Positions 1-64,000 of a DNA stretch of 64,000 nt are shown piece after piece. Under the pieces are notes generated by a model. It ran no database searches. It was not told the origin of the DNA and saw only the letters and a program-made list of their open reading frames with translations. The translations under genes and the position numbers were made by a program. Source of the DNA: Bradyrhizobium diazoefficiens (GTDB lineage Bacteria; Pseudomonadota; Alphaproteobacteria; Rhizobiales; Xanthobacteraceae); assembly GCF_016616885.1 (NCBI RefSeq), contig NZ_CP067102.1, positions 992,001 to 1,056,000 of the forward strand. The letters run 5' to 3'. The stretch's first letter is position 1, and each line of letters opens with the position of its first letter.

Positions 1-947
1 GAGGCCGGTTCGATATGGGTTGCAAAGCCGTTGTCGAGCCCGAGCGCGGACTTGTTCTCGTAGACGATGCGCGCGATGTCGCCAGCGGTGGTCGCCGACA
101 TCTTGGACTGCGCGACCAGCAGCCATTCGAGGCCGATCGTGTCGAGATCGTCGTCGGGAATCTCGGGCGACGCCGACAGCGTGCCGGCCGTCAGCGTCTC
201 GTCGGAAATGCCGGGGAATTTACGCGCCAGCGCCTTGGCGTCGTCGATTGCATTGAGCGTGAAGCCGCCGCGCTTGGCGACCTGCTCATAAGCCTTGTCG
301 CGCACGGCCCTGGAGGCGTGGACGACGGCAATCACCGCGCTGAAGCCGTTGGCCGGCGCGAACAGCTTGTCCAGCGTCGCACCCGGCGGCGCCATCTGGA
401 TTTTCGCGGCGTCGGGGCTGTCGGCGGGAATGTCGAGGATGCTGCGGACGAAGGCGAGAGAGGAATCATTCTCGGCGAGAATGGCGACCTTCTTCTTCTT
501 GAGCTCGACGAGCGACTTGATCTTCTTGTTGCCGGGGCCGAGCAGGAGCACGAGATCGTGCTCGAGGATCGCGAGCGTGCGCGCCCGCAGCGGCACCTTG
601 GCGTCGGTGCGCAGGACGGCAAGATCGGCCTGCTTGCGATCGAACTGCGCGAGCGCCTTGGCGTTGTCGGCGCTGTTGACGATCTTGATCCGGAAGCGCG
701 AGGCGTTGTTCTTCAGCAGTGTGGCGAGCTTGGTCGCGAACAGGGCTTCGTCGCTGTTGGGAGCGCCGACGGCAAAGGTCAGCGTCTCCGAATTGTGCAA
801 CCAGGCGCGGCCGGCCCAGACGGTGGCAAGCGACAGCAGCAGGGTCAGCACGACATAGAGCAGGACCTGCTGCTGATTGGTCTTGATCACCTTGGGACGC
901 CGTCGCGGCGGGAGCTCGGCTGACGAGGTCGGGCCTTCAGCACTCAT
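1..947 (-). CDS. TAXI-family TRAP transporter solute-binding protein, 3' end cut off by the window
   Basis: The reading frame is open from an ATG at 947 to the window edge, about 315 residues, so the C-terminus is missing. A basic N-terminus is followed by one hydrophobic segment at about residues 30-48, which acts as an uncleaved anchor or signal. The rest resembles the TAXI solute receptors of TRAP transporters: an early strand ending FAVGAPNSDE, a segment on displaced substrate (KQADLAVLRTDA) and a K-rich V-E-L-K-K-K-K-V-A-I-L hinge. These receptors capture organic acids in the periplasm for a fused QM permease. No permease is visible, but it may lie beyond the window. The family call is from remembered motifs; the substrate cannot be told. 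Confidence 0.75.
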   Translation of the reverse strand, partial: MSAEGPTSSAELPPRRRPKVIKTNQQQVLLYVVLTLLLSLATVWAGRAWLHNSETLTFAVGAPNSDEALFATKLATLLKNNASRFRIKIVNSADNAKALAQFDRKQADLAVLRTDAKVPLRARTLAILEHDLVLLLGPGNKKIKSLVELKKKKVAILAENDSSLAFVRSILDIPADSPDAAKIQMAPPGATLDKLFAPANGFSAVIAVVHASRAVRDKAYEQVAKRGGFTLNAIDDAKALARKFPGISDETLTAGTLSASPEIPDDDLDTIGLEWLLVAQSKMSATTAGDIARIVYENKSALGLDNGFATHIEPA

Positions 948-1297
948 GGCAGCACTCTGGCCTTATTTCTGGGTGGCGCGCGGCACGACGATCGCCGGCG
1001 GCACGCTCGAAAATTTCGTAAGCGTCTGAAAAAAGAACGATAATCCTCTACCTGAGGATGATAGCGCTCCAGCAAAAGAATGCAAATTCCGCGCCGAAGG
1101 TAACCTTACCCGACCGATCCGCGTCGTTTGGTCATGCTATCACCGTTTAGCCACAGTTGGCGATTTTCCAGTTTCCCCCGGCTGCATTCCGTCGCGGGAG
1201 ATGTCATAAATCAGCGGTCCCGATGTTCTGGCGGGTCCAAAAAGAAGTTGCGCTGAACGCTCCATTTTTTCTTTTCGAGTCAACGAGGGCGTCAGCT
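948..1297. other. Intergenic region, no gene seen
   Basis: About 350 bp separate the divergent TAXI protein and DUF3307 gene. The only structure I see is a 6-bp dyad, ATCCTC-N5-GAGGAT, at 1043-1059, probably part of a promoter or operator. The DUF3307 frame stays open upstream to a TTG at 1157 and an ATG at 1223, so its 5' end may extend into this stretch. Confidence 0.5.
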
Positions 1298-1699
1298 TTG
1301 TCGTTTCCACCCCTGTCATCGGCGGTTCCGGTCGAAGCGCTCATTGGCTGGATGTTGCTGCTCACCTTCAAGCACATCATTGCCGATTTCGTGCTGCAGA
1401 CCGCCTGGATGGCGCATGGCAAGGACCAGAAGCACGGCTGGGCTTTGCCGCTTCTGGTGCATTGCCTGATTCACCTTGCGGTTGCGTTGCCGCTGATCCT
1501 GATCGTGGCGCCGAAGTTCTGGTTCGTGGCGCTGATCGACTTCTTTATTCACATCACGATCGACCGCGCCAAGGGACTGGTCTCGGCGAATTTCGGCGTC
1601 AATCAGGAGCACCCCTGGTTCTGGACCCTGATCGGCGTCGACCAGGCGCTGCACCACCTGACCGGCTTCGGCCTCTCCATCTTCATGGCGGCGAACTGA
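1298..1699 (+). CDS. DUF3307 family membrane protein
   Basis: A protein of about 133 residues with hydrophobic segments near residues 15-35, 45-68 and 70-85 and the DUF3307 signature: F-K-H-I-x-A-D-F-x-L-Q near the start, a conserved H-G-K, then F-x-x-H-x-x-I-D-R-A-K and a late D-Q-x-L-H-H. Homologues are small inner-membrane proteins of unknown function. I chose the TTG at 1298 because GAGGG lies 8 bp upstream; the frame continues upstream to ATG 1223 and TTG 1157, which lack a good ribosome site. The family is clear; the start is not. Confidence 0.75.
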   Translation: MSFPPLSSAVPVEALIGWMLLLTFKHIIADFVLQTAWMAHGKDQKHGWALPLLVHCLIHLAVALPLILIVAPKFWFVALIDFFIHITIDRAKGLVSANFGVNQEHPWFWTLIGVDQALHHLTGFGLSIFMAAN

Positions 1700-1787
1700 G
1701 GTCGGTTGTTTCCGATCCTCGGCCCGTCTGGGCCGACTTATTCGCGTCCAGGGCGCAAGGACCCCGGGTGACTACCGTTCCGGGTGG

Positions 1788-1802
1788 TTAACCTTTCATT
1801 AG
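1788..1802 (+). promoter_or_regulatory. CtrA-box-like site
   Basis: TTAA, seven bases, then TTAG lies 41 bp upstream of the start of the next gene. The alphaproteobacterial cell-cycle regulator CtrA binds TTAA-N7-TTAA, so seven of eight fixed bases match. A single site of this length can occur by chance. Confidence 0.35.
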
Positions 1803-1842
1803 AGAATTGCGCTGCATCTTCCCCACACGAGGGAGAACTGCA

Positions 1843-2241
1843 ATGTTTTCAAGCCGCGACGCTTATGAAAGCGATTTCTGCCCGGTTCGCGACGAGCTCC
1901 TTGGCGAGATGTACCGCGCCAGCGAGAGTGGCCTGCCGAGGCTGGTTGAGAGTGTTTCCCCTGACGCGCGCGCCAGGCTGGCGCTGTTCTGCTATCGCCG
2001 CAGCCATCTTCATTCGCTGGCCGTCGCGATCGCAGCCAGCTGCAGCGAGCGCAACCTGATCGAGAACGGCGGCCGTGTCGGCTCGACGCTCTATGCGCTG
2101 TCGCGCGGGGGCTCGGCCAAAGCGTCCCCGTCGCTGTCGGGTGGCCGCAAGCCGATCACGCTGTCGACCAAGCCGCTCTCGGTCCTCGCACCGCTGGACG
2201 ACGAGATCGACGACGAGATCAGCGAAGCGGTTCCGGCTTAA
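1843..2241 (+). CDS. Conserved hypothetical protein, 132 aa
   Basis: The ATG at 1843 is preceded by GGGAG at 1831-1835. The protein has no signal peptide or membrane segment. Residues 1-70 are predicted helical and include a C-Y-R-R-x-H-L-H-S-L motif. The tail is low complexity and ends in an acidic D-D-E-I-D-D-E-I run. I do not recognise a domain. A CtrA-like box lies upstream. It ends just before a convergent Cys-cluster gene. Codon use matches the neighbourhood, so it is very probably a real gene. Confidence 0.65.
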   Translation: MFSSRDAYESDFCPVRDELLGEMYRASESGLPRLVESVSPDARARLALFCYRRSHLHSLAVAIAASCSERNLIENGGRVGSTLYALSRGGSAKASPSLSGGRKPITLSTKPLSVLAPLDDEIDDEISEAVPA

Positions 2242-2552
2242 GCGGTCACAATTACGGGCAGCCCGAACTTCCGCCGCGCCATCGCGCATTCGGCGTCGCC
2301 GGGCATGCAGGTGCGGCACACCTCCGGCCGGACCGCATAGATGCCGCATGCGGTCACCTTGCCGATCTCGCCCTGCAACGCCGAACAGCGATCGCCCTCG
2401 CAGCGCATGCCGGATTGACGCGCGTTGACGAGCGTCTCCGGAATAGCTGCAAGCTCCTCGTCGCTCTCGATCGAGAAGCGCGGCCAGTTCTGCGAGTAGC
2501 CGCAGCAGGCGCCGCAGCTCTGGCAACAGCTCGACAGATCGATTTCTTCCAT
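2238..2552 (-). CDS. YkgJ-type cysteine-cluster protein
   Basis: A 104-residue protein with nine cysteines in the pattern of YkgJ-like (UPF0153) zinc/iron-chelating proteins: C-C-x-x-C-G-A-C-C near the N-terminus, C-E-G-D-R-C in the middle and C-R-T-C-x-P-G-D near the end. The family is presumed to bind Fe-S or zinc; its role is unknown. The ATG at 2552 follows GAAGGA; a GTG at 2561 is an alternative. It starts 17 bp after the WYL regulator gene, so the two are probably co-transcribed. Its last 4 bp overlap the end of the convergent upstream gene. Confidence 0.8.
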   Translation of the reverse strand: MEEIDLSSCCQSCGACCGYSQNWPRFSIESDEELAAIPETLVNARQSGMRCEGDRCSALQGEIGKVTACGIYAVRPEVCRTCMPGDAECAMARRKFGLPVIVTA

Positions 2553-2568
2553 CGTCGTCACGTGTCCT

Positions 2569-3267
2569 TCAGGTATCTTTGGGCGGACCCCAGACCAGGC
2601 TCTGCCGCCATTTGGCGCGCAACACGTCGCGCCGCTCCGGATATCTTTCGTCGAGATAGGTCGCATCCACGACACGGTCGGTGCGGAAGCTGCGAAAATC
2701 GCTACGCAGCTCGCACCAGGCCGCGAGCAGGCGCACGGCTTCGAGATAGCCGACCGAGATCGGCCAGATCATGCGCTCGCTGGGGCGGCCCTGCTCGTCG
2801 CGATAGCGCAGCATGATCTTCTTGCCCTCGTGAATCTGGGTGCGCGTGCGCGCCATGTCCAGGCGGTCCGGCTCCCTGTTCCAGCTCGGCCGCGCGCGGC
2901 TCGCAGGCTCCAGCACGAAGGGACGCAGGCGCTCGGGCACGGTGTCGGCGATCTTGGCCATCAGATCTTCAGCCGCGCGCGCCAGCGTGGAATCGGCATG
3001 GCCCGCGACCCATTGCGCGCCCAGCACCGCCGCCTCGATCTCGTCGGGTGTCAGCATTAGGGGTGGCAGGTCGAAACCCTTCTCGAGAATGTAGCCCATG
3101 CCGGCTTCGCCACGGATCGGCACGCGCTGGCCCATCAGCGTTGCGATGTCGCGATAGATCGTTCGCTTCGAAGTCTCGAGCTCGGCCGCAATCGCGTCCG
3201 CCGTCAGCGGCTTGCGGGTGCGCCTCAGCACCTGGATGATCTGAAACAGCCGGTCGGCGCGTCTCAT
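2569..3267 (-). CDS. YafY/WYL-domain transcriptional regulator
   Basis: A 232-residue DNA-binding regulator. Residues 1-55 form a DeoR-type winged helix-turn-helix (R-R-A-D-R-L-F start, then T-A-D-A-I-A-A-E-L and T-I-Y-R-D-I). The remainder is a WYL-type effector-sensing domain with the C-terminal S-V-G-Y-L-E and F-R-S-F-R-T-D-R-V segments usual in YafY relatives. The gene is divergent from a small protein and a glutathione S-transferase, and a 10-bp-arm dyad lies between, 43 bp from its start. The likely role is control of that pair and of itself. Confidence 0.88.
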   Translation of the reverse strand: MRRADRLFQIIQVLRRTRKPLTADAIAAELETSKRTIYRDIATLMGQRVPIRGEAGMGYILEKGFDLPPLMLTPDEIEAAVLGAQWVAGHADSTLARAAEDLMAKIADTVPERLRPFVLEPASRARPSWNREPDRLDMARTRTQIHEGKKIMLRYRDEQGRPSERMIWPISVGYLEAVRLLAAWCELRSDFRSFRTDRVVDATYLDERYPERRDVLRAKWRQSLVWGPPKDT

Positions 3268-3309
3268 GGCAATTCTCTCATCGGGGACGGATCAGAAAAA
3301 GGTGCGTGG

Positions 3310-3333
3310 CTGCTGACAGGATGCTGGCAGCAG
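3310..3333. promoter_or_regulatory. Near-perfect dyad, probable WYL-regulator operator
   Basis: CTGCTGACAG and CTGGCAGCAG face each other across a GATG spacer, with nine of ten positions complementary. The dyad sits between the divergent regulator (start 3267) and the small gene starting at 3380. Size, symmetry and place fit an operator for the adjacent winged-helix regulator; binding is an inference. Confidence 0.6.
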
Positions 3334-3379
3334 GGGAGTTCTATACCGGGACAACACATCGACTGAAGAGGATTTGTCC

Positions 3380-3655
3380 ATGATCATTCCAACCCATTTC
3401 GGTCCGGCCGGTCCGTTGTGGCGGAGCCAGGCCTCGTTGCATGCCTCGCTGTATGCCTGGGCCTTCAGCCGCCTCACCCTTTTCGATCTCACCGTCGTCG
3501 ACCTCCGCGTGGCGCTCGCGACCATGCTGACACGCTCGCTGATCCAGGCTGCGGACGCGCTGGTCCGCCATGTCATGGGCCGCGCCTGGCGGGGGGCCCG
3601 TTTCGCAGAAGATATCACGGCTGCTGCCACCATGGTGGCAGCAGCCCGGCACTAG
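3380..3655 (+). CDS. Small hypothetical protein, 91 aa, upstream of glutathione S-transferase
   Basis: The ATG at 3380 has GAAGAGG 8 bp upstream, so translation is plausible. The product is rich in Ala, Leu and Arg, with no clear membrane segment, and I recognise no domain. It is the first gene after the dyad, 38 bp before the glutathione S-transferase gene, so the two should be co-transcribed under the WYL regulator. It may be a small accessory protein or a translated leader. Reality as a protein is supported only by position, ribosome site and open frame. Confidence 0.45.
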   Translation: MIIPTHFGPAGPLWRSQASLHASLYAWAFSRLTLFDLTVVDLRVALATMLTRSLIQAADALVRHVMGRAWRGARFAEDITAAATMVAAARH

Positions 3656-3693
3656 GTTCCGTCAACTCTTTCGGCAGGTTCAGGAGAGCTCCA

Positions 3694-4422
3694 ATGATCA
3701 CGCTTTATGGCTTTGGCACCGGCTTCGGCCTGCCGGAAATCAGCCCCTTTGTCACCAAGACCGAGGTGCAGCTCAAGATGGCGGGACTGCCCTACCGGAA
3801 GGAGCGCGCGATGCCGCCGGCTTCACCGAAGGGGCAGCTGCCTTTCATCGATGACGGCGGCGAGGCGGTGGCCGATTCCACTTTCATCCGCGCCCATATC
3901 GAGCGCCGCTACGGCTTCGACTTCGACGCCGGCCTTTCCCTGCACGAACGCGCCCAGGCCTGGGCGTTCGAGCGCATGATCGAGCACCACGTCTATTGGT
4001 CGCTGGTCGGCGCGCGCTGGGTCGATGCTGCCAATTTCGCCAAGGGTCCTGCGCATTTCTTCGACGGGGCGCCCGAGCACAGCCGCGAGAAGCTGCGCGA
4101 GGACGCCCAGTTCCGTGTCGCCGAGAATTACCTGCTCTCTGGCCTCGGCCGCCACGCTCCCGATGACGACGTCGAACTCGCGGTTCGCTCGCTGTTCGCG
4201 CTGTCGGTGCAGCTTGGCGACAAATCCTATCTGATGGGCAACAAGCCCAGCGGGGTCGACGCGACCGCGTTCGGCGCGCTCGCCGGAATTCTCACACCGT
4301 TCTTCGAATCCCGGCTGCGCGAGCGTGCGGAAGGATTTCCGAACCTCACCGCCTATGTCGACCGGATGATGGATAGCTACTATCCAGAGTTCGCCTGGAC
4401 GCCACTGCGGCAAGCGGCCTGA
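3694..4422 (+). CDS. Glutathione S-transferase family protein
   Basis: A 242-residue protein with an N-terminal thioredoxin-like GST domain (I-T-L-Y-G-F-G start, cis-Pro segment K-G-Q-L-P-F-I-D-D-G, then A-D-S-T-F-I) and a helical C-terminal domain with G-x-x-P-S-x-x-D near residue 185. It resembles the failed-axon-connections/metaxin-like GST group, which often has no assigned substrate. The ATG at 3694 is preceded by CAGGAGAG. The dyad and regulator upstream suggest inducible expression, probably in response to an electrophile. The substrate is unknown. Confidence 0.85.
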   Translation: MITLYGFGTGFGLPEISPFVTKTEVQLKMAGLPYRKERAMPPASPKGQLPFIDDGGEAVADSTFIRAHIERRYGFDFDAGLSLHERAQAWAFERMIEHHVYWSLVGARWVDAANFAKGPAHFFDGAPEHSREKLREDAQFRVAENYLLSGLGRHAPDDDVELAVRSLFALSVQLGDKSYLMGNKPSGVDATAFGALAGILTPFFESRLRERAEGFPNLTAYVDRMMDSYYPEFAWTPLRQAA

Positions 4423-4441
4423 CGCAATCGCCCGGAAAGCG

Positions 4442-4475
4442 CAAAAGAAAAGAGCCGGCCCATCGGGCCGGCTCT
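4442..4475 (-). terminator. Rho-independent terminator of the ligase/binding-protein operon
   Basis: A perfect 11-bp stem (arms 4451-4461 and 4465-4475) with a 3-base loop is followed on the minus strand by TTTCTTTT. It lies 25 bp after the stop of the LivK-like gene. On the plus strand no U tract follows, so it mainly serves the minus-strand operon. Confidence 0.88.
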
Positions 4476-4499
4476 CGCCATCTCGGAAACTATCGCCGC

Positions 4500-5651
4500 T
4501 TACTTCGCGAGCGTGTATTTGCCGTTCTTGACCGTGAGCAGGATGCGCGAGCGGTCGTCGAGACCGTAGCGATCCTTTTCGGTGAAGTTGTAGACGCCTT
4601 GGCTCGCCGGGATCTCCCTTTCGGTCAGCCAGGCTTGGCGGATGGCCTCGCGGAATTCCGGCGTGCCGGGCTTCGCCGTCTTCAATGCGGTCGGAATGAT
4701 GCGCTTCAGGACCTCGAAAGCGTCATACGAGTGACCGGCGAACTGGCTGCGGCTGTTCGGGCCGTACTTGCCTTCATAGGCGGCGTTGAGTGCTAGACCC
4801 GGCTTCTTGGTCGCGGCCTCGTCCGGCTGGTCCTCGGGATCCATGACGGGACCGGACGCCATCAGCACGCCTTCGGCAGCTTTGCCGGCGATGCGGATGA
4901 AGTCCATGCTGGCGGCGCCGTGGGTCTGGTAGATCAGGCCCTGATAACCGCGCTCGCGCAACTCGGTCTGCGGCAATGCGGCTGCGGTACCGGAGGCGCC
5001 GATCAGGATCGCGTCGGGATTGGCTGCGACGAGCTTCAGAACCTGTCCGGTGACAGACGTGTCGGGCCGCGCGAAGCGCTCCTCGTCGACCATGGTCATG
5101 CCCATCGGCACGCCCTGGGCCTTGAAGTCGTTGAACCAGAGGTCGCCGTAGGAGTCGGAATAGCCGATATAGCCGACCGTCTTCACGTTGTGGGCCTTCA
5201 TGTGCTCATAGAGCACCTTGCCCATGATCGGAATCGGTTGCGGCATCGACACCGACCACTTGGCACGCTCGGGCGTGATCGGGAACGGCGCAAGGCCGAA
5301 ATGCGGAATGCCGGCTTCGTTGGCGACGTTGGAGATCGCGATGGATGGCGGTGTCGTCGAGGAGCCCATGATGATGTCGGCCTTGGACTCCGTGACGAAG
5401 CGGCGTGCGTTCGTGGTTGCCGTCGTCGGGTCGCCGCCGTCGTCGAGCACGATCACCTTCAGCGGCACGCCGCCGATTTCCTTCGGCACGAATTCCAGCG
5501 CATTGCGCTCGGGAATGCCGAGGGCGGCGGCAGGACCTGTGGTGGTCACGCTGATGCCGATGGTGATTTCGTTGGTCTGGGCCAGCCCGGGCAGGGCCGG
5601 CAGCGCCAGCGTGGCCGCCGCGATGGCAGCGGTCAGGTAAAAGCGTTTCAT
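4500..5651 (-). CDS. LivK-type ABC transporter substrate-binding protein
   Basis: A 383-residue periplasmic binding protein with an N-terminal signal (K-R-F then a hydrophobic stretch ending P-G-L-A-Q). It has the Peripla_BP_6 layout of branched-chain amino acid receptors, opening with I-T-I-G-I-S-V-T-T-T-G-P. It is the last gene of the aromatic operon, 90 bp after the thioesterase. LivK-like receptors such as CouP of Rhodopseudomonas palustris bind p-coumarate and related phenylpropanoids, so an aromatic ligand is likely. No permease or ATPase is next to it, so it must borrow one encoded elsewhere. A hairpin in the 90-bp gap may tune its level. Confidence 0.88.
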   Translation of the reverse strand: MKRFYLTAAIAAATLALPALPGLAQTNEITIGISVTTTGPAAALGIPERNALEFVPKEIGGVPLKVIVLDDGGDPTTATTNARRFVTESKADIIMGSSTTPPSIAISNVANEAGIPHFGLAPFPITPERAKWSVSMPQPIPIMGKVLYEHMKAHNVKTVGYIGYSDSYGDLWFNDFKAQGVPMGMTMVDEERFARPDTSVTGQVLKLVAANPDAILIGASGTAAALPQTELRERGYQGLIYQTHGAASMDFIRIAGKAAEGVLMASGPVMDPEDQPDEAATKKPGLALNAAYEGKYGPNSRSQFAGHSYDAFEVLKRIIPTALKTAKPGTPEFREAIRQAWLTEREIPASQGVYNFTEKDRYGLDDRSRILLTVKNGKYTLAK

Positions 5652-5689
5652 TGATTCCTCCCTTGACGTTTTTCTTTGAAAGCAGAAAT

Positions 5690-5709
5690 CGGGGATGAAT
5701 TCAGCCCCG
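5690..5709. promoter_or_regulatory. Intra-operon 20-bp palindrome
   Basis: CGGGG-a-TGAATTCA-g-CCCCG is a hairpin-forming palindrome between the thioesterase stop (5742) and the binding-protein start (5651). On the minus strand it is followed by a weakly T-rich stretch. It may be a partial terminator, an mRNA stabiliser or an operator; the sequence does not decide. Confidence 0.4.
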
Positions 5710-5741
5710 TCTTTTGGCGATGCGGCGATTTAGCTCCGGAC

Positions 5742-6161
5742 CTAGCTTCCTGTGAATTTGGCTACCATTTCCGGAGGGAATGGTGCCGATTTCAGCTTGT
5801 CGGGGTTAACGGGATCGCGGCCGACCAGGACGCGGGTCTCAAAACCTTCGATAGCAAGTGCCTCGCCCTTGTAGACATTGTGCTTCACCTCGAAGCTCGA
5901 GCGCTTGATGCTCTCGATCTTCGTTTCGATGGTGATCCAGTCGCCATAGGTCGAGGGGATGTAGAACTTGGACCGCGTATCGACCATGGGGATGCCCACC
6001 AGGCCGTATTTGCGGACCAGATCCTGCTTGGAGAAACCGGCGACCTCGAACAGGGTCGACGTCGAATCGTCGAACATCGCGAAATAGCGCGGGTAGTAGA
6101 CGATGTTGGCGGGGTCGCAGTCGCCCCACTGGATCTGGACGTCGCGCCGGTTCACGAACAT
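5742..6161 (-). CDS. 4-hydroxybenzoyl-CoA-type thioesterase
   Basis: A 139-residue single hotdog domain with the 4-HBT N-terminal motif W-G-D-C-D-P-A-N-I-V-Y-Y-P-R-Y, in which the second Asp is the catalytic residue of the Pseudomonas-type enzyme. It should hydrolyse an aryl-CoA to the free acid and CoA in the cytoplasm. Eleven bases separate it from the upstream dehydrogenase, so it is in the operon. With a CoA ligase, hydratase and dehydrogenase in front, the natural substrate would be 4-hydroxybenzoyl-CoA or vanilloyl-CoA made by side-chain shortening, whose product 4-hydroxybenzoate would feed PobA. The exact substrate is inferred. Confidence 0.85.
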   Translation of the reverse strand: MFVNRRDVQIQWGDCDPANIVYYPRYFAMFDDSTSTLFEVAGFSKQDLVRKYGLVGIPMVDTRSKFYIPSTYGDWITIETKIESIKRSSFEVKHNVYKGEALAIEGFETRVLVGRDPVNPDKLKSAPFPPEMVAKFTGS

Positions 6162-6172
6162 GCGTGATGCTC

Positions 6173-6934
6173 TTACTTGGGCGCCATGCGCAGCGAGCCG
6201 TCAAGGCGCACCACTTCGCCGTTGAGGTAGGAATTCTCGACCATGTGCAGGGCGAGCGCGGCGAACTCGTCGGCATGGCCGAGCCGGCGCGGGAAGGGAA
6301 TGGCAGCGGCAAGCGAGTCCTGCGCTTCTTGCGGCAGATTGGCCAGCAGGGGCGTCAGGAACAGGCCGGGCGCGATCGTCAGCACGCGAACGCCGAACTG
6401 GGCGAGCTCGCGGGCGATCGGCAGCGTCATGCCGACGATGCCGCCCTTGGACGCCGAATAAGCCGATTGGCCGATCTGGCCGTCATAGGCGGCGACGGAC
6501 GCCGTGTTGATGATGACGCCGCGCTCGCCGGTCGCCTGCGGCTCGAGCTTGGACATCTCGGTCGCGGCGAGGCGCAGCATGTTGAAGGTGCCGATCAAAT
6601 TGACCTTGATCACCTTGTCGAAATCGGCGAGCGCCATCGGGCCGTCGCGGCCGACGACGCGCTTCGCCACGCCGATGCCGGCGCAGTTGACCAGCACGCG
6701 GGCCGGGCCATGGGCCTTGGTCGCCTGCGCGATCGCGGCTTCGGCGGAGGCCGCATCGGAGACGTCGCAGGTCACGGCCACGCCCTTGATCTCGGCGGCA
6801 ACGGTCTCGGCGAGCTTGGCATTGAGATCGCACACCGCGACCCTGGCGCCCTGCGCCGCCAGCTTTCGCGCGGTGGCGGCGCCCAGTCCCGATGCGCCGC
6901 CGGTGACGATGGCTGCCTGATCCTTCAACAACAT
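6173..6934 (-). CDS. SDR dehydrogenase, 3-hydroxyacyl-CoA dehydrogenase type II-like
   Basis: A 253-residue classical short-chain dehydrogenase. The NAD-binding motif T-G-G-A-S-G-L-G lies near residue 12, an N-C-A-G-I follows strand 4, and the catalytic Ser and Y-S-A-S-K are near 150-165. It resembles the HSD17B10 / type II 3-hydroxyacyl-CoA dehydrogenase group, including the late R-L-G-H-A-D-E-F-A segment. It lies 22 bp after the CoA ligase gene and 11 bp before the thioesterase. In this setting it would oxidise a 3-hydroxy-3-arylpropionyl-CoA to the 3-keto form, a step not needed in the aldolase route. Confidence 0.88.
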
Positions 6935-6956
6935 GGCGTTCTCCTTCGATGAATTC

Positions 6957-8840
6957 TTAGCCGACCGATATCACACGGTCCGATGGATTGGCAGCGTAGA
7001 GCTCCTCGATCAGCGCGCCGCGATGCTCGAGCACGACACGCTGGTTGATCGAGCCCTTGTCGGTGACCTCGCCCTTGTCGATCGACAGCGGCGCATCCAG
7101 CAGGATGGCGCGCGTGATCCGCGTCGAGGAGCCGGTGGCCGAAGAAAGGAACTGGATCAGGCGCTCGCGGAAAGCTTCACGGACCAGCTGGTCGCGGGCG
7201 GTGACGGTGAGATTGTCGGCCGGCAGCGTCGGGTTGACCAGGCGGCAGCCGTCGAGATCGAGAAGCACCAGGGCGGAGACCTCGTCGCGGTTGATGCCGG
7301 CGATGACCACGTCGCGTACCAGCGGCGCACAGGCAGCGACGAAGCGCGCACGCAGCGGACCGACGCTGACCCAGGTGCCGCTCGCGAGCTTGAAATCCTC
7401 GCTGACGCGGCCGTCGAAATCGAAGCCGGCGTTGAGATCATCGGGATCGGCGGGCTTGAGCGCGTCGCCCATCTTGTAAAATCCTTCCTCGTCGAAGGAT
7501 TTCGCGGTGATGTCGGGCTGGCGCCAATAGCCGGGCATCACGTTCGGGCCCTTGGCACGAACTTCCATCTTGCCGTTGTTGGGCACCAGTTTTGCGTCAT
7601 TCCCCGAGACCGGCAGTCCGACGTGGCCCGAGCGGCTGGTACGCGGATTGACCGACATGAAGAACGGCGCGGTCTCGGTCGCGCCGAGGCCGGTCAGCAT
7701 CGGCACGCGATAGCCTTTTTCCTTCACGGCGAGCTCGTCGAGGCTGTTCCAGACGAAGGGTGACAGCGCCGCGCCCGAGAAGAACATCGCGTGCAGCCGG
7801 TCGAAGAACTTTGCACGCAGGCCTGGGTCGTCGCGCAAATAAGGCAGCAGCGATTCATAGCCCTTGGGCACGTTGAAATAGACCGTCGGCGAGATCTCCT
7901 GGAGATTGCGCACGGTCTCCTCGATGCCGCCCGGCATCGGCTTGCCGGCGTCGAGATACATCGAGCCGCCATTGTAGAGCGTCAGCCCGATATTGTGGTT
8001 GCCGCCAAAGGTGTGATTCCAGGGCAGCCAGTCGATGATGACGGGCGGTTCGTCCTTGAGGAAGGCGAGCGTCTCGCGCAGCATCACCTGGTTGGCGCAG
8101 ATCATGCGCTGGGTGTTGATGACAGCCTTGGGATTTCCGGTCGAGCCCGACGTCAGCAGAAATTTTGCGATCGTGTCGGGGCCGATCTTGCCGTGCACCG
8201 CGTCGAGATCGCTGCGGATCGGCGTTGCCATGAGATCGGCGAGCAAGGTGACGTCGCGGCCGGGCACATGGCCATAGGACGCGGCGATCTCGGTGCCGAG
8301 CGAGACGTTGGCGGCAAGCGCATCCGCGAACTTGTCAGCGTCCTCGGCGAAGACCAGGCCGGGCGTCAGCAGCTTCAGCAGGTAAGAGAGCTTGCCGTAA
8401 TCCTTTGAGACCAGCGAATAGGCCGGCGATACCGGACAGAACGGAATGCCCGCATAGAATGCGCCGAACGCCAGCAGCGCATGATCGATCGAATTGCCGG
8501 AGAGGATGACGACCGGCCGCTCCGCCGACAGGCCGCGTTGGATCAGGCTTGATGCGATGTGCCGGCTCGCCGGGAGCAGCTCGGCATAGGTGATTTTGCG
8601 CCAGCCCCGGCCGCCTTCGCGCTCCGCCATGAACACGCGATCCGGGGTAGTCGTCGCCCAGTGATGCAGGCGATCGGTGATGCGGACGGGATAGTCGCCG
8701 AGCGGCCGCTTCGGCCGCAAATAGATCGTGCCATCGGCGCGACGCTCGATGTCGATGACGGGATCGCCGAACGAGATCGGCCGCAGCGGAGAATTGCTCG
8801 CGCCGCGCTCTGTGCTGGAAGAGGACGGCTCCGTACTCAT
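6957..8840 (-). CDS. fcs: Feruloyl-CoA synthase-like acyl-CoA ligase
   Basis: A 627-residue AMP-forming acyl-CoA synthetase. The phosphate-binding loop [10 protein letters not shown] lies at about residues 229-238, a G-A-T-E-T-A-P-F adenine motif follows near 390, and the Y-K-M-G-D hinge region lies near 455. Length and the alkaline-rich N-terminus match feruloyl-CoA synthases. It should activate ferulate, p-coumarate or caffeate to the CoA ester in the cytoplasm using ATP. Its ATG overlaps the stop of the upstream crotonase by 4 bp, so the two are translationally coupled. The precise hydroxycinnamate preference is not shown by the sequence. Confidence 0.87.
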
Positions 8841-9646
8841 GGCTTCGGCTTTACCTTGGCGGTCTTGTGCTCGAGGAATTCGCGGATCCTGCGTTTTGCC
8901 TCTTTGTCGCTCTGTGCAACGGTGGCCATCAGCGATTCCATCAGGAGACCAGTCTGCGGATTGGCTTCGGCGATCATCGGCAGCGCCTGCAGCACCGCGA
9001 AATTGGTCAGCGGCGCGTTGGAGGCGATCTTGGTTGCGAGTTCCAGCGCCTTGGTGAGGCCGTTGCCGGCTTCGGTGACATATTGCGCAAAGCCGTAGGA
9101 CGCGCCCTCGGTCGCGCTATAGACGCGCCCGGTCAGCATCATGTCCATCATACGCGCGACGCCGATCAGCCTCGGAAGCCGCACTGAGCCGCCGCCGCCG
9201 ACGAAGATACCGCGCTGACCCTCAGGCAGCGCGAAGTAGGTTGTGGGCTCGGCGACGCGAATGTGGGCGGAGCAGGCAAGCTCGAGCCCCCCGCCGATCA
9301 CTGCGCCCTTCAGCGCCGCGATCACGGGCACGCGGCTGTACTGGATACGGTCGAACACCCGGTGCCACATCTGCGAATGCAACAGGCCGCCCGTGGCGTC
9401 GTGATCCTGAAGCTCTGAGAGGTCGAGGCCGCTGGAGAAATGATCGCCGATGCCGTGAATGACGACCGCGCCGATGTCCTCGGGCAGGGACGCAAAGCAT
9501 TCGCCGATTTCAAGGATGATGCCGTCGTTGAGGGCATTGCGCTTGGCCGGCCGGTTCAGACCCACGGTCAAAACCCGGTCCACCCTCTCGATCTGAAGCA
9601 GCCCGGAGGCGCCCGGGGCAGCGGTCTCGGCGTTTCCCTGTGTCAT
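8837..9646 (-). CDS. Crotonase-family enoyl-CoA hydratase, first gene of the aromatic operon
   Basis: A 269-residue crotonase fold protein. It has the early N-R-P-A-K-R-N-A-L-N segment, the oxyanion loop H-F-S-S-G-L-D-L at about 68-75 and a second G-A-V-I-G-G-G-L-E-L segment near 115. It should hydrate the CoA ester made by the adjacent ligase, either stopping at the 3-hydroxy ester or cleaving it to an aldehyde and acetyl-CoA as hydroxycinnamoyl-CoA hydratase-lyases do. No aldehyde dehydrogenase is nearby, whereas a 3-hydroxyacyl-CoA dehydrogenase is. The promoter contains a 15-bp dyad 20 bp upstream of the start. Confidence 0.85.
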   Translation of the reverse strand: MTQGNAETAAPGASGLLQIERVDRVLTVGLNRPAKRNALNDGIILEIGECFASLPEDIGAVVIHGIGDHFSSGLDLSELQDHDATGGLLHSQMWHRVFDRIQYSRVPVIAALKGAVIGGGLELACSAHIRVAEPTTYFALPEGQRGIFVGGGGSVRLPRLIGVARMMDMMLTGRVYSATEGASYGFAQYVTEAGNGLTKALELATKIASNAPLTNFAVLQALPMIAEANPQTGLLMESLMATVAQSDKEAKRRIREFLEHKTAKVKPKP

Positions 9647-9665
9647 TTGCGTCCTTATCAGAATA

Positions 9666-9680
9666 GTTATGTTGTATAAC
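9666..9680. promoter_or_regulatory. 15-bp dyad operator of the ligase operon
   Basis: GTTATGTTGTATAAC has complementary 5-bp outer arms and lies 20 bp upstream of the crotonase start. It matches the dyad in front of pobA (GTTATNTNNTATAAY). Size and AT-richness fit a MarR-type operator, as expected from CouR control of hydroxycinnamate genes in R. palustris. No MarR gene is in the window. Confidence 0.6.
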
Positions 9681-9771
9681 GAATTCTGGAGGAGTCAATA
9701 TGGGCCTTCGTAATGATGTTTGCGAAGGCCGCGCCGACACGCGAAATAGACCGATGGGGTGCGAGAACTGC

Positions 9772-10179
9772 TCAGGCCGTTTCCGTAATCATCTTCTTGG
9801 CGGCCTGAGTGAGTAGACCGGAACGCGTGTACCCGTGCGTCTCGGCGTATTTGTCGATCTGCTCAAGGACGTCACCGGGCAAGGTGACATTGACGCGCAC
9901 GATTTTTGGCTGGTCATTCTTCACCGAAACCAGAATGGCAACGCCCGATCGGTTCTTCGGATCCGACATGATCTCCTCGAGCGACGAAGGCTCGGGAATC
10001 GCTTCTCCATCTTCCGCCATGCCTTCAAGATGAAGCGCCAGCGCCTCTTCGGCCATGTCGCGTGCATCGTCGAGCGTGGTGCCCGCGGTCACGACGCCTG
10101 GCAGATCGGGAAACGATACCCCGAAATCGCTGTCGGCATCCTTATGGATCAGACCGATGTAATGACGCATGACGCTCAC
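9772..10179 (-). CDS. hicB: HicB-family antitoxin with ribbon-helix-helix tail
   Basis: A 135-residue antitoxin. The N-terminal HicB domain (H-Y-I-G-L-I-H-K, then D-F-G-V-S-F-P-D-L-P-G) is a partial RNase H-like fold that masks the toxin. The C-terminal 45 residues form a ribbon-helix-helix DNA-binding domain (K-I-V-R-V-N-V-T-L-P then G-Y-T-R-S-G-L-L). The start overlaps the hicA stop as ATGA, which couples translation. The RHH domain should bind the palindrome at 10367-10382 and repress the operon. The gene order toxin first, antitoxin second is the usual one. Confidence 0.93.
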   Translation of the reverse strand: MSVMRHYIGLIHKDADSDFGVSFPDLPGVVTAGTTLDDARDMAEEALALHLEGMAEDGEAIPEPSSLEEIMSDPKNRSGVAILVSVKNDQPKIVRVNVTLPGDVLEQIDKYAETHGYTRSGLLTQAAKKMITETA

Positions 10180-10364
10180 CTCAACTTCAGGTCTGATTGC
10201 TTTTCGATACTCTTCAGCGTCCCGAGCGGGATGTCGCGCTTCGGATGAGGGACGGTGACGCGGCCCGTTTTCGTCGGGTGCTTGAATTGGACGTGGCTGC
10301 CTTTTTGAGCCACTTGGACCCAGCCATCCCTTTGTAAGGCCGAGATAATCTCTCGGCTATTCAT
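10176..10364 (-). CDS. hicA: HicA-family mRNA interferase toxin
   Basis: A 62-residue dsRBD-like toxin with the family's catalytic histidine in K-G-S-H-V-Q-F-K-H-P (His at about residue 24) and a late V-P-H-P-K-R-D-I-P segment. HicA cleaves mRNA and stalls growth unless bound by HicB. Full family length and intact motif suggest an active toxin. It starts 2 bp downstream of a perfect palindrome that overlaps an apparent -10 element. Confidence 0.93.
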   Translation of the reverse strand: MNSREIISALQRDGWVQVAQKGSHVQFKHPTKTGRVTVPHPKRDIPLGTLKSIEKQSDLKLR

Positions 10365-10366
10365 AG

Positions 10367-10382
10367 TGTGTATTTATACACA
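10367..10382. promoter_or_regulatory. hicAB operator palindrome
   Basis: TGTGTAT-TT-ATACACA, with perfect 7-bp arms, ends 2 bp upstream of the hicA start. On the minus strand it contains TATAAAT, a plausible -10 box, so a repressor bound here would block initiation. HicB, which carries a ribbon-helix-helix domain, is the natural ligand. Confidence 0.75.
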
Positions 10383-10408
10383 TCGGAATGCATTTGTCAA
10401 CGAGCGGC

Positions 10409-10870
10409 TCACATCACCTGATGCACGTCGATCACCACGCGGTCCCCATGCCGCGCCGCCGAGCCCACAAAAATGCGCTCCATCAGCCAGCGGTACTTTT
10501 CGTGCCCCGTCTCGAATTTCGGCACGGTGCGGAAATAGATCAGCTTGGGATCGACCGGCTCGCCACGCTTGAGCTTTTGCAAGAGCTCGACCGGGCCGAA
10601 GCGCATGCCCTTGTTCTCGACATAGACGACGGCGCCGTCGTCGGTCTCGAAGGCGTATTTCGCCTCGAGATCGATCAGCTCGCTCGGGCGGATGGTCTGG
10701 AAGTCGGCGCCGAACGTCACCACCTTGCCGGTCACCGCACCCTTCACCTCGCCGCCGATGATCGGGATGATGCGGCGGACGCCGATGCCGGTCTCGCCGG
10801 CGGTGACGACGTCGCCGATTTTTGCGGTGATGGTGAAGACGTATTTTGTCTCAAGCATCGGTGCGATCAT
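10409..10870 (-). CDS. DUF3237 family protein at the end of the TRAP operon
   Basis: A 153-residue soluble beta-rich protein matching DUF3237. It has an N-terminal Y-V-F-T-I-T-A-K-I-G, a central G-x-V-K-G-x-V-x-G-K-V and G-A-D-F-Q-x-I-R segment, and a late Y-F-R-T-x-P-x-F-E-T-G motif. The fold is a small beta barrel of unknown function, often found beside aromatic degradation genes. It begins 12 bp after dctM, so it is co-transcribed with the transporter. A role in aromatic metabolism is inferred from context only. Confidence 0.82.
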   Translation of the reverse strand: MIAPMLETKYVFTITAKIGDVVTAGETGIGVRRIIPIIGGEVKGAVTGKVVTFGADFQTIRPSELIDLEAKYAFETDDGAVVYVENKGMRFGPVELLQKLKRGEPVDPKLIYFRTVPKFETGHEKYRWLMERIFVGSAARHGDRVVIDVHQVM

Positions 10871-10882
10871 CGTTCGCCTCTC

Positions 10883-12202
10883 TCAGTGCGCCATCATCCG
10901 CGTCGGCAGCCACGTCGCCAGCAACGGGAAGGCGATCAGGATCACGAGGCGCACGAGATCGGTTGCCACGAACGGGATGACGCCCTTGAAGATGGTGGCG
11001 AAGGAGACATCCTTCACCACGCTCTTGATGACAAAGACGTTCATGCCCACAGGCGGATGGATCAGGCCGAGCTCGACGGTCATCACGATGATGACACCAA
11101 ACCAGACCGGATCGAAGCCGAGATGCGTGATGACGGGGAAGATGATCGGCACGGTCAGGATGATCATCGCCATAGCGTCCATCAGGCAGCCGAGCACGAG
11201 ATACATCACCATAATCAGCGCCAGCACGCCGTAGGGGCCGAGGCCCAGACCAGTGAGGAACTCCGTCACCTTCTGCGGTGTCTGCGTCACCGTGAGGAAA
11301 TAGCCGAAGATCAGCGCGCCGATCAGTACGGTGAACACGGCCGCTGCCGTGCGGGTCGCCTGGAGCAGCGAAGCCAGCACCTTCTCGCGATCGAGCCGTC
11401 CCGTGACGATGCCGATGATGAAGGCGCCGGCAGCGCCGACGCCGCCGGCCTCCGTCGGCGTGAAGCGCGGCAGGAACGGCAGGCCGTAGAGGCCGCCGAT
11501 CACGAACACGAACAGCAGCACGGGCGCCCAGATGTCTTTCAGGCCCGCGAAGCGCTCGCGCCATGGCAGTACCTTGCCCTTGGGCAGGAAGTCGGGGCGG
11601 AAATAGCCGATCAGAAAGATCGTGATCATGTACATGGTCATCGCCAGCAGGCCCGGAATGATGCCGGCGATGAAGAGTTTTCCGATGTCCTGCTCGGTGA
11701 TGATGCCGTAGACGGCAAGCACGGTGGAGGGCGGCAGCATCGCACCCAGCGTGCCGCCGGCCGCAATCACACCGGTCGCAAAGGATTGCGGATAGCCGAA
11801 GCGGCGCATCTCGGGGTAGGCGACCGCGGAGAAGGTCGCCGCGGTTGCGACCGACGAGCCACAGATCGCGGCAAAGCCGCCGCAGGCGCCGACGGTGGCA
11901 ATGCCGAGGCCGCCGCGTAAGTGCCCGACAAAGCCGTTGGCGGCGCGGAACAGCTCGCGGCTCATGCCGGAATTGCTGACGAAGGAGCCCATCAGCAGAA
12001 ACATCGGGATGACGCCGAAGGTGTAGTCGGTGACCGTGCGCATCGAGGTCTGGCCGACCAGCTTCAGCGCCGGCGTTGCGCCGACCAGATAGGAGAAGCC
12101 AGAGACGCCGACGAGACCCATGGCCATGCCGACGGGCACGCGCAACAACATCAGCGCGAACAGGGAAACGAAGCCGAGAACGGCGACGGCATCGGTGCTC
12201 AT
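10883..12202 (-). CDS. dctM: TRAP transporter large permease DctM
   Basis: A 439-residue polytopic membrane protein with about 12 hydrophobic segments and the DctM family features: an N-terminal L-L-R-V-P-V-G-M-A-M, a central G-G-T-L-G-A-M-L-P-P-S and a C-terminal P-P-V-G-M-N-V-F segment. It carries the solute across the inner membrane in exchange with sodium or protons. It starts 2 bp after dctQ. With dctP and dctQ it probably imports hydroxycinnamates or another aromatic acid, like TarPQM of R. palustris. The ligand is inferred from neighbours. Confidence 0.94.
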   Translation of the reverse strand: MSTDAVAVLGFVSLFALMLLRVPVGMAMGLVGVSGFSYLVGATPALKLVGQTSMRTVTDYTFGVIPMFLLMGSFVSNSGMSRELFRAANGFVGHLRGGLGIATVGACGGFAAICGSSVATAATFSAVAYPEMRRFGYPQSFATGVIAAGGTLGAMLPPSTVLAVYGIITEQDIGKLFIAGIIPGLLAMTMYMITIFLIGYFRPDFLPKGKVLPWRERFAGLKDIWAPVLLFVFVIGGLYGLPFLPRFTPTEAGGVGAAGAFIIGIVTGRLDREKVLASLLQATRTAAAVFTVLIGALIFGYFLTVTQTPQKVTEFLTGLGLGPYGVLALIMVMYLVLGCLMDAMAMIILTVPIIFPVITHLGFDPVWFGVIIVMTVELGLIHPPVGMNVFVIKSVVKDVSFATIFKGVIPFVATDLVRLVILIAFPLLATWLPTRMMAH

Positions 12203-12204
12203 GA

Positions 12205-12741
12205 TTACTCCGTCGCCTTCAGCTTGGGGTCATGCATCTCTTCGGGATGGAAGATCAATCGGTAAGTGCGGATCGCGATCAGCAGCACGGCCGAGACGTC
12301 GCCGATCCAGGCGATCGCGAAGAACGGCCATGTCGGCATGTGCATGTCGAAGGTCTGGACGTTGTCCCCGTAGGTGCCGCGCACCTTGTCGAACAGCGTC
12401 CAGGTCTGCACGGTGACGACGAACAGCAGCACCAGCGTTGCGAACACGTCGATCCAGCGCTGGTAGCGCGGGGTGACGTTGCCCCAGACCAGGTCGACGG
12501 TGATGTGCGTGCCGCGATACGAGGTCGCCGCGATGCCCCAGAAAATAAGGATGCCGAGCAACATGCGGCCGATGTCGAAGCTATCGGGAATCGAATAGTT
12601 CAGCGTGTTGCGCAGCAGGACCGACACGAAGATGTCCAGCGCGACGATGCCGACGAAGGCGGCTGCGATCCATTCGATCGTGTCGATGATGCGGTCCATC
12701 CAGGAGCGCTTCATGGGAAGTGTGTCGTCGTGTGAGCTCAT
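12205..12741 (-). CDS. dctQ: TRAP transporter small permease DctQ
   Basis: A 178-residue protein with four hydrophobic segments and the DctQ signature: D-I-F-V-S-V-L-L-R near residue 40, then F-W-G-I-A-A-T-S-Y-R-G-T-H-I in the middle. It forms the membrane complex with DctM. It is separated from dctP by about 200 bp of repeat sequence, so expression may be lowered or processed at that point. Confidence 0.92.
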   Translation of the reverse strand: MSSHDDTLPMKRSWMDRIIDTIEWIAAAFVGIVALDIFVSVLLRNTLNYSIPDSFDIGRMLLGILIFWGIAATSYRGTHITVDLVWGNVTPRYQRWIDVFATLVLLFVVTVQTWTLFDKVRGTYGDNVQTFDMHMPTWPFFAIAWIGDVSAVLLIAIRTYRLIFHPEEMHDPKLKATE

Positions 12742-12756
12742 TGTTTGATCTCGGTC

Positions 12757-12922
12757 TCGCCGCGGACTTCACCTCGCCCCGCTTGCGGGGAGAGGTCGAA
12801 TTCGAGCGCAGCTCGAATTCGGGTGAGGGGGACTCTCGGCGAGTCGAGCTGTCACCATCTCTGTGGAAGCAGCCCTTCACCCCCAACCCTCTCCCCGTAA
12901 GGACGGGGAGAGGGGGAGGAAG
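12757..12922. repeat. Palindromic intergenic repeat between dctP and dctQ
   Basis: Two stem-rich units follow one another: one with CCCCGCTTGCGGGG and a mirrored TCGAATTCGAGC/GCTCGAATTC pair, the other with CTCTCCCC-GTAAGGA-CGGGGAGAG. Text of this kind recurs between genes in Bradyrhizobium genomes. It fills most of the gap inside the TRAP operon and can fold in the mRNA. Confidence 0.7.
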
Positions 12923-12941
12923 GACCGATCGCGTCGCGGCG

Positions 12942-13958
12942 TCACTCCGCGAGCGCGTTGTATTTCTTCAGCGACGCCTTCAAATCCGCCAGCGCGGCGT
13001 CGGGATCGATACCGGCCTTCTTGGCGCCATCGCCCCAGGTCTTGACCAGCGGCTCGGCCGCCTTCTTCCAGGCGGCGGTCTGGTCCGGTGTCAGCTTGTA
13101 GACCTCGTGACCTTCTTCCGCCTTCACCTTGTCGATGCCGGCATCCTCGAACTTGCCCCAGTGTTCGCCGACCACGCCGGCCATTTCGGTCGAGCAGTTC
13201 TTGTCGATCGCGGCCTTCTGCTTGTCGGACATCGAATCGTACTTGTCCTTGTTCATCACGAACACGAACGTCGTCGTGTAGAGCGGCGCTTCCATGTCGT
13301 ACTTCGTCACCTTGTCGATGCCGAACAGCACCAGCGAGCCCCAGGGGAAGGTGACGCCGTCGGCGACGCCGCGCTCGATGATGTCGCGCACTTCAGGTGC
13401 CGAGGACTGTACGTTGGTGCCGCCGAGTGCGGTGACGAAATTCGCCATGGTGGCGTGAGCCGGGCGAATCTTCATGCCCTTCACGTCCTCCGGCATCACG
13501 ATCTTCTTGGTGCGGGAGTGGAAGGAGGAGGGCGAGTGGACGAAGGCGAGGCAGTATTTGACGTCCTTCATCTCCTTCGCGGCATATTTGCGATACCAGG
13601 CATCCAGGCCCTCCGAACCGCCCTTGGCGTCCGAGATCAGGAACGGCAATTCGCCGGCACCGATGATCGGAAAGCGGCCGGGCTGATAGCCGGGATTGAC
13701 GTAAGTGACGTCGGCGATGCCGTCGCGCGCCATGTCGTAATGGTCAAACGCCTTGCCGAGCTGTTGGGCCGGAAACACCTTGCCCGTGATGGTGCCGCCG
13801 GAATCCTTGTTCACCGCGGCCACCCAGTCTTCCAAAGATTTCTGTAGGGGGTGCGACGCCGGCACCCAGTGCGAGACCTTCAGGTCAACGGTCTTGTCCT
13901 GCGCGAACGCAGGCGTCACGCTTGCTGCCAGCAGCAAAGCCAGACAGGCTTTCCTCAT
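12942..13958 (-). CDS. dctP: TRAP transporter substrate-binding protein DctP
   Basis: A 338-residue periplasmic receptor. The ATG at 13958 is preceded by GGGAGAG and followed by a signal peptide (M-R-K-A-C-L-A-L-L-L, cleavage near A-F-A-Q). DctP features include the early L-K-V-S-H-W-V-P-A-S-H-P-L, a V-F-P-A-Q-Q-L-G-K segment, and the substrate-contact region G-M-K-I-R-P-A. It is the first gene of the TRAP operon and is divergent from pobA. TarP of R. palustris, a p-coumarate receptor, is a good model for its ligand, but this is an inference. Confidence 0.93.
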   Translation of the reverse strand: MRKACLALLLAASVTPAFAQDKTVDLKVSHWVPASHPLQKSLEDWVAAVNKDSGGTITGKVFPAQQLGKAFDHYDMARDGIADVTYVNPGYQPGRFPIIGAGELPFLISDAKGGSEGLDAWYRKYAAKEMKDVKYCLAFVHSPSSFHSRTKKIVMPEDVKGMKIRPAHATMANFVTALGGTNVQSSAPEVRDIIERGVADGVTFPWGSLVLFGIDKVTKYDMEAPLYTTTFVFVMNKDKYDSMSDKQKAAIDKNCSTEMAGVVGEHWGKFEDAGIDKVKAEEGHEVYKLTPDQTAAWKKAAEPLVKTWGDGAKKAGIDPDAALADLKASLKKYNALAE

Positions 13959-14012
13959 CACGCGTCTCTCCCTCTTTGTGACGGCGGGCTTCGATGGCCC
14001 GGTCTCATTAAT

Positions 14013-14022
14013 TAACATGTTA
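14013..14022. promoter_or_regulatory. 10-bp palindrome in the dctP-pobA intergenic region
   Basis: TAACATGTTA is a perfect palindrome about 55 bp upstream of the dctP start, in an AT-rich patch. It is not the same as the 15-bp dyad closer to pobA, but is of similar composition. It may be a second operator for the divergent promoters. Confidence 0.4.
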
Positions 14023-14027
14023 TCTAA

Positions 14028-15383
<1,356 letters not shown>

Positions 15384-15400
15384 AGCGGTGCCTCCACACC

Positions 15401-15485
15401 GTCATTGCGAGCGAAGCGAAGCAATCCAGGAATGTCTCCGCGGAGACAGTCTGGATTGCTTCGTCGCTGCGCTCCTCGCAATGAC
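15401..15485. repeat. Inverted-repeat intergenic element after pobA
   Basis: GTCATTGCGAGCGAAGCGAA at the left end is mirrored by the last bases, ending CTCGCAATGAC. Between them lie the pairs GCAATCCA/TGGATTGC and TCTCCGCGGAGA. This is a familiar short palindromic repeat of Bradyrhizobium intergenic DNA. It may end or stabilise the pobA transcript. Confidence 0.75.
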
Positions 15486-15600
15486 GAAAGCACGCATTTC
15501 AAACACCCGCGCAAATCCCGTTTAAAACTTTGTAATTGATGCGTCCGTCACGTCCATCGCGTTCAATGGCGACAATCATTGCAATAGACGCGAGACCCGC

Positions 15601-16056
15601 ATGACCGACACCACCATCCCCGACGGCTTCGAGCGGTTGTCCCGCAAGAGCCCCCTCACCGAACCCTGGGAGCCGATCTACGCAAAGAAAACGGAGAGGG
15701 CCGTCATCGTCGGCCTGCGGCTGGCGCGGCCGCACACCAATGGCCGCGGCCTGATACATGGCGGCCTGATCACCGCACTCGCCGACAACGCCATGGGCTA
15801 TAGCTGCGCGCAGGCGACGAACTGGACTACCTCGTTCGTGACGGTCTCGCTGTCGATCGATTTCGTCGGCTCCGCCGAAATCGGCCAGTGGTGCTCGATC
15901 GAGAGCGACGTGATCGAGACCGGGAAGACAATCTGCTTCGCGCAGAGCCTGATCAAGGCCGACAGTGTCGTGATCGCGCGGGCCAGCGGCACGTTCCGGG
16001 TGGTGTCGAAGCCTACCCAAACTTCCAATCCGCCGTCTCCACCACGAGATCGATGA
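15601..16056 (+). CDS. PaaI-type hotdog thioesterase
   Basis: A 151-residue single hotdog domain with the PaaI/YdiI motif N-G-R-G-L-I-H-G-G-L-I-T-A-L-A-D-N-A-M-G near residues 46-65. Such enzymes hydrolyse aryl- or acyl-CoA esters, often as a rescue of stalled CoA pools. It follows pobA after a repeat and overlaps the convergent LysR gene by 44 bp. The substrate is unknown. Confidence 0.82.
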   Translation: MTDTTIPDGFERLSRKSPLTEPWEPIYAKKTERAVIVGLRLARPHTNGRGLIHGGLITALADNAMGYSCAQATNWTTSFVTVSLSIDFVGSAEIGQWCSIESDVIETGKTICFAQSLIKADSVVIARASGTFRVVSKPTQTSNPPSPPRDR

Positions 16057-16897
16057 ACGCGCGCACCTTGGCCGAGAGCAGGCGCGAGGTCGGATAGACG
16101 ATGTGAATCGGCAGCGCCGGCTGCTCGTATTTCGCCAGCAGGATTTTCAGCCGCCCGCGCTTCAGGCCCTCGGCAGCCTGATAGGCCAGCACGCGCGTGA
16201 TGCCGCCGCCGGCCTCAGCATATTGCAGGGCGGCGTCGGCGCTGTTGCTGGTGAAGCGCGGCGACGGCGTCACCTCGATGTCGCGGCCGTCCTGCGCGAA
16301 GCGCCACGCCGTCGCGGGTCCGAACAGGATGGTCTGGTGGCTGGTCAGTGCCTCAGGCGTCCTCGGCTCGCCGTGGCGCTTCAAATAGCTTGATGTCGCC
16401 ACCGTGATCCGCCGCATCTCGCCGACCTGGCGTGCGACCAGCGAGGAGTCGGCGAGGTGGCCGATGCGGACGGCGGCATCGACGGCGTCCTCCACGAGGT
16501 TGACGAGGTTGTCCGACAGTCTGAGTTCGCAGGCGACCTCTGGGTAGCGCTTGAGATATTCGGTCATGACCGGGCCGACATGCAGCCGGCCGAAGCCGAC
16601 CGGGGCCGACACCACCAGCCGTCCGGCCGGCCGATTGCGCTCCTCCCGCGCCGAGCCGTCGGCCTCCTCGACATCGGCGAGGATCCGCCGGGCGCGCTCC
16701 AGATAGCGCGTGCCGACGTCGGTCAACCTCACCTGCCGCGTGGTCCGCTGCAGCAACCGGGCGCCGAGATGCTCCTCAAGTGCCGCGATCAATCGGGTTA
16801 CAGCTGATGGCGACAGCCGCAGTTTTCGTGCCGCCGGCGCAAAGCCGCGCAGATCGGCGACGGTGACGAAGACATGCATGGCTTCGAGACGGTCCAT
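16013..16897 (-). CDS. LysR-family transcriptional regulator
   Basis: A 294-residue regulator. Residues 1-60 form the LysR helix-turn-helix (M-H-V-F-V-T-V-A-D-L then S-P-S-A-V-T-R-L-I-A-A-L-E). Residues 90-290 form the periplasmic-binding-like sensing domain, similar to the CrgA/PgrR subgroup. The gene is divergent from a pyridoxamine-phosphate-oxidase-like gene, and a dyad abuts its start codon. It probably controls itself and that divergent gene. The effector is not apparent. Confidence 0.9.
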   Translation of the reverse strand: MDRLEAMHVFVTVADLRGFAPAARKLRLSPSAVTRLIAALEEHLGARLLQRTTRQVRLTDVGTRYLERARRILADVEEADGSAREERNRPAGRLVVSAPVGFGRLHVGPVMTEYLKRYPEVACELRLSDNLVNLVEDAVDAAVRIGHLADSSLVARQVGEMRRITVATSSYLKRHGEPRTPEALTSHQTILFGPATAWRFAQDGRDIEVTPSPRFTSNSADAALQYAEAGGGITRVLAYQAAEGLKRGRLKILLAKYEQPALPIHIVYPTSRLLSAKVRAFIDLVVETADWKFG

Positions 16898-16905
16898 CGT
16901 AATTA

Positions 16906-16920
16906 TTGCATATATTGCAA
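16906..16920. promoter_or_regulatory. LysR-type T-N11-A dyad
   Basis: TTGCA-TATAT-TGCAA begins 9 bp upstream of the LysR start codon. Its size and T-N11-A spacing fit a LysR-family binding site. An overlapping outer pair, CATCGT/ACGATG (16895-16900, 16920-16925), includes the start codon itself. Confidence 0.6.
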
Positions 16921-17021
16921 CGATGAAGTGTCAAGGGGGCCGATTGTTTTGATCGCCGGAGGGGCCATTTCAATCGACGAAAAGACGCAGAGAAGCGCCG
17001 GAATTTTCAGGAGATGGTCCG

Positions 17022-17651
17022 ATGACCGCAGCCCATACCTATGGCAGCGACGTCGCTTTTACCCCCGCGGTGAAGGCGATCCAGGCGCGCAAGGGTTCGC
17101 GAGAGGCTTATGGCCGGGTCGAGCAGCGCGGCTGGCGCACCGAGGTCGATGAAAACCTCGAGGCCTTCCTCGCCGATGCCAACAGCTTCTATTTCTCCAC
17201 TGCCTCGGCGGACGGCCAGCCCTATATCCAGCACCGTGGTGGTCCGAAGGGCTTTCTGAAGGTGCTGGACAAGCAGACGCTCGCCTTTGCCGACTATGCC
17301 GGCAACCAGCAATATCTGACGCAAGGCAATCTCTCCGAGAATCCCAAGGCCTACATCTTCGTGATGGACTATGCTCATCGCCGCCGGGTGAAGATCTGGG
17401 GCGAGGCACGCGTGGTCGAGGACGACGATGCGCTGACGGATTCGCTGATGCCGAAAGGCTATCGCGCGCGGCCCGAGCAGGTGATCGTGTTCAAGATCGC
17501 TGCCTGGGACACCAACTGCCCGCAGCACATCCCGCAGAAGTTCGACGCTCCGGATGTCGCAGCGGCATTAGCAGCAAGAGACCAGCGGATTGCGGATCTG
17601 GAGGCGCAGCTCGCGGCGCTGAAGGGGCAAGGGACGGAAGAAAAGGCTTAA
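17022..17651 (+). CDS. Pyridoxamine 5'-phosphate oxidase-like FMN-binding protein
   Basis: A 209-residue split-barrel flavoprotein. The core reads F-Y-F-S-T-A-S-A-D-G-Q-P-Y-I-Q-H-R-G-G near residues 52-70, F-A-D-Y-A-G-N-Q-Q-Y near 92 and an R-V-K-I-W-G-E-A-R-V strand near 128. The C-terminal 40 residues form a short coiled coil (R-D-Q-R-I-A-D-L-E-A-Q-L). Members bind FMN or F420 and often reduce xenobiotics. It is divergent from LysR and its stop overlaps the convergent AbrB-family gene by 4 bp. Substrate unknown. Confidence 0.83.
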   Translation: MTAAHTYGSDVAFTPAVKAIQARKGSREAYGRVEQRGWRTEVDENLEAFLADANSFYFSTASADGQPYIQHRGGPKGFLKVLDKQTLAFADYAGNQQYLTQGNLSENPKAYIFVMDYAHRRRVKIWGEARVVEDDDALTDSLMPKGYRARPEQVIVFKIAAWDTNCPQHIPQKFDAPDVAAALAARDQRIADLEAQLAALKGQGTEEKA

Positions 17652-18733
17652 TCGTCGACGTCGTCCTGGGTGCGGCCGAACAGATGCACGATGCCCGGCG
17701 TCGCGATCGTGACGAACACGAAGCGCGAGAGGTGATGGGCGCCGACGAAGATCGGGTCGATGTGCAGCGTCAGCGCCAGCGCCAGCATCGCGTCCATCGC
17801 GCCGGGTGCAAACGCAACGACGACGTCGGAGAATTTTACCTGTGTGGTGAGCGCGACGATGCCGACGAAGATCGAGGAAACGGCGATCGCCACGGCGAAC
17901 GAGCCCAGCGCGGCGTTGATGTGGCCGGCGAGCGTCTTGATCCGCATTCGGGCAAAGCGGCTGCCGATCAGCGCGCCGATGCCGACCAGCGCGACGCCGC
18001 GCACCCAGTTCGGGAGTCCGCCCTCGACCCAGCCCGCGCCATGCAGCACGCTGGAGGCGATCATCGCGCCGAACATCCAGCTCGCCGGAAACTTGATCAG
18101 CCGCAACAGGAGCGATGCCGCCAGCGAAGCTGCGACCAGCTCCAGAAGATCGAGCGGCGAGGCAATCGCCGTCGTCAGCGACGGCGCGACGGAGGGCGCG
18201 ACGCCCGCAATCGCCAGCACCATCGGCAGTGCCGCGGTGAGAATGATGACGCGCATGGTCTGCACCACCGCGATGCCCGGCAGGTCGGCGCCGCGCTCGA
18301 CCGCCAAAATCGTGATCTGTGACAGCGCGCCGGGGCTGCCGGCGAGGAAGGCCGAGGTGCGGTCCCAGCCATGGATGCGCTGGAGGTAATAGCTCGATCC
18401 GAAGGTCGAGCAGAAAGTGGCGAGCGCCAGGAGCCCGATGGTCAGCGGATAGGCGCTGACCTGCTGGATCAGATGGCGCGAGACGACGGAGCCAAGTGAA
18501 ATGCCGAGCAGCACCAGCACGGTCTGGGTCAGGAGCGGCGGCACTGAAAGCCGGCGCCCGGCAATCGCGGCGATCCCGACCGCGATCATCGACCCCGAGA
18601 TCAAGCCGCCCGGAAGGCCTACGGCCAGGAACGCAAGTCCACCGGCGGCGCCGATGACGAGCGTCTCCACAGTGCTCAAAACCTTGGCACGGCTCGGCCA
18701 TTCGAACGGAAGGGAGGCGGTGATTTGCTTCAC
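17648..18733 (-). CDS. AbrB-family (AmoA-like) integral membrane protein
   Basis: A 361-residue protein with about ten hydrophobic segments and two similar halves, each with a conserved G-L-P-G-G-L-x-S-G or G-x-P-x-W-x-x-G segment. It fits the family named AbrB or putative ammonia monooxygenase in databases. Despite the name there is no DNA-binding domain and no link to ammonia oxidation; the family is probably a transporter. Its substrate is unknown. It begins 100 bp after psiF on the same strand. Confidence 0.8.
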   Translation of the reverse strand: MKQITASLPFEWPSRAKVLSTVETLVIGAAGGLAFLAVGLPGGLISGSMIAVGIAAIAGRRLSVPPLLTQTVLVLLGISLGSVVSRHLIQQVSAYPLTIGLLALATFCSTFGSSYYLQRIHGWDRTSAFLAGSPGALSQITILAVERGADLPGIAVVQTMRVIILTAALPMVLAIAGVAPSVAPSLTTAIASPLDLLELVAASLAASLLLRLIKFPASWMFGAMIASSVLHGAGWVEGGLPNWVRGVALVGIGALIGSRFARMRIKTLAGHINAALGSFAVAIAVSSIFVGIVALTTQVKFSDVVVAFAPGAMDAMLALALTLHIDPIFVGAHHLSRFVFVTIATPGIVHLFGRTQDDVDD

Positions 18734-18833
18734 GCCGCCTTATCGCAAATCGGCGGGAGCCGCACAATTGCGGCTACGTCATGCCGCAATGCGTGCACCT
18801 CCCGCCAAAAGCGAGGGAAGATTTGTGACGGAT

Positions 18834-19109
18834 TTACTTCTTGTCGGCGGCGGCCGGAGCAGCCATTCCGCCCTTGGCGGTCTTGATGCACTCGGAGCGG
18901 AATTTCTTGCGCTCCTTGCCATGCAGGCCCTTGGTATCCGCCTGCTTGGAGCATTCGAGCGACTCGGCCGAATGCTCCTTCGGCGCCTTCTTGTCGGTGG
19001 TGGCAGCAGCATCGGTCTTGGCGGCCGGCGCGGCGGTCTGCGCGAAGGCGGTGCCGGCGGCGAAGAGGGAGGCGATCGCAACGACGGCGAGACGGGAGGC
19101 GAGGGTCAT
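18834..19109 (-). CDS. psiF: PsiF-repeat secreted protein
   Basis: A 91-residue exported protein with a signal peptide ending at A-F-A-Q. A low-complexity Ala/Lys linker follows, then one PsiF module: Cys53, twenty residues including G-L-H-G-K-E-R-K-K-F, and Cys74. The two cysteines should pair in the periplasm. PsiF was named for phosphate-starvation induction in E. coli; its role is unknown. No Pho box is evident upstream here. A second small two-cysteine secreted protein is encoded divergently about 190 bp away. Confidence 0.85.
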   Translation of the reverse strand: MTLASRLAVVAIASLFAAGTAFAQTAAPAAKTDAAATTDKKAPKEHSAESLECSKQADTKGLHGKERKKFRSECIKTAKGGMAAPAAADKK

Positions 19110-19296
19110 GGTGTGGCTCTTCTTGCGAGAATGGCGGAGGATCGCGAACGTCGGCCCACCTTGCTGAACGCCACATGAATAATCCTGGCCACTGCTATCA
19201 CTATATTTTGGCGCCGGGCGCCATCACTTCCTTGTCGGATGTCTCGAGCACGCTAGGATAGCGGTCCTCGTTTTGCTTCCCTGAGGGAGACCAAGG

Positions 19297-19794
19297 ATGA
19301 CCATTCAAGCCAAATTGTTGTGTGCGATTGCGGTGTCGGGCGTAGCCGCGCTGGTGGCGAGCGCGCCGGCCCAGGCGCTGACCTCGCAGGAGTGCAGCGC
19401 GAAATACCAGGCAGCCAAGAAGGACGGCTCGCTCGGCACCATGAAGTGGAATGACTTCCGCAAGGCCCAGTGCGGCGCCGATGCAACGCCCGCCGCGGCG
19501 CCGACTGCGGCTGCCCCGGCTGCGCCTCCGCCTGCTGCCGAGCCGAAGCAGGCCAAGAAGGAGGCAGCCCCCGCTGCCGCTCCGGCGCCGACCCTGCCGG
19601 CCGGCCCTGCGATCTTCCCGAACGCGGTCGATCCGAAATATGCCAAGGAGACCGCCGGTAAGGCTCGCCTCCATACCTGCGTCGACCAGTACAACGCCAA
19701 CAAGACCACCAACGGCAATGGCGGCATGAAGTGGATCGAGAAGGGCGGCGGCTATTACAGCGAATGCAACAAGAAGCTGAAGGGCGCCGCCTGA
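19297..19794 (+). CDS. Secreted protein with two cysteine-paired modules, PsiF-like layout
   Basis: A 165-residue exported protein with a signal peptide ending at A-P-A-Q-A. It has two copies of one short module: Cys33 to Cys59 and Cys128 to Cys157. Both read C, a Tyr four to five residues on, Lys, Gly, then G-x-M-K-W and a closing Cys. They are joined by a long Ala/Pro/Lys linker (about residues 60-105). The layout recalls the PsiF protein encoded divergently next door, and the function is unknown. A strong terminator follows the stop. Confidence 0.7.
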   Translation: MTIQAKLLCAIAVSGVAALVASAPAQALTSQECSAKYQAAKKDGSLGTMKWNDFRKAQCGADATPAAAPTAAAPAAPPPAAEPKQAKKEAAPAAAPAPTLPAGPAIFPNAVDPKYAKETAGKARLHTCVDQYNANKTTNGNGGMKWIEKGGGYYSECNKKLKGAA

Positions 19795-19811
19795 GGTTTC
19801 AAGATGACGCC

Positions 19812-19840
19812 GAGGCCGGAGCCCGAGCTCCGGCCTCTTG
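19812..19840 (+). terminator. Terminator after the two-module secreted protein
   Basis: A perfect 11-bp GC-rich stem (19812-19822 with 19827-19837) encloses a 4-base loop, followed by TTG. The U tract is short. The hairpin lies between convergent genes and probably serves both. Confidence 0.7.
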
Positions 19841-19842
19841 CG

Positions 19843-20391
19843 TTAGCCCAGCAATTTATCGGCCGATTTCGCCACGAGCTGCGACCGCTTGCGCGGGCCA
19901 CGCTCGACGAACAACAGGCTCTGGCCGAAGATGAAGCAGTAGAACAGGAAAGCCTGCGCCTCGGCCTCCTCGGCCTCGAGGCCGGTCGCGCGATAGAGCT
20001 CGGCAACGTGCTTGAGCCGCGCCGCATCCACGCTCGCCACCGCCGCAGCGGCGCTCTCGTCGGAGCGCGCCCACTGCCGGATCGCGAGCTCGATGGCCAT
20101 GCCCTCCGGATTGAGCCGCTCGGAATAGAGCTGGATCACCGCCTTCAGCCGCTCGCGGGGCGCTTGCCCGTCGAGGCTGGTCTGCTGTGCGATTGATGCC
20201 GAGCGTCCCTCGCGCCAGTGCACAAGCATCGCATCGAGCAGCGCGGCGCGATCGGCGAAGCGGCGGTAGAAGCCGCCCTTGGTGACGCCCAGATTCTTGG
20301 CGAGCACCTCCACCCGCACCCCCTCGACACCAGCGCGGGCGAGCTCGGTAAACCCCGCCTCGACCCAGACATCGCCCTTGCCGTCGTTCAT
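19843..20391 (-). CDS. TetR/AcrR-family transcriptional regulator
   Basis: A 182-residue repressor. The N-terminal helix-turn-helix includes L-A-R-A-G-V-E-G-V-R-V and the recognition segment V-T-K-G-G-F-Y-R-R-F at about residues 33-42. The remainder is an all-helical ligand-binding domain. It is divergent from a PaaI-type thioesterase gene, and two copies of a palindrome lie in the 109-bp gap. It probably represses both genes and responds to an acyl-CoA or related ligand. Confidence 0.9.
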   Translation of the reverse strand: MNDGKGDVWVEAGFTELARAGVEGVRVEVLAKNLGVTKGGFYRRFADRAALLDAMLVHWREGRSASIAQQTSLDGQAPRERLKAVIQLYSERLNPEGMAIELAIRQWARSDESAAAAVASVDAARLKHVAELYRATGLEAEEAEAQAFLFYCFIFGQSLLFVERGPRKRSQLVAKSADKLLG

Positions 20392-20413
20392 GAAGGAAGC
20401 CTCACCGGTTCTT

Positions 20414-20429
20414 GATACGGTGCCGTATT
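20414..20429. promoter_or_regulatory. TetR operator, copy 1
   Basis: GATACG-GTGC-CGTATT, 23 bp upstream of the tetR start. It matches copy 2 in the pattern GATACG-N4-CGTATY, and the two centres are 35 bp apart. Confidence 0.75.
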
Positions 20430-20448
20430 GCTAACGCGTCTCGCGCTT

Positions 20449-20464
20449 GATACGCTACCGTATC
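20449..20464. promoter_or_regulatory. TetR operator, copy 2
   Basis: GATACG-CTAC-CGTATC, with perfect arms, 37 bp upstream of the thioesterase start. Together with copy 1 it lets one repressor close both divergent promoters. Confidence 0.75.
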
Positions 20465-20500
20465 AGGATCGCAGGGCAGGGGCAGGGCAGGGGAAGTGCG

Positions 20501-20977
20501 ATGGCTGCGTTCGAGCCGAAAAACCCGGGCTATCGTGCGGCGGCCATCGCGATGTTCGAGAGACAGCCGGCGATGCGCACGCTTGGCATTGTGATCGTCC
20601 GCCTCGCGCCCGGCGAAGCCGAGCTGGCCATGCTGCACTCGCCAGAATTGACGCAGCAGAATGGTTTTGTCCATGCCGGCATCATTACCGCCGGGCTCGA
20701 CAACGCCTGCGGCGTCGCCGCCTTTACGCTGATGCCGACCGAGGCCGATATCCTCACGGTCGAGTTCAAGACGACGCTGCTCGCCCCCGCCCGCGGCGAG
20801 CGTATTGTGTTCAAGGCCGACGTTGTCAAGCCTGGCCGTACGCTGACCTTCTGCGAGGCGAAGGCGTTTGCCGAGCACGAGGGCAAGACCACGCTGATTG
20901 CGACGATGACCGGCACGCTGATGGCAATGCTGCCCCGTGTTGCGGCTTCGCACGAACAGCGTGCATCCCGCGCCTAG
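20501..20977 (+). CDS. PaaI-type thioesterase under TetR control
   Basis: A 158-residue hotdog protein with the PaaI-type motif Q-N-G-F-V-H-A-G-I-I-T-A-G-L-D-N-A near residues 52-68 and a later V-E-F-K-T-T-L-L-A-P-A segment. It should hydrolyse a CoA ester in the cytoplasm. The ATG at 20501 follows GGGGAAG; the frame is open upstream but would run through the operator. It is the only gene visibly under the divergent TetR repressor. Confidence 0.85.
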   Translation: MAAFEPKNPGYRAAAIAMFERQPAMRTLGIVIVRLAPGEAELAMLHSPELTQQNGFVHAGIITAGLDNACGVAAFTLMPTEADILTVEFKTTLLAPARGERIVFKADVVKPGRTLTFCEAKAFAEHEGKTTLIATMTGTLMAMLPRVAASHEQRASRA

Positions 20978-21160
20978 CTGCTTGCTGGAGCAACAGTCTC
21001 CGGCATCGCCATGAGCCTGAACGCTCTGGCGACTTCGTTGCTGTCCCCTCGGTGGTCACGCTGGGTGCGATGACATCACGGCCGCGACACTCTATATGAC
21101 CTGTAACAATTCCTGGTCCTGAGCCGTAACTGCTGCGATGGGACCGAAACGGGACGAGAT

Positions 21161-21820
21161 ATGGCTGGATTCAGGACTAAAGGCCTTGTGCCGACTCGGC
21201 GCGCCGCGCTGACGTTGATCGGAGCGGGCGCCCTCGCGGCTGGCGGGATTACCGTGACGCGCGCGGCCACCGATGATGACGAAGTGCTGACCGAAGCCAA
21301 GGTGCTGCGCGATCCCGCCGTTCCCGTTGCCGGCAATCCCGATGGCAATATCAGCATCATCGAGTGGTCCGACTACAATTGCCCCTATTGCCGCAAGCTC
21401 GAACCGGAGTTGCGCCAGGTCATCCAGGACGACGGCAAGGTCCGGCTGGTTTTGAAGGACTGGCCGATCCTCGGGCCCGTCTCGGTGACGGCGGCCCGGA
21501 TCGCGCTCGCCGCGAAATTCCAGGACAAGTACCACCAGGCCCATGACGCCATGATGGGCGTCAGCTCGCGCCTGACCGAGTCGCGCATCAACGAGCTGCT
21601 CGCGGCTGCCGGCGTCGACATGGACCGCCTCAAGAGCGACCTCACCGCGCACGCCAAGGACATCGACGGTATCCTCAAGCGCAACAACGAGCAGGCCGAA
21701 GCTTTCGGCTTCCGCGGCACGCCGTCGTTCATTGTCGGCAAGTACCGCGTGCCGGGTGTGCTCAGCATGGCCGAGTTCGAGCAAGTCATCGCCGACGCCC
21801 GCAAGGCCAAGATGAACTGA
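21161..21820 (+). CDS. DsbA-family thiol-disulfide oxidoreductase, Tat-type signal
   Basis: A 219-residue exported thioredoxin-fold protein. The N-terminus has twin arginines (T-R-R-A-A-L-T-L-I-G-A-G) followed by a hydrophobic run, which suggests export by Tat or Sec. The active site is C-P-Y-C near residue 75, and the cis-Pro loop G-F-R-G-T-P-S-F near 186. It resembles the BdbD/DsbA-like Com1 group that oxidises or isomerises periplasmic disulfides. A partner DsbB is not nearby. A hairpin terminator follows. Confidence 0.88.
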   Translation: MAGFRTKGLVPTRRAALTLIGAGALAAGGITVTRAATDDDEVLTEAKVLRDPAVPVAGNPDGNISIIEWSDYNCPYCRKLEPELRQVIQDDGKVRLVLKDWPILGPVSVTAARIALAAKFQDKYHQAHDAMMGVSSRLTESRINELLAAAGVDMDRLKSDLTAHAKDIDGILKRNNEQAEAFGFRGTPSFIVGKYRVPGVLSMAEFEQVIADARKAKMN

Positions 21821-21848
21821 CGTATCGTTGCGCTGACACTGGCCAAGA

Positions 21849-21884
21849 CAAAGGCGCCACCGCGGACTCGCGACGGCGCCTTGT
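21849..21884. terminator. Bidirectional terminator between convergent genes
   Basis: AAGGCGCC and GGCGCCTT (21851-21858, 21875-21882) pair, with an inner CGCG/CGCG pair after a small AC/AC bulge. T-rich bases flank both sides. It lies between the dsbA-like gene and the small membrane-protein gene. Confidence 0.75.
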
Positions 21885-21904
21885 TCATGTCTGGTCGATC
21901 GAAG

Positions 21905-22111
21905 TTACTTCGACGAAATCCGGACCCAGCCCTTGTGCGCGCGATCTTGCAGCGCATTCCAGTCGGCCTTCGCGACATCCCAGTTCACGATGGTGCGATT
22001 GGCAGTCGCGACCTCGCCATTGGCGACGGACGACGTCTGCATGGAGTCATAGACATAGACACCGCAGCCGAGCAGCAGCGCGCCTAAAATCATTCCGAAA
22101 AAAGTCTGCAT
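21905..22111 (-). CDS. Small single-span membrane protein, 68 aa
   Basis: The ATG at 22111 is preceded by GGAGG 5 bp upstream. Residues 3-20 form one membrane segment (F-F-G-M-I-L-G-A-L-L-L-G). The remaining 48 residues include an N-R-T-I-V-N-W-D-V segment and a C-terminal basic W-V-R-I-S-S-K, likely on the periplasmic side. I know of no function. An EcfG-type promoter match begins 25 bp upstream, so it may be part of the general stress response. Confidence 0.7.
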   Translation of the reverse strand: MQTFFGMILGALLLGCGVYVYDSMQTSSVANGEVATANRTIVNWDVAKADWNALQDRAHKGWVRISSK

Positions 22112-22136
22112 GGCGAACCTCCGGTGACGGGCGGAT

Positions 22137-22161
22137 AACGTCGGCCCAAAGCGATGGTTCC
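22137..22161 (-). promoter_or_regulatory. EcfG-type general-stress promoter of the small membrane protein
   Basis: On the minus strand GGAAC, 16 bases, CGTT. This matches the alphaproteobacterial EcfG consensus exactly, and the -10 element lies 25 bp from the start codon. Confidence 0.6.
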
Positions 22162-22193
22162 GCGACTGTGCGGCGCAGGTAAGGACAGTTCGT

Positions 22194-23264
22194 TCACCCT
22201 CCATTCAGCCATTGCAGCAGCTCCGCGTTGATCTCGCGCGGATAGGTGTGGCTGAGATCGTCGATCTCGCGGTAGGTGACATCGGCGCCCGCGGCGGCAA
22301 GTGCCGCTTGCGTCTGCCGCGCGGTCTGCACCGGAAACATCCAGTCGAGCTTGCCGTGGGTGATGAAGATCGGCAGGCCCTGCAGACGCGTGGCGTCGGC
22401 CATCTCCGCCATCAGCGGATGGAAGGTCGCCGACACCGGTGCGAGATGAGTGAAGGGCGAGGCGCCATCGAGGCCACTGACGTAGCAGAAGGTGCCGCCA
22501 TCGCTCATGCCGGTCAGCAGCATGCGTGAGGCGTCAATCGTCCAGCGGCGGCACACGGTTTCGAGCATGCGCATCAGGTTGGGCGTGTCGGTGTCATCGC
22601 CCATCAGCGCCCAGGTCTGTCCGGTCGCGGTCGGCGCCACCAGGATCGCGCCAAGGCTGCGGGAATCGCGCAGCCAGCTCCACAGAAAGCCGCGTCCGTT
22701 GCCGCTGCCGCCATGCAGCGCCATCACCAGAGGCCAGGTGCGATCGGGTGTGTAGTACTCGGGCACATAAACCGAGAAGCCGCCGCGGCTGCCGGGCTCG
22801 TTGTGATCGTGGAAGATGCCGGTGTGCTCACTTGCGCCGATCTCCAACCGTGATAGCAGCTCTGCATTCTCGCGATTGGCGGTGTTGAGGAAGAAGTTGC
22901 TGACCGGCGGAAATTGCAGCGACAGCGGATAAAGCGCCTCCTGCGCGCGCGGCACATGGCGAAGCGCACGGAACACCGCGACGAGATCGCCATTGCCGCG
23001 CTCGACGTCGCGGATGCCGGCAAAGGCGGCGAGCGTCTCATTGCAGGCAAGATCGAGCCGCTCACGCAATCCGGCGAACTGCTCCGGCCATGCGCCGATC
23101 GCTGCATGTGCCGACTGTAGCGCTTCGTCCGGCGCGCCGATTGCATTCATGACCGAGCCGAAGGCCGGCGGATGCAAATGCCGTCCGAAATATCCAAGCG
23201 CTTCCAGCGCGTTGAGCAACGGCGGCAGCATGGCCACGATGTCGTCGACGACGGCCTCGGTCAT
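22194..23264 (-). CDS. Alpha/beta hydrolase, esterase/PHB-depolymerase-like
   Basis: A 356-residue protein. The first 165 residues are helical and unassigned. The rest is an alpha/beta hydrolase with L-H-G-G-S-G-N-G at 183-190, nucleophile Ser254 in G-M-S-D-G-G, Asp307 in H-G-K-L-D-W-M-F and His339 in L-S-H-T-Y-P. The triad is complete, so it should be an active carboxylesterase, with similarity to LpqC/PHB-depolymerase-type and phospholipase-type enzymes. No signal peptide is visible. It starts 22 bp after the HtrA-like gene and is surely its operon partner. Substrate unknown. Confidence 0.85.
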   Translation of the reverse strand: MTEAVVDDIVAMLPPLLNALEALGYFGRHLHPPAFGSVMNAIGAPDEALQSAHAAIGAWPEQFAGLRERLDLACNETLAAFAGIRDVERGNGDLVAVFRALRHVPRAQEALYPLSLQFPPVSNFFLNTANRENAELLSRLEIGASEHTGIFHDHNEPGSRGGFSVYVPEYYTPDRTWPLVMALHGGSGNGRGFLWSWLRDSRSLGAILVAPTATGQTWALMGDDTDTPNLMRMLETVCRRWTIDASRMLLTGMSDGGTFCYVSGLDGASPFTHLAPVSATFHPLMAEMADATRLQGLPIFITHGKLDWMFPVQTARQTQAALAAAGADVTYREIDDLSHTYPREINAELLQWLNGG

Positions 23265-23285
23265 TGCTGCTTCCTCTATGTGGAA

Positions 23286-24257
23286 TTAGTGCAGCTGCGG
23301 CGCCTTCAACAGCTTGAAGCGGTCGGTCGATGTGACCGTGACGTCGAAGGTGACGCCTTCATGATGCACGGTGAGCGGTACGTCGACGCCGGCAGCGCCG
23401 AGCCCCCACATCTTCTTGTAGAACGCCGTCTGGCTCGTGACCTCGTCGCCATCCACGGCAAGAATGACGTCGCCGGTCTTGAGCTCCGCGCGCGCGGCGG
23501 GACCGTTGGCAGAGATCCCGATCACCACCAAGCGGTCGTCGATCTCGGTCGAATACAGCCCGAGCCACGGCCGCGCCGGCTTGTTGACGCGGCCGAACTT
23601 GCGGAGGTCGTCGAGGATCGGCTTCAGTAGATCGATCGGCACGATCATGTTGACATGCTCGTCCTTATCGTCGCGTTCACGCTTGAGCTGGAGCGAGCCG
23701 ATGCCGATCAATTCGCCGCGCGCGTTGATCAGTCCGGTGCCGCCCCAGTTCGGGTGGGCGGGATAGGTGAACAAGGCCTCGTCGAGCAGATACTCCCAAT
23801 AACCGGCGAATTCCTGCTTTGCGACGATCTGGCTCGCGACCGATCGCGTGCGCCCCCCGGCGCCACCGACCACGACGCGGTCGCCGAGCCGGGTGTCCGC
23901 CGACGAGCCGAGCGGCAGCGGCGCGATGTCGAGCCGGCCGAGCGCCTGCACCAGGCCGAAGCCGGTGACGGTATCGAAGCCGAGCACATGCCCCTCCACC
24001 ACCCGCCCGTCGCCGAGGTGAAGCCAGACAGATTCCGCTTCGGTAATGAGATAGCCGATGGTGAGCACCAGCCCGTCATCGATGACGACGCCGTTGCCGG
24101 CACGCTCGGTGCCGAGCGTTTCGGCACTGGAGGCGTCCGGCGGGATGATGGCGTGCAGGCCGACGACGGAGGCGAGCGCGCGTTCGAGATCGAAGCCGTA
24201 ATCGCTCGCACGCGGCTGATTGGCCGGCGGCACTCTCCATTCGGTCAAGGCGGGCAT
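23286..24257 (-). CDS. HtrA/DegP-like protein with PDZ domain and no catalytic triad
   Basis: A 323-residue protein that reads along its whole length like an HtrA protease: G-N-G-V-V-I-D-D-G at 54-62, a P-L-G-S-S strand near 115, and a PDZ domain at about 225-315 (W-L-G-L-Y-S then D-V-I-L-A-V-D-G-D-E-V). All three catalytic positions differ. The usual N-H-V-V His is Tyr69, the Asp of D-x-x-T-D is Gly99, and the Ser of G-N-S-G-G is Gly172. There is no signal peptide. It is probably a cytoplasmic peptide-binding scaffold. The ATG at 24257 follows CCAGGAGA. Confidence 0.8.
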   Translation of the reverse strand: MPALTEWRVPPANQPRASDYGFDLERALASVVGLHAIIPPDASSAETLGTERAGNGVVIDDGLVLTIGYLITEAESVWLHLGDGRVVEGHVLGFDTVTGFGLVQALGRLDIAPLPLGSSADTRLGDRVVVGGAGGRTRSVASQIVAKQEFAGYWEYLLDEALFTYPAHPNWGGTGLINARGELIGIGSLQLKRERDDKDEHVNMIVPIDLLKPILDDLRKFGRVNKPARPWLGLYSTEIDDRLVVIGISANGPAARAELKTGDVILAVDGDEVTSQTAFYKKMWGLGAAGVDVPLTVHHEGVTFDVTVTSTDRFKLLKAPQLH

Positions 24258-24543
24258 GGAGTTCTCCTGGCTGAGAGCATCGCTCCGCCATGGCTGCGGA
24301 ACAACGCGCGAAGCAAGCATAATTTAGGCCGGAGGAGGCCATCTTGAAAGGCTTGACCGCAACTATTCCAGATGTCGCGCCACCGATTTCCGAAGATGAC
24401 AGGAATTGTTCGCCTAAAGCCGGTCGACGGCTGCTCAATCCGGCATCGGTCGCATGGCTGGTGTCCCGCGAGATGCTAGGCGGGGTTCAATGAAGCTGCT
24501 AACCATTGCCGCTTCGTTCGACCAAGGGATCACGGACCAAACC

Positions 24544-25962
24544 ATGGACAATCGCAGCGACATCTGGCGTGGCATCGACACGATCAAGGGACGTTTCATT
24601 GACCTCAGCGACAAGATCTGGGGAATGCCCGAAGTCTGCTACACCGAGGCGCGTTCCGCCGCCGAGCATCTCACCGAGCTGCGTCACCAGGGTTTCCGCA
24701 TCACCGAGAAGGTGGCGGGCATTCCGACCGCGGTGATGGGCGAATGGGGCGAGGGCGGTCCGGTCATCGCCTTCATGGGTGAATATGACGCCCTGCCGGG
24801 CCTGAGCCAGGAGGCCGGAATTGCCGAGCATCGTCCGGTCGAGACCGGTGGTCACGGCCATGGTTGCGGTCACAATCTGCTCGGCTCCGCCGCACTTCTT
24901 GCCGCAACCGCAGTGAAGGACTGGCTCGCCGAGAACAAGGTGTCCGGCCGCGTGCGCTATTACGGCTGCCCGGCGGAAGAGGGCGGCGCGGCCAAGGCCT
25001 TCATGGTGCGCTCCGGCGCGTTCGAGGACGCCGATATCGCCATCACCTGGCATCCGCATAGTTTCTGGGAAGTCGCGGTGACGCCGTCGCTCGCCAACAC
25101 CCGTGCCGACTTCATCTTCACCGGCCGCGCCTCGCACGCGGCGGCTTCGCCCCATCTCGGCCGCTCCGCGCTCGACGCAGTGGAGCTGATGAATGTCGGC
25201 GTGAACTACATGCGCGAGCACATGCCGAGCGATGCGCGCGTGCACTACGCGCTGCTCGATACCGGCGGCATTGCACCCAACGTGGTGCAGGCCCATGCCC
25301 GCGTGCGCTATTCCATTCGCGCCCGTGATCTCCCCGGCATGAACGAGCTGGTCGGGCGCGTCAGCAAGATCGCAGACGGGGCGGCCTTGATGACCGAGAC
25401 CAAGGTCGAGATGAAGATTATCTCCGCGGTCTCCAACATCCTGCCGAACACGCCGCTGGAGCAGGCGCTGCATCGGATCATGGAAGATCTCGGACCGCCG
25501 CATTTCGACGATGCAGACAAGAGCTTTGCCAGCCAGATTCGCGGCACGCTGAGCGACAAGGCTATCGCGTCGGTCTATTACGCGATCGGCATGGAGCCGA
25601 CCGATCGACCGCTGGCCGACTTCCTGGTGCCGCTCGACGCCAAGCGCAACCCGCTGGTCGGCTCGACCGATGTCGGCGATGTGAGCTGGGTGGTTCCGAC
25701 CGTGCAAGTTCACGCACCGACGGTTGCAATTGGCACGCCTTTCCACACCTGGCAGGTGGTCGCGCAGGGCAAGAGCCCGCATGCCCATAAGGCGATGGTG
25801 CAGGCGGCCAAGGCCATGGCAGGCCTCGGCATCAAGGCGTTGATAGAACCGGAACTGATCAAGGCCGCGAAGGCTGACCTGACGAAGCGTACGACCAAGA
25901 CGCCTTACGTCTGCCCGCTGCCGGATCACGTCGAGCCGCCGCTCGATATGTCCGTGGCGTAG
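24544..25962 (+). CDS. M20-family amidohydrolase, AbgB-like
   Basis: A 472-residue metallopeptidase-like amidohydrolase. The metal-binding residues are visible in G-E-Y-D-A-L-P-G and G-H-G-C-G-H-N-L-L-G near residues 80 and 110, with E-E-G-G near 150. A lid domain lies at about 195-310 (F-T-G-R-A-S-H-A-A-A-S-P). It resembles E. coli AbgB, part of p-aminobenzoyl-glutamate hydrolase, and other carboxypeptidases. It is 260 bp upstream of a Dpp-type peptide transporter on the same strand, so it may process imported peptides or N-acyl amino acids. An in-frame ATG at 24490 is an alternative start. Confidence 0.85.
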   Translation: MDNRSDIWRGIDTIKGRFIDLSDKIWGMPEVCYTEARSAAEHLTELRHQGFRITEKVAGIPTAVMGEWGEGGPVIAFMGEYDALPGLSQEAGIAEHRPVETGGHGHGCGHNLLGSAALLAATAVKDWLAENKVSGRVRYYGCPAEEGGAAKAFMVRSGAFEDADIAITWHPHSFWEVAVTPSLANTRADFIFTGRASHAAASPHLGRSALDAVELMNVGVNYMREHMPSDARVHYALLDTGGIAPNVVQAHARVRYSIRARDLPGMNELVGRVSKIADGAALMTETKVEMKIISAVSNILPNTPLEQALHRIMEDLGPPHFDDADKSFASQIRGTLSDKAIASVYYAIGMEPTDRPLADFLVPLDAKRNPLVGSTDVGDVSWVVPTVQVHAPTVAIGTPFHTWQVVAQGKSPHAHKAMVQAAKAMAGLGIKALIEPELIKAAKADLTKRTTKTPYVCPLPDHVEPPLDMSVA

Positions 25963-26021
25963 AATTCCGTCTCGATACTTCGTCTGATCCTGCGAACAAA
26001 TTTTTCGCAGTGCAACTTGGT

Positions 26022-26045
26022 TTCCAGCGGATTTTGTCGCTGGAA
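26022..26045. other. 8-bp-arm hairpin between abgB-like gene and dpp operon
   Basis: TTCCAGCG and CGCTGGAA pair perfectly across an 8-base loop. No U tract follows. It lies in the 260-bp gap before the peptide transporter and may be a partial terminator. A second GC-rich hairpin (26171-26189) lies just upstream of the binding-protein start. Confidence 0.4.
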
Positions 26046-26222
26046 TGCCGAACCGTTGGGCTGCAGAGCGAAGTTTTGCTCAACAGACAGCCAGAACACC
26101 GTTTGCACACACACGGTCGCAGTTGACGCGCGGCCTATTCAGTGTGCCATCTACCGCCAGCCAAAACCCGGCGGCCGTCCCGCGGCCGCCTGCATCCATA
26201 CGGGAACCAGACGGGGACAACC

Positions 26223-28013
26223 ATGCTGGATAAAGAACTGCGTTCGATGATCGGTGACGTGAAGGACGGGCGGATGGATCGCCGCGCCTTCATCCAGCGC
26301 CTGGCCGCCGTCGGCCTCACCGCGCCCATGGCAAACCAGATCCTCGCCATCGGCGGCGTCGCCATGGCGCAGAGCCCGAACCCGTATCCGCCGACCAAGC
26401 GCGGTGGTGGCGGCCCGCTCAAGCTGTTGTGGTGGCAGGGACCGACGCTGCTCAATCCGCATTTCGCCACCGGCACCAAGGATCAGGACGGATCGCGCCT
26501 GTTCTACGAGCCGCTCGCAAGCTGGGACGTCGACGGTCATCTCAATCCGATCCTCGCCGCCGAAATTCCGTCGATCAAGAATGGCGGCCTGTCCGCCGAT
26601 GCGAAGACGGTAACCTGGAAGCTCAAGCCCGGCATTAAATGGCACGACGGCAAGCCCGTCACCGCCGACGATCTCGTGTTCAACTGGGAATATGCCAGCG
26701 ACGCCGCCACCGCATGCGTCTCGATCAGCACCTACAGCGGTCTCACCGTCGAGAAGGTCGATGACCTCACGATCCGCATCGCGTTCAAAGAGCCGACGCC
26801 GTTCTGGGCCAATGCCTTCGTTGGCGCTTACGGCTGCATCATTCCAAAGCATCTGTTCGCCGGGTACAAGGGAAGCAAATCCCGCGAGGCGCCGAACAAT
26901 CTGAAGCCGGTCGGCACCGGCCCCTACAAATTCGTCGAGTTCAAGCCCGGCGATCTCGTGCGCGGCGAGATCAATCCCGACTATCATATGGCCAACCGGC
27001 CGTACTTCGACACCATCGAAATGAAGGGCGGCGGTGACGCGGTCTCGGCGGCGCGCGCCGTCATCCAGACCGGCGAATATGATTTCGCCTGGAACATGCA
27101 GGTGGAGGACGAGGTCCTGCTGCGCCTGGAGAAGGGCGGCAAGGGCAAGACCCTCTACGCCGTGGGCGGCGACATCGAGTTCATCGCCATCAACTTCACT
27201 GATCCCAATACCGAGGTCGATGGTGAGCGTTCGTCGATGAAGACCAAGCATCCGACCCTGTCGGATCCCGCGGTCCGCAAGGCGCTCGCGCTGCTGGTTG
27301 ATCGCGACTCCATCAAGAAGGCGATCTACGGGCGCGCCGGCCGCACCACCGCGAACTACCTCAATGGTCCCGACGACTTCGTGTCCAAGAACACCAAGTG
27401 GGAGTTCAGCGTCGAGAAGGCGATCGCGCTGCTCGAGCAGGCCGGGTGGAAGGCCGGTGCCGACGGCATTCGCGAGAAGGACGGCAAGAAGCTGAAGTTC
27501 GTTTACCAGACCTCGATCAATGGCCCGCGCCAGAAGACCCAGGCGATCGTCAAGCAGGCCTGCCAGAAGGCCGGCATCGACGTCGAGCTGAAATCGGTGG
27601 TCGCCTCGGTGTTCTTCTCATCCGACGTCGCCAACCCCGATACCTATTCCAAGTTCTACGCCGATATCGAGATGTTCCAGATCCCGATGACGCAGCCCGA
27701 CCCGGGCCTCCACATGCGCCGCTACCATTCGCGCAATGTGGCCACCAAGGAGAACAAGTGGCAGGGGCAGAACTTCCCGCGCTGGATCAACAAGGAGTTC
27801 GATGCGGCGATCGACGCCGCCGATGTCGAGATCGATCCGGTCAAGCGGGCGGCGCTCTACATCAAGGGCAACGATCTGATGTGGCAGGACACGGTCTTCA
27901 TTCCCGTGATGCACCGTCTCGCGGTGGAGGCCAGCAGCAACTCGCTCCGGCCGGCGCTGTCAGGCTGGGCCAACCAAACCGACAATATCCAGGACTGGTA
28001 TCGGGAGGGCTGA
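26223..28013 (+). CDS. Peptide/dipeptide ABC transporter substrate-binding protein
   Basis: A 596-residue SBP_bac_5 receptor. The N-terminal region has a twin-arginine-type motif (M-D-R-R-A-F-I-Q-R-L) and a hydrophobic run ending in G-V-A-M-A-Q, which suggests Tat export. The family signature appears in T-W-K-L-K-P-G-I-K-W-H-D-G-K-P-V near residue 140. It captures oligopeptides or similar solutes. It leads an operon of two permeases and two ATPases. Confidence 0.92.
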   Translation: MLDKELRSMIGDVKDGRMDRRAFIQRLAAVGLTAPMANQILAIGGVAMAQSPNPYPPTKRGGGGPLKLLWWQGPTLLNPHFATGTKDQDGSRLFYEPLASWDVDGHLNPILAAEIPSIKNGGLSADAKTVTWKLKPGIKWHDGKPVTADDLVFNWEYASDAATACVSISTYSGLTVEKVDDLTIRIAFKEPTPFWANAFVGAYGCIIPKHLFAGYKGSKSREAPNNLKPVGTGPYKFVEFKPGDLVRGEINPDYHMANRPYFDTIEMKGGGDAVSAARAVIQTGEYDFAWNMQVEDEVLLRLEKGGKGKTLYAVGGDIEFIAINFTDPNTEVDGERSSMKTKHPTLSDPAVRKALALLVDRDSIKKAIYGRAGRTTANYLNGPDDFVSKNTKWEFSVEKAIALLEQAGWKAGADGIREKDGKKLKFVYQTSINGPRQKTQAIVKQACQKAGIDVELKSVVASVFFSSDVANPDTYSKFYADIEMFQIPMTQPDPGLHMRRYHSRNVATKENKWQGQNFPRWINKEFDAAIDAADVEIDPVKRAALYIKGNDLMWQDTVFIPVMHRLAVEASSNSLRPALSGWANQTDNIQDWYREG

Positions 28014-28042
28014 GCACGGACGTTTAAGCGGATTCTTCGCTC

Positions 28043-29002
28043 ATGAGTCAGTACGTCCTGCGTCGTCTGATGATCGCGATTCCGAGCCTGCTCGGAATCT
28101 CGCTCGTCCTGTTCGTCGTCCTGGCGCTTGCGCCAGGCGATCCCTTTAGCGAGCTTGCGACCAACCCGAACGTGCCGCCCGAAGTGCAAGCCGCGCTTCG
28201 GGCCAGGTTCGGCCTCGACGATCCGATCTACCTTCGCTATCTGCACTGGCTCAACGCCATGCTGCATGGCGACTGGGGCTTTTCCTTTGTCAGCCGGATG
28301 AACGTCGATACGCTCATCCTCCAACGCTTGCCGACCACGCTCTACGTGATCGGCTCGGCGCAGATTCTGGCGCTCCTCATCGCGATTCCCGTCGGCGTTT
28401 ATGCGGCGACGAAGCCCTATTCGCTGTTCGACCGAATCGCGAACACGCTCGCCTTCGTCGGCTTCTCGCTGCCGACCTTCTTCACCGGCATCCTGTTCAT
28501 CCTGATCTTCTCGGTCACGCTGGACTGGCTGCCCTTCGTCTACACGACCGACATCAAGGCCACCGGCATCCACTATGCGCTGGAAATGATCCGGCAGGCG
28601 ATCATGCCGGTGGCGGTGCTCGGCCTGTTCCAGGCAGCGTCGATGACGCGCTTCGTGCGCTCGGCGATGCTCGACGTGATCCGGCTCGACTACGTCACCA
28701 CGGCGCGCGCCAAGGGCCTCGGACAGGCCAAGGTCATCGTCAAGCATGTGATGCGCAACGCCATGATCCCGGTCGTCACGTTGATCGCGCTGCAGTTGCC
28801 TGCCGTGTTCGGCGGCGCCATCGTCACCGAGCAGATTTTTCGCATTCCCGGCATCGGCTCGCTGCTGATCTCCTCCATTCTCTCCAATGACACCCCGGTC
28901 GTGATGGCCGTGACCTTTGTGTTCGCCTGTCTGGTGGTGCTCTTTAATCTCATCGCGGATGTGCTGTATGGCTGGCTTGACCCTCGCATCTCCCTCCGCT
29001 GA
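28043..29002 (+). CDS. dppB: Dpp/Opp-type ABC permease, DppB family
   Basis: A 319-residue permease with six membrane segments, the first at residues 10-30 (I-P-S-L-L-G-I-S-L-V-L-F). The cytoplasmic EAA-like loop is T-T-A-R-A-K-G-L-G-Q-A-K-V near residue 217. It starts 29 bp after the receptor gene. It pairs with the next permease to form the membrane channel. Confidence 0.93.
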   Translation: MSQYVLRRLMIAIPSLLGISLVLFVVLALAPGDPFSELATNPNVPPEVQAALRARFGLDDPIYLRYLHWLNAMLHGDWGFSFVSRMNVDTLILQRLPTTLYVIGSAQILALLIAIPVGVYAATKPYSLFDRIANTLAFVGFSLPTFFTGILFILIFSVTLDWLPFVYTTDIKATGIHYALEMIRQAIMPVAVLGLFQAASMTRFVRSAMLDVIRLDYVTTARAKGLGQAKVIVKHVMRNAMIPVVTLIALQLPAVFGGAIVTEQIFRIPGIGSLLISSILSNDTPVVMAVTFVFACLVVLFNLIADVLYGWLDPRISLR

Positions 29003-29884
29003 GCGGCGCGTCTACTCGCCCTGGCGCGAGACGTGGCGGCGCTTCAGCCGCCACAAGCTTGCCGTCGTCAGTGGGTTCCTGCTCCTCGTCCTGATTCTGG
29101 CGGTGGTGGTCGGCCCCTTCCTCTGGCGGGTCAAGATCGACGACATCGATATCGTTGCGGGCCTGCAGGGGCCGTCGCTCGCCCATCCCTTCGGCACCGA
29201 CGATCTCGGGCAGGACATCCTCGCCCGCATGATCTATGGCGGCCGCATCTCGCTCGCGGTCGGGCTCGCCGCGATGCTGGTCTCGGTGTTCATCGGCACG
29301 CTGATTGGTTCGCTCGCCGGCATGTCGCGCGGTGCGGTCGGGCACGGACTGATGTGGCTCACCGACCTGTTCTTGTCGCTGCCGCAATTGCCGCTGCTGC
29401 TGCTGCTGATCTATCTCTTCCGCGACGGGTTGAAGCAGGTGTTCGGCCCGGAGGGCGGCATCTTCATCCTGATCGTCCTCGTGATCGGAGGCCTGCGCTG
29501 GATGCCGGTGGCGCGCCTCGTGCGTGCGCAGTTCCTGTCGATCCGCGAGAAGGAGTTCGTCGAGGCCGCGCGTGCGCTCGGTGCGAGCCCGGTGCGGCAG
29601 GTGGTGAAGCACATCCTGCCCAATGCGCTCGGTCCGGTGATCATCGCCGGCACCATCGACGTTGCCGCCGCGATCATCGCGGAATCGACGCTGTCCTTCC
29701 TCGGCCTCGGCTTTCCGCCTGATACCCCGACGTGGGGCCGGCTGCTGTACGATGCCAAGGACTTTCTCGACATCGGCCCGCACTGGGCCTTGTTTCCCGG
29801 CGGCGCGATCTTCATTGCGGTGGTCGCCATCAACTTCATCGGCGACGGTCTGCGTGACGCGCTCGATGCGCGACGGGTGATCTG

Positions 29885-29885
<1 letters not shown>
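28968..29885 (+). CDS. dppC: Dpp/Opp-type ABC permease, DppC family
   Basis: A 305-residue permease with an N-terminal cytoplasmic segment ([10 protein letters not shown]) and six membrane segments. The [13 protein letters not shown] motif and the loop E-A-A-R-A-L-G-A-S are typical. The ATG at 28968 overlaps dppB by 35 bp; a TTG at 28977 is possible. Confidence 0.92.
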
Positions 29886-30876
<991 letters not shown>

Positions 30877-30880
<4 letters not shown>

Positions 30881-31845
30881 GCGAGCCCCTGCTCCGCGTC
30901 AGCGGCCTGAAGAAATATTTCCCCGTGCTCGGCGGCCTGTTGTCGCGCCAGGTCGGCACCGTCTATGCGGTCGACGGCGTGTCGTTCTCGGTCAATCGCG
31001 GCGAGACGCTCGGTCTCGTCGGCGAATCCGGATGCGGCAAGTCGACGACAGGGCGCTGCGTGCTGCGCCTGATCGAGCCGACCGACGGCGAGGTCGTGTT
31101 CGACGGCCAGGATGTGGGCAAGCTCGGGGGCAACGATCTGCGCGCGATGCGGCGGAACATGCAGCTCGTGTTCCAGGATCCGTTCGCTTCGCTCAATCCG
31201 CGCATGACGGTCGGCTCCATCCTCGGCGAAGCCCTCGTTATTCACAAGCTTGGATCAACCGCCAAGGAACGTGAGGAGCGCGTCGCAAGTCTGCTCGTGA
31301 AGGTCGGCCTCAAGGCTGAGCACATGCGCCGCTATCCGCACGAATTCTCCGGCGGCCAGCGTCAGCGCATCGTGATCGCGCGTGCGCTCGCGGTCGAGCC
31401 GAAGCTGATCGTCTGCGACGAGCCGGTGTCCGCGCTCGACGTCTCGATCCAGGCCCAGGTCATCAACCTGCTGGAAGATCTCCAGGCCGAGCTGAACCTC
31501 ACCTATCTCTTCGTCGCGCATGACCTCTCGGTGGTCGAGCACATCTCCGACCGCGTCGCGGTGATGTATCTCGGCCGCATCGTCGAGCTCGCGAAGGCGA
31601 GCGATCTCTACCGCAATCCGCAGCATCCCTACACCAAGGCGCTGCTCTCCGCGGTGCCGGTGCCGGATCCCAAGCTCAAGCGCAACCGCATCCGCCTCAA
31701 GGGCGACGTACCGAGCCCGATGAAGCCGCCGTCAGGCTGTCACTTCCACACCCGTTGCCCGATCGCCCAGCCACGCTGTGCGGAAAGTGCACCGGAACTG
31801 AAGGAAGGCGCAGGCGGGCATTTCGTGGCGTGCCATCTCGCCTGA
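30877..31845 (+). CDS. dppF: Dpp/Opp-type ABC ATPase, DppF family
   Basis: A 322-residue ATPase with Walker A G-E-S-G-C-G-K-S near residue 48, signature F-S-G-G-Q-R-Q-R and Walker B L-I-V-C-D-E-P-V. The C-terminal region again has the C-H-F-H-T-R-C-P-I motif of this family. The ATG overlaps dppD as ATGA. It completes the transporter; the frame is open further upstream, but the overlap start is the right one. Confidence 0.94.
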
Positions 31846-32020
31846 GCGTGGTCCGTGCAAAGGATCGCAACACCGAAGCCCGCCGGACGCTGTGCCGGTC
31901 GGGCCGCCCATTGGGCGAAGGAGTGAGCGGAAAACCTCATTTCGGGCTGTGAAGCATCTTACACCAAATGCTTCTGATGGTGCTAAAATGGCTAGGTTTT
32001 CTTGCTTGAAGGAGGCCCCG

Positions 32021-32215
32021 ATGCTGACACCCTTCGACAGGCCGACCTGGGAACAGAGCGCCCGTGACTGGACGATGAGGCTTGGCTCGCTCATGCCCCA
32101 ACCGCGGAAAAAGCCCGCTGAGCGCAAACCACAGCGGCCCCCGTGGCGGCACTTCGACGAGACCCATCATTGGGACTCGACCGCGGAGGAATGGGTCCCC
32201 AACCACGACAGGTGA
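32021..32215 (+). CDS. Small basic hypothetical protein, 64 aa
   Basis: The ATG at 32021 has AAGGAGG 7 bp upstream, one of the best ribosome sites in the region. The product is rich in Trp, Arg and Pro (D-R-P-T-W-E-Q-S, then R-P-P-W-R-H-F-D-E-T-H-H-W-D), with no signal or membrane segment. I recognise no family. A GAAGCAT/ATGCTTC dyad at 31951-31974 lies upstream. Its last bases are near the 3' end of the frameshifted AraC gene. Confidence 0.55.
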   Translation: MLTPFDRPTWEQSARDWTMRLGSLMPQPRKKPAERKPQRPPWRHFDETHHWDSTAEEWVPNHDR

Positions 32216-32247
32216 TTTTGCCCGGGCCGAGCCTGCCCTCGACGCCT

Positions 32248-33271
32248 TCACCGATGTCGCGACGTGCCGCGGCGGGCCAGTTGATGCAGCACCGTGTCGA
32301 CGGCCGGCACCGCCCCGGTCTCGCGGAGCCACGTTTCTGCCAACTCCCTCAGCTCGCCCGGTGTCAGGCCGAACCTGCGGCGAAATGCGCGGATGAAGGT
32401 GGAATCGCTGCTGAAGCGCATACCCACGGCGAGGTCGATCAAACGATCGTCCTGTGCTGCCGGGGATATCAGCCGCCGGAACGCCAGATGGAGCCGCTGC
32501 TCCCTCACGTAGTGCGCAAGCCCGCCATCGGCCTCGAACAGCCGGTAGAGAGTCGCGCGCGAAATCCGGAAGTGATGACAAAGTTCTTCCACCGTCAGCG
32601 CGTCGGTCTCGAGATTGTTCGCAATGCGGCGCTTGATTTATCGCGAGATAAAGATGGCGCTCGGCGCGTTCGACGCCTGCCACAATGTCGGCCGTCCCGC
32701 CGGCGGCGGCTGCCATGAGATCGGTGATCGCCTCGACCGTGGCCTCAACGTTACCTCCCTGGGGCTCGGGCGGCAGGGCAAGCGCCGCGTAATGGCTGGC
32801 GAGCAGGCGGGCATGAGGGTGGTCTGACGACAGCAAGGTCGCCGTCGCCGAATCCGGGTGCGCGAGCCGAGGTGCCAGCATCGCACGTTGCAGGATGATC
32901 GCCATCAGACGGGTGCGGCCGCCACCGGCGCGCAGCACGGTCCGGTTTGGTTGCGCCATGTCGAGCAGGCAGATGTCGCCCGGTCCCAACGTCGCCTCGC
33001 GCCGGCCCGAGCTGAACCGCATTTCGCCTTCGACGCAGAGGGTGATGTGATAGTGATCGAGGCCACCGCGTGCGATGTGGGCGGGGGTCCGGTCGTATTC
33101 CAGGTCGGTGGCGCGTGTATCGACCAGCAACGCGTTGCCGGTCATCACCGTTGTGGTCGTGACGTGGAAATCGTCCTCGTCGGTGAGCGCAATGACATCG
33201 CAGATGTCGACGGTCATCGCACGCAATTGCCTCAGCGCGCTCGGCCCGCGCTCGGGGTCGTCCGCCAGCAT
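32248..33271 (-). pseudogene. AraC-family regulator interrupted by a one-base frameshift
   Basis: Two overlapping frames together encode an AraC-family activator of about 340 residues. The first part is an AraC-binding-like sensing domain (L-E-Y-D-R-T-P then G-D-I-C-L-L-D). The second is the helix-turn-helix domain (L-C-H-H-F-R-I-S-R-A-T-L-Y-R-L-F). Near 32632-32637 the frame changes. Removing one base there gives A-I-N-K-R-R-I-A-N-N-L, exactly what the family needs. The total length minus one base is divisible by three. This is a pseudogene or a sequencing error. It is divergent from a similarly frameshifted autotransporter. Confidence 0.8.
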
Positions 33272-33609
33272 GAGTTTGTTCACCGCCGTCTCGTCCGCAT
33301 CACACCTCGACGAGGCAAGACCGCGTCGACCGGATATTCGAAGACCGGCGGCACGCCAACATCGCCCCAGCATGTAGCCATTCAAAAATGAGTGTGCAAG
33401 CGACCGCCGGACGAAGCGGAGGGCTGATGAAAATGTTGGCAACCAGCGCGGCATCGCCCGATGTGCCGTACATGCATCAGTGTTCGCTTAAACCCGTGCT
33501 TGAGACACCCGGCACATCGCGCGGGTGCCCGGTCTGCTAACGACGCGCCGAGATCACCAGCATCGCCGCGCGCCCTCGTTCCTGGCGCGGCCTGTGTCCA
33601 AGGCCTTTC
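33272..33609. other. Intergenic region with a long-spaced inverted repeat
   Basis: About 338 bp separate the divergent AraC-type and autotransporter genes. It holds the pair CGATGTGCCG (33459-33468) and CGGCACATCG (33510-33519), perfect over 10 bp, with a 41-bp spacer. Such a pair could bind a dimeric regulator at two sites. I see no further gene. Confidence 0.55.
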
Positions 33610-36600
33610 ATGACAACCAGATTACGTCCGCTCTCGTGCCTGTCGATCGGGCGAACGAATTCCTGGCTGATCGCCCATCGGCGTGCAGTGCTCGCCGGCG
33701 TCGCGGTCATGGCAACGGCACTCGGCCTGCCCCGCCAGGCACGGGCCGCAACGCTGGTGGTGACGACCACGGCCGACAGCGGCGCAGGCAGCCTGCGCGC
33801 GGCCATCGCCAGCGCCGCCAGTGGGGACACCATCCAATTCCAGGTCGGCGGCACCATCACGCTCCAGAGCGAGCTGCCGAATATCACCAAGAACGTCACA
33901 ATCGATGGCAACGGCAACAACCCTACCATCAGTGGCGCTGGCACCTACCGGCCATTCTTCATCGGTGACGCCGGTACCACCGGCTCGACCTACTCCGTGA
34001 CGTTGAAGAACCTGACCATCGCCAACGCGGTGGCCCAAGGGGGACCGGGTACGGCTCCGGCGCCGGTGCCGGTCTCGGCGGCGCGATCTTCGTGTCCAGC
34101 AACGGCGCGTTGTCCCTGTCGAATGTCGTGATGTCGAGCACGCGGGCTGCTGGCGGCGGTGTCGCCGACCATTCGGCACTGGTTAGCGGCGGTGGCGGCA
34201 TGGGTGGCGCGTCCGGTATTTTTACGCCCGGGGGCGGCGGCGGGCTCCTCTCCGGCTCGAACGCACCCGGCTCGGGCGCCGGCGGTGGACCCAATGGCGG
34301 GGCGGCCGTGGCAGTAGCGGGAGTTGCTACCGTGACTGGCGGCGCTGGTGGCTTTGCCAGCGGTGGCGGCGGCGCCTCATCGGATTCCGGGACCGCGACA
34401 GGCGGCGCTGGCGGCTTCGGCGGCGGCGGCGGCGGCGCGAACAATGGGGGCACAAACACTGGAGGAGCCGGCGGTTATGGTGGCGGGGGCGGCTCCGCTG
34501 CTACCCTTAGCTATGCGACCGTCGGCGTCGGCGGCAGCGGTGGTTTCGGCGGCGGTGGGGGAGCCGGATTGACGGCTGGCGGTACCGCCGGCTTTGGTGG
34601 CGGCAACGGCAGGACCGGGCCGAGCTCCGGCGGCGGCGGCCTCGGTGCCGGTGGAGCGATCTTTGTTCAGGCCGGGGGAACGGTCACCGTTCAAGGCGAT
34701 CTGTCGCAATCGGTGAGCAGTGTGTCGGGCGGAACCGGCTTCAACAATGGCGGTTCAGGATCGGCCTTCGGCTCCGGGATCTTCTATCAGGGCAACAGCG
34801 GCGCCACGTCGACGCTGGCCCTCGGCATCGGCAATCAATCGATTGCCAATGATATTGCCGACTACATCGGCTCGGGGGGCACCAATCCGGGCAGCGGCAG
34901 CAATGTCGCCAACCAGGGCGGTCGTGTTGCCCTCGCCAAGACGGGATCGGGCATCCTGACGCTCTCCGGCAGCAACACCTACTCGGGCGGGACCACGCTG
35001 AACGCCGGCACGCTCGTGATCGGCAACAACAACGCGCTTGGCAGCGGGACGCTCACGATGGCGGAGGCGACGACACTCTCGTTTACCAGCACCGGCAACT
35101 TCACCGTTGCCAACAACATCACGATTTCGGGCGATCCAACCTTCGCGCCACCTTCCGGAACGACCCAGACCATCTCCGGCGTCATATCTGACGGCAGCTC
35201 ACCCGGCTTTCTCGAGATGGTCGGGCCGGGCACGCTGGTGCTCTCGGGTGCCAACACCTATTCTGGCGGCACGACCGTCTCCGGCGGTACTTTGCAGCTC
35301 TCAGGCGCCGGCACACTCGGTTTCGCAACCGCTACGCTCGGCGTGTCGGGTGGTGTGCTTGACCTCGGCACCACATCCCAGGCGACCGGCGCCCTGACGA
35401 TGACCGGCGGCACCATCCAGAACGGCATGCTGGCCAGCAGCGCGTTCGACGTGCAGGCTGGCACCATCTCCGCCGTCCTTGCCGGCAGTGGCGCGCTGAC
35501 CAAGACGGGCAGCGGTGCTGTTGTCCTTTCCGGCGCCAACACCTATAGCGGCGGCACGATGGTATCGGGCGGCACGGTGCAGCTCTCCGGCACCGGCACT
35601 CTGGGTGCTGCAACCGGCACGACAACGGTGTCCGGCGGCATTCTCGATCTCGGCAACACCACGCAGACCCAGAGCGCGGTCAACCTCGCCGGCGGCACCA
35701 TCCAGAATGGCGGCCTGAACGCGTCGATCGCCTCGACCGGCGGGACGCTCAACGGCATCGGCGGCAGCGCCAGCCTGACAACGACGGCCGGGACGACGAC
35801 GCTGCTCGGCATCAACAGCTACAGCGGCGCCACCATTGTGAGCGGCGGCACGCTCGATGTCGAAGGCTCCATCACCGGCACCTCCGCGGTCACGATGAAT
35901 GCCGGTGGCGTGCTGACCGGCACCGGCGTGGTCGATCCCCTCGTCGTGACCATCGCCTCCGGCGGCACGCTGGCGCCGGGCAACGGCATGGCCGGCACGT
36001 CGCTGGCGATCGAGGGCAATCTCGTGTTGTCCTCGGGCGCGACCTATCTGGTGCGGATCAATCCGACCACGGCATCTTACACGACCGTCACCGGCAACGC
36101 GAACCTCGGCGGCGCGACGGTGAACGCGGCGTTCGCCAGCGGCAGCTATGTCAGCAAGACCTACATCATCCTGACGGCCGGCAGCATCTCGCAGAGCTTT
36201 GCGTCCGACGTCGTCAACACCAACCTGCCGGCGAACTTCAGCACCAGCCTCAGCTATGACGCAAACAATGCCTATCTCAATCTGGTCCTGAACTTCGCGA
36301 TTCCCGGCGGGCTGAACCGCAATCAGCAGGCGGTCGGCAACGCCCTAACCAATTTCTTCAATACCAACGGCAGCATTCCGCTCACTTACGGCGCGCTGAC
36401 GCCGGCCGGCCTGACCCAAGCCTCCGGCGAGCTCGGCGCTTCCGCACAGCAAACGACGTTCAGTGCGATGGGCCAGTTCATGGGCCTGCTCACCGATCCC
36501 TTCGCGCAGCAGAACGGCGGACCAGGGGCAATCGGCAGCGTGACCGTTTTTGCGGAGGAGGATCAGGCCAGCGCCTACGCTGCGCGCAAGCGCACCGATG

Positions 36601-37493
36601 CGTTCGCGATGATCACGAAAGCGCCGCCGGGGACTTTCGAACAGCGCTGGAGCGTGTGGGCCGCAGGTTTTGGCGGATCGCAGACGACGGGCGGCAATGC
36701 GATCGTCGGCTCCAACGATACGACGAGCCGCATCTTTGGGACTGCCGCCGGGGCCGATTACCGGTTCTCGGCAGATACGCTCGCCGGCTTTGCGCTGGCC
36801 GGCGGCGGGACCAATTTCAGCGTCGACAACGGCCTCGGCTCCGGCCACTCTGATCTGTTCCAGGCCGGCGCCTATCTGCGCCACACCAATGGTCCGGCCT
36901 ACATCTCGGCTGCGGTCGCCTATGGCTGGCAGGACATTACCACCGATCGCACGGTGACGATCGCCGGCACGGACCGCCTGCGCGCCGAGTTTAACGCCAA
37001 TGCGTGTTCCGGCCGCCTCGAAGGCGGCTATCGCTTCGCTATGCCGTGGATCGGCGGCATCGGTCTCACGCCCTATAGCGCGGCGCAGTTCACCACGTTC
37101 GATTTGCCGGCCTATGCCGAGCAGGTCGTCTCCGGCTCATCTGCCTTCGCGCTGAGCTACGCATCCAAGAGCGTGACGGATACCCGCAGCGAGCTCGGCC
37201 TGCGTACCGACAAATCCTTCGCTCTGGGAGACGGCCTGCTGACGCTACGCGGCCGCGCCGGCTGGGCGCGCGACTTCAACCCGGACCGCTCGGTCGCGGC
37301 GACCTTCCAGGCGCTGCCCGGTGCCAGCTTCGTCGTCAACGGTGCGGCGCTGGCGCGCAACTCGGCACTCACCACCGCATCAGTCGAGATGAAATGGACG
37401 AATGGCTGGTCGGCGGCGGCGACGTTCGAAGGCGAGTTCTCGAATGTCACGCGCAGCTACGCAGGGAAGGGCAGCGTGCGCTATGCCTGGTGA
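33610..37493 (+). pseudogene. PATR-repeat autotransporter interrupted by a one-base frameshift
   Basis: Read as one frame this would be about a 1294-residue type V secreted protein. It has a long signal peptide ending Q-A-R-A, a beta-helix N-part (D-S-G-A-G-S-L-R-A-A-I), a Gly-rich region and at least four autotransporter-associated repeats (L-S-G-A-N-T-Y-S-G-G-T). A C-terminal beta barrel ends in R-Y-A-W. The first frame ends at 34131; the rest is open from 34092 to 37493. Adding one base near 34047-34050 restores P-G-Y-G-S-G-A-G-A-G-L-G-G-A. As read, only the first 150 or so residues can be made in frame. This may be a pseudogene or a sequencing error. Confidence 0.82.
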
Positions 37494-37506
37494 GCGGTCG
37501 ATCCCG

Positions 37507-39408
37507 TCACGCGCTCTTCGCGGGCCAGGGGACGACCTGTCCCGACACCACCAGCCGGTCACGGCCGCTGTCCTTGGCGGCGTAGAGCGCGCGGTCCGCG
37601 GCAGCGACCAGCGTGCTTGAGTCCGAGGCCTGGGACGGAAGGCTCGTCGCGGCGCCGACACTGACAGTCACCAGCCGGGAGGGCGGATTCTGCGCATGCA
37701 GCATGGCGAGATCGTGCAGCGCCTGGCGAATCCCTTCGCCGACCTCGACGCAGCCGTCCGGACCGGTGTTCGGCAACAGCACGGCGAACTCCTCGCCGCC
37801 GTAGCGCGCGGCGAGGTCGGCAGGGCGCCTGGCGATAGCGGATAGAATCCGGCCCAGCGCGCGCAGGCACCCGTCGCCTGCCAGATGTCCGTAATGGTCG
37901 TTGAACTTCTTGAAATGGTCGACGTCGATCAGCAGGAGCGATAGCTGCGTGCCGTCGCGCCGGGCGCGCGCCCATTCGTCGGCGAGGTGTTCGTCGAATG
38001 CGCGCCGGTTGGCGAGGCCGGTGAGAGCGTCGGTGGCCGCAAGCGAGGCGAGCTTGTCCTGAAGATCCTTCTGCTCGGTGATATCGCGCATGACAGCGAC
38101 GACGCCGTCGATCTCGCCATTGTCAGCCGCCGGGGTCACGTGCAGTGCCGCCTCGGCCCAGATCTCGCCCTTGTCGCGATGACGCTGGCGATAGACGAAC
38201 CGCGCCTCCTCGGCCTCGCCGTTCTTCAGCGCGGAGATGACCTGCTCGACCCGTTCCATGTCATCCGGGTGGATGCCGGCCAGGGCCGACGTGTCCAGCA
38301 GTTCTTCGGCCGACCAGCCGGTGATGCGCACGCACGAGGGAGAGACGTAGATCAGCCGGTTATCCAGCCCGATCCGGGTCACCATGTCGCTGGATTGCTC
38401 GGCCAGCAGGCGGAAATTTGCTTCCTTGGCGGCCAGGGCCTGTGCCATGCGCTGCCGGTGCAGCAACTGACGGACCAGGTAAAGGCCGATCACCGCGATC
38501 AGTAGCACGAGCCCCAGGACGAAGATCATGCGGGTGGCCGCGGCGTGTCGCCAGGGGGCCAGCACGTCGTCCTGCGACTTGCTCGCCAGCACCATCAGCG
38601 GATAGTTGCTGCTGCGCTGGTAGTAGCTCAGCCGCTGCACGCCATCGATCGGCGATCTGAAATAGTAGACCGCCGCGGCGGGACGACTTTCCCGTTCCCT
38701 GAACAACGGCGCGTTGGACAGGTCCCGCCCGACGTAAGCTCCGCTCTCGTCATGGGCCCGCGCCAGCATGATGCCGGCGTTGTTGAGCAGCGATGCCGAG
38801 CCATTAGGCCCGACGTCGAATCGTTCGTAGAATTTTGCGAAATAGGCGACGTCGATCGTGAGCAGGACCACGCCGGCGAAGCTGCCGTCGGGATGGTTGA
38901 TCCGGCGCGACGCCGTGATGATCCACTGACCGCCGGAGCGACTCTTGACGGGGCGGCCGATGAGCGTGCCCTTCTCCGGGGAGTCGCGGTGCTGCCGGAA
39001 ATATTCGCGGTCGCTGTTGTTGAGCCCGGAGAAGTCGACATGCTCAGTGGTGGCAAGCCAGCGGCCGGTCTCGTCATAGACGAAGATGCCGCGAATGCGG
39101 TCCGACGATTTGCGGATCGGCAAATAGGCCTGGAGCTTTGCGATCGAGTCCGGGCCCAATCCGTCGAGCTCGAGCCGGTGGACCAGCCCGACCAGGATCG
39201 TATCGGCAAGCTCGAACGTGTCGTCAGCGTGCTGGATCAGCGAATGCGCCAGATTGGCGACGTCGATCTCGGCGCTCCTGAGCTCCGCATTGCGCGTTTC
39301 CCATTCGCGCCAGGCGCTCAAGCCGAGAATCGTCACGCAGATCAGCGCGACGAACCCCGCCGCCCAGAGCGGTAGGTGCGCCTTGCCGAGTTCGCGGCTG
39401 GTGACCAT
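37507..39408 (-). CDS. Membrane diguanylate cyclase: cache, PAS and GGDEF domains
   Basis: A 633-residue signalling protein. A membrane segment at about 12-32 and a second near 295-315 enclose a periplasmic double-cache sensor. A PAS domain follows at about 330-450, then a GGDEF domain at about 465-625. The active site is Y-G-G-E-E-F, and the inhibitory site R-P-A-D stands five residues before it. It should make cyclic di-GMP with product inhibition. The ATG at 39408 has GGAG 8 bp upstream; an ATG at 39465 is possible. No EAL domain is present. Confidence 0.92.
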   Translation of the reverse strand: MVTSRELGKAHLPLWAAGFVALICVTILGLSAWREWETRNAELRSAEIDVANLAHSLIQHADDTFELADTILVGLVHRLELDGLGPDSIAKLQAYLPIRKSSDRIRGIFVYDETGRWLATTEHVDFSGLNNSDREYFRQHRDSPEKGTLIGRPVKSRSGGQWIITASRRINHPDGSFAGVVLLTIDVAYFAKFYERFDVGPNGSASLLNNAGIMLARAHDESGAYVGRDLSNAPLFRERESRPAAAVYYFRSPIDGVQRLSYYQRSSNYPLMVLASKSQDDVLAPWRHAAATRMIFVLGLVLLIAVIGLYLVRQLLHRQRMAQALAAKEANFRLLAEQSSDMVTRIGLDNRLIYVSPSCVRITGWSAEELLDTSALAGIHPDDMERVEQVISALKNGEAEEARFVYRQRHRDKGEIWAEAALHVTPAADNGEIDGVVAVMRDITEQKDLQDKLASLAATDALTGLANRRAFDEHLADEWARARRDGTQLSLLLIDVDHFKKFNDHYGHLAGDGCLRALGRILSAIARRPADLAARYGGEEFAVLLPNTGPDGCVEVGEGIRQALHDLAMLHAQNPPSRLVTVSVGAATSLPSQASDSSTLVAAADRALYAAKDSGRDRLVVSGQVVPWPAKSA

Positions 39409-39588
39409 CGGGTCTGCTCCAATTCGGTGCAAACCTCTCACTTTGGCCTTAACGGCCTGTTGCAAGAACCGTGACGATTGCGCGGGGCCGTAGTCAACCG
39501 GTGAGGATTGTCGGCGTTTTTATCAACTCTCGTCGGCGGATGTTAACCACGCTGCCGCGGCGGGATGGCTTGCCTCGCGTTCGCCGCG

Positions 39589-39810
39589 TCACTCATCCAG
39601 CGTGAACCCGACGCGCAGCGTCACCTGGTAGTGCCGCACGGCGCCGTTCTCGATGTGGCCGCGTGTCTGCACCACCTCGAACCATTTCATCTCTCGCACG
39701 GTCTTGGACGCGCGGCTGATCGCGTTCTTGATCGCGTCCTCGATCGAGGTCTCGGACGATCCGACCAGTTCCAGGATCTTGTAGACATGATCCTTCTCGG
39801 CTGCGGGCAT
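39589..39810 (-). CDS. Dodecin, flavin/CoA-binding storage protein
   Basis: A 73-residue dodecin. The whole family pattern is present: [11 protein letters not shown] near the start, A-I-S-R-A-S-K-T-V in the middle and W-F-E-V-V-Q-T-R-G, then V-T-L-R-V-G-F-T-L at the end. Twelve copies form a hollow sphere that binds flavins and CoA. The trapping Trp is present. The ATG at 39810 is the family start. An EcfG-type promoter match lies upstream, so stress induction is likely. Confidence 0.93.
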
Positions 39811-39865
39811 GGTGGGCCTCCATCGGTTCTGATGCGCCACGCGCCACCGCGCGGCCTTTCAACTG

Positions 39866-39891
39866 AACGGGCAGCCTGCCTTTCCGGTTCC
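39866..39891 (-). promoter_or_regulatory. EcfG-type general-stress promoter of dodecin
   Basis: On the minus strand GGAAC, 17 bases, CGTT, with the -10 element 56 bp upstream of the dodecin start. It matches the EcfG consensus of alphaproteobacteria. Confidence 0.6.
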
Positions 39892-39917
39892 GTCGTCCAC
39901 CGCGGCCCATATGCGGG

Positions 39918-41162
39918 CTATTCGAGGACGCGCGCCGGCGCGCCAACCTCGGCAGCGGTGGCCGGCAGCGCGTTGCGCCACATCATCATCAGCAGCATCG
40001 CCAGCAGGACCATCAGCGCGGCGCCGGCGATCGCCGGCTTGAAGCTCTCGTCGAAGCCGGAGGCGAGGCTCGTCGATTGCAGCAAGCCGTAAGCGCCGGC
40101 CAGCATCAACAGGGCGTACATGAGGCTACGCTCGCGCGGGCTGGCCACCTTGGGGAGATCCGGGAGGATCAGCGCCAGACCAATTCCTGTGATGGGCAGG
40201 TCATAGTCATAGGCATAGGGGCTGATCATCACCGAGACCAGCGCGGCGATGCCGAGCGTGAACGAGGAAGGCATCGCGCGAACAATGCCAAGTACGACGA
40301 TCGCGAGCGCAAGGCCCGCAATCGTGGCCTGGCCCCAGAACGCACCGCTTGCAGGGACGCCGGAATTGTACAGCGCCGCATAGCCCGAGATCATCCGGAA
40401 CAGGGGATACAAGCCCTGCTCGAGCAAGCTCGCCGACTCCTTGATCGCACCCAGCCACGCGAGCCAAGTCTGCGGCCCGAAGGCGAGGGTGCAAACAAGC
40501 GAGCTCACGAGCACGACTGCTGCGGCGACGGCGATCGTCGCCCAGCGCCGGTTCGCGAGCAGATAGAGGCTGATGGCAACGGCGAGATGCGGCTTGATGA
40601 CCATGGCGCCGAGCGCGAGCCCCGCGAGCACCTGGCGTCTCTCGGCATGGATGCAGACGAGCCCGATCAGCGCACCTGTGAGGAATCCATTTTGTCCGCA
40701 GCCAATTGTGATCGCGATCGCCGGAAACAGGATGACGAGGACCTGTGCAAAGTGCTCTCCCGCAAGCTTGCGCAGCGTCATCAGATAAGCCACGAGCGTC
40801 GTTCCGGTGAACAACGCGTAGGCCGCCCAGGTCGGCAGGAAAGCGAGCGGCGCAAGCAGCAGGTCGAATTGGGGCGGGTACGTCCAGGGCATGAAGCCGG
40901 TGGCGCCGCCCGGCTGGCTCGCCTGCATCTTCATGAACGCCGCGAACTGGTAGGTCAGATCGAGATCGCCGAGCCAGATCCGTTGTGCGACGAGGTGAAA
41001 GGCCGCGAAATCGGGCACCTGCTGGTCGTACCGGAAACCCCACCGGAAGAACCAGTAAATCTTCAGAGCAAAGATTGTCGCCAGTGCCCCAACGACGACG
41101 CGCTCATAGAGCGTGCGCTTCGACGCCTGCGATCGAACGGACTCCAGCGTTTCGGCGAACAT
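39918..41162 (-). CDS. DUF2029 / glycosyltransferase-87 integral membrane protein
   Basis: A 414-residue protein with about eleven hydrophobic segments. The first periplasmic loop has D-F-A-A-F-H-L-V-A-Q-R-I-W, typical of the polyprenol-phosphate mannosyltransferase-like family GT87 (DUF2029), where an Asp in this loop is catalytic. It may move a sugar from a lipid carrier to a periplasmic acceptor. The acceptor cannot be told. It lies alone, with no glycan genes next to it. Confidence 0.8.
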   Translation of the reverse strand: MFAETLESVRSQASKRTLYERVVVGALATIFALKIYWFFRWGFRYDQQVPDFAAFHLVAQRIWLGDLDLTYQFAAFMKMQASQPGGATGFMPWTYPPQFDLLLAPLAFLPTWAAYALFTGTTLVAYLMTLRKLAGEHFAQVLVILFPAIAITIGCGQNGFLTGALIGLVCIHAERRQVLAGLALGAMVIKPHLAVAISLYLLANRRWATIAVAAAVVLVSSLVCTLAFGPQTWLAWLGAIKESASLLEQGLYPLFRMISGYAALYNSGVPASGAFWGQATIAGLALAIVVLGIVRAMPSSFTLGIAALVSVMISPYAYDYDLPITGIGLALILPDLPKVASPRERSLMYALLMLAGAYGLLQSTSLASGFDESFKPAIAGAALMVLLAMLLMMMWRNALPATAAEVGAPARVLE

Positions 41163-41394
41163 GAGAATGAAGCGACCTGGCGTGATGCGATGGTGGACGT
41201 GCCACGGAACTCTGCGGCCGAGCTTGCCGGCTCAGGCTTAACGGACGGTGACGAACCGTTCGTGTCTGCCCAGAATCGCAGTGAACCAGAAAACTGGACG
41301 CCCAGGCGCTCATCGTCATTAACGAAATGCTGACGTCGCGGGTCGGCAATGGCCCGGCGGAAATAGGAATGCGATCGGAGTGTGAGATAAATCC

Positions 41395-41952
41395 CTACGG
41401 ATCCAGCTCCGTATCCCAGTAGAGATAGTCGAGCCAGCTGTCGTGCAGGTAGTTCGGCGGGAACAGGCGGCCGTTGCGATGGAGCTGGTGCACGGTCGGG
41501 GCGAAAGCGTGCTGGCGCGGAAACATTTTGGCCTGCACGGGCGTGAGATTGCCTTTGCGCAGGTTACAGGGCGAGCACGCCGCGACCACGTTTTCCCAGG
41601 TGGTCTGGCCGCCTTTGCTGCGCGGGATGATGTGATCGAAGGTGAGGTCTTCGGGCGAGCCGCAATATTGGCAGGCGAAACGATCGCGCAGGAACACGTT
41701 GAACCGGGTGAAGGCGGGATGCGTAGTCGGCTTGACGAAGGATTTGAGCGAGACCACGCTCGGCAGCTGCATTTGCAGCGTGGGGCTGTGAACCGCCTGA
41801 TCGTAATGCGCGACGATATTGACGCGATCGAGGAACACCGCCTTGATCGCGTCCTGCCACGACCACAGAGACAGTGGGTAGTAACTCAGCGGCCGGAAGT
41901 CCGCGTTCAGGACCAGCACCGGCCAACTGCCTTGCGAGACATGTGCGTTCAA
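41395..41952 (-). CDS. HNH endonuclease
   Basis: A 185-residue protein with a complete HNH motif near residues 95-145: C-Q-Y-C-G, then L-T-F-D-H-I-I-P-R-S-K-G-G, then W-E-N-V-V-A-A-C-S-P-C-N. The four cysteines bind zinc and the D-H starts the catalytic site. The N-terminal 80 residues (V-L-N-A-D-F-R-P-L-S-Y-Y-P-L) are typical of a housekeeping HNH family in Alphaproteobacteria. It is not next to a methylase or phage gene, so a restriction role is unlikely. A dyad lies upstream. Confidence 0.92.
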   Translation of the reverse strand: MNAHVSQGSWPVLVLNADFRPLSYYPLSLWSWQDAIKAVFLDRVNIVAHYDQAVHSPTLQMQLPSVVSLKSFVKPTTHPAFTRFNVFLRDRFACQYCGSPEDLTFDHIIPRSKGGQTTWENVVAACSPCNLRKGNLTPVQAKMFPRQHAFAPTVHQLHRNGRLFPPNYLHDSWLDYLYWDTELDP

Positions 41953-41988
41953 GTAACGCTCCCGGCCTCCAATATACGCTGCGAAGCA

Positions 41989-42011
41989 GCATGTATTGAC
42001 ATACTACATGC
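41989..42011. promoter_or_regulatory. Dyad in the HNH gene promoter
   Basis: GCATGTA and TACATGC face each other across 9 bases, and inside lies GTAT-TGAC-ATAC. It is 37 bp upstream of the HNH start. A nested palindrome of this kind is a plausible operator or strong structured 5' region. Confidence 0.5.
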
Positions 42012-42171
42012 AGCGTGACGGGATTGTGAAGCCCGTTGAGCGACTTATTCAGGTGCAAGCAATACGGCGGCGGGGTGGCAAGCGCTCAAAAACGCCGCGA
42101 TTTGGGGAGGGCGCCAGGGAGCCGGCGCGGAACTGCATCGACCAGCCCTCGTGACTTGCGTAGCCGCCGCT

Positions 42172-43257
42172 TTACCCGAGCAGCGAGAGCATGTGGCCCT
42201 GCTCAGGCGGAATGCGCCCCTTCAGCGTGTCGAGATAGACCTGCCGCACCGCGTCGGGCCCGCGGCTCTCGACGACACTCAGGCATCGCTGCAGCATCGG
42301 TGCAAAGCCCGACCATGCCGCGCCAAAGCGCTGCTCGATGCCGCCCGGACCCCATTCCTTGGCACGCTTGGGGATCTGGTCGGGAGCGGAGAACCACCGC
42401 GGCTTCGCGCCGGGCAATTCGCCCTCGTCGGGCTCGGTGGCGCGATGCGTCAAGCCGACGCGCATGGAGCATTTCATCTGATCGACAAAATGCCGGTGCA
42501 GTTCGGCGCGCAGTGCGCTGTTGCCGGCCATATCGATGAAAGCGACGGGCGCATCCGCTGGCAGCGACGCGATGCGATCATAAGTGACGACCTCGTCATA
42601 GCAACTGAGCGAGGTGACGAAGCCGGTGTTGCCGGCCGAAGTCAGGCCGATCACCTTGCAGCCGCGCATGTGCAGCAGATGGCCGAGCCCGAACGCAGTC
42701 TTGCTCGACGCGCTCGAGAGCAGCACGGTGCGCGCGCCGAAATCGTCGTTTTCAGTCAGGAAGTCATCGACCAGGAACGACAGCATGAACAGCGGCCGCA
42801 GCAGCGCCTGATAGTCGCCCTGCTTGCCGGCATAGGCGGCGTCGCCGCCGATGCGCGCATAGGCGTTATACACCGGCGCCACGCCTTGCCGGTGCGCGGC
42901 ACCGTCGCGCAGGCCGCGCTTGCTGACATCGGTTGCTTCGATCACCAGATGCGTCGCCATCGGAAAATAGCCGAACAGCCGCTCGCCGACGGGCACATTC
43001 GGATGTTTCGAGGCGATGACGTCGCCAAAGCCCCACACCGGAATGTTGCCGAAGCCCGCGGGTGCGGGAAACAGCTGCCAGTATTTCAGCTCCTCGCCGA
43101 GCACGGCATAGGTGACATTGTTCGCGGTCAGCGCAAAGCGGTCGACCTTCACCAGCAGCGCATCTTGCGGCAGCGTGTCGATCTCAGGGAGCGTGGTTGC
43201 GATCGTCTTGCACGTTTCAAAATCGTCGCGCGCAACGATGAAGTCGGTGGCTGTCAT
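42172..43257 (-). CDS. DUF2855 family protein
   Basis: A 361-residue protein resembling the DUF2855 family, distantly related to zinc-free quinone oxidoreductases. An N-terminal barrel (L-V-K-V-D-R-F-A-L-T-A-N-N-V-T-Y-A) is followed by a nucleotide-fold segment (L-L-S-S-A-S-S-K-T-A-F-G-L near residue 180). No reaction has been assigned that I know of. I chose the ATG at 43257; the frame continues to a GTG at 43302. It starts about 75 bp after the neighbouring glycosylase gene on the same strand. Confidence 0.82.
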   Translation of the reverse strand: MTATDFIVARDDFETCKTIATTLPEIDTLPQDALLVKVDRFALTANNVTYAVLGEELKYWQLFPAPAGFGNIPVWGFGDVIASKHPNVPVGERLFGYFPMATHLVIEATDVSKRGLRDGAAHRQGVAPVYNAYARIGGDAAYAGKQGDYQALLRPLFMLSFLVDDFLTENDDFGARTVLLSSASSKTAFGLGHLLHMRGCKVIGLTSAGNTGFVTSLSCYDEVVTYDRIASLPADAPVAFIDMAGNSALRAELHRHFVDQMKCSMRVGLTHRATEPDEGELPGAKPRWFSAPDQIPKRAKEWGPGGIEQRFGAAWSGFAPMLQRCLSVVESRGPDAVRQVYLDTLKGRIPPEQGHMLSLLG

Positions 43258-43332
43258 GATGTCGGATCCCGGCTGGGTCTGTGCGGGCATCTCATCGATC
43301 ACGCACGTGTCGTTTACAACAGCAACATAGTT

Positions 43333-43998
43333 TTAAACGTTGTTCGGCGGCCTGCCCGCGATCACGCCTTCGCGGTTCTTGATCGCGCGATAGTAGCTCC
43401 ACCACAGATGCGCCGCGGCCCCGCGCAGCGGCCGCCATGGTTCTGCAAGCGGCGCCATCTGCTTTTCCGTCGGCCGGGCCTTCAGCCCCAGGCCAACCTT
43501 GATCCCCTCCTGCACGGCGATGTCGCCGGCCGGCCAGGCATCGCCATGGCCGAGGCAGAACAGCAGATAGACATCGGCCGTCCACGGCCCGATGCCCGGC
43601 AGCGCAATCAGTGTATGGTGCGCGGCCTCGGCGTCTTCTTCCGCGAGCACGTCGAGGTTCAGCCGCTGCGCGGTGAGCTCGCGCGCGAGATGTTTCAGCG
43701 TCTTGATCTTGGCCGCGGACAGGCCAAGCCGTCCCAGCCGGTCGGTGCGGGCACGGCGTACCGCCTCATGATCGAACGGATCGAAGGCGGCCGACAGCCG
43801 CCCCCAGATCGCCGCGGCGCTCGCGGTGGAGAGCTGTTGTCCGCAGACGATGTGCGCAAGCCCCGTGAAACCCGGCTCGCGCCGCCGCAAAGCGGGCATG
43901 CCGGCGATCTCGAGCACGGGCTTGAGGCGGGGATCGCGCTTGACCAGCGCGTGGACGGCTTCTTCGAGATCGGACTGGGTTTCGAGGTGGATAGGCAT
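43333..43998 (-). CDS. AlkA-type DNA-3-methyladenine glycosylase
   Basis: A 221-residue HhH-GPD DNA glycosylase. The helix-hairpin-helix is L-P-G-I-G-P-W-T-A-D-V-Y near residue 130 and the catalytic Asp lies in P-A-G-D-I-A-V near 155. The early V-C-G-Q-Q-L-S segment is typical. It lacks the N-terminal beta domain of E. coli AlkA, as expected for the short Mag-like group. It removes alkylated bases. Starts at 43998 or 44016 are possible. Confidence 0.88.
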   Translation of the reverse strand: MPIHLETQSDLEEAVHALVKRDPRLKPVLEIAGMPALRRREPGFTGLAHIVCGQQLSTASAAAIWGRLSAAFDPFDHEAVRRARTDRLGRLGLSAAKIKTLKHLARELTAQRLNLDVLAEEDAEAAHHTLIALPGIGPWTADVYLLFCLGHGDAWPAGDIAVQEGIKVGLGLKARPTEKQMAPLAEPWRPLRGAAAHLWWSYYRAIKNREGVIAGRPPNNV

Positions 43999-44048
43999 TG
44001 TTGCTCTGTTTGTCATGCGGGCTTGACCCCGTGCCGAATATCTTACTC

Positions 44049-44130
44049 CGTCATTCCGGGGCGATGCGAAGCACCGAACCCGGGATCTCGAGATTCCGGG
44101 CTCGGTCCTGCGGACCGCCCCGGAATGACG
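44049..44130. repeat. Palindromic intergenic repeat before gluQRS
   Basis: CGTCATTCCGGGGCG at the left is mirrored by CGCCCCGGAATGACG at the right, with further complementary segments inside (CCCGGGATCTCG, GAGATTCCGGG-like). It is a common Bradyrhizobium-type element. Confidence 0.75.
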
Positions 44131-44170
44131 GCCGTCGCGGTCAAGCCCGGCCATGACGAGATCTTTGTAT

Positions 44171-45076
44171 ATGAAGCCACCCGTTTTCCGATTTGCCCCC
44201 AGCCCGAACGGCTTGCTGCATCTCGGCCACGCCTATTCGGCGCTACTCAATTTCGACCGTGCGCGCGAAACCGGCGGGCGGCTGTTGCTGCGGATCGAGG
44301 ACATCGACGCGACGCGCTGCCGGCCGGAGTTCGAGACGGCGATCTACGAGGATCTCGCCTGGCTGGGGATCGCCTGGGAGACGCCGGTGCGGCGGCAGTC
44401 GGAGCATCTCGCCGAATATCGCGCTGCGCTGGAAAAACTCGCCGCGCTCGGCCTCGTCTATCCCGCCTTCGAGAGCCGCGCCGAGATCGCCAAGCTCGTG
44501 GCTGCGCGCGAGGCCGATGGACCATGGCGGCGCGATCCCGACGGCGCGCCGCTCTATCCTGGCGATGCGAAATCGCTGCTGGCCAGCGAGCGGTCGCGTC
44601 TGATCGATACCGGCGCCCCTTACGCGCTGCGGCTCGACATGGCGGCGGCCTGCCGGCGCGTCGCCGGCCTGACCTGGATCGAATTGGGCGAGGGCCCTGA
44701 TGGCGAGCGCGGCATGGTCGCGGCGCGGCCCGAGGCGTGGGGCGACGTGATCCTGGCGCGCAAGGAGACGCCGACCAGCTACCATCTGGCCGTGGTGGTC
44801 GACGACGCGCTCCAGGGCGTGAGCGAGATCGTGCGCGGCCAGGACCTATTTCATGCCACCTCGGTCCACCGCCTGCTCCAGGTTTTGCTCGGCCTGCCGG
44901 AGCCCGTCTACCGCCACCACCTCCTGATTCGCGACGCCAACCGGCGGAAGCTGTCGAAATCGAGTCAGGCAATGGGTCTGCGGGAGTTGCGCGCCGCCGG
45001 CGCCACGCCTGCCGCCATCTGTCAGCTGGTGGGATTAGGTCAAGTTTCTCTGGGGGTTAGCCAAACGCCGCCGTGA
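44171..45076 (+). CDS. gluQRS: Glutamyl-Q tRNA(Asp) synthetase
   Basis: A 301-residue truncated GluRS paralogue. The HIGH motif appears as H-L-G-H near residue 20, and the KMSKS motif as K-L-S-K-S near 263. It attaches glutamate to queuosine in tRNA-Asp. The zinc site seen in E. coli (C-x-C near residue 100, then another Cys) is absent here. The matching region reads Y-P-A-F-E-S-R, with no cysteine. The ATG at 44171 is placed by family alignment. Confidence 0.92.
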   Translation: MKPPVFRFAPSPNGLLHLGHAYSALLNFDRARETGGRLLLRIEDIDATRCRPEFETAIYEDLAWLGIAWETPVRRQSEHLAEYRAALEKLAALGLVYPAFESRAEIAKLVAAREADGPWRRDPDGAPLYPGDAKSLLASERSRLIDTGAPYALRLDMAAACRRVAGLTWIELGEGPDGERGMVAARPEAWGDVILARKETPTSYHLAVVVDDALQGVSEIVRGQDLFHATSVHRLLQVLLGLPEPVYRHHLLIRDANRRKLSKSSQAMGLRELRAAGATPAAICQLVGLGQVSLGVSQTPP

Positions 45077-45149
45077 CTCCGGGGGTTCCGCCGTGCCATG
45101 CTTGGCCCCGGGAGCCCGGGGTTCGAAGGGGATGCTTCGAAGGGGAATT

Positions 45150-46433
45150 ATGGCGGCGAAAACGCGCGCAGCGCGCACCACGCGAAAGTCCAGGCAACCG
45201 CCTCGGAAGCGGTCCGGGGCGGCCGGGAGGTTGCGCAAGCGCGGCACCAAAATTGGCGCAATGTCCGTCGCGCCCGACGTGATCCAGGCGGCGCTCGCGG
45301 CGTTTGCCCACGAGGTCCGCACGCCCCTGACCGGCATTCTCGCAATCAGCGACCTGCTGTCGACCTCCGATCTCGGCGAGCGGGAGCGGCGCTGGGCCGA
45401 CACCATCAAGGCCGGTGCCGAGCATCTGGCGAACCTTGCCACGCTGTTCGTCGATGCCGCCAAGACCGGCAAGGGCGCGGGCGGCAGCACATTGCGGCAG
45501 GATTTGTTCGATCTGCGGGCGCTTGCCCGCAGCACCGGCGATTCGCTTGCCGGCCGCGCCGCCGCCAAGGGGCTCCAGGCCGAGGTCGAGATCTCCGACA
45601 AGCTCGCGGGCCTCGTCGTTGGCGATCCCGTCCGCCTCCGCGCCGCGCTCGAGAACCTGATCGACAATGCGGTCAAATTCACCGACCAGGGTGGCGTTGC
45701 GATCTCGGCGGTGCCGTGGCGTCCCGCCAAAAGCAAGGGAAGGGGCAAGGATAAAGCCAAGCACCGGGTGGGCGTTGCCTTCGCGGTGTCCGACAGCGGC
45801 ATCGGCCTGACCATGGCCGAGATCAAGCGGCTGTTTCGCCCGTTCACCCAGGCCAATGTCACCATCTCCTCGCGCTTCGGCGGCGCCGGGCTCGGTCTGT
45901 CCTCGGTGAAGCAATTGGCGCGCGCGATGGGCGGCGACATCACGGTCGCGCCGCGGCGCGGTGGTGGCGCCACATTCACGCTGACCGTCGCGCTGGATGC
46001 GGCGGGGCCGGCGAAGTCGCGCAAGGCCAACGGCAATGAGGCGGATACGCTCGCGGCGCTGCGCGTGCTCAGCGTTGAAGACAATCCATTTGGCCGTGTC
46101 GTGCTCAACACGATTCTGACCGAGCTCGGCCATCATGCCGAGTTCATCGGGCGCGGCGAGGACGCGGTGAACCGGCTCGCGCAAGGCGGCTTCGATGCGG
46201 TGCTGATGGACATGGTTTTGCCGGGCATCAACGGCGTCGAGGCAATCCGGCGGATCCGTACGATGGAAGCGCCGCAGGCTCAGATCCCGATCATCGGCGT
46301 ATCCGGTCGCGGCGAAGACGAGGCGGCGTCGCGCGAGGCCGGCGCCGACGCCTTCCTGGTCAAGCCTGTGTCCCCGCGGGCTTTAGCGACTGCGCTGCTT
46401 GAAGCGAGACGCCGTGAGGAAGCCGCGACTTGA
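45150..46433 (+). CDS. Hybrid sensor histidine kinase/response regulator
   Basis: A 427-residue cytoplasmic protein. A basic N-terminal 40 residues are followed by HisKA with the phospho-accepting His in F-A-H-E-V-R-T-P-L near residue 60. HATPase_c follows (N-A-V-K-F-T-D-Q-G, then F-G-G-A-G-L-G-L-S). A C-terminal receiver has Asp in V-L-M-D-M-V-L-P. No membrane segment or sensor domain is visible. It resembles rhizobial soluble hybrid kinases. The ATG at 45150 has AAGGGG 5 bp upstream. Its last 74 bp overlap the convergent YihY gene. Confidence 0.92.
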   Translation: MAAKTRAARTTRKSRQPPRKRSGAAGRLRKRGTKIGAMSVAPDVIQAALAAFAHEVRTPLTGILAISDLLSTSDLGERERRWADTIKAGAEHLANLATLFVDAAKTGKGAGGSTLRQDLFDLRALARSTGDSLAGRAAAKGLQAEVEISDKLAGLVVGDPVRLRAALENLIDNAVKFTDQGGVAISAVPWRPAKSKGRGKDKAKHRVGVAFAVSDSGIGLTMAEIKRLFRPFTQANVTISSRFGGAGLGLSSVKQLARAMGGDITVAPRRGGGATFTLTVALDAAGPAKSRKANGNEADTLAALRVLSVEDNPFGRVVLNTILTELGHHAEFIGRGEDAVNRLAQGGFDAVLMDMVLPGINGVEAIRRIRTMEAPQAQIPIIGVSGRGEDEAASREAGADAFLVKPVSPRALATALLEARRREEAAT

Positions 46434-47253
46434 TGATCGCGGCATTGAGCTCGCCGCCGAAGACGAAGATCGCGGCGATGAAATACAGAAACACCAGCGC
46501 GATGATCACCGAGGCGAGGCCTGCATACATCGTCACGTAATTGTTGGCGAAGCGCGCCAGATATTGTCCGAACACGACGCCCGAGATCAGCGACGCCACG
46601 ATGGTGAAGACGATGCCGGGCAGGATCTGGAGGAAGCCGCGCCGTCCCGCCGGCAGCCAAGCGTGCAGGATGAGCAGCGCCACCACCAGCGCGCCGACGG
46701 TGATGCCGTAGCGCAGCCAGGTGAGGATGCTCTCGTTGGATTCGACGAACAGCGGAATGTGGCGCCGCGCCGCCTCGATGAAGAGCGGGCCGAGCACGAT
46801 CAGGAACGCCATGGCGAGCGCGGTGAAGGCCGCGACCAGCGTGTAGCCGATCGATTCCAGCCGCAGCCAGTACCAGCGCCGCATCTCCACCACCGCATAG
46901 GCGCGGTTCAGCGCGACCCGCAGCGCCTCGACGCCGTTCGAGGCGAAATAGACCGACAGCGCCGCGCCGATCGTCAGCACACCGGTGCGGGTGGTAGTCA
47001 GCACGTCGTGGATCTCGCCGGACAGTGAATCCGCCACTTGCCTCGGCCAGACCTGGAGCATCAGCCCGGCCGCCTGGTCGGCGAGCTCCTTGGAGCCGAA
47101 GAAGCCGGCCAGCGACGTCAGCACGATCAGGAACGGGAATAGCGCCATCAGCGTCGACAGCGCGATGTGGCTCGCGATCGCCCAGCCGTCGTCGGCCAGG
47201 AACGTGTAGAAGGCGTCCTCCACGACGATGTAGATGGTGCGGATCACCTTCAC
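46360..47253 (-). CDS. YihY/BrkB-family membrane protein
   Basis: A 297-residue protein with six membrane segments and the YihY (once called RNase BN) family pattern: W-A-I-A-S-H-I-A-L-S near residue 24, F-A-S-N-G-V-E-A-L-R near 105, and Y-A-G-L-A-S-V near 245. The family has no proved activity; the RNase BN name is obsolete. The GTG at 47253 follows GGAGCAGG; the frame is open to an ATG at 47313. It overlaps the end of the hybrid kinase by 74 bp. Confidence 0.86.
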   Translation of the reverse strand: MKVIRTIYIVVEDAFYTFLADDGWAIASHIALSTLMALFPFLIVLTSLAGFFGSKELADQAAGLMLQVWPRQVADSLSGEIHDVLTTTRTGVLTIGAALSVYFASNGVEALRVALNRAYAVVEMRRWYWLRLESIGYTLVAAFTALAMAFLIVLGPLFIEAARRHIPLFVESNESILTWLRYGITVGALVVALLILHAWLPAGRRGFLQILPGIVFTIVASLISGVVFGQYLARFANNYVTMYAGLASVIIALVFLYFIAAIFVFGGELNAAIIKSRLPHGVSLQAAQSLKPAGTQA

Positions 47254-47417
47254 GGCCTGCTCCGTAATGCTCCCTCTCCCCACAAGGCTGGAGAGGCGAA
47301 GACGGCAGGCCATGCGCGCAAATCGGAAATCATCCGGCCAGCTTCTGACATTATTGGCCTAAAAGCCAGATTGGGAACGCCATGGCGGAGCGCCGCACAC
47401 GGTGTTATCACCCCCAA

Positions 47418-47612
47418 ATGGCATCTCTCCTGACTACTTTCATCCTGCCGGTGGCAGCCGGCGCCGTGGCGATCGTGCTGCTGCTCGGGCTCGTCAACAT
47501 GATGCGTGGCGGCTCGCCCAACACCTCGCAGAAATTGATGCGCTGGCGCGTGCTGCTTCAGTTCATCGCGATCGTCATCGCCATGATCGCGGTCTGGGCG
47601 ATTGGGCGGTAG
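47418..47612 (+). CDS. Twin-transmembrane (HIG1-like) small protein
   Basis: A 64-residue protein with two membrane segments (residues 8-27 and 45-62) joined by the loop M-M-R-G-G-S-P-N-T-S-Q-K-L-M-R. It matches the small HIG1-like twin-helix proteins of Alphaproteobacteria, whose mitochondrial relatives act on respiratory complex assembly. Starts at 47418 and 47382 are possible. A 49-bp palindromic repeat begins at its stop codon. Confidence 0.8.
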   Translation: MASLLTTFILPVAAGAVAIVLLLGLVNMMRGGSPNTSQKLMRWRVLLQFIAIVIAMIAVWAIGR

Positions 47613-47660
47613 GGCATGATCCGGAAAAGTGTGAAGCGGTTTTCCGATAAGATCATGCCC
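47612..47660. repeat. Short palindromic repeat before the adenosyltransferase gene
   Basis: GGGCATGATC and GATCATGCCC form the outer pair; CGGAAAA and TTTTCCG the inner pair. This element is common in rhizobial genomes. It lies between two co-directional genes. Confidence 0.8.
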
Positions 47661-47679
47661 TGAGAATAACGAGGCCAAC

Positions 47680-48252
47680 ATGGTTGTCCTGAACCGAATC
47701 TATACGAAGACAGGTGACGACGGCACGACAGCGCTCGGAACCGGCGAGCGTCGTCCGAAATATGATCTGCGCATTGCGGCCTATGGCACGGTCGACGAGA
47801 CCAATGCCGCGATCGGCGTGGTGCGCCTTTACACCAAGGATGCGCCGGAGCTCGATGCGATGCTCGGCCGCATCCAGAACGATCTGTTCGATCTCGGCGC
47901 TGATCTCGCGGTACCGGAGCGCGAGGGCAAGGCGGAACGGCTGCGGGTGGTGGAAAGTCAGGTCGAGCGGCTCGAGCGCGATATCGACGCGCTCAACGAC
48001 AAGCTCGCGCCGCTCACCTCCTTCGTGCTTCCGGGCGGCACGCCGGCCGCCGCCTACCTCCATGTCGCCCGCACGATTTGCCGCAGGGCGGAACGCGTAA
48101 TGGTGGAACTGGCGGCCCAGCACGGAGAGCCGGTCAGCGCAGCTGGCATCCAGTATGTAAATCGCCTATCGGACTTCCTGTTCGTGGCCAGCCGCACCGC
48201 TAACCATAATGGCGCCGGTGACGTGCTCTGGGTTCCGGGCCAGAACCGCTGA
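47680..48252 (+). CDS. Cob(I)alamin adenosyltransferase, PduO type
   Basis: A 190-residue ATP:corrinoid adenosyltransferase. The N-terminal ATP-binding segment is Y-T-K-T-G-D-D-G-T-T, followed by D-E-T-N-A-A-I-G near residue 39. The trimer-site motif R-T-I-C-R-R-A-E-R-V lies near 130 and Y-V-N-R-L-S-D-F-L-F near 158. It forms adenosylcobalamin from cobalamin and ATP. No other cobalamin gene is adjacent. Confidence 0.94.
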   Translation: MVVLNRIYTKTGDDGTTALGTGERRPKYDLRIAAYGTVDETNAAIGVVRLYTKDAPELDAMLGRIQNDLFDLGADLAVPEREGKAERLRVVESQVERLERDIDALNDKLAPLTSFVLPGGTPAAAYLHVARTICRRAERVMVELAAQHGEPVSAAGIQYVNRLSDFLFVASRTANHNGAGDVLWVPGQNR

Positions 48253-48378
48253 CCCATTGAGCAGCGCATTTCTAAAGTCTAAAATTCGGCCCTGTCGCGC
48301 GTTGACCGGGCCGGATCAGGCCTTTAGGTTCCCCGCCAGTTGAATAGCCCCCCTCTCAAATTGAGTGAAAGAGGATCG

Positions 48379-49128
48379 ATGAAGGTCTTAGTGCCGGTAA
48401 AGCGGGTGGTCGATTACAACGTCAAGGTCCGCGTCAAGGGCGATGGATCGGGCGTTGAACTCGCCAACGTCAAGATGTCGATGAACCCGTTCGACGAAAT
48501 CGCAGTCGAGGAAGCGCTGCGCCTGAAGGAAGCCGGCAAGGCGACCGAAGTCGTGGTGGTCTCCATCGGACCGGCGCAGGCGTCGGAGACGATCCGCACC
48601 GGTCTCGCCATGGGCGCCGATCGCGGCATCCTGGTGAAGGCCGAGGGCACCGTCGAACCGCTCGCCGTCGCCAAGATCCTGAAGAAGGTTGCTGAAGAAG
48701 AGCAGCCCGGCCTGATCATTCTCGGCAAGCAGGCGATCGACGACGACAGCAATCAGACCGGCCAGATGCTGGCCGCGCTGCTCGGCTGGTCGCAGGCGAC
48801 CTTCGCCTCGAAGCTCGAGGTCGAAGGCTCCGACTTCAAGGTCACCCGCGAAGTCGACGGCGGCCTGCAGACCGTCAAGCTCAAGGGACCGGCGATCGTC
48901 ACCACCGATCTGCGTCTCAACGAGCCGCGCTATGCCTCGCTGCCCAACATCATGAAGGCCAAGAAGAAGCCGATCGCGGACAAGTCCGTCGCCGATTACG
49001 GCGTCGACGTCACTGCGCGCCTCGAAGTTCTGAAGACGGCTGAGCCCGCGGGCCGCAAGGCCGGCGTCAAGGTAAAGGACGTCGCCGAGCTGGTGTCGAA
49101 GCTCAAGAACGAAGCCGGGGTGCTCTGA
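48379..49128 (+). CDS. etfB: Electron transfer flavoprotein, beta subunit
   Basis: A 249-residue ETF beta. The start [10 protein letters not shown], the segment E-V-V-V-V-S-I-G-P near residue 60 and the late [13 protein letters not shown] are typical. With EtfA it carries electrons from acyl-CoA dehydrogenases to the ETF:quinone oxidoreductase. ATG 48379 follows AGAGG. It is translationally coupled to etfA. Confidence 0.96.
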
Positions 49129-50078
49129 TGACGACGTTGCTGATTGCTGAACACGAACACGAAGTCCTCAAGGACTCCACCAACAAGGCGCTGACCGCGG
49201 CGTCCCAGCTCGGCGGCGACGTTCATGTGCTGGTCGCCGGTGGCGGGCAGGGCACCAAGACCGCGGCCGAGGCGGCCTCGAAGCTCGCTGGCGTCGCCAA
49301 GGTGCTGGTCGCCGAAGGCGAGCCCTACGCGCACGATCTGGCCGAGCCGCTGGCTGCGCTGATCGTCTCGCTGGCGCCGTCCTATGACGCGATCGTCGCG
49401 CCCGCGACCTCGCGCTTCAAGAACGTGATGCCGCGCGTCGCAGCTCTGCTCGACGTCATGCAGGTCTCGGAGATCATCAAGGTCGTCGCCCCCGACACCT
49501 ATGAGCGTCCGATCTATGCCGGCAACGCCATCCAGACGGTGAAGTCCAAGGACGCCAAGAAGGTCATCACGGTCCGTACCTCGACCTTCGCGGCGGCAGC
49601 TGCCGGCGGCAGCGCGCCGGTCGAGAGCGTTCAGGTTGCGGCCGATCCGGGCCTGTCGTCGTTTGTCGGCGAGGAAGTCGCCAAGAGCGACCGTCCCGAG
49701 CTGACCTCGGCCAAGATCATCGTCTCCGGTGGCCGCGCCATGCAGAGCCGCGAGAATTTTGCCAAGTACATCGAGCCGCTCGCCGACAAGCTCGGCGCCG
49801 GTGTCGGTGCCTCGCGCGCGGCGGTCGACGCCGGCTATGCGCCCAACGACTGGCAGGTCGGCCAGACCGGCAAGGTCGTGGCCCCCGAGCTCTATGTCGC
49901 GGTGGGTATTTCCGGCGCGATCCAGCATCTGGCCGGCATGAAGGACTCCAAGGTGATCGTCGCGATCAACAAGGACGAGGACGCGCCGATCTTCCAGGTC
50001 GCCGACTACGGCCTGGTCGCCGACCTCTACCAGGCCGTTCCGGAGCTGACCGCCGAACTCGGCAAGCTCGGCAAGTAA
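49128..50078 (+). CDS. etfA: Electron transfer flavoprotein, alpha subunit
   Basis: A 316-residue ETF alpha. The C-terminal FAD domain shows V-S-G-G-R-A-M near residue 203, [12 protein letters not shown] near 240, and [10 protein letters not shown]. The ATG overlaps the etfB stop as TGATG. A strong terminator follows 11 bp after the stop. Confidence 0.96.
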
Positions 50079-50089
50079 AACGCGTTAAA

Positions 50090-50133
50090 AACACCGGCCG
50101 GAGGTATAAACTCCGGCCGGTGTTGCTTTTTCG
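50090..50133 (+). terminator. Rho-independent terminator of etfBA
   Basis: A perfect 14-bp stem (50090-50103 with 50111-50124), a 7-base loop and the tail GCTTTTTCG. It is a textbook intrinsic terminator. Confidence 0.95.
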
Positions 50134-50213
50134 AGGCGTTTTCTTTGGCGTGGGGCACGCCTTCGAAGCGATCCAATCTAGGTTTCGGGCCAGGATTCTG
50201 ATCTAATCGAGCT

Positions 50214-50227
50214 TCTGATAAATCAGA
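50214..50227. promoter_or_regulatory. 14-bp palindrome upstream of the hydroxybutyryl-CoA dehydrogenase
   Basis: TCTGAT-AA-ATCAGA, perfect arms, 59 bp upstream of the dehydrogenase start. Another TTCTGAT half-site lies 20 bp further upstream. It is a likely operator for a fatty-acid or hydroxybutyrate regulator. Confidence 0.6.
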
Positions 50228-50286
50228 CCTCCCGGCTCAGGGGATAGGCAGGGCGCGACATGCGCGCCGTTCCGGTGGATGACATT

Positions 50287-51168
50287 ATGGCGGCAGTAAT
50301 CAAGAAGGTCGGCGTGATCGGCGCGGGGCAGATGGGCAACGGCATTGCGCATGTCGCGGCCTTGGCCGGCTTCGACGTGGTGCTCAACGACATCTCGGCC
50401 GACCGCCTCAAGTCAGGCATGGCGACCATCAACGGCAATCTGGCGCGCCAGGTCTCCAAGAAGGGCGTCACCGAGGACGATAAGGCCAAGGCGGTCGCGC
50501 GTATCAAGCTCGCCGAGAAGCTCGACGACCTCGCCGATTGCGATCTCGTGATCGAGACCGCGGTCGAGAAAGAAGAGGTCAAGCGCAAGATCTTCCATGA
50601 GCTTTGCGCGGTGTTGAAGCCGGAGGCGATCGTTGCTTCCGACACGTCGTCGATTTCGATCACGCGGCTCGCCGCCGCCACCGACCGGCCCGAGCGCTTC
50701 ATCGGCATTCACTTCATGAATCCGGTACCGCTGATGGAGCTGGTGGAGCTGATCCGCGGCATCGCCACCGACGATTCCACCTTCGAGGCCTCCAAGGAAT
50801 TCGTCGCCAGGCTCGGCAAGCAGGTCGCAGTCTCCGAGGATTTCCCTGCGTTCATCGTCAACCGCATCCTGCTGCCGATGATCAACGAGGCGATCTACAC
50901 GCTGTATGAAGGCGTCGGCAACGTCGAGGCGATCGACGCGGCGATGAAGCTCGGCGCCCACCATCCGATGGGCCCGCTGGAGCTCGCCGATTTCATCGGC
51001 CTCGATACCTGCCTTTCGATCATGCAGGTGCTGCACGAGGGCCTGGCCGACTCCAAGTACCGCCCGTGCCCGCTGCTGGTGAAGTACGTCGAGGCCGGCT
51101 GGCTCGGCCGCAAGACCCAGCGCGGCTTCTACGACTACCGCGGCGCCAAGCCGGTTCCGACAAGGTAA
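50287..51168 (+). CDS. hbd: 3-hydroxybutyryl-CoA dehydrogenase
   Basis: A 293-residue 3-hydroxyacyl-CoA dehydrogenase. The NAD motif is G-A-G-Q-M-G-N-G near residue 12, the catalytic H-F-M-N-P-V-P near 140 and a C-terminal helical domain with G-A-H-H-P-M-G-P-L-E near 220. It interconverts 3-hydroxybutyryl-CoA and acetoacetyl-CoA in butyrate or polyhydroxybutyrate-linked metabolism. It follows etfBA, which makes sense for beta-oxidation. The ATG at 50287 is preceded by GGTGGA; an upstream ATG at 50260 is possible. Confidence 0.93.
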   Translation: MAAVIKKVGVIGAGQMGNGIAHVAALAGFDVVLNDISADRLKSGMATINGNLARQVSKKGVTEDDKAKAVARIKLAEKLDDLADCDLVIETAVEKEEVKRKIFHELCAVLKPEAIVASDTSSISITRLAAATDRPERFIGIHFMNPVPLMELVELIRGIATDDSTFEASKEFVARLGKQVAVSEDFPAFIVNRILLPMINEAIYTLYEGVGNVEAIDAAMKLGAHHPMGPLELADFIGLDTCLSIMQVLHEGLADSKYRPCPLLVKYVEAGWLGRKTQRGFYDYRGAKPVPTR

Positions 51169-51244
51169 TCCGATCCGCTTCGTGACAATTTATGTCGCGT
51201 TAACGCCTCGCGTCTAGGTTACGGCCGGTACGGGGGCTCGCGTA

Positions 51245-51439
51245 ATGGACACGATGGCGATGGTCAGCACCATGCTGGCCTCTCAGCAAGGCGCGCTGCA
51301 GTCGAATATCTCGGCGACGCTGATGAAGCAGAACGCGGACGCGGAGAAATCCGCCGTCCTGACGCTGCTGGGCGCCGGTCAGCCCTCGCTCGCCAATGTC
51401 GGAGCTGGTGTTGGCGGCAACCTCAACATCACCGCCTGA
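51245..51439 (+). CDS. YjfB-type putative motility protein
   Basis: A 64-residue protein matching the small YjfB family (D-T-M-A-M-V-S-T-M-L near the start, then L-M-K-Q-N-A-D-A-E-K-S). No signal or membrane segment. The family is called putative motility only because of its regulation in Bacillus. The gap to the convergent tlpA end is 5 bp. Confidence 0.8.
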   Translation: MDTMAMVSTMLASQQGALQSNISATLMKQNADAEKSAVLTLLGAGQPSLANVGAGVGGNLNITA

Positions 51440-51444
51440 ACTCC

Positions 51445-52110
51445 CTAAAGGGACGCAGCAGCCGGCCTTAACGCGGCCCGCAGCAGCTTGAGCGCGTCGT
51501 CGCTCGCCCATTCCGCTGGCCCCGCGATGGTCGCGATCTCGCAGCCCTGCGGGTCGACCAGCACCGAGGTCGGCATGCCCAGGGCCCGGCCTACGGCCTT
51601 AAGATCCTGAAAAACCTTGGCTTTCTGATCGTTGAAATAGCCGAGCCTGGTCAAGTTTGCGTCTTTCAGGAAGTTTTTCGGCTTCTCGGGGTCGCGGGTG
51701 TCGATATTGATCGCCACCACCTCGAAATTCGGGCCCGAAAGCTTGGTCTGGAGCTGGTCGAGCGCCGGCATTTCCTTGCGGCACGGGACGCACCAAGTGG
51801 CCCAAAGGTTGACCAGCAGCGTCTTGCCGCGGAAATCCGAGAGCTTCTTCGGCTTGCCCTCGGCATCCTCGAAGGCCAGGTCGGGCAGCTTCAGGGGGGC
51901 GGTCGCCATGGTCAGCGCCGCCACCTCGCCATGGGCGAGCGGGGCGATCTTTTGGGCCGTGGCCACCGCCGCCCGGCAGGCCGGATCGCCTGACGGGGGC
52001 CGGCTCAGGCCGAGCCCATACAGCGCGGCGAAGCCGGCCAGCCCGCCGACCACCACGGTGGCGATGACGATGGGGATCCGGCGCGTGGCGGAGGGCTTCT
52101 GGTCGAGCAT
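51445..52110 (-). CDS. tlpA: Thiol:disulfide interchange protein TlpA
   Basis: A 221-residue membrane-anchored thioredoxin, the length I recall for the B. japonicum protein, and near-identical to it as far as I can recall. The anchor is at residues 13-35, followed by C-R-A-A-V in the second disulfide region and the active site W-A-T-W-C-V-P-C-R near 107. TlpA reduces ScoI and CoxB for copper insertion into cytochrome aa3 oxidase. The frame has an in-frame ATG at 52122; I chose 52110 for fit to the known protein. It is divergent from argH. Confidence 0.96.
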
Positions 52111-52211
52111 ATCGTTTGTCATCCGGTCGCAGATATGGCTATCAGAGGCCTCTTAATACGGCTGGCCTCCACCAGCAAACATGCGGCAAAGCAAGGCGTG
52201 AGCAGGGGATC

Positions 52212-53609
52212 ATGAGCAACAAGATGTGGGGCGGCCGGTTCTCGGAACGTCCCGATGAGATCATGGAAGAGATCAACGTCTCCATCGACGTCGATCGTCA
52301 CCTCTTTGCCCAGGACATTGCCGCGTCCAAGGCCCACGCCGCGATGCTTGCCAGCCAGGGCATCATCACGGCTTCTGATGCGAAAAATATCGGCAAGGGT
52401 CTAGACACGATTTTGTCAGAGATCGGGGACGGCGGCTTCGAATTCAAGCGCGCGCTCGAGGACATTCATATGAATGTCGAGAGCCGCCTGTCGGAGCTGA
52501 TCGGGCCCGCCGCCGGCCGCCTGCACACCGCGCGCTCGCGCAACGACCAGGTCGCGACCGACTTCCGTCTCTATGTCCGCGACATCGTCGACGAGACCGA
52601 TGCGGCGCTCAGCGCGTTCCAGCAGGCGTTGGTGGACCGCGCGCTCGAGCATGCCGGCACCGTCATGCCCGGCTTCACGCATCTGCAGACCGCGCAGCCC
52701 GTGACGTTCGGTCACCATCTGCTTGCCTATGTCGAGATGGCCGCGCGCGACCGCGGCCGTTTCCAGGATGCGCGCAAGCGGCTCAATGAATCCCCGCTCG
52801 GTGCGGCCGCGCTCGCCGGCACCTCGTTCCCGATCGACCGTCATGCCACCGCGAAGGCGCTGGCCTTCGACCGTCCGATGGCGAACTCGCTCGATGCGGT
52901 CTCCGACCGCGACTTCGTGCTGGAGACCTTGTCGGCCGCGTCTATCTGCGCCGTGCATATGTCGCGCTTTGCCGAGGAAATCGTGATCTGGACCTCGCCG
53001 CTGGTCGGCATGATCCGCCTCAGCGACAAGTTCACCACCGGCTCGTCAATCATGCCGCAAAAGCGCAACCCTGATGCCGCCGAGCTGGTGCGCGCCAAGA
53101 CCGGTCGCGTCATCGGTGCGCTCAACGGCCTCCTGATCGTGATGAAGGGCCTGCCGCTCGCCTACCAAAAGGACATGCAGGAGGACAAGCAGGGCGCAAT
53201 GGAGGGCTTTGCCGCGCTGTCGCTGGCGATCCGCGCCATGACCGGCATGGTCCGCGATCTCGTGCCTGACGAAGCCAAGATGAAGGCGGCTGCCGGCGAG
53301 GGCTATGCCACCGCGACCGATCTCGCCGACTGGCTGGTACGGACGCTGAAGATGCCGTTCCGCGAGGCCCATCACGTCACCGGCAGGATCGTGGCCAAGG
53401 CCGCCGACGGCGGCGTGGCGTTGCACGAGTTGCCGCTCAAGGAGATGCAGGCGATCGAGCCCAAGATCACCAAGGACGTGCTTGGCGTGCTCTCGGTCGA
53501 ATCGTCGGTGAAGAGCCGCACCAGCTTCGGCGGCACCGCGCCGAAGAACGTGACGTCGCAGGCCAAGGCCTGGGCGAAGCGGCTGGAAAAAGAGCGAAAA
53601 TTGGGCTGA
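52212..53609 (+). CDS. argH: Argininosuccinate lyase
   Basis: A 465-residue fumarase/aspartase superfamily enzyme. It has the start M-W-G-G-R-F, the E-D-I-H-M-N segment near 85 and the superfamily loop [10 protein letters not shown] near residue 280. It makes arginine and fumarate. The argH-lptM-lysA order is the common one in these bacteria. Confidence 0.97.
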
Positions 53610-53702
53610 AGGCAAAATTTCGCTTATGTTTCATGGTCATCCGGCTCTCGCCAGAGCGCGCCAATCTCTGTATGGTGTGGCCCGCGTAGTGGGGATTTCG
53701 TC

Positions 53703-53993
53703 GTGACGTCAAAGTTTCGCCCGGCCGGCTCGGGGTGGGCCATCATTGTCTTGAGCCTGAGCGCGCTTGCGCTCGCCGGATGCGGCCGCAAGGGCCCGCT
53801 CGACTTGCCGCCGACTGCCTCCAACGCGTCCACGGCCAACATCGCCGCGCCGACCGACACTGAGACCGAAGCCCAGAAGACGCCGAGCGTGTTCAATCCG
53901 ACCTATGGCGCGGATGCCCCACCGGCGGCGACCAAGGGCAGGAAGAAACCGTTTATCCTCGATCCGCTCCTGGACGAAAAGCCCAACCGATAG
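53703..53993 (+). CDS. lptM: LPS translocon assembly lipoprotein LptM
   Basis: A 96-residue lipoprotein with a GTG start and a lipobox L-A-G-C at about residues 26-29. The conserved G-R-K-G-P-L-D-L-P-P follows the lipidated Cys directly, the hallmark of LptM (YifL). It helps the LptD/E translocon mature. It lies between argH and lysA, as in many proteobacteria. Confidence 0.93.
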   Translation: MTSKFRPAGSGWAIIVLSLSALALAGCGRKGPLDLPPTASNASTANIAAPTDTETEAQKTPSVFNPTYGADAPPAATKGRKKPFILDPLLDEKPNR

Positions 53994-54016
53994 GCTGGGG
54001 CAACTGAGCCAATGCC

Positions 54017-55282
54017 ATGAACCATTTCGACTATCGCAACGGCGTGCTGCACGCCGAGGCTGTGAATCTGTCCGAGCTGGCCGCAACCGTCGGCACGCCG
54101 TTCTATTGCTATTCGACCGCCACGCTTGAGCGGCATTACCGCGTCTTCGCCGATGCCTTTGCCGGCGAGAAGGTGCTGGTCTGCTACGCCATGAAGGCGA
54201 ACTCCAACCAGTCGGTGCTGCGCACGCTGGCGAAGCTTGGTGCCGGCGCTGACGTCGTCTCGGGCGGCGAATTGAAGCGCGCGCTGGCCGCCGGCATTCC
54301 CGCCAGCAAGATCCTGTTCTCCGGTGTCGGCAAGACGGAAGACGAGCTGCGCGCTGCGCTCGCGGCCGACATCCTTTGTCTCAACGTCGAATCCGAGCCC
54401 GAGCTCGAATTGCTCTCGCGCCTTGCGACCGAGACGGGCAAGACCGCGCGGATCTCGATCCGCGTCAATCCGGACGTCGACGCCGGTACGCACGCAAAAA
54501 TCTCCACCGGCAAGTCCGAGAACAAGTTCGGCATCCCGATCGCCCACGCCCGCGAGGTCTATGCGCGTGCCGCGAAGTTGCCGGGCATCGAGGTCACCGG
54601 CACCGATGTGCATATCGGCAGCCAGATCACCGACCTGTCCAAGATGGAGACCGCGTTCCGCATCCTCTCCGAATTCGTGCAGACGCTGCGGTCCGACGGC
54701 CACAACATCAGCCACGTCGATTTCGGCGGCGGCCTTGGCATCCCCTATTACATGGATCGCGAAGCGCCGCCGGCGCCGGACGCCTATGCCGCGATGGTCA
54801 AGCGCGTCAGCCACAATCTCGGCTGCACGCTGATGTTCGAGCCGGGCCGCATGATCGTCGGCAATGCCGGCATCCTGGTCGCCAAGGTGATCTATGTGAA
54901 GCACGGCGACGGCAAGAACTTCGTCATCATCGACGCCGCGATGAACGACCTGATCCGCCCGACGCTGTACGAGGCGCATCACGACATCCTGCCGGTGACG
55001 CAGCCGGCAAAGGGCGCGGCAACCATCATGACCGACGTCGTCGGTCCGGTCTGCGAGACCGGCGACTACCTCGCCCTCGATCGTACGCTGCCGACGCCGA
55101 AGCCGGGCGATCTCATCGCCGTCATGACCGCAGGCGCCTATGGCGCCGTGCAGGCCGGCACCTACAACACGCGGCCGCTGGTGCCGGAGGTGCTGGTGAA
55201 GGGCGATCAATACGCGGTCGTGCGCCCGCGCATCGAGGTCGAGCAGCTGATCGCGATGGATACGCCGGCGCCGTGGCTGTGA
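54017..55282 (+). CDS. lysA: Diaminopimelate decarboxylase
   Basis: A 421-residue fold-type III PLP enzyme. The PLP lysine lies in C-Y-A-M-K-A-N-S-N near residue 60, with H-I-G-S-Q-I near 200, F-G-G-G-L-G-I near 237, E-P-G-R near 280 and C-E-T-G-D near 350. It makes lysine from meso-diaminopimelate. It starts 23 bp after lptM and is co-transcribed. Confidence 0.97.
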   Translation: MNHFDYRNGVLHAEAVNLSELAATVGTPFYCYSTATLERHYRVFADAFAGEKVLVCYAMKANSNQSVLRTLAKLGAGADVVSGGELKRALAAGIPASKILFSGVGKTEDELRAALAADILCLNVESEPELELLSRLATETGKTARISIRVNPDVDAGTHAKISTGKSENKFGIPIAHAREVYARAAKLPGIEVTGTDVHIGSQITDLSKMETAFRILSEFVQTLRSDGHNISHVDFGGGLGIPYYMDREAPPAPDAYAAMVKRVSHNLGCTLMFEPGRMIVGNAGILVAKVIYVKHGDGKNFVIIDAAMNDLIRPTLYEAHHDILPVTQPAKGAATIMTDVVGPVCETGDYLALDRTLPTPKPGDLIAVMTAGAYGAVQAGTYNTRPLVPEVLVKGDQYAVVRPRIEVEQLIAMDTPAPWL

Positions 55283-55321
55283 GGACGCCGGCGAGGTGAA
55301 CCCGCCGGCGCTGCGGGTGCG

Positions 55322-55558
55322 TCACGGCCCGTATTTCGGAGCCGGTTTCTGGTTGAAATCGTTCTCGTCGGTGACGCAGGTGAAGTTCGCTGCGTTGTTG
55401 GTGTCGCCGCTGCCGTTGTGCTTCGCGACCCTGGGGAAGACGCAGAGCGGCCGGGTCATCTGAACCGCCGGCGGCGTATCGGCCACGAACTTCCTGGCGA
55501 GAATCGTCTCCGGCGCGACGCTCGACCCATTTGACCAGTGGTGATGACGGCTCGACAA
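55322..55558 (-). pseudogene. C-terminal remnant of a tannase/feruloyl esterase
   Basis: The frame reads W-S-N-G-S-S-V-A-P-E, then T-R-P-L-C-V-F-P-R-V-A-K, then G-S-G-D-T-N-N-A-A-N-F-T-C. This is the end of the tannase/feruloyl-esterase family, whose full proteins are about 500-570 residues. Only about 75 remain, and the 3' end of an unrelated dehydrogenase gene lies immediately upstream. The rest has been lost. No sign of expression. The remnant fits an organism that uses plant phenolics. Confidence 0.7.
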
Positions 55559-55571
55559 TCGGGCCGAGCGG

Positions 55572-56480
55572 CTACTCTCCCGCCAATCCGCCGGTCTTGC
55601 CGCCGACCACGACGCCGGCTTTCTTCTCGATCGGCCTGATCGCGGCGGTGAAATCGGACTCGGCGCCTTCCGCGCTGATCACCGTCTCCCACAGCCGTCC
55701 GACCGCATCCGCGACCTCCATCGACAGGCCGAGCTGTTTCATTTCCTCCAGCGCCAGCCGCACGTCCTTCACCATCAACCCGGTGGCGAAGCCGAAGTCG
55801 AAGCTGCGCGGCAGCACCGAGCGCGGAAACTTGTCGCGGCTCGCCGTGTTCATGCCTGAGCCTGAATTGATAACGTCGATCATCACGGCGGGATCGAGCC
55901 CGGCCTTCACGCCCATCACCACCGCTTCCGACGTCGCCACCATGGCGGTCGCGGAGAGAAAATTGTTGGCGAGCTTCATGGTCTGTGCAGCACCCGGCTT
56001 CTCGCCGATGAAGAACACCTTTCCGATCACGTCGAGCGCGGGCTTGAGCAGCTCGAATTCCGCCTTCGGCCCCGACACCATCACCGCCAGCGTGCCCTTC
56101 TCGGCGCCGCCGACGCCGCCGGACACCGGGCAGTCGATCTGCACGATGTTGCGCTTGGCCAGCAGGCCGTGAATCTTCGAAGCCATCGTCGAGCCGACGG
56201 TCGAGAGATCGATGAAGCGTTTTGCGCGGCTACCCTCGATCACGCCGTTCGCGCCCGTTGCGACCTCGAGCGAGGCCTGCAGCGACGGCAGGCTCGCCAT
56301 CACGGTCTCGACCGTGTCGGCAACATCCTTCGGCGATGTCGCAGCGGTGGCGCCGCGCGCGACAAGCCTGTCGACGACCTCATTGCGGGTGTCGAACACG
56401 ACGAGCTTGTGGCCGGCCTCGATCAGCCGCCGCGCCATCGGGAAACCCATGTTTCCGAGGCCGATGAATCCGATGTCCAT
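55572..56480 (-). CDS. 3-hydroxyisobutyrate dehydrogenase-family oxidoreductase
   Basis: A 302-residue beta-hydroxyacid dehydrogenase. N-terminal I-G-F-I-G-L-G-N-M-G-F-P-M binds the dinucleotide, the substrate motif is D-C-P-V-S-G-G-V-G-G near residue 115, and the catalytic Lys stands in K-L-A-N-N-F near 165. The exact substrate could be 3-hydroxyisobutyrate, tartronate semialdehyde or related acids. It is separated from the next upstream gene on this strand by a palindromic repeat. Confidence 0.9.
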   Translation of the reverse strand: MDIGFIGLGNMGFPMARRLIEAGHKLVVFDTRNEVVDRLVARGATAATSPKDVADTVETVMASLPSLQASLEVATGANGVIEGSRAKRFIDLSTVGSTMASKIHGLLAKRNIVQIDCPVSGGVGGAEKGTLAVMVSGPKAEFELLKPALDVIGKVFFIGEKPGAAQTMKLANNFLSATAMVATSEAVVMGVKAGLDPAVMIDVINSGSGMNTASRDKFPRSVLPRSFDFGFATGLMVKDVRLALEEMKQLGLSMEVADAVGRLWETVISAEGAESDFTAAIRPIEKKAGVVVGGKTGGLAGE

Positions 56481-56533
56481 GGTGTTTCCTTTGTTCTTCG
56501 TTGTTTGTTGATCGGCGGTGCCCCTCCCTCGAT

Positions 56534-56655
56534 GTCGTCCTGGCGAAAGCCAGGAGCCATTACCCCAGGGAGGAGTCGCGATGCGACGTCATAACTCCGA
56601 GTCCCCATAACCACATCCGACGGTGGTTATGGTCCTGGCTTTCGCCAGGATGACG
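56534..56655. repeat. Palindromic intergenic repeat
   Basis: GTCGTCCTGGCGAAAGCCAGGA at the left is mirrored near the right end as TCCTGGCTTTCGCCAGGA-TGAC. The inner pair is a GGTTATG/CATAACC hairpin. It is a Bradyrhizobium-type element. Confidence 0.8.
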
Positions 56656-56694
56656 TTGGGGAGAGACGGTGCGTCCATCACCCCGAGTTCGACT

Positions 56695-57078
56695 TCACGC
56701 CTTGCCGTCGATCTCGGCGAACACCTCGCGCGCGATGCGAAAACTGTCGACGGCGGCCGGCATGCCGCCATAGATCGCGACCTGCATCAGGATTTCGCGG
56801 ATTTCGTAGCGGGTGACGCCATTGGTGAGCGCGCCCTTCAGATGCGCGCGGAACTCGTGCTGGCGATTGAGGATCGCGATCATCGCGATGTTGAGCATGC
56901 TGCGGGTCTTGCGCGGCAGCTCCTCGCGGCCCCACACCGTGCCCCAGCAATATTCGTTGAGCATCTCCTGGAACGGACGGTTGAAATCGTCGACGTTCTT
57001 CAGCGCGTTGTTGACATAGGCTTCGCCCAGCACCGCTTTGCGGACTTCCAGGCCCTTGTCGTGCATCTTCTTGTCCAT
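56695..57078 (-). CDS. Carboxymuconolactone decarboxylase-family protein
   Basis: A 127-residue helical protein with the CMD signature: W-G-T-V-W-G-R-E-E-L-P-R-K-T-R near residue 48 and a later G-V-T-R-Y-E-I-R-E-I segment. PcaC-like enzymes act in protocatechuate breakdown. AhpD-type peroxidases share the fold but have a CxxC motif, which is absent here. A protocatechuate role would complement PobA but is not proved; PcaC itself is usually in a pca operon. Confidence 0.82.
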   Translation of the reverse strand: MDKKMHDKGLEVRKAVLGEAYVNNALKNVDDFNRPFQEMLNEYCWGTVWGREELPRKTRSMLNIAMIAILNRQHEFRAHLKGALTNGVTRYEIREILMQVAIYGGMPAAVDSFRIAREVFAEIDGKA

Positions 57079-57182
57079 GGCGTTTCCTTTTACTTCCCTT
57101 GGATGGCGCCGCGGAAACTACGGGGTTGGGCCGGAGCAGTCACGTCCTCGTGTTATGCGGGAAAAGGGGGATGTCCCGTACG

Positions 57183-57208
57183 GGAACGGATGCCTCACTG
57201 CTGCCGTT
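57183..57208 (+). promoter_or_regulatory. EcfG-type promoter before the TIGR02302 gene
   Basis: GGAAC, 17 bases, CGTT, with the -10 element 40 bp upstream of the start. A 12-bp palindrome (TCCCGTACGGGA, 57174-57185) overlaps the -35 element. Confidence 0.55.
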
Positions 57209-57247
57209 GTGGTACGCTTCACTCCGCCGGGTAACTTGGAGAGTTGA

Positions 57248-59866
57248 TTGAACGGCGTCACCCCCGACCCGTCAGACCCGATCCGCGACGGCGACGCTCT
57301 GTCGCGGCTGAAGCTGGCGCAGGCTCTTGAGCGGGCCACTTATGCCATCGCGTGGGAGCGTGCCTGGCCGGGGCTGGCGCGTGTCCTCACCGTTGTCGGC
57401 CTGTTTCTGGTGGTGTCCTGGGCCGGACTCTGGCTGGCGCTGCCCTTTGTCGTCCGCGCCATCGGTCTCGTCATTTTTGCAGGCCTTGCGGCTGCCGCCC
57501 TGTTCCCCCTGATTCGGTTTCGCTGGCCGAGCCGCGAAGAGGCGCTCGCCCGGCTCGATCGCGGTTCGGGCATCCGTCATCGCCCCGCCACGACGCTCAC
57601 GGACACGCTGACCTCACAGGATCCGGTCGCGCAGGCGCTCTGGCAGGCGCAGCGCGAGCGCACGCTGGCCTCGCTCAAGCGCATCCGTGCCGGTTTGCCG
57701 CACCCGCGCCTCGCCATCCATGACCCCTGGGCGCTGCGTGCGCTGGTCATGGTGATGCTGGTCGCGACCTTCTTCGCCGCTGGCGACGAGCGCGGATTAC
57801 GATTGGGCGCTGCCTTCGACTGGAACGGCGTGCTGGCGCCGACCAATGTCCGCGTCGACGCCTGGGTCACGCCGCCGCTCTACACCGGAAAGCCGCCGGT
57901 GATCCTGTCGGCCGCCAACAAGGAAGCCGCAGCGCTTCCGGCCTCCGGCCCGCTCGGCGTTCCCGCTGGCTCAACGCTGATCGTGCGCTCCTCCGGCGGC
58001 AGCCTGGATGTCGTGGTGTCCGGCGGTCTCAAGGAGGTCGCGCCGACTGAGGCCACGCCCAAGGGCACCAACGAGAAGCATTTCACCATCACCGGCGACG
58101 GCACCGCGCATGTCCGCGCGCCCTCGGGCCAGCCGCAATGGGCCTTCGCGGCGACACCGGACCATCCGCCGACGATCGCGCTTGCCAAGGATCCGGAGCG
58201 CCAGGCGCGCGGCGCGCTCCAGCTCGTCTACAAGATCGAGGACGATTACGGCGTCACCGGCGCCGAGGCACACGTCGCCCCGCGTTCCGCCGACGCGGGC
58301 AAGGACGGCGATAGCAAGACCGCGGCGCGGCCGCTGTTCCAGCCGCCGCAATTTCCGCTCGTGCTGCCGAATGCGCGCACCCGTAACGGCGTCGGCCAGA
58401 CGGTGAAGGATCTCAGCGAGGATCCCTATGCCGGCGCCGATGTCACGCTGACGCTCACTGCCAAGGACGAGGCCGGCAACGAGGCGAAGAGCGAGCCGTT
58501 CAACATGCGGCTGCCCGAGCGTCTGTTCACCAAGCCACTCGCACGCGCGCTGATCGAGCAGCGTCGCATCCTCGCGCTCGACGCCAACAAGAATTCCGAC
58601 GTCTACACCGCGCTCGACGCGCTGATGATCGCGCCTGAGCTGTTCACGCAGGAGGCCGGGCAATATCTCGGCCTCTACAGTGTCGCGCGCCAGCTCGAGG
58701 CCGCGCGCACGGATGATTCACTGCGCGAGGTCGTGGCGAGCCTGTGGGCGCTCGCGGTGACGATCGAGGACGGCAACATCTCCGACGTCGAGAAGGCACT
58801 GCGCGCGGCGCAGGACGCGCTCAAGCAGGCGCTGGAGCGCGGCGCCAGCGACGAGGAGATCAAGAAGCTCACGCAGGATCTGCGGGCGGCGCTCGACAAT
58901 TTCATGCGCCAGCTCGCCGAGCAGTTCCGCAACAACAAGGACGCCCAGCAGCTCGCGCGTCCGCTTGATCCGAACACCAAGATCCTGCGCCAGCAGGACC
59001 TCCAGAACATGATCGACCGCATGGAGCGCCTGTCGCGCTCGGGCGACAAGGACGCGGCCAAGCAGTTGCTCGACCAGCTCCAGCAGATGCTGGAGGGCCT
59101 TCAGATGGCGCAGCCGGGACAATCCGGCGAGAGCGACATGGAGCAGGCGCTCAACGAGCTCGGCGACATGATCCGCAAGCAGCAGCAATTGCGCGACAAG
59201 ACCTACAAGCAGGGCCAGGACTCCCGGCGTGATCGCATGCGCGGCAAGCAGCAGCAGGGCGACCAGTCGATGTCGGACCTGCAGCAGGACCAGCAGGCGT
59301 TGCGCGACCGCTTGAAGAAGCTCCAGGATGAAATGGCCAAGCGCGGCCTCTCGCAGAAGGGCCAGAAAGGCCAGCAGGGACAGAAGGGCCAGCAGGGTCA
59401 GCAAGGCGACCAGGGCCAGCCCGGCCAGGATGGCGATCAGGACGCCGACCAGGGTGATGATGACGGCGGGCTCGATTCCGCCGACAACGCCATGGGCGAT
59501 GCGGGTTCAAAACTCGGCGACGGCAATGCCGACGGCGCGGTGGATTCCCAGGGCAAGGCGCTGGATGCGATGCGCAAGGGCGCGCAGAAGATGGCCGAGG
59601 CGATGCAGCAGGGCGACGGCGACGGTCAGGGCGACGGTCCCGGCAATCGCGTCGGCCGCCAGCAGAGCGGCGGCAACCAGACCGACCCGCTCGGCCGTCC
59701 GCTGCACGGCCGCGAATTCGGCGACGATTACACGGTCAAGATTCCCGGCGAGATCGACGTGCAACGGGTCCGCCGCATCCTCGAAGAACTCCGTCGCCGC
59801 CTCGGCGACCCCTCGCGCCCGCAGATCGAGCTCGATTATATCGAGCGGCTGCTGAAGGATTTTTGA
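57248..59866 (+). CDS. TIGR02302 family large membrane protein (DUF4175)
   Basis: An 872-residue protein. Three membrane segments lie in the first 180 residues (about 37-55, 58-78 and 160-176). A beta-rich periplasmic part follows, then long amphipathic helices (about 400-600). The C-terminus is low complexity, with a Q-K-G-Q repeat tract near 700-740, an acidic D-Q-D-A-D-Q stretch and a conserved end (V-Q-R-V-R-R-I-L-E-E-L-R-R-R). The family is alphaproteobacterial and of unknown role. TTG start with GGAGAG upstream. Confidence 0.87.
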   Translation: MNGVTPDPSDPIRDGDALSRLKLAQALERATYAIAWERAWPGLARVLTVVGLFLVVSWAGLWLALPFVVRAIGLVIFAGLAAAALFPLIRFRWPSREEALARLDRGSGIRHRPATTLTDTLTSQDPVAQALWQAQRERTLASLKRIRAGLPHPRLAIHDPWALRALVMVMLVATFFAAGDERGLRLGAAFDWNGVLAPTNVRVDAWVTPPLYTGKPPVILSAANKEAAALPASGPLGVPAGSTLIVRSSGGSLDVVVSGGLKEVAPTEATPKGTNEKHFTITGDGTAHVRAPSGQPQWAFAATPDHPPTIALAKDPERQARGALQLVYKIEDDYGVTGAEAHVAPRSADAGKDGDSKTAARPLFQPPQFPLVLPNARTRNGVGQTVKDLSEDPYAGADVTLTLTAKDEAGNEAKSEPFNMRLPERLFTKPLARALIEQRRILALDANKNSDVYTALDALMIAPELFTQEAGQYLGLYSVARQLEAARTDDSLREVVASLWALAVTIEDGNISDVEKALRAAQDALKQALERGASDEEIKKLTQDLRAALDNFMRQLAEQFRNNKDAQQLARPLDPNTKILRQQDLQNMIDRMERLSRSGDKDAAKQLLDQLQQMLEGLQMAQPGQSGESDMEQALNELGDMIRKQQQLRDKTYKQGQDSRRDRMRGKQQQGDQSMSDLQQDQQALRDRLKKLQDEMAKRGLSQKGQKGQQGQKGQQGQQGDQGQPGQDGDQDADQGDDDGGLDSADNAMGDAGSKLGDGNADGAVDSQGKALDAMRKGAQKMAEAMQQGDGDGQGDGPGNRVGRQQSGGNQTDPLGRPLHGREFGDDYTVKIPGEIDVQRVRRILEELRRRLGDPSRPQIELDYIERLLKDF

Positions 59867-59886
59867 GGCAAAGTCACCACAAGCTC

Positions 59887-59995
59887 GCTGTCATCGCCCG
59901 CGAAGGCGGGCGATCCCAGTATTCCAGAGACATCAGTGATTGAAGCGTGAGGCCCCCCGGCGTACTGGGCCCCGGTCAAGCCGGGGCATGACAGC
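59887..59995. repeat. Palindromic intergenic repeat between TIGR02302 gene and cpdR
   Basis: GCTGTCAT and ATGACAGC form the ends. Inside, CGCCCGCGAAGGCGGGCG and CCCCGGTCAAGCCGGGG are strong hairpins. It separates two convergent genes and can act as a terminator for both. Confidence 0.8.
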
Positions 59996-60015
59996 GGAAT
60001 ACGTGGCAGGGGCCG

Positions 60016-60390
60016 TTACCCCTTCTTCGCCGCCAGCGCATCCGCCACCGCCGTGCGGATATCCGCGACCGAGAACGGTTTTGTCACGACGTCATGCACC
60101 AGCGCATTGAGATTCGAGGCGCGCTCGCGCTGATCGGCAAAGCCGGTCATCAGCAAAATGGTCAGCTGGGGAAAGTCACGCGCGGCGGAGAGCGCGAGTG
60201 CGATGCCGTCCATCACAGGCATCTGGATGTCGGTGAGCAACAGATCGAACGCACCGTCCTCGCGGGTCAGGATCTCCAGCGCCTCGGCGCCGTCCTGTGC
60301 GGTGACGATCTCGTGGCCGTCCATGGCGACGGCGCGCGCCACCAGCTGGCGCATTGAATCCTCGTCATCGGCGATCAACACTTTTGGCAT
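60016..60390 (-). CDS. cpdR: Single-domain response regulator CpdR
   Basis: A 124-residue receiver without an output domain. The acidic pair D-D-E-D lies near residue 8, the phospho-accepting Asp in L-L-T-D-I-Q-M-P near 53, and a Lys in V-T-K-P-F near 105. The helix L-M-T-G-F-A-D-Q-R-E-R-A is characteristic of CpdR. In Caulobacter, unphosphorylated CpdR targets ClpXP to degrade CtrA and other substrates. It follows the MJ0042 gene by 36 bp on the same strand, probably co-transcribed. Confidence 0.9.
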   Translation of the reverse strand: MPKVLIADDEDSMRQLVARAVAMDGHEIVTAQDGAEALEILTREDGAFDLLLTDIQMPVMDGIALALSAARDFPQLTILLMTGFADQRERASNLNALVHDVVTKPFSVADIRTAVADALAAKKG

Positions 60391-60426
60391 GGGACGAACC
60401 TTCCCGTGCGGGACCCTACAGGCTGA

Positions 60427-61305
60427 TTACACGCTGCCGCCGGCGATGTCGCGCCGGTTGAAGAAGCGAACGTCGATATTGCGGCCTTCCGGCGGCGGTG
60501 AGGCCAGGCGCGAGCGGAAGAAGGCGCGCTCGCCGGGTTGCAGCACGGTCTGCTCCAGCAACGAATTCCAGGCGTAGATCTCGGCGCCTTGCGCGTCGCG
60601 CACGGCAAAGCGCAGGCGCGGGATATCGAGCGGCTTCTTGCCCTGGCCGACGATCACGCCCTCGATCACCAGCACCTCCTTACCGTCGACGGTTTCGCTC
60701 GAGAGCTTGACGTCCTTGAAGGCGAGCCCGCGCAGGTTCACCTCTAAGCCGACCATCTTGTAGAAGGCCGCCGTCTGCGGCAGGAGGCGGACCATGTCGC
60801 CGCGCCAGACCACCAGCGCCAACACCAGCGCGCCCATGGCGGCGCAGACGGTCGGCAGGCCGAAATGGGATTTCCGCCGAACCACGGCAGGGGCCGGGTG
60901 GCTCACCTTTGCCCCGCGGCGGCTGAACAGGCCGCTGAACCAGGACTGGTGCTGGGCGCCGACGATCTCCTCCTCGGCGGCGCGGGCCGCCGCCGACCAC
61001 TCGTCCTCGGGCTCGACGGCGTCCTCGGTCGGCCAGTCGCTGGCAATCGAGGGGCTTTCGACCACCGGGGTGTCGGCAGCCGCGTCGTCCCTGGCGTAGG
61101 AGTTCCATTGCTCGGCGAGGTCGGACTGGTCGTCGGCCTGGCTGGCCGCGGCCATGGCCGGCACGGCCGCCTCCCCGATGGCATCGTCGGGATGCGCCAT
61201 CCAGGTCTCCTTGCAGCGGGAGCAGCGGACCGTCCGCCCGTTGGCCCCAAGGCTCGCAAGCTTGATGGCGTAGGATGTCGTACAATGGGGGCAGACGATA
61301 TGCAT
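60427..61305 (-). CDS. MJ0042-type zinc-ribbon/DUF3426-like membrane protein
   Basis: A 292-residue protein. An N-terminal zinc ribbon has C-P-H-C near residue 5 and C-S-R-C near 28. An acidic linker follows, then one membrane segment near 160, and a C-terminal beta domain (L-K-V-F-x-V-x-G type, here V-L-V-I-E-G-V-I). The family is widespread in Alphaproteobacteria with unknown role. It is divergent from ftsE, with a 10-bp inverted repeat between. Confidence 0.85.
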   Translation of the reverse strand: MHIVCPHCTTSYAIKLASLGANGRTVRCSRCKETWMAHPDDAIGEAAVPAMAAASQADDQSDLAEQWNSYARDDAAADTPVVESPSIASDWPTEDAVEPEDEWSAAARAAEEEIVGAQHQSWFSGLFSRRGAKVSHPAPAVVRRKSHFGLPTVCAAMGALVLALVVWRGDMVRLLPQTAAFYKMVGLEVNLRGLAFKDVKLSSETVDGKEVLVIEGVIVGQGKKPLDIPRLRFAVRDAQGAEIYAWNSLLEQTVLQPGERAFFRSRLASPPPEGRNIDVRFFNRRDIAGGSV

Positions 61306-61385
61306 GGGCGGCCTCGACGATGACCTTGTCGCGCTGAACCGGGCGCCAAAGGGACTTCTAAGGATGTTGCCGGGGATGCTACAGC

Positions 61386-61420
61386 GCGACCGTTAACGAA
61401 CCGGAAACCATAACGGTCGC
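61386..61420. promoter_or_regulatory. Perfect 10-bp inverted repeat upstream of ftsE
   Basis: GCGACCGTTA and TAACGGTCGC face each other across 15 bases, between ftsE (start 61493) and the divergent zinc-ribbon gene (start 61305). No U tract is present, so an operator is more likely than a terminator. Confidence 0.6.
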
Positions 61421-61492
61421 ACAACCCCTTGATCGCATGCGGCGAAACCTCGCTAGCGTGCGCTCTACGTCCCCTCTCGAACGGAGCTGAGC

Positions 61493-62152
61493 TTGGTTCG
61501 GTTCGAAAATGTCGGATTGCGTTACGGTCTGGGGCCGGAGATCCTGCGCGACCTCAGCTTCCAGATCCCGGCGCACTCTTTCCAGTTCCTCACCGGCCCG
61601 TCCGGCGCCGGTAAGACGTCGCTGCTGCGCCTGTTGTTCCTGTCGCACCGGCCGACGCGCGGCCTCGTCAATCTGTTCGGTCACGACGTCTCCCAGCTCG
61701 GCAAGGACGAGATCGCTGATCTGCGCAAGCGCATCGGCATCGTGCTCCAGGATTTCCGCCTGCTCGATCACATGACGACTTACGAGAACGTGGCGCTGCC
61801 GTTCCGCGTCATGGGCCGCAGCGAATCGAGCTATCGCAAGGAGGTGATCGACCTCCTGCGCTGGGTCGGGCTCGGCGATCGCATGGATGCGCTGCCGCCG
61901 ATCCTGTCCGGCGGCGAGAAGCAGCGCGCGGCGATCGCGCGCGCGGTGATCTCGCGGCCGCAACTGCTGCTCGCGGACGAGCCGACCGGCAGCGTCGATC
62001 CGACGCTCGGGCGCCGACTGCTGCGTCTCTTCATCGAGCTCAACAAGTCAGGCACGGCCGTCATTATCGCGACCCACGACATTGCACTGATGGACCAGTA
62101 CGAAGCGCGCCGCTTCGTGCTGCATCAGGGCCGGCTGCACGTCTATGAATAA
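61493..62152 (+). CDS. ftsE: Cell-division ATP-binding protein FtsE
   Basis: A 219-residue ABC ATPase with Walker A G-P-S-G-A-G-K-T near residue 36, signature L-S-G-G-E-K-Q-R near 138 and Walker B L-L-L-A-D-E-P-T near 160. With FtsX it controls peptidoglycan hydrolases at the division site. The TTG start has GGAG 8 bp upstream. It overlaps ftsX by 8 bp. Confidence 0.96.
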   Translation: MVRFENVGLRYGLGPEILRDLSFQIPAHSFQFLTGPSGAGKTSLLRLLFLSHRPTRGLVNLFGHDVSQLGKDEIADLRKRIGIVLQDFRLLDHMTTYENVALPFRVMGRSESSYRKEVIDLLRWVGLGDRMDALPPILSGGEKQRAAIARAVISRPQLLLADEPTGSVDPTLGRRLLRLFIELNKSGTAVIIATHDIALMDQYEARRFVLHQGRLHVYE

Positions 62153-63113
62153 GACCGACGAGCGCGGCGTGTTGGTCGATCTCGGGCAGGAACGTCCGCA
62201 GCTTCCGGCCAGGGCGCGCAACATGTCGCCGATCGTGCCGCGCGCCTCGATCCATGGCCGCGCGCTGGTCGCTGTCGTCGCCATCATGACCTTCCTCGCC
62301 TCGATGACGACGGGCACGGTGCTGCTGGTCAGCGCCTCCGCCGCGGAATGGCAGTCCGATGTCGCGAGCGAGATCACCATCCAGGTCCGCCCGCAATCCG
62401 GCCGCGACATCGAGCGCGATTCCGCTGCCGTCACCGAGGCGATGCGCGCACAAGCCGGCATCGTCGAAGTCAAGCCGTTCACCAAGGAGGAGAGCGGCAA
62501 GCTGCTCGAGCCCTGGCTCGGCACCGGACTCTCGATGGACGATTTGCCGGTGCCGCGCATGATCATCGCGCGCGTGCAGCCGGGCACCGCGCTCGATCTC
62601 GGCGCCTTGCGCGCCCGCGTGACGCAAGTGGCGCCAAGCGCCAGCGTCGACGATCACCGCGCCTGGATCGAACGGATGCGCTCGATGACCAATGCCACCG
62701 TGCTCGCCGGCATCGGCATCCTCGCACTCGTCATCGTCGCAACCATCATCTCGGTTTCGTTCGCGACCCGCGGCGCGATGGCGGCGAACCGCCCGATCGT
62801 CGAGGTCCTTCATTTCGTCGGTGCCGGCGACCGCTACATCGCCAATCATTTCCTGCGGCATTTCCTCAGGCTCGGCCTCGAAGGCGGCGTCATCGGCGGC
62901 GGCGTCGCCATGCTGCTGTTCGGCTTCTCCGAGTCGATCGCCGGCTGGTTCTCCGGCACCCCGGTCGGCGACCAGTTCGCGGCCCTGCTCGGCACCTTCT
63001 CGCTGCGGCCGTCCGGCTATGTGGTGCTCGCAGTGCAGGCCGTCCTGATCGGCGCGATCACCGCGGTCGCCTCGCGACAGACGCTGTTCGCGACATTGAA
63101 CGACGTCGATTAA
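62145..63113 (+). CDS. ftsX: Cell-division protein FtsX
   Basis: A 322-residue permease-like protein with four membrane segments (about 45-65, 185-207, 235-260 and 290-310). A periplasmic loop lies after the first segment and includes V-K-P-F-T-K-E-E-S. It is the membrane partner of FtsE; it does not transport but relays ATP hydrolysis to cell-wall hydrolases. Confidence 0.94.
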   Translation: MNKTDERGVLVDLGQERPQLPARARNMSPIVPRASIHGRALVAVVAIMTFLASMTTGTVLLVSASAAEWQSDVASEITIQVRPQSGRDIERDSAAVTEAMRAQAGIVEVKPFTKEESGKLLEPWLGTGLSMDDLPVPRMIIARVQPGTALDLGALRARVTQVAPSASVDDHRAWIERMRSMTNATVLAGIGILALVIVATIISVSFATRGAMAANRPIVEVLHFVGAGDRYIANHFLRHFLRLGLEGGVIGGGVAMLLFGFSESIAGWFSGTPVGDQFAALLGTFSLRPSGYVVLAVQAVLIGAITAVASRQTLFATLNDVD

Positions 63114-63185
63114 GCCCGCTAAACCGGACTCCACATCGCCTCAAAACGTCTTAAAATAATCCGGGGAAGGGATCACCGACATCGC

Positions 63186-63890
63186 ATGACCTCGCCGACC
63201 GACGATCAAACGCCGAACTTGCCGCGCGGCTGGCTGCGCGCGACCGTGGTGTCGACGGTCGCGTTCGTTTTCGTCGGCGCGGCGGCCGGCTTCGTGGCGT
63301 TCCTGTCGCAATTGCGCGGCGCGGAGATCGCGCCGGACCGCAAGGCGGACGGCATCGTGGTCCTGACCGGCGGCTCATCTCGGGTGCCGGATGCGATGGA
63401 GCTGCTGGCGGCCGGCTACGGCAGGCGTCTGCTGATCTCGGGCGTGCACCCGACGTCGACGGCGAGCGACATCTCCCGGACGCTGCCGGAGAACCAGTCC
63501 TTCATGACCTGCTGCGTCGATCTCGACCGCACCGCGCTCACGACCCGCGGCAACGCAGCCGAGGCGCGGCGCTGGGCCGAGGGACGCGGCTTCAAATCGT
63601 TGATCGTGGTCACATCGAACTATCACATGCCGCGCGCGCTGGTGGAATTCTCGCATGCGATGCCGGAGACGACGCTGGTCCCGTTCGCCGTGGTCGGCGA
63701 CAAATGGCGCGAGGAGCCGTGGTGGACCTCGGCCTCGACGCTGCGGCTGCTCCTGTCCGAATATGTCAAGTACATCGCCGCCGAGCTCAGGGTGCGGCTG
63801 GAGGATTTCGGGATTGACCTTTCGCCCGAAGTGTCGGAGCAGCCAGCAGGTCTGCAATCCAGGCGGCCTGCCACCGCGCAGGCCAATTGA
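63186..63890 (+). CDS. YdcF/ElyC-family membrane protein (DUF218)
   Basis: A 234-residue protein with one N-terminal membrane segment (about 18-40) and a DUF218 domain (D-G-I-V-V-L-T-G-G near residue 57, R-G-N-A-A-E-A-R near 120, T-S-N-Y-H-M-P-R-A near 143). SanA/ElyC relatives act in envelope integrity. It follows ftsX and precedes the acyltransferase. Confidence 0.88.
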   Translation: MTSPTDDQTPNLPRGWLRATVVSTVAFVFVGAAAGFVAFLSQLRGAEIAPDRKADGIVVLTGGSSRVPDAMELLAAGYGRRLLISGVHPTSTASDISRTLPENQSFMTCCVDLDRTALTTRGNAAEARRWAEGRGFKSLIVVTSNYHMPRALVEFSHAMPETTLVPFAVVGDKWREEPWWTSASTLRLLLSEYVKYIAAELRVRLEDFGIDLSPEVSEQPAGLQSRRPATAQAN

Positions 63891-63901
63891 TCGGATTTTC
63901 G

Positions 63902-64000
63902 ATGTTCCTGATTTTCCTGCGCTCGCTGCTGTTCAACGTGCTGTTCTATGCCGTGCTGGTCTGCCTCGCGATCGTAGCGCTGCCGACCTTCGCCTTGCCG
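63902..64000 (+). CDS. plsC: Probable 1-acyl-glycerol-3-phosphate acyltransferase, start only
   Basis: Only the first 33 residues are in the window: M-F-L-I-F-L-R-S-L-L-F, with two hydrophobic stretches. This matches the start of the PlsC acyltransferase that follows ftsEX-ydcF in rhizobia. The active site is beyond the window, so the call rests on gene order and the hydrophobic start. Confidence 0.55.
   Translation, partial: MFLIFLRSLLFNVLFYAVLVCLAIVALPTFALP

Follow-up and report, generated by a model that had tools for sequence, protein, structure and literature searches.

HtrA proteases of the S1C family, among them DegP, DegS, DegQ and HhoA, carry a trypsin-like domain followed by a PDZ domain. 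The protein studied here, P0001, shares this order of domains. It differs from these proteases in that the His, Asp and Ser of the triad and the oxyanion Gly are all replaced and in that no signal peptide is visible, and it scores far under the NCBIfam cut-offs for HtrA proteins (best TIGR02038, 91.9 bits against 422.95).

HtrA relatives that have been put to other uses are known from bacteria. MamO of magnetotactic bacteria is described as an HtrA-type pseudoprotease with new functions. Its triad positions are occupied by His116, Asp149 and Thr225, two surface His residues bind metal, and a TauE-like transporter domain is present (PMC4794232). MamO and P0001 appear alike as bacterial HtrA relatives repurposed as non-proteases, but P0001 lacks all three triad residues and only Trypsin_2 and PDZ were matched in it (Pfam). 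MamO was not among the best 50 rows of either of our structural lists, an absence that proves nothing. A 2008 survey of prokaryotes covered 91 genomes including that of B. japonicum, and reported 42 of 966 serine protease homologues as catalytically inactive and 2 of 247 trypsin-like proteins as inactive (PMC2605481); these inactive homologues are of the same general class as the P0001 family. Bacterial pseudo-orthocaspases have Tyr instead of the catalytic His and Ser instead of the Cys (PMC6426788). Their catalytic residues are replaced, as in P0001, but they are caspase homologues and belong to another protease family. Among the matches listed in a search of open PMC papers, no title or beginning of an abstract dealt with the P0001 family itself.

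The gene pair and the catalytic positions of P0001

The window, that is the whole stretch of 64,000 nucleotides that was analysed, is part of a single 8.09-Mb contig. The earlier note had described an HtrA-like protein with a replaced triad, encoded next to an intact hydrolase. Both genes were found on the minus strand where that note had put them (Table 1), with the P0002 gene downstream of the P0001 gene; the close spacing also held, except that the gap measures 21 bases and not 22. The named protein matches of the pair are from Bradyrhizobium. An AGGAG lies just 5′ of the P0001 start codon, the ATG at 24257, and a hydrophobic leader is absent from the short in-frame extension upstream of it. 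Just downstream of P0002, on the same strand, we observed a 68-aa open reading frame with a hydrophobic N-terminus, which may belong to the unit as its third gene.

Table 1. Coordinates of the features discussed in the text (window positions unless a contig is given).
Feature	Position	Strand	Evidence or remark
P0001, predicted HtrA-fold pseudoprotease, 323 aa, Trypsin_2 + PDZ	23286..24257	-	Pfam, AlphaFold2, hhalign, hmmsearch, MAFFT
Tyr69 codon, catalytic His position	24051..24053	-	Y in 174/174 of the family, H in 6/6 active HtrAs of the genome
Gly99 codon, catalytic Asp position	23961..23963	-	G in 174/174 of the family, D in 6/6 active HtrAs of the genome
W154-E155-Y156, invariant motif before the Ser site	23790..23798	-	174/174 family members
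Trp171-Gly172 codons, Gly172 at the catalytic Ser position	23742..23747	-	hhalign, hmmsearch, MAFFT
Conserved C-terminal tail LLKAPQLH and stop codon of P0001	23286..23312	-	
21-base gap between the P0001 and P0002 genes	23265..23285	-	
P0002, alpha/beta hydrolase, 356 aa, helical N-terminal region, triad S254/D307/H339	22194..23264	-	Pfam
P0002 residues 1-117	22914-23264	-	predicted all-helical, ahead of the alpha/beta domain
68-aa open reading frame	21905-22111	-	
Form B paralogues			L080, L114-L124, L126-L133, L144-L146
L129, form B pseudoprotease in another genome	G330:C1:315956-316834		38% identity
L008, second degenerate HtrA of the P0001 genome	G000:C1:7080215-7081033		Trypsin_2 + PDZ, outside the window

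The HtrA architecture with a PDZ domain that had been proposed for P0001 was borne out: Pfam matched Trypsin_2 (60.9 bits, cut-off 27.6) followed by PDZ_2 (49.4 bits, cut-off 27), and the AlphaFold2 monomer model (pLDDT 93.3) and the structure matches agree with this. The listed structure and profile matches, for the structural lists the best 50 each, comprise HtrA/Deg proteases only.

Residues 69, 99 and 172 are Tyr, Gly and Gly, as the earlier note had it. Aligned by hhalign with six active HtrA proteins of the same genome, they stand opposite the His, Asp and Ser of the triad. A profile hmmsearch against HtrA proteins of the PDB (two alignments shown) and MAFFT gave the same placement. Single-sequence phmmer introduced a gap in two of the three alignments shown, which displaces the Ser site to the adjacent Trp171. 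This placement is contradicted by the profile alignments and MAFFT, and we rejected it; with either choice the residue is not Ser. The Gly two residues before the catalytic Ser is the oxyanion-hole Gly. At that position P0001 has Asn170 (MAFFT); Gly is found there in all six active HtrA proteins of the genome as against three of the 174 family members. Thus, the His-Asp-Ser triad of the S1C HtrA proteases is not present in P0001. Neither a signal peptide nor a membrane anchor is visible in its sequence, and the form of the family to which it belongs has no leader, in accordance with the earlier claim on this point. The status of P0001 as a pseudoprotease is, at the level of sequence, well supported.

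P0002 matched Abhydrolase_2 (31.1 bits, cut-off 23), and its triad is intact as claimed, with Ser, Asp and His at residues 254, 307 and 339 and a GxSxG motif. S254 was found in 76 of 76 sequences, and D307 and H339 are kept in 74 of these, with gaps in the remaining two; all three are invariant in 21 aligned hydrolase proteins. The uncorrected pN/pS of P0002 was 0.13–0.43 in seven comparisons. An assignment as PHB/PHA depolymerase was not reached in NCBIfam (NF050058, 56.5 bits against a cut-off of 150). The model of P0002 is poor (pLDDT 50.8) and fairly confident only in the helical N-terminal region, where Pfam gave no match to residues 1–117; Foldseek with this model returned no significant match (best E 0.065). 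In one genome of the same genus (L082, G176) the hydrolase matches in two pieces in different frames that overlap at residue 291, and this gene looks frameshifted or misassembled.

Conservation, distribution and two forms of the family

The 211 loci collected yielded 174 distinct sequences, which together with P0001 make 175. Form A accounts for 153 of these and form B for 21, and the remaining one (L147) is an active HtrA. In the alignment of the 174 family members (MAFFT), Tyr69, Gly99, W154-E155-Y156 and G173 are invariant, and Glu73 likewise. Residue 171 is aromatic (W, F or Y) in 172 members and His in two; form A has W171 throughout (153/153) and form B in 14 of 21. Position 172 is more variable. 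In form A (n = 153) it is Gly in 147, Ser in 3, Ala in 2 and Thr in 1, while Ser is seen in 11 of the 21 form B proteins, without the His or the Asp, so that a residual or changed chemistry is possible in the 11 form B and three form A members with Ser at the nucleophile position. H168 was found in 151 of 153 form A and 12 of 21 form B sequences. The uncorrected pN/pS of P0001 was 0.11–0.24 in eight comparisons.

As the same replacements run throughout the family, we discarded chance loss or a sequencing error as their cause. By these alignments the replacement is a family-wide state and not a local mutation of the P0001 gene, and the replaced site seems to be a fixed and specific one, not one in decay. 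Its invariance suggests some specific activity or role. The proposal of a cytoplasmic pseudoprotease thus agrees with the Tyr and Gly that every member has where an active HtrA has His and Asp, the lack of a visible leader and the purifying selection; what such a protein does in the cell we can only infer.

The searches covered samples of genomes, with the phylum as the widest level reached systematically. The pseudoprotease was found in 86 of 119 genomes drawn from the taxonomic family, in 44 of 249 from the order (E ≤ 1e-35) and in 73 of 289 from the class. The phylum draw gave matches in 29 of 249 genomes, two of them outside the class; of these two, G799 (42%) proved to be a family member and G693 an active HtrA. 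These matches place the family mainly in the class of the window. Named carriers include Bradyrhizobium, Rhodopseudomonas, Nitrobacter, Pseudolabrys, Methylobacterium and Stella. In a tree of 57 hand-picked rows the 49 family rows were split from eight other HtrA rows with a support of 100/100.

Two further proteins were noted on the way. L129, a form B pseudoprotease, is retained in a genome of only 1.2 Mb that is rated 100% complete. L008, a second degenerate HtrA in the genome of P0001, has lost the His and Ser sites and retained the Asp, as judged by eye. No signal peptide was seen in it if an inner ATG is the start, and a longer upstream frame exists. It falls on a long branch among the other HtrA proteins, outside the P0001 family.

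The sequences suggest that the family occurs in two forms, a leaderless form A that includes P0001 and a mostly signal-peptide-like form B, which is nested among A on the tree with weak support (86/67). A hydrophobicity scan exceeded its threshold in one of 151 form A sequences as against 15 of the 22 classed as B by identity; the scan was crude, as it included in-frame sequence 5′ of the true start and overran the leader in a few B rows. Most of these 15 look signal-peptide-bearing by eye. The scan divided the forms at 47.5% identity, whereas the residue and tail counts used a list made by hand from the tree, and L125 switches between the two; L125 and L144 were counted as B in the scan, and neither has a clear leader.

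Both forms have the PDZ domain, in which the W-L-G binding-loop pattern is kept, and most members have a conserved C-terminus. With the tails read up to the true stop, P-x-L/M-H/Q forms the end of 135 of the 151 in form A (H in 119, Q in 16). In form B, 17 of 21 tails close with S or T and then F, L or Y. A contig or locus end truncated one further sequence. This leaves 20 of 172 tails outside the patterns (16/151 A and 4/21 B).

Linkage to the hydrolase

The earlier note had placed the two genes in one operon. In the order draw the hydrolase was found in 10 of 249 genomes (E ≤ 1e-30), and in all ten the pseudoprotease gene adjoins it, nine times as in the window and once reversed; 34 of the 44 genomes with the pseudoprotease had no hydrolase at this cut-off. 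In the taxonomic family the hydrolase was present in 31 of 119 genomes, 27 of them with the pseudoprotease and four without, and 59 of 86 pseudoprotease genomes lacked it at the cut-off. This co-occurrence has a Fisher p of 0.037, uncorrected for phylogeny. The two genes are adjacent in 11 of the 27 genomes and apart in 16. Six of the adjacent cases are from the genus of the window and five, all in reverse order, from another genus (g3). In one further pair of genomes about 5 kb separates the genes.

We also inspected 80 named loci, which are the best-scoring of 583 confirmed ones and lean to Bradyrhizobium. The pseudoprotease gene is followed by the hydrolase gene within 300 bp in 40 of these 80 and the order is reversed in one; in two the hydrolase is near and non-adjacent, and in 37, some of them short stretches, there is none. 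Wider gaps, of 221–289 bp or 2.3 kb, occur in some loci of Bradyrhizobium. A DsbA-like gene on the opposite strand lies near the pseudoprotease in 39 of the 80 loci as against 43 for the hydrolase, and in 37 of the 43 loci that have the hydrolase. As this gene is kept almost as often as the hydrolase, the linkage is partly plain genus synteny.

For each gene of the pair a tree was made from hand-picked rows (42 and 40). The reverse arrangement forms one clade on both trees (100/100 and 100/99), apart from the forward one. Unlinked lineages separate the forward and reverse groups on both, by branches of moderate support, and the trees disagree over which unlinked lineage is closest to the forward group. 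This points either to repeated joining of the genes or to an old cluster that was later split and rearranged. Adjacency in opposite orders in two separate groups is a hint that the two proteins are functionally connected in the linked lineages. Thus, the pairing occurs in Bradyrhizobium and, reversed, in one other clade, but does not extend to most order genomes that have the pseudoprotease. The hydrolase was accordingly rejected as a general partner of the family, whose main role should be older and wider than this link.

No conserved neighbourhood was found outside Bradyrhizobium in 70 A-labelled and 20 B-labelled loci, nor in a set of 40 loci. Family members aside, any one neighbour was shared by at most 10 of the A loci, and those that recur are, as an informal impression, apparently in related genera; around the B loci no neighbour within 3.5 kb reached a count of four. 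The genes were called here with a rough script, by which some were missed; L080 and L125 stood in the set of the opposite label. Hence, genomics gives no general partner.

What the pseudoprotease may do

On the sequence evidence we lean towards reading P0001 as a so far uncharacterised pseudoprotease with a PDZ domain, which would bind peptides or proteins but not cut them, and to which the hydrolase became linked secondarily. It would be a member of an old, widely kept HtrA-fold pseudoprotease family of the class and may act in the cytosol as an adaptor or chaperone-like protein. Its PDZ domain would bind peptides or C-termini without cleavage, and the remodelled, aromatic-rich pseudo-active region (Tyr69, Trp154-Glu155-Tyr156, Trp171) may offer a second binding surface. 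The conserved C-terminal tail could compete for PDZ domains or link them. The hydrolase would have joined in Bradyrhizobium and one other clade, and might there act as a client or be expressed under a shared condition.

The earlier note had instead cast the pseudoprotease as a scaffold or targeting factor dedicated to the adjoining hydrolase. The same-strand arrangement 21 bp apart, its recurrence among the best 80 loci, the opposite orders in two groups that both gene trees keep separate and the pseudoprotease in 27 of 31 hydrolase genomes of the taxonomic family all speak for it. We nevertheless consider it unlikely, since most pseudoprotease genomes of the order and the taxonomic family lack the hydrolase at the cut-off, four hydrolase genomes lack the pseudoprotease, the genes are apart in 16 of 27 genomes with both (in one by about 5 kb), the spacing widens in some Bradyrhizobium loci and the DsbA-like gene is retained nearly as often. 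The hydrolase C-termini are moreover variable across the 21 aligned proteins, so that no conserved PDZ ligand is seen there, and a C-terminus of the hydrolase as the ligand was rejected. The proposal has partial support at best and fails as a general role; the adjacency in two groups speaks against dismissing the link. It is similarly improbable that the family works by PDZ-tail self-assembly, in which the tail would dock in the PDZ domain of a neighbouring subunit to give chains or an autoinhibited trimer that client C-termini open as a signal. A PDZ protein with a conserved C-terminus of its own, as in most members of both forms, suggests such self-docking, and by their titles DegS structures contain C-terminal peptides such as YQF; C-terminal peptides in DegS structures are bound by PDZ. 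Yet the last residues of the P0001 tail have low confidence in the monomer model, the off-pattern tails would not fit, and folding or turnover are alternative roles for the tail.

A new active site with different chemistry, built from Tyr69, Glu73, Trp154-Glu155-Tyr156 and in form A also His168, appears decidedly less probable. All of these residues except His168 are invariant and His168 is nearly so in form A, but it is kept in little more than half of form B, and the listed structure and profile matches give no hint of another chemistry. That P0001 is the remnant of a lost protease, drifting neutrally towards disappearance, would account for the loss of every catalytic position; we regard it as extremely improbable, as it is largely refuted by the low pN/pS, the wide retention and the invariant replacements. 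More ambitiously, though only as a tentative suggestion, the family could be an unrecognised two-form pseudo-HtrA system of Alphaproteobacteria, cytosolic and mostly periplasmic, with a dead invariant trypsin site, a working PDZ domain and a built-in C-terminal PDZ ligand, which would serve as a self-gated sensor or adaptor for C-termini and in Bradyrhizobium have the hydrolase as a dedicated client.

Taken together, we conclude that the finding is better framed as a broad, uncharacterised pseudo-HtrA family than as a scaffold for a hydrolase, and that its main interest lies in the invariant dead site and the two forms with and without a leader. Family members are often annotated at the source as “S1C family serine protease” or “serine protease”. 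Should these proteins have no cleaving activity, many of the annotations are wrong, and soil and symbiotic bacteria would possess a pseudoprotease family that is widely retained.
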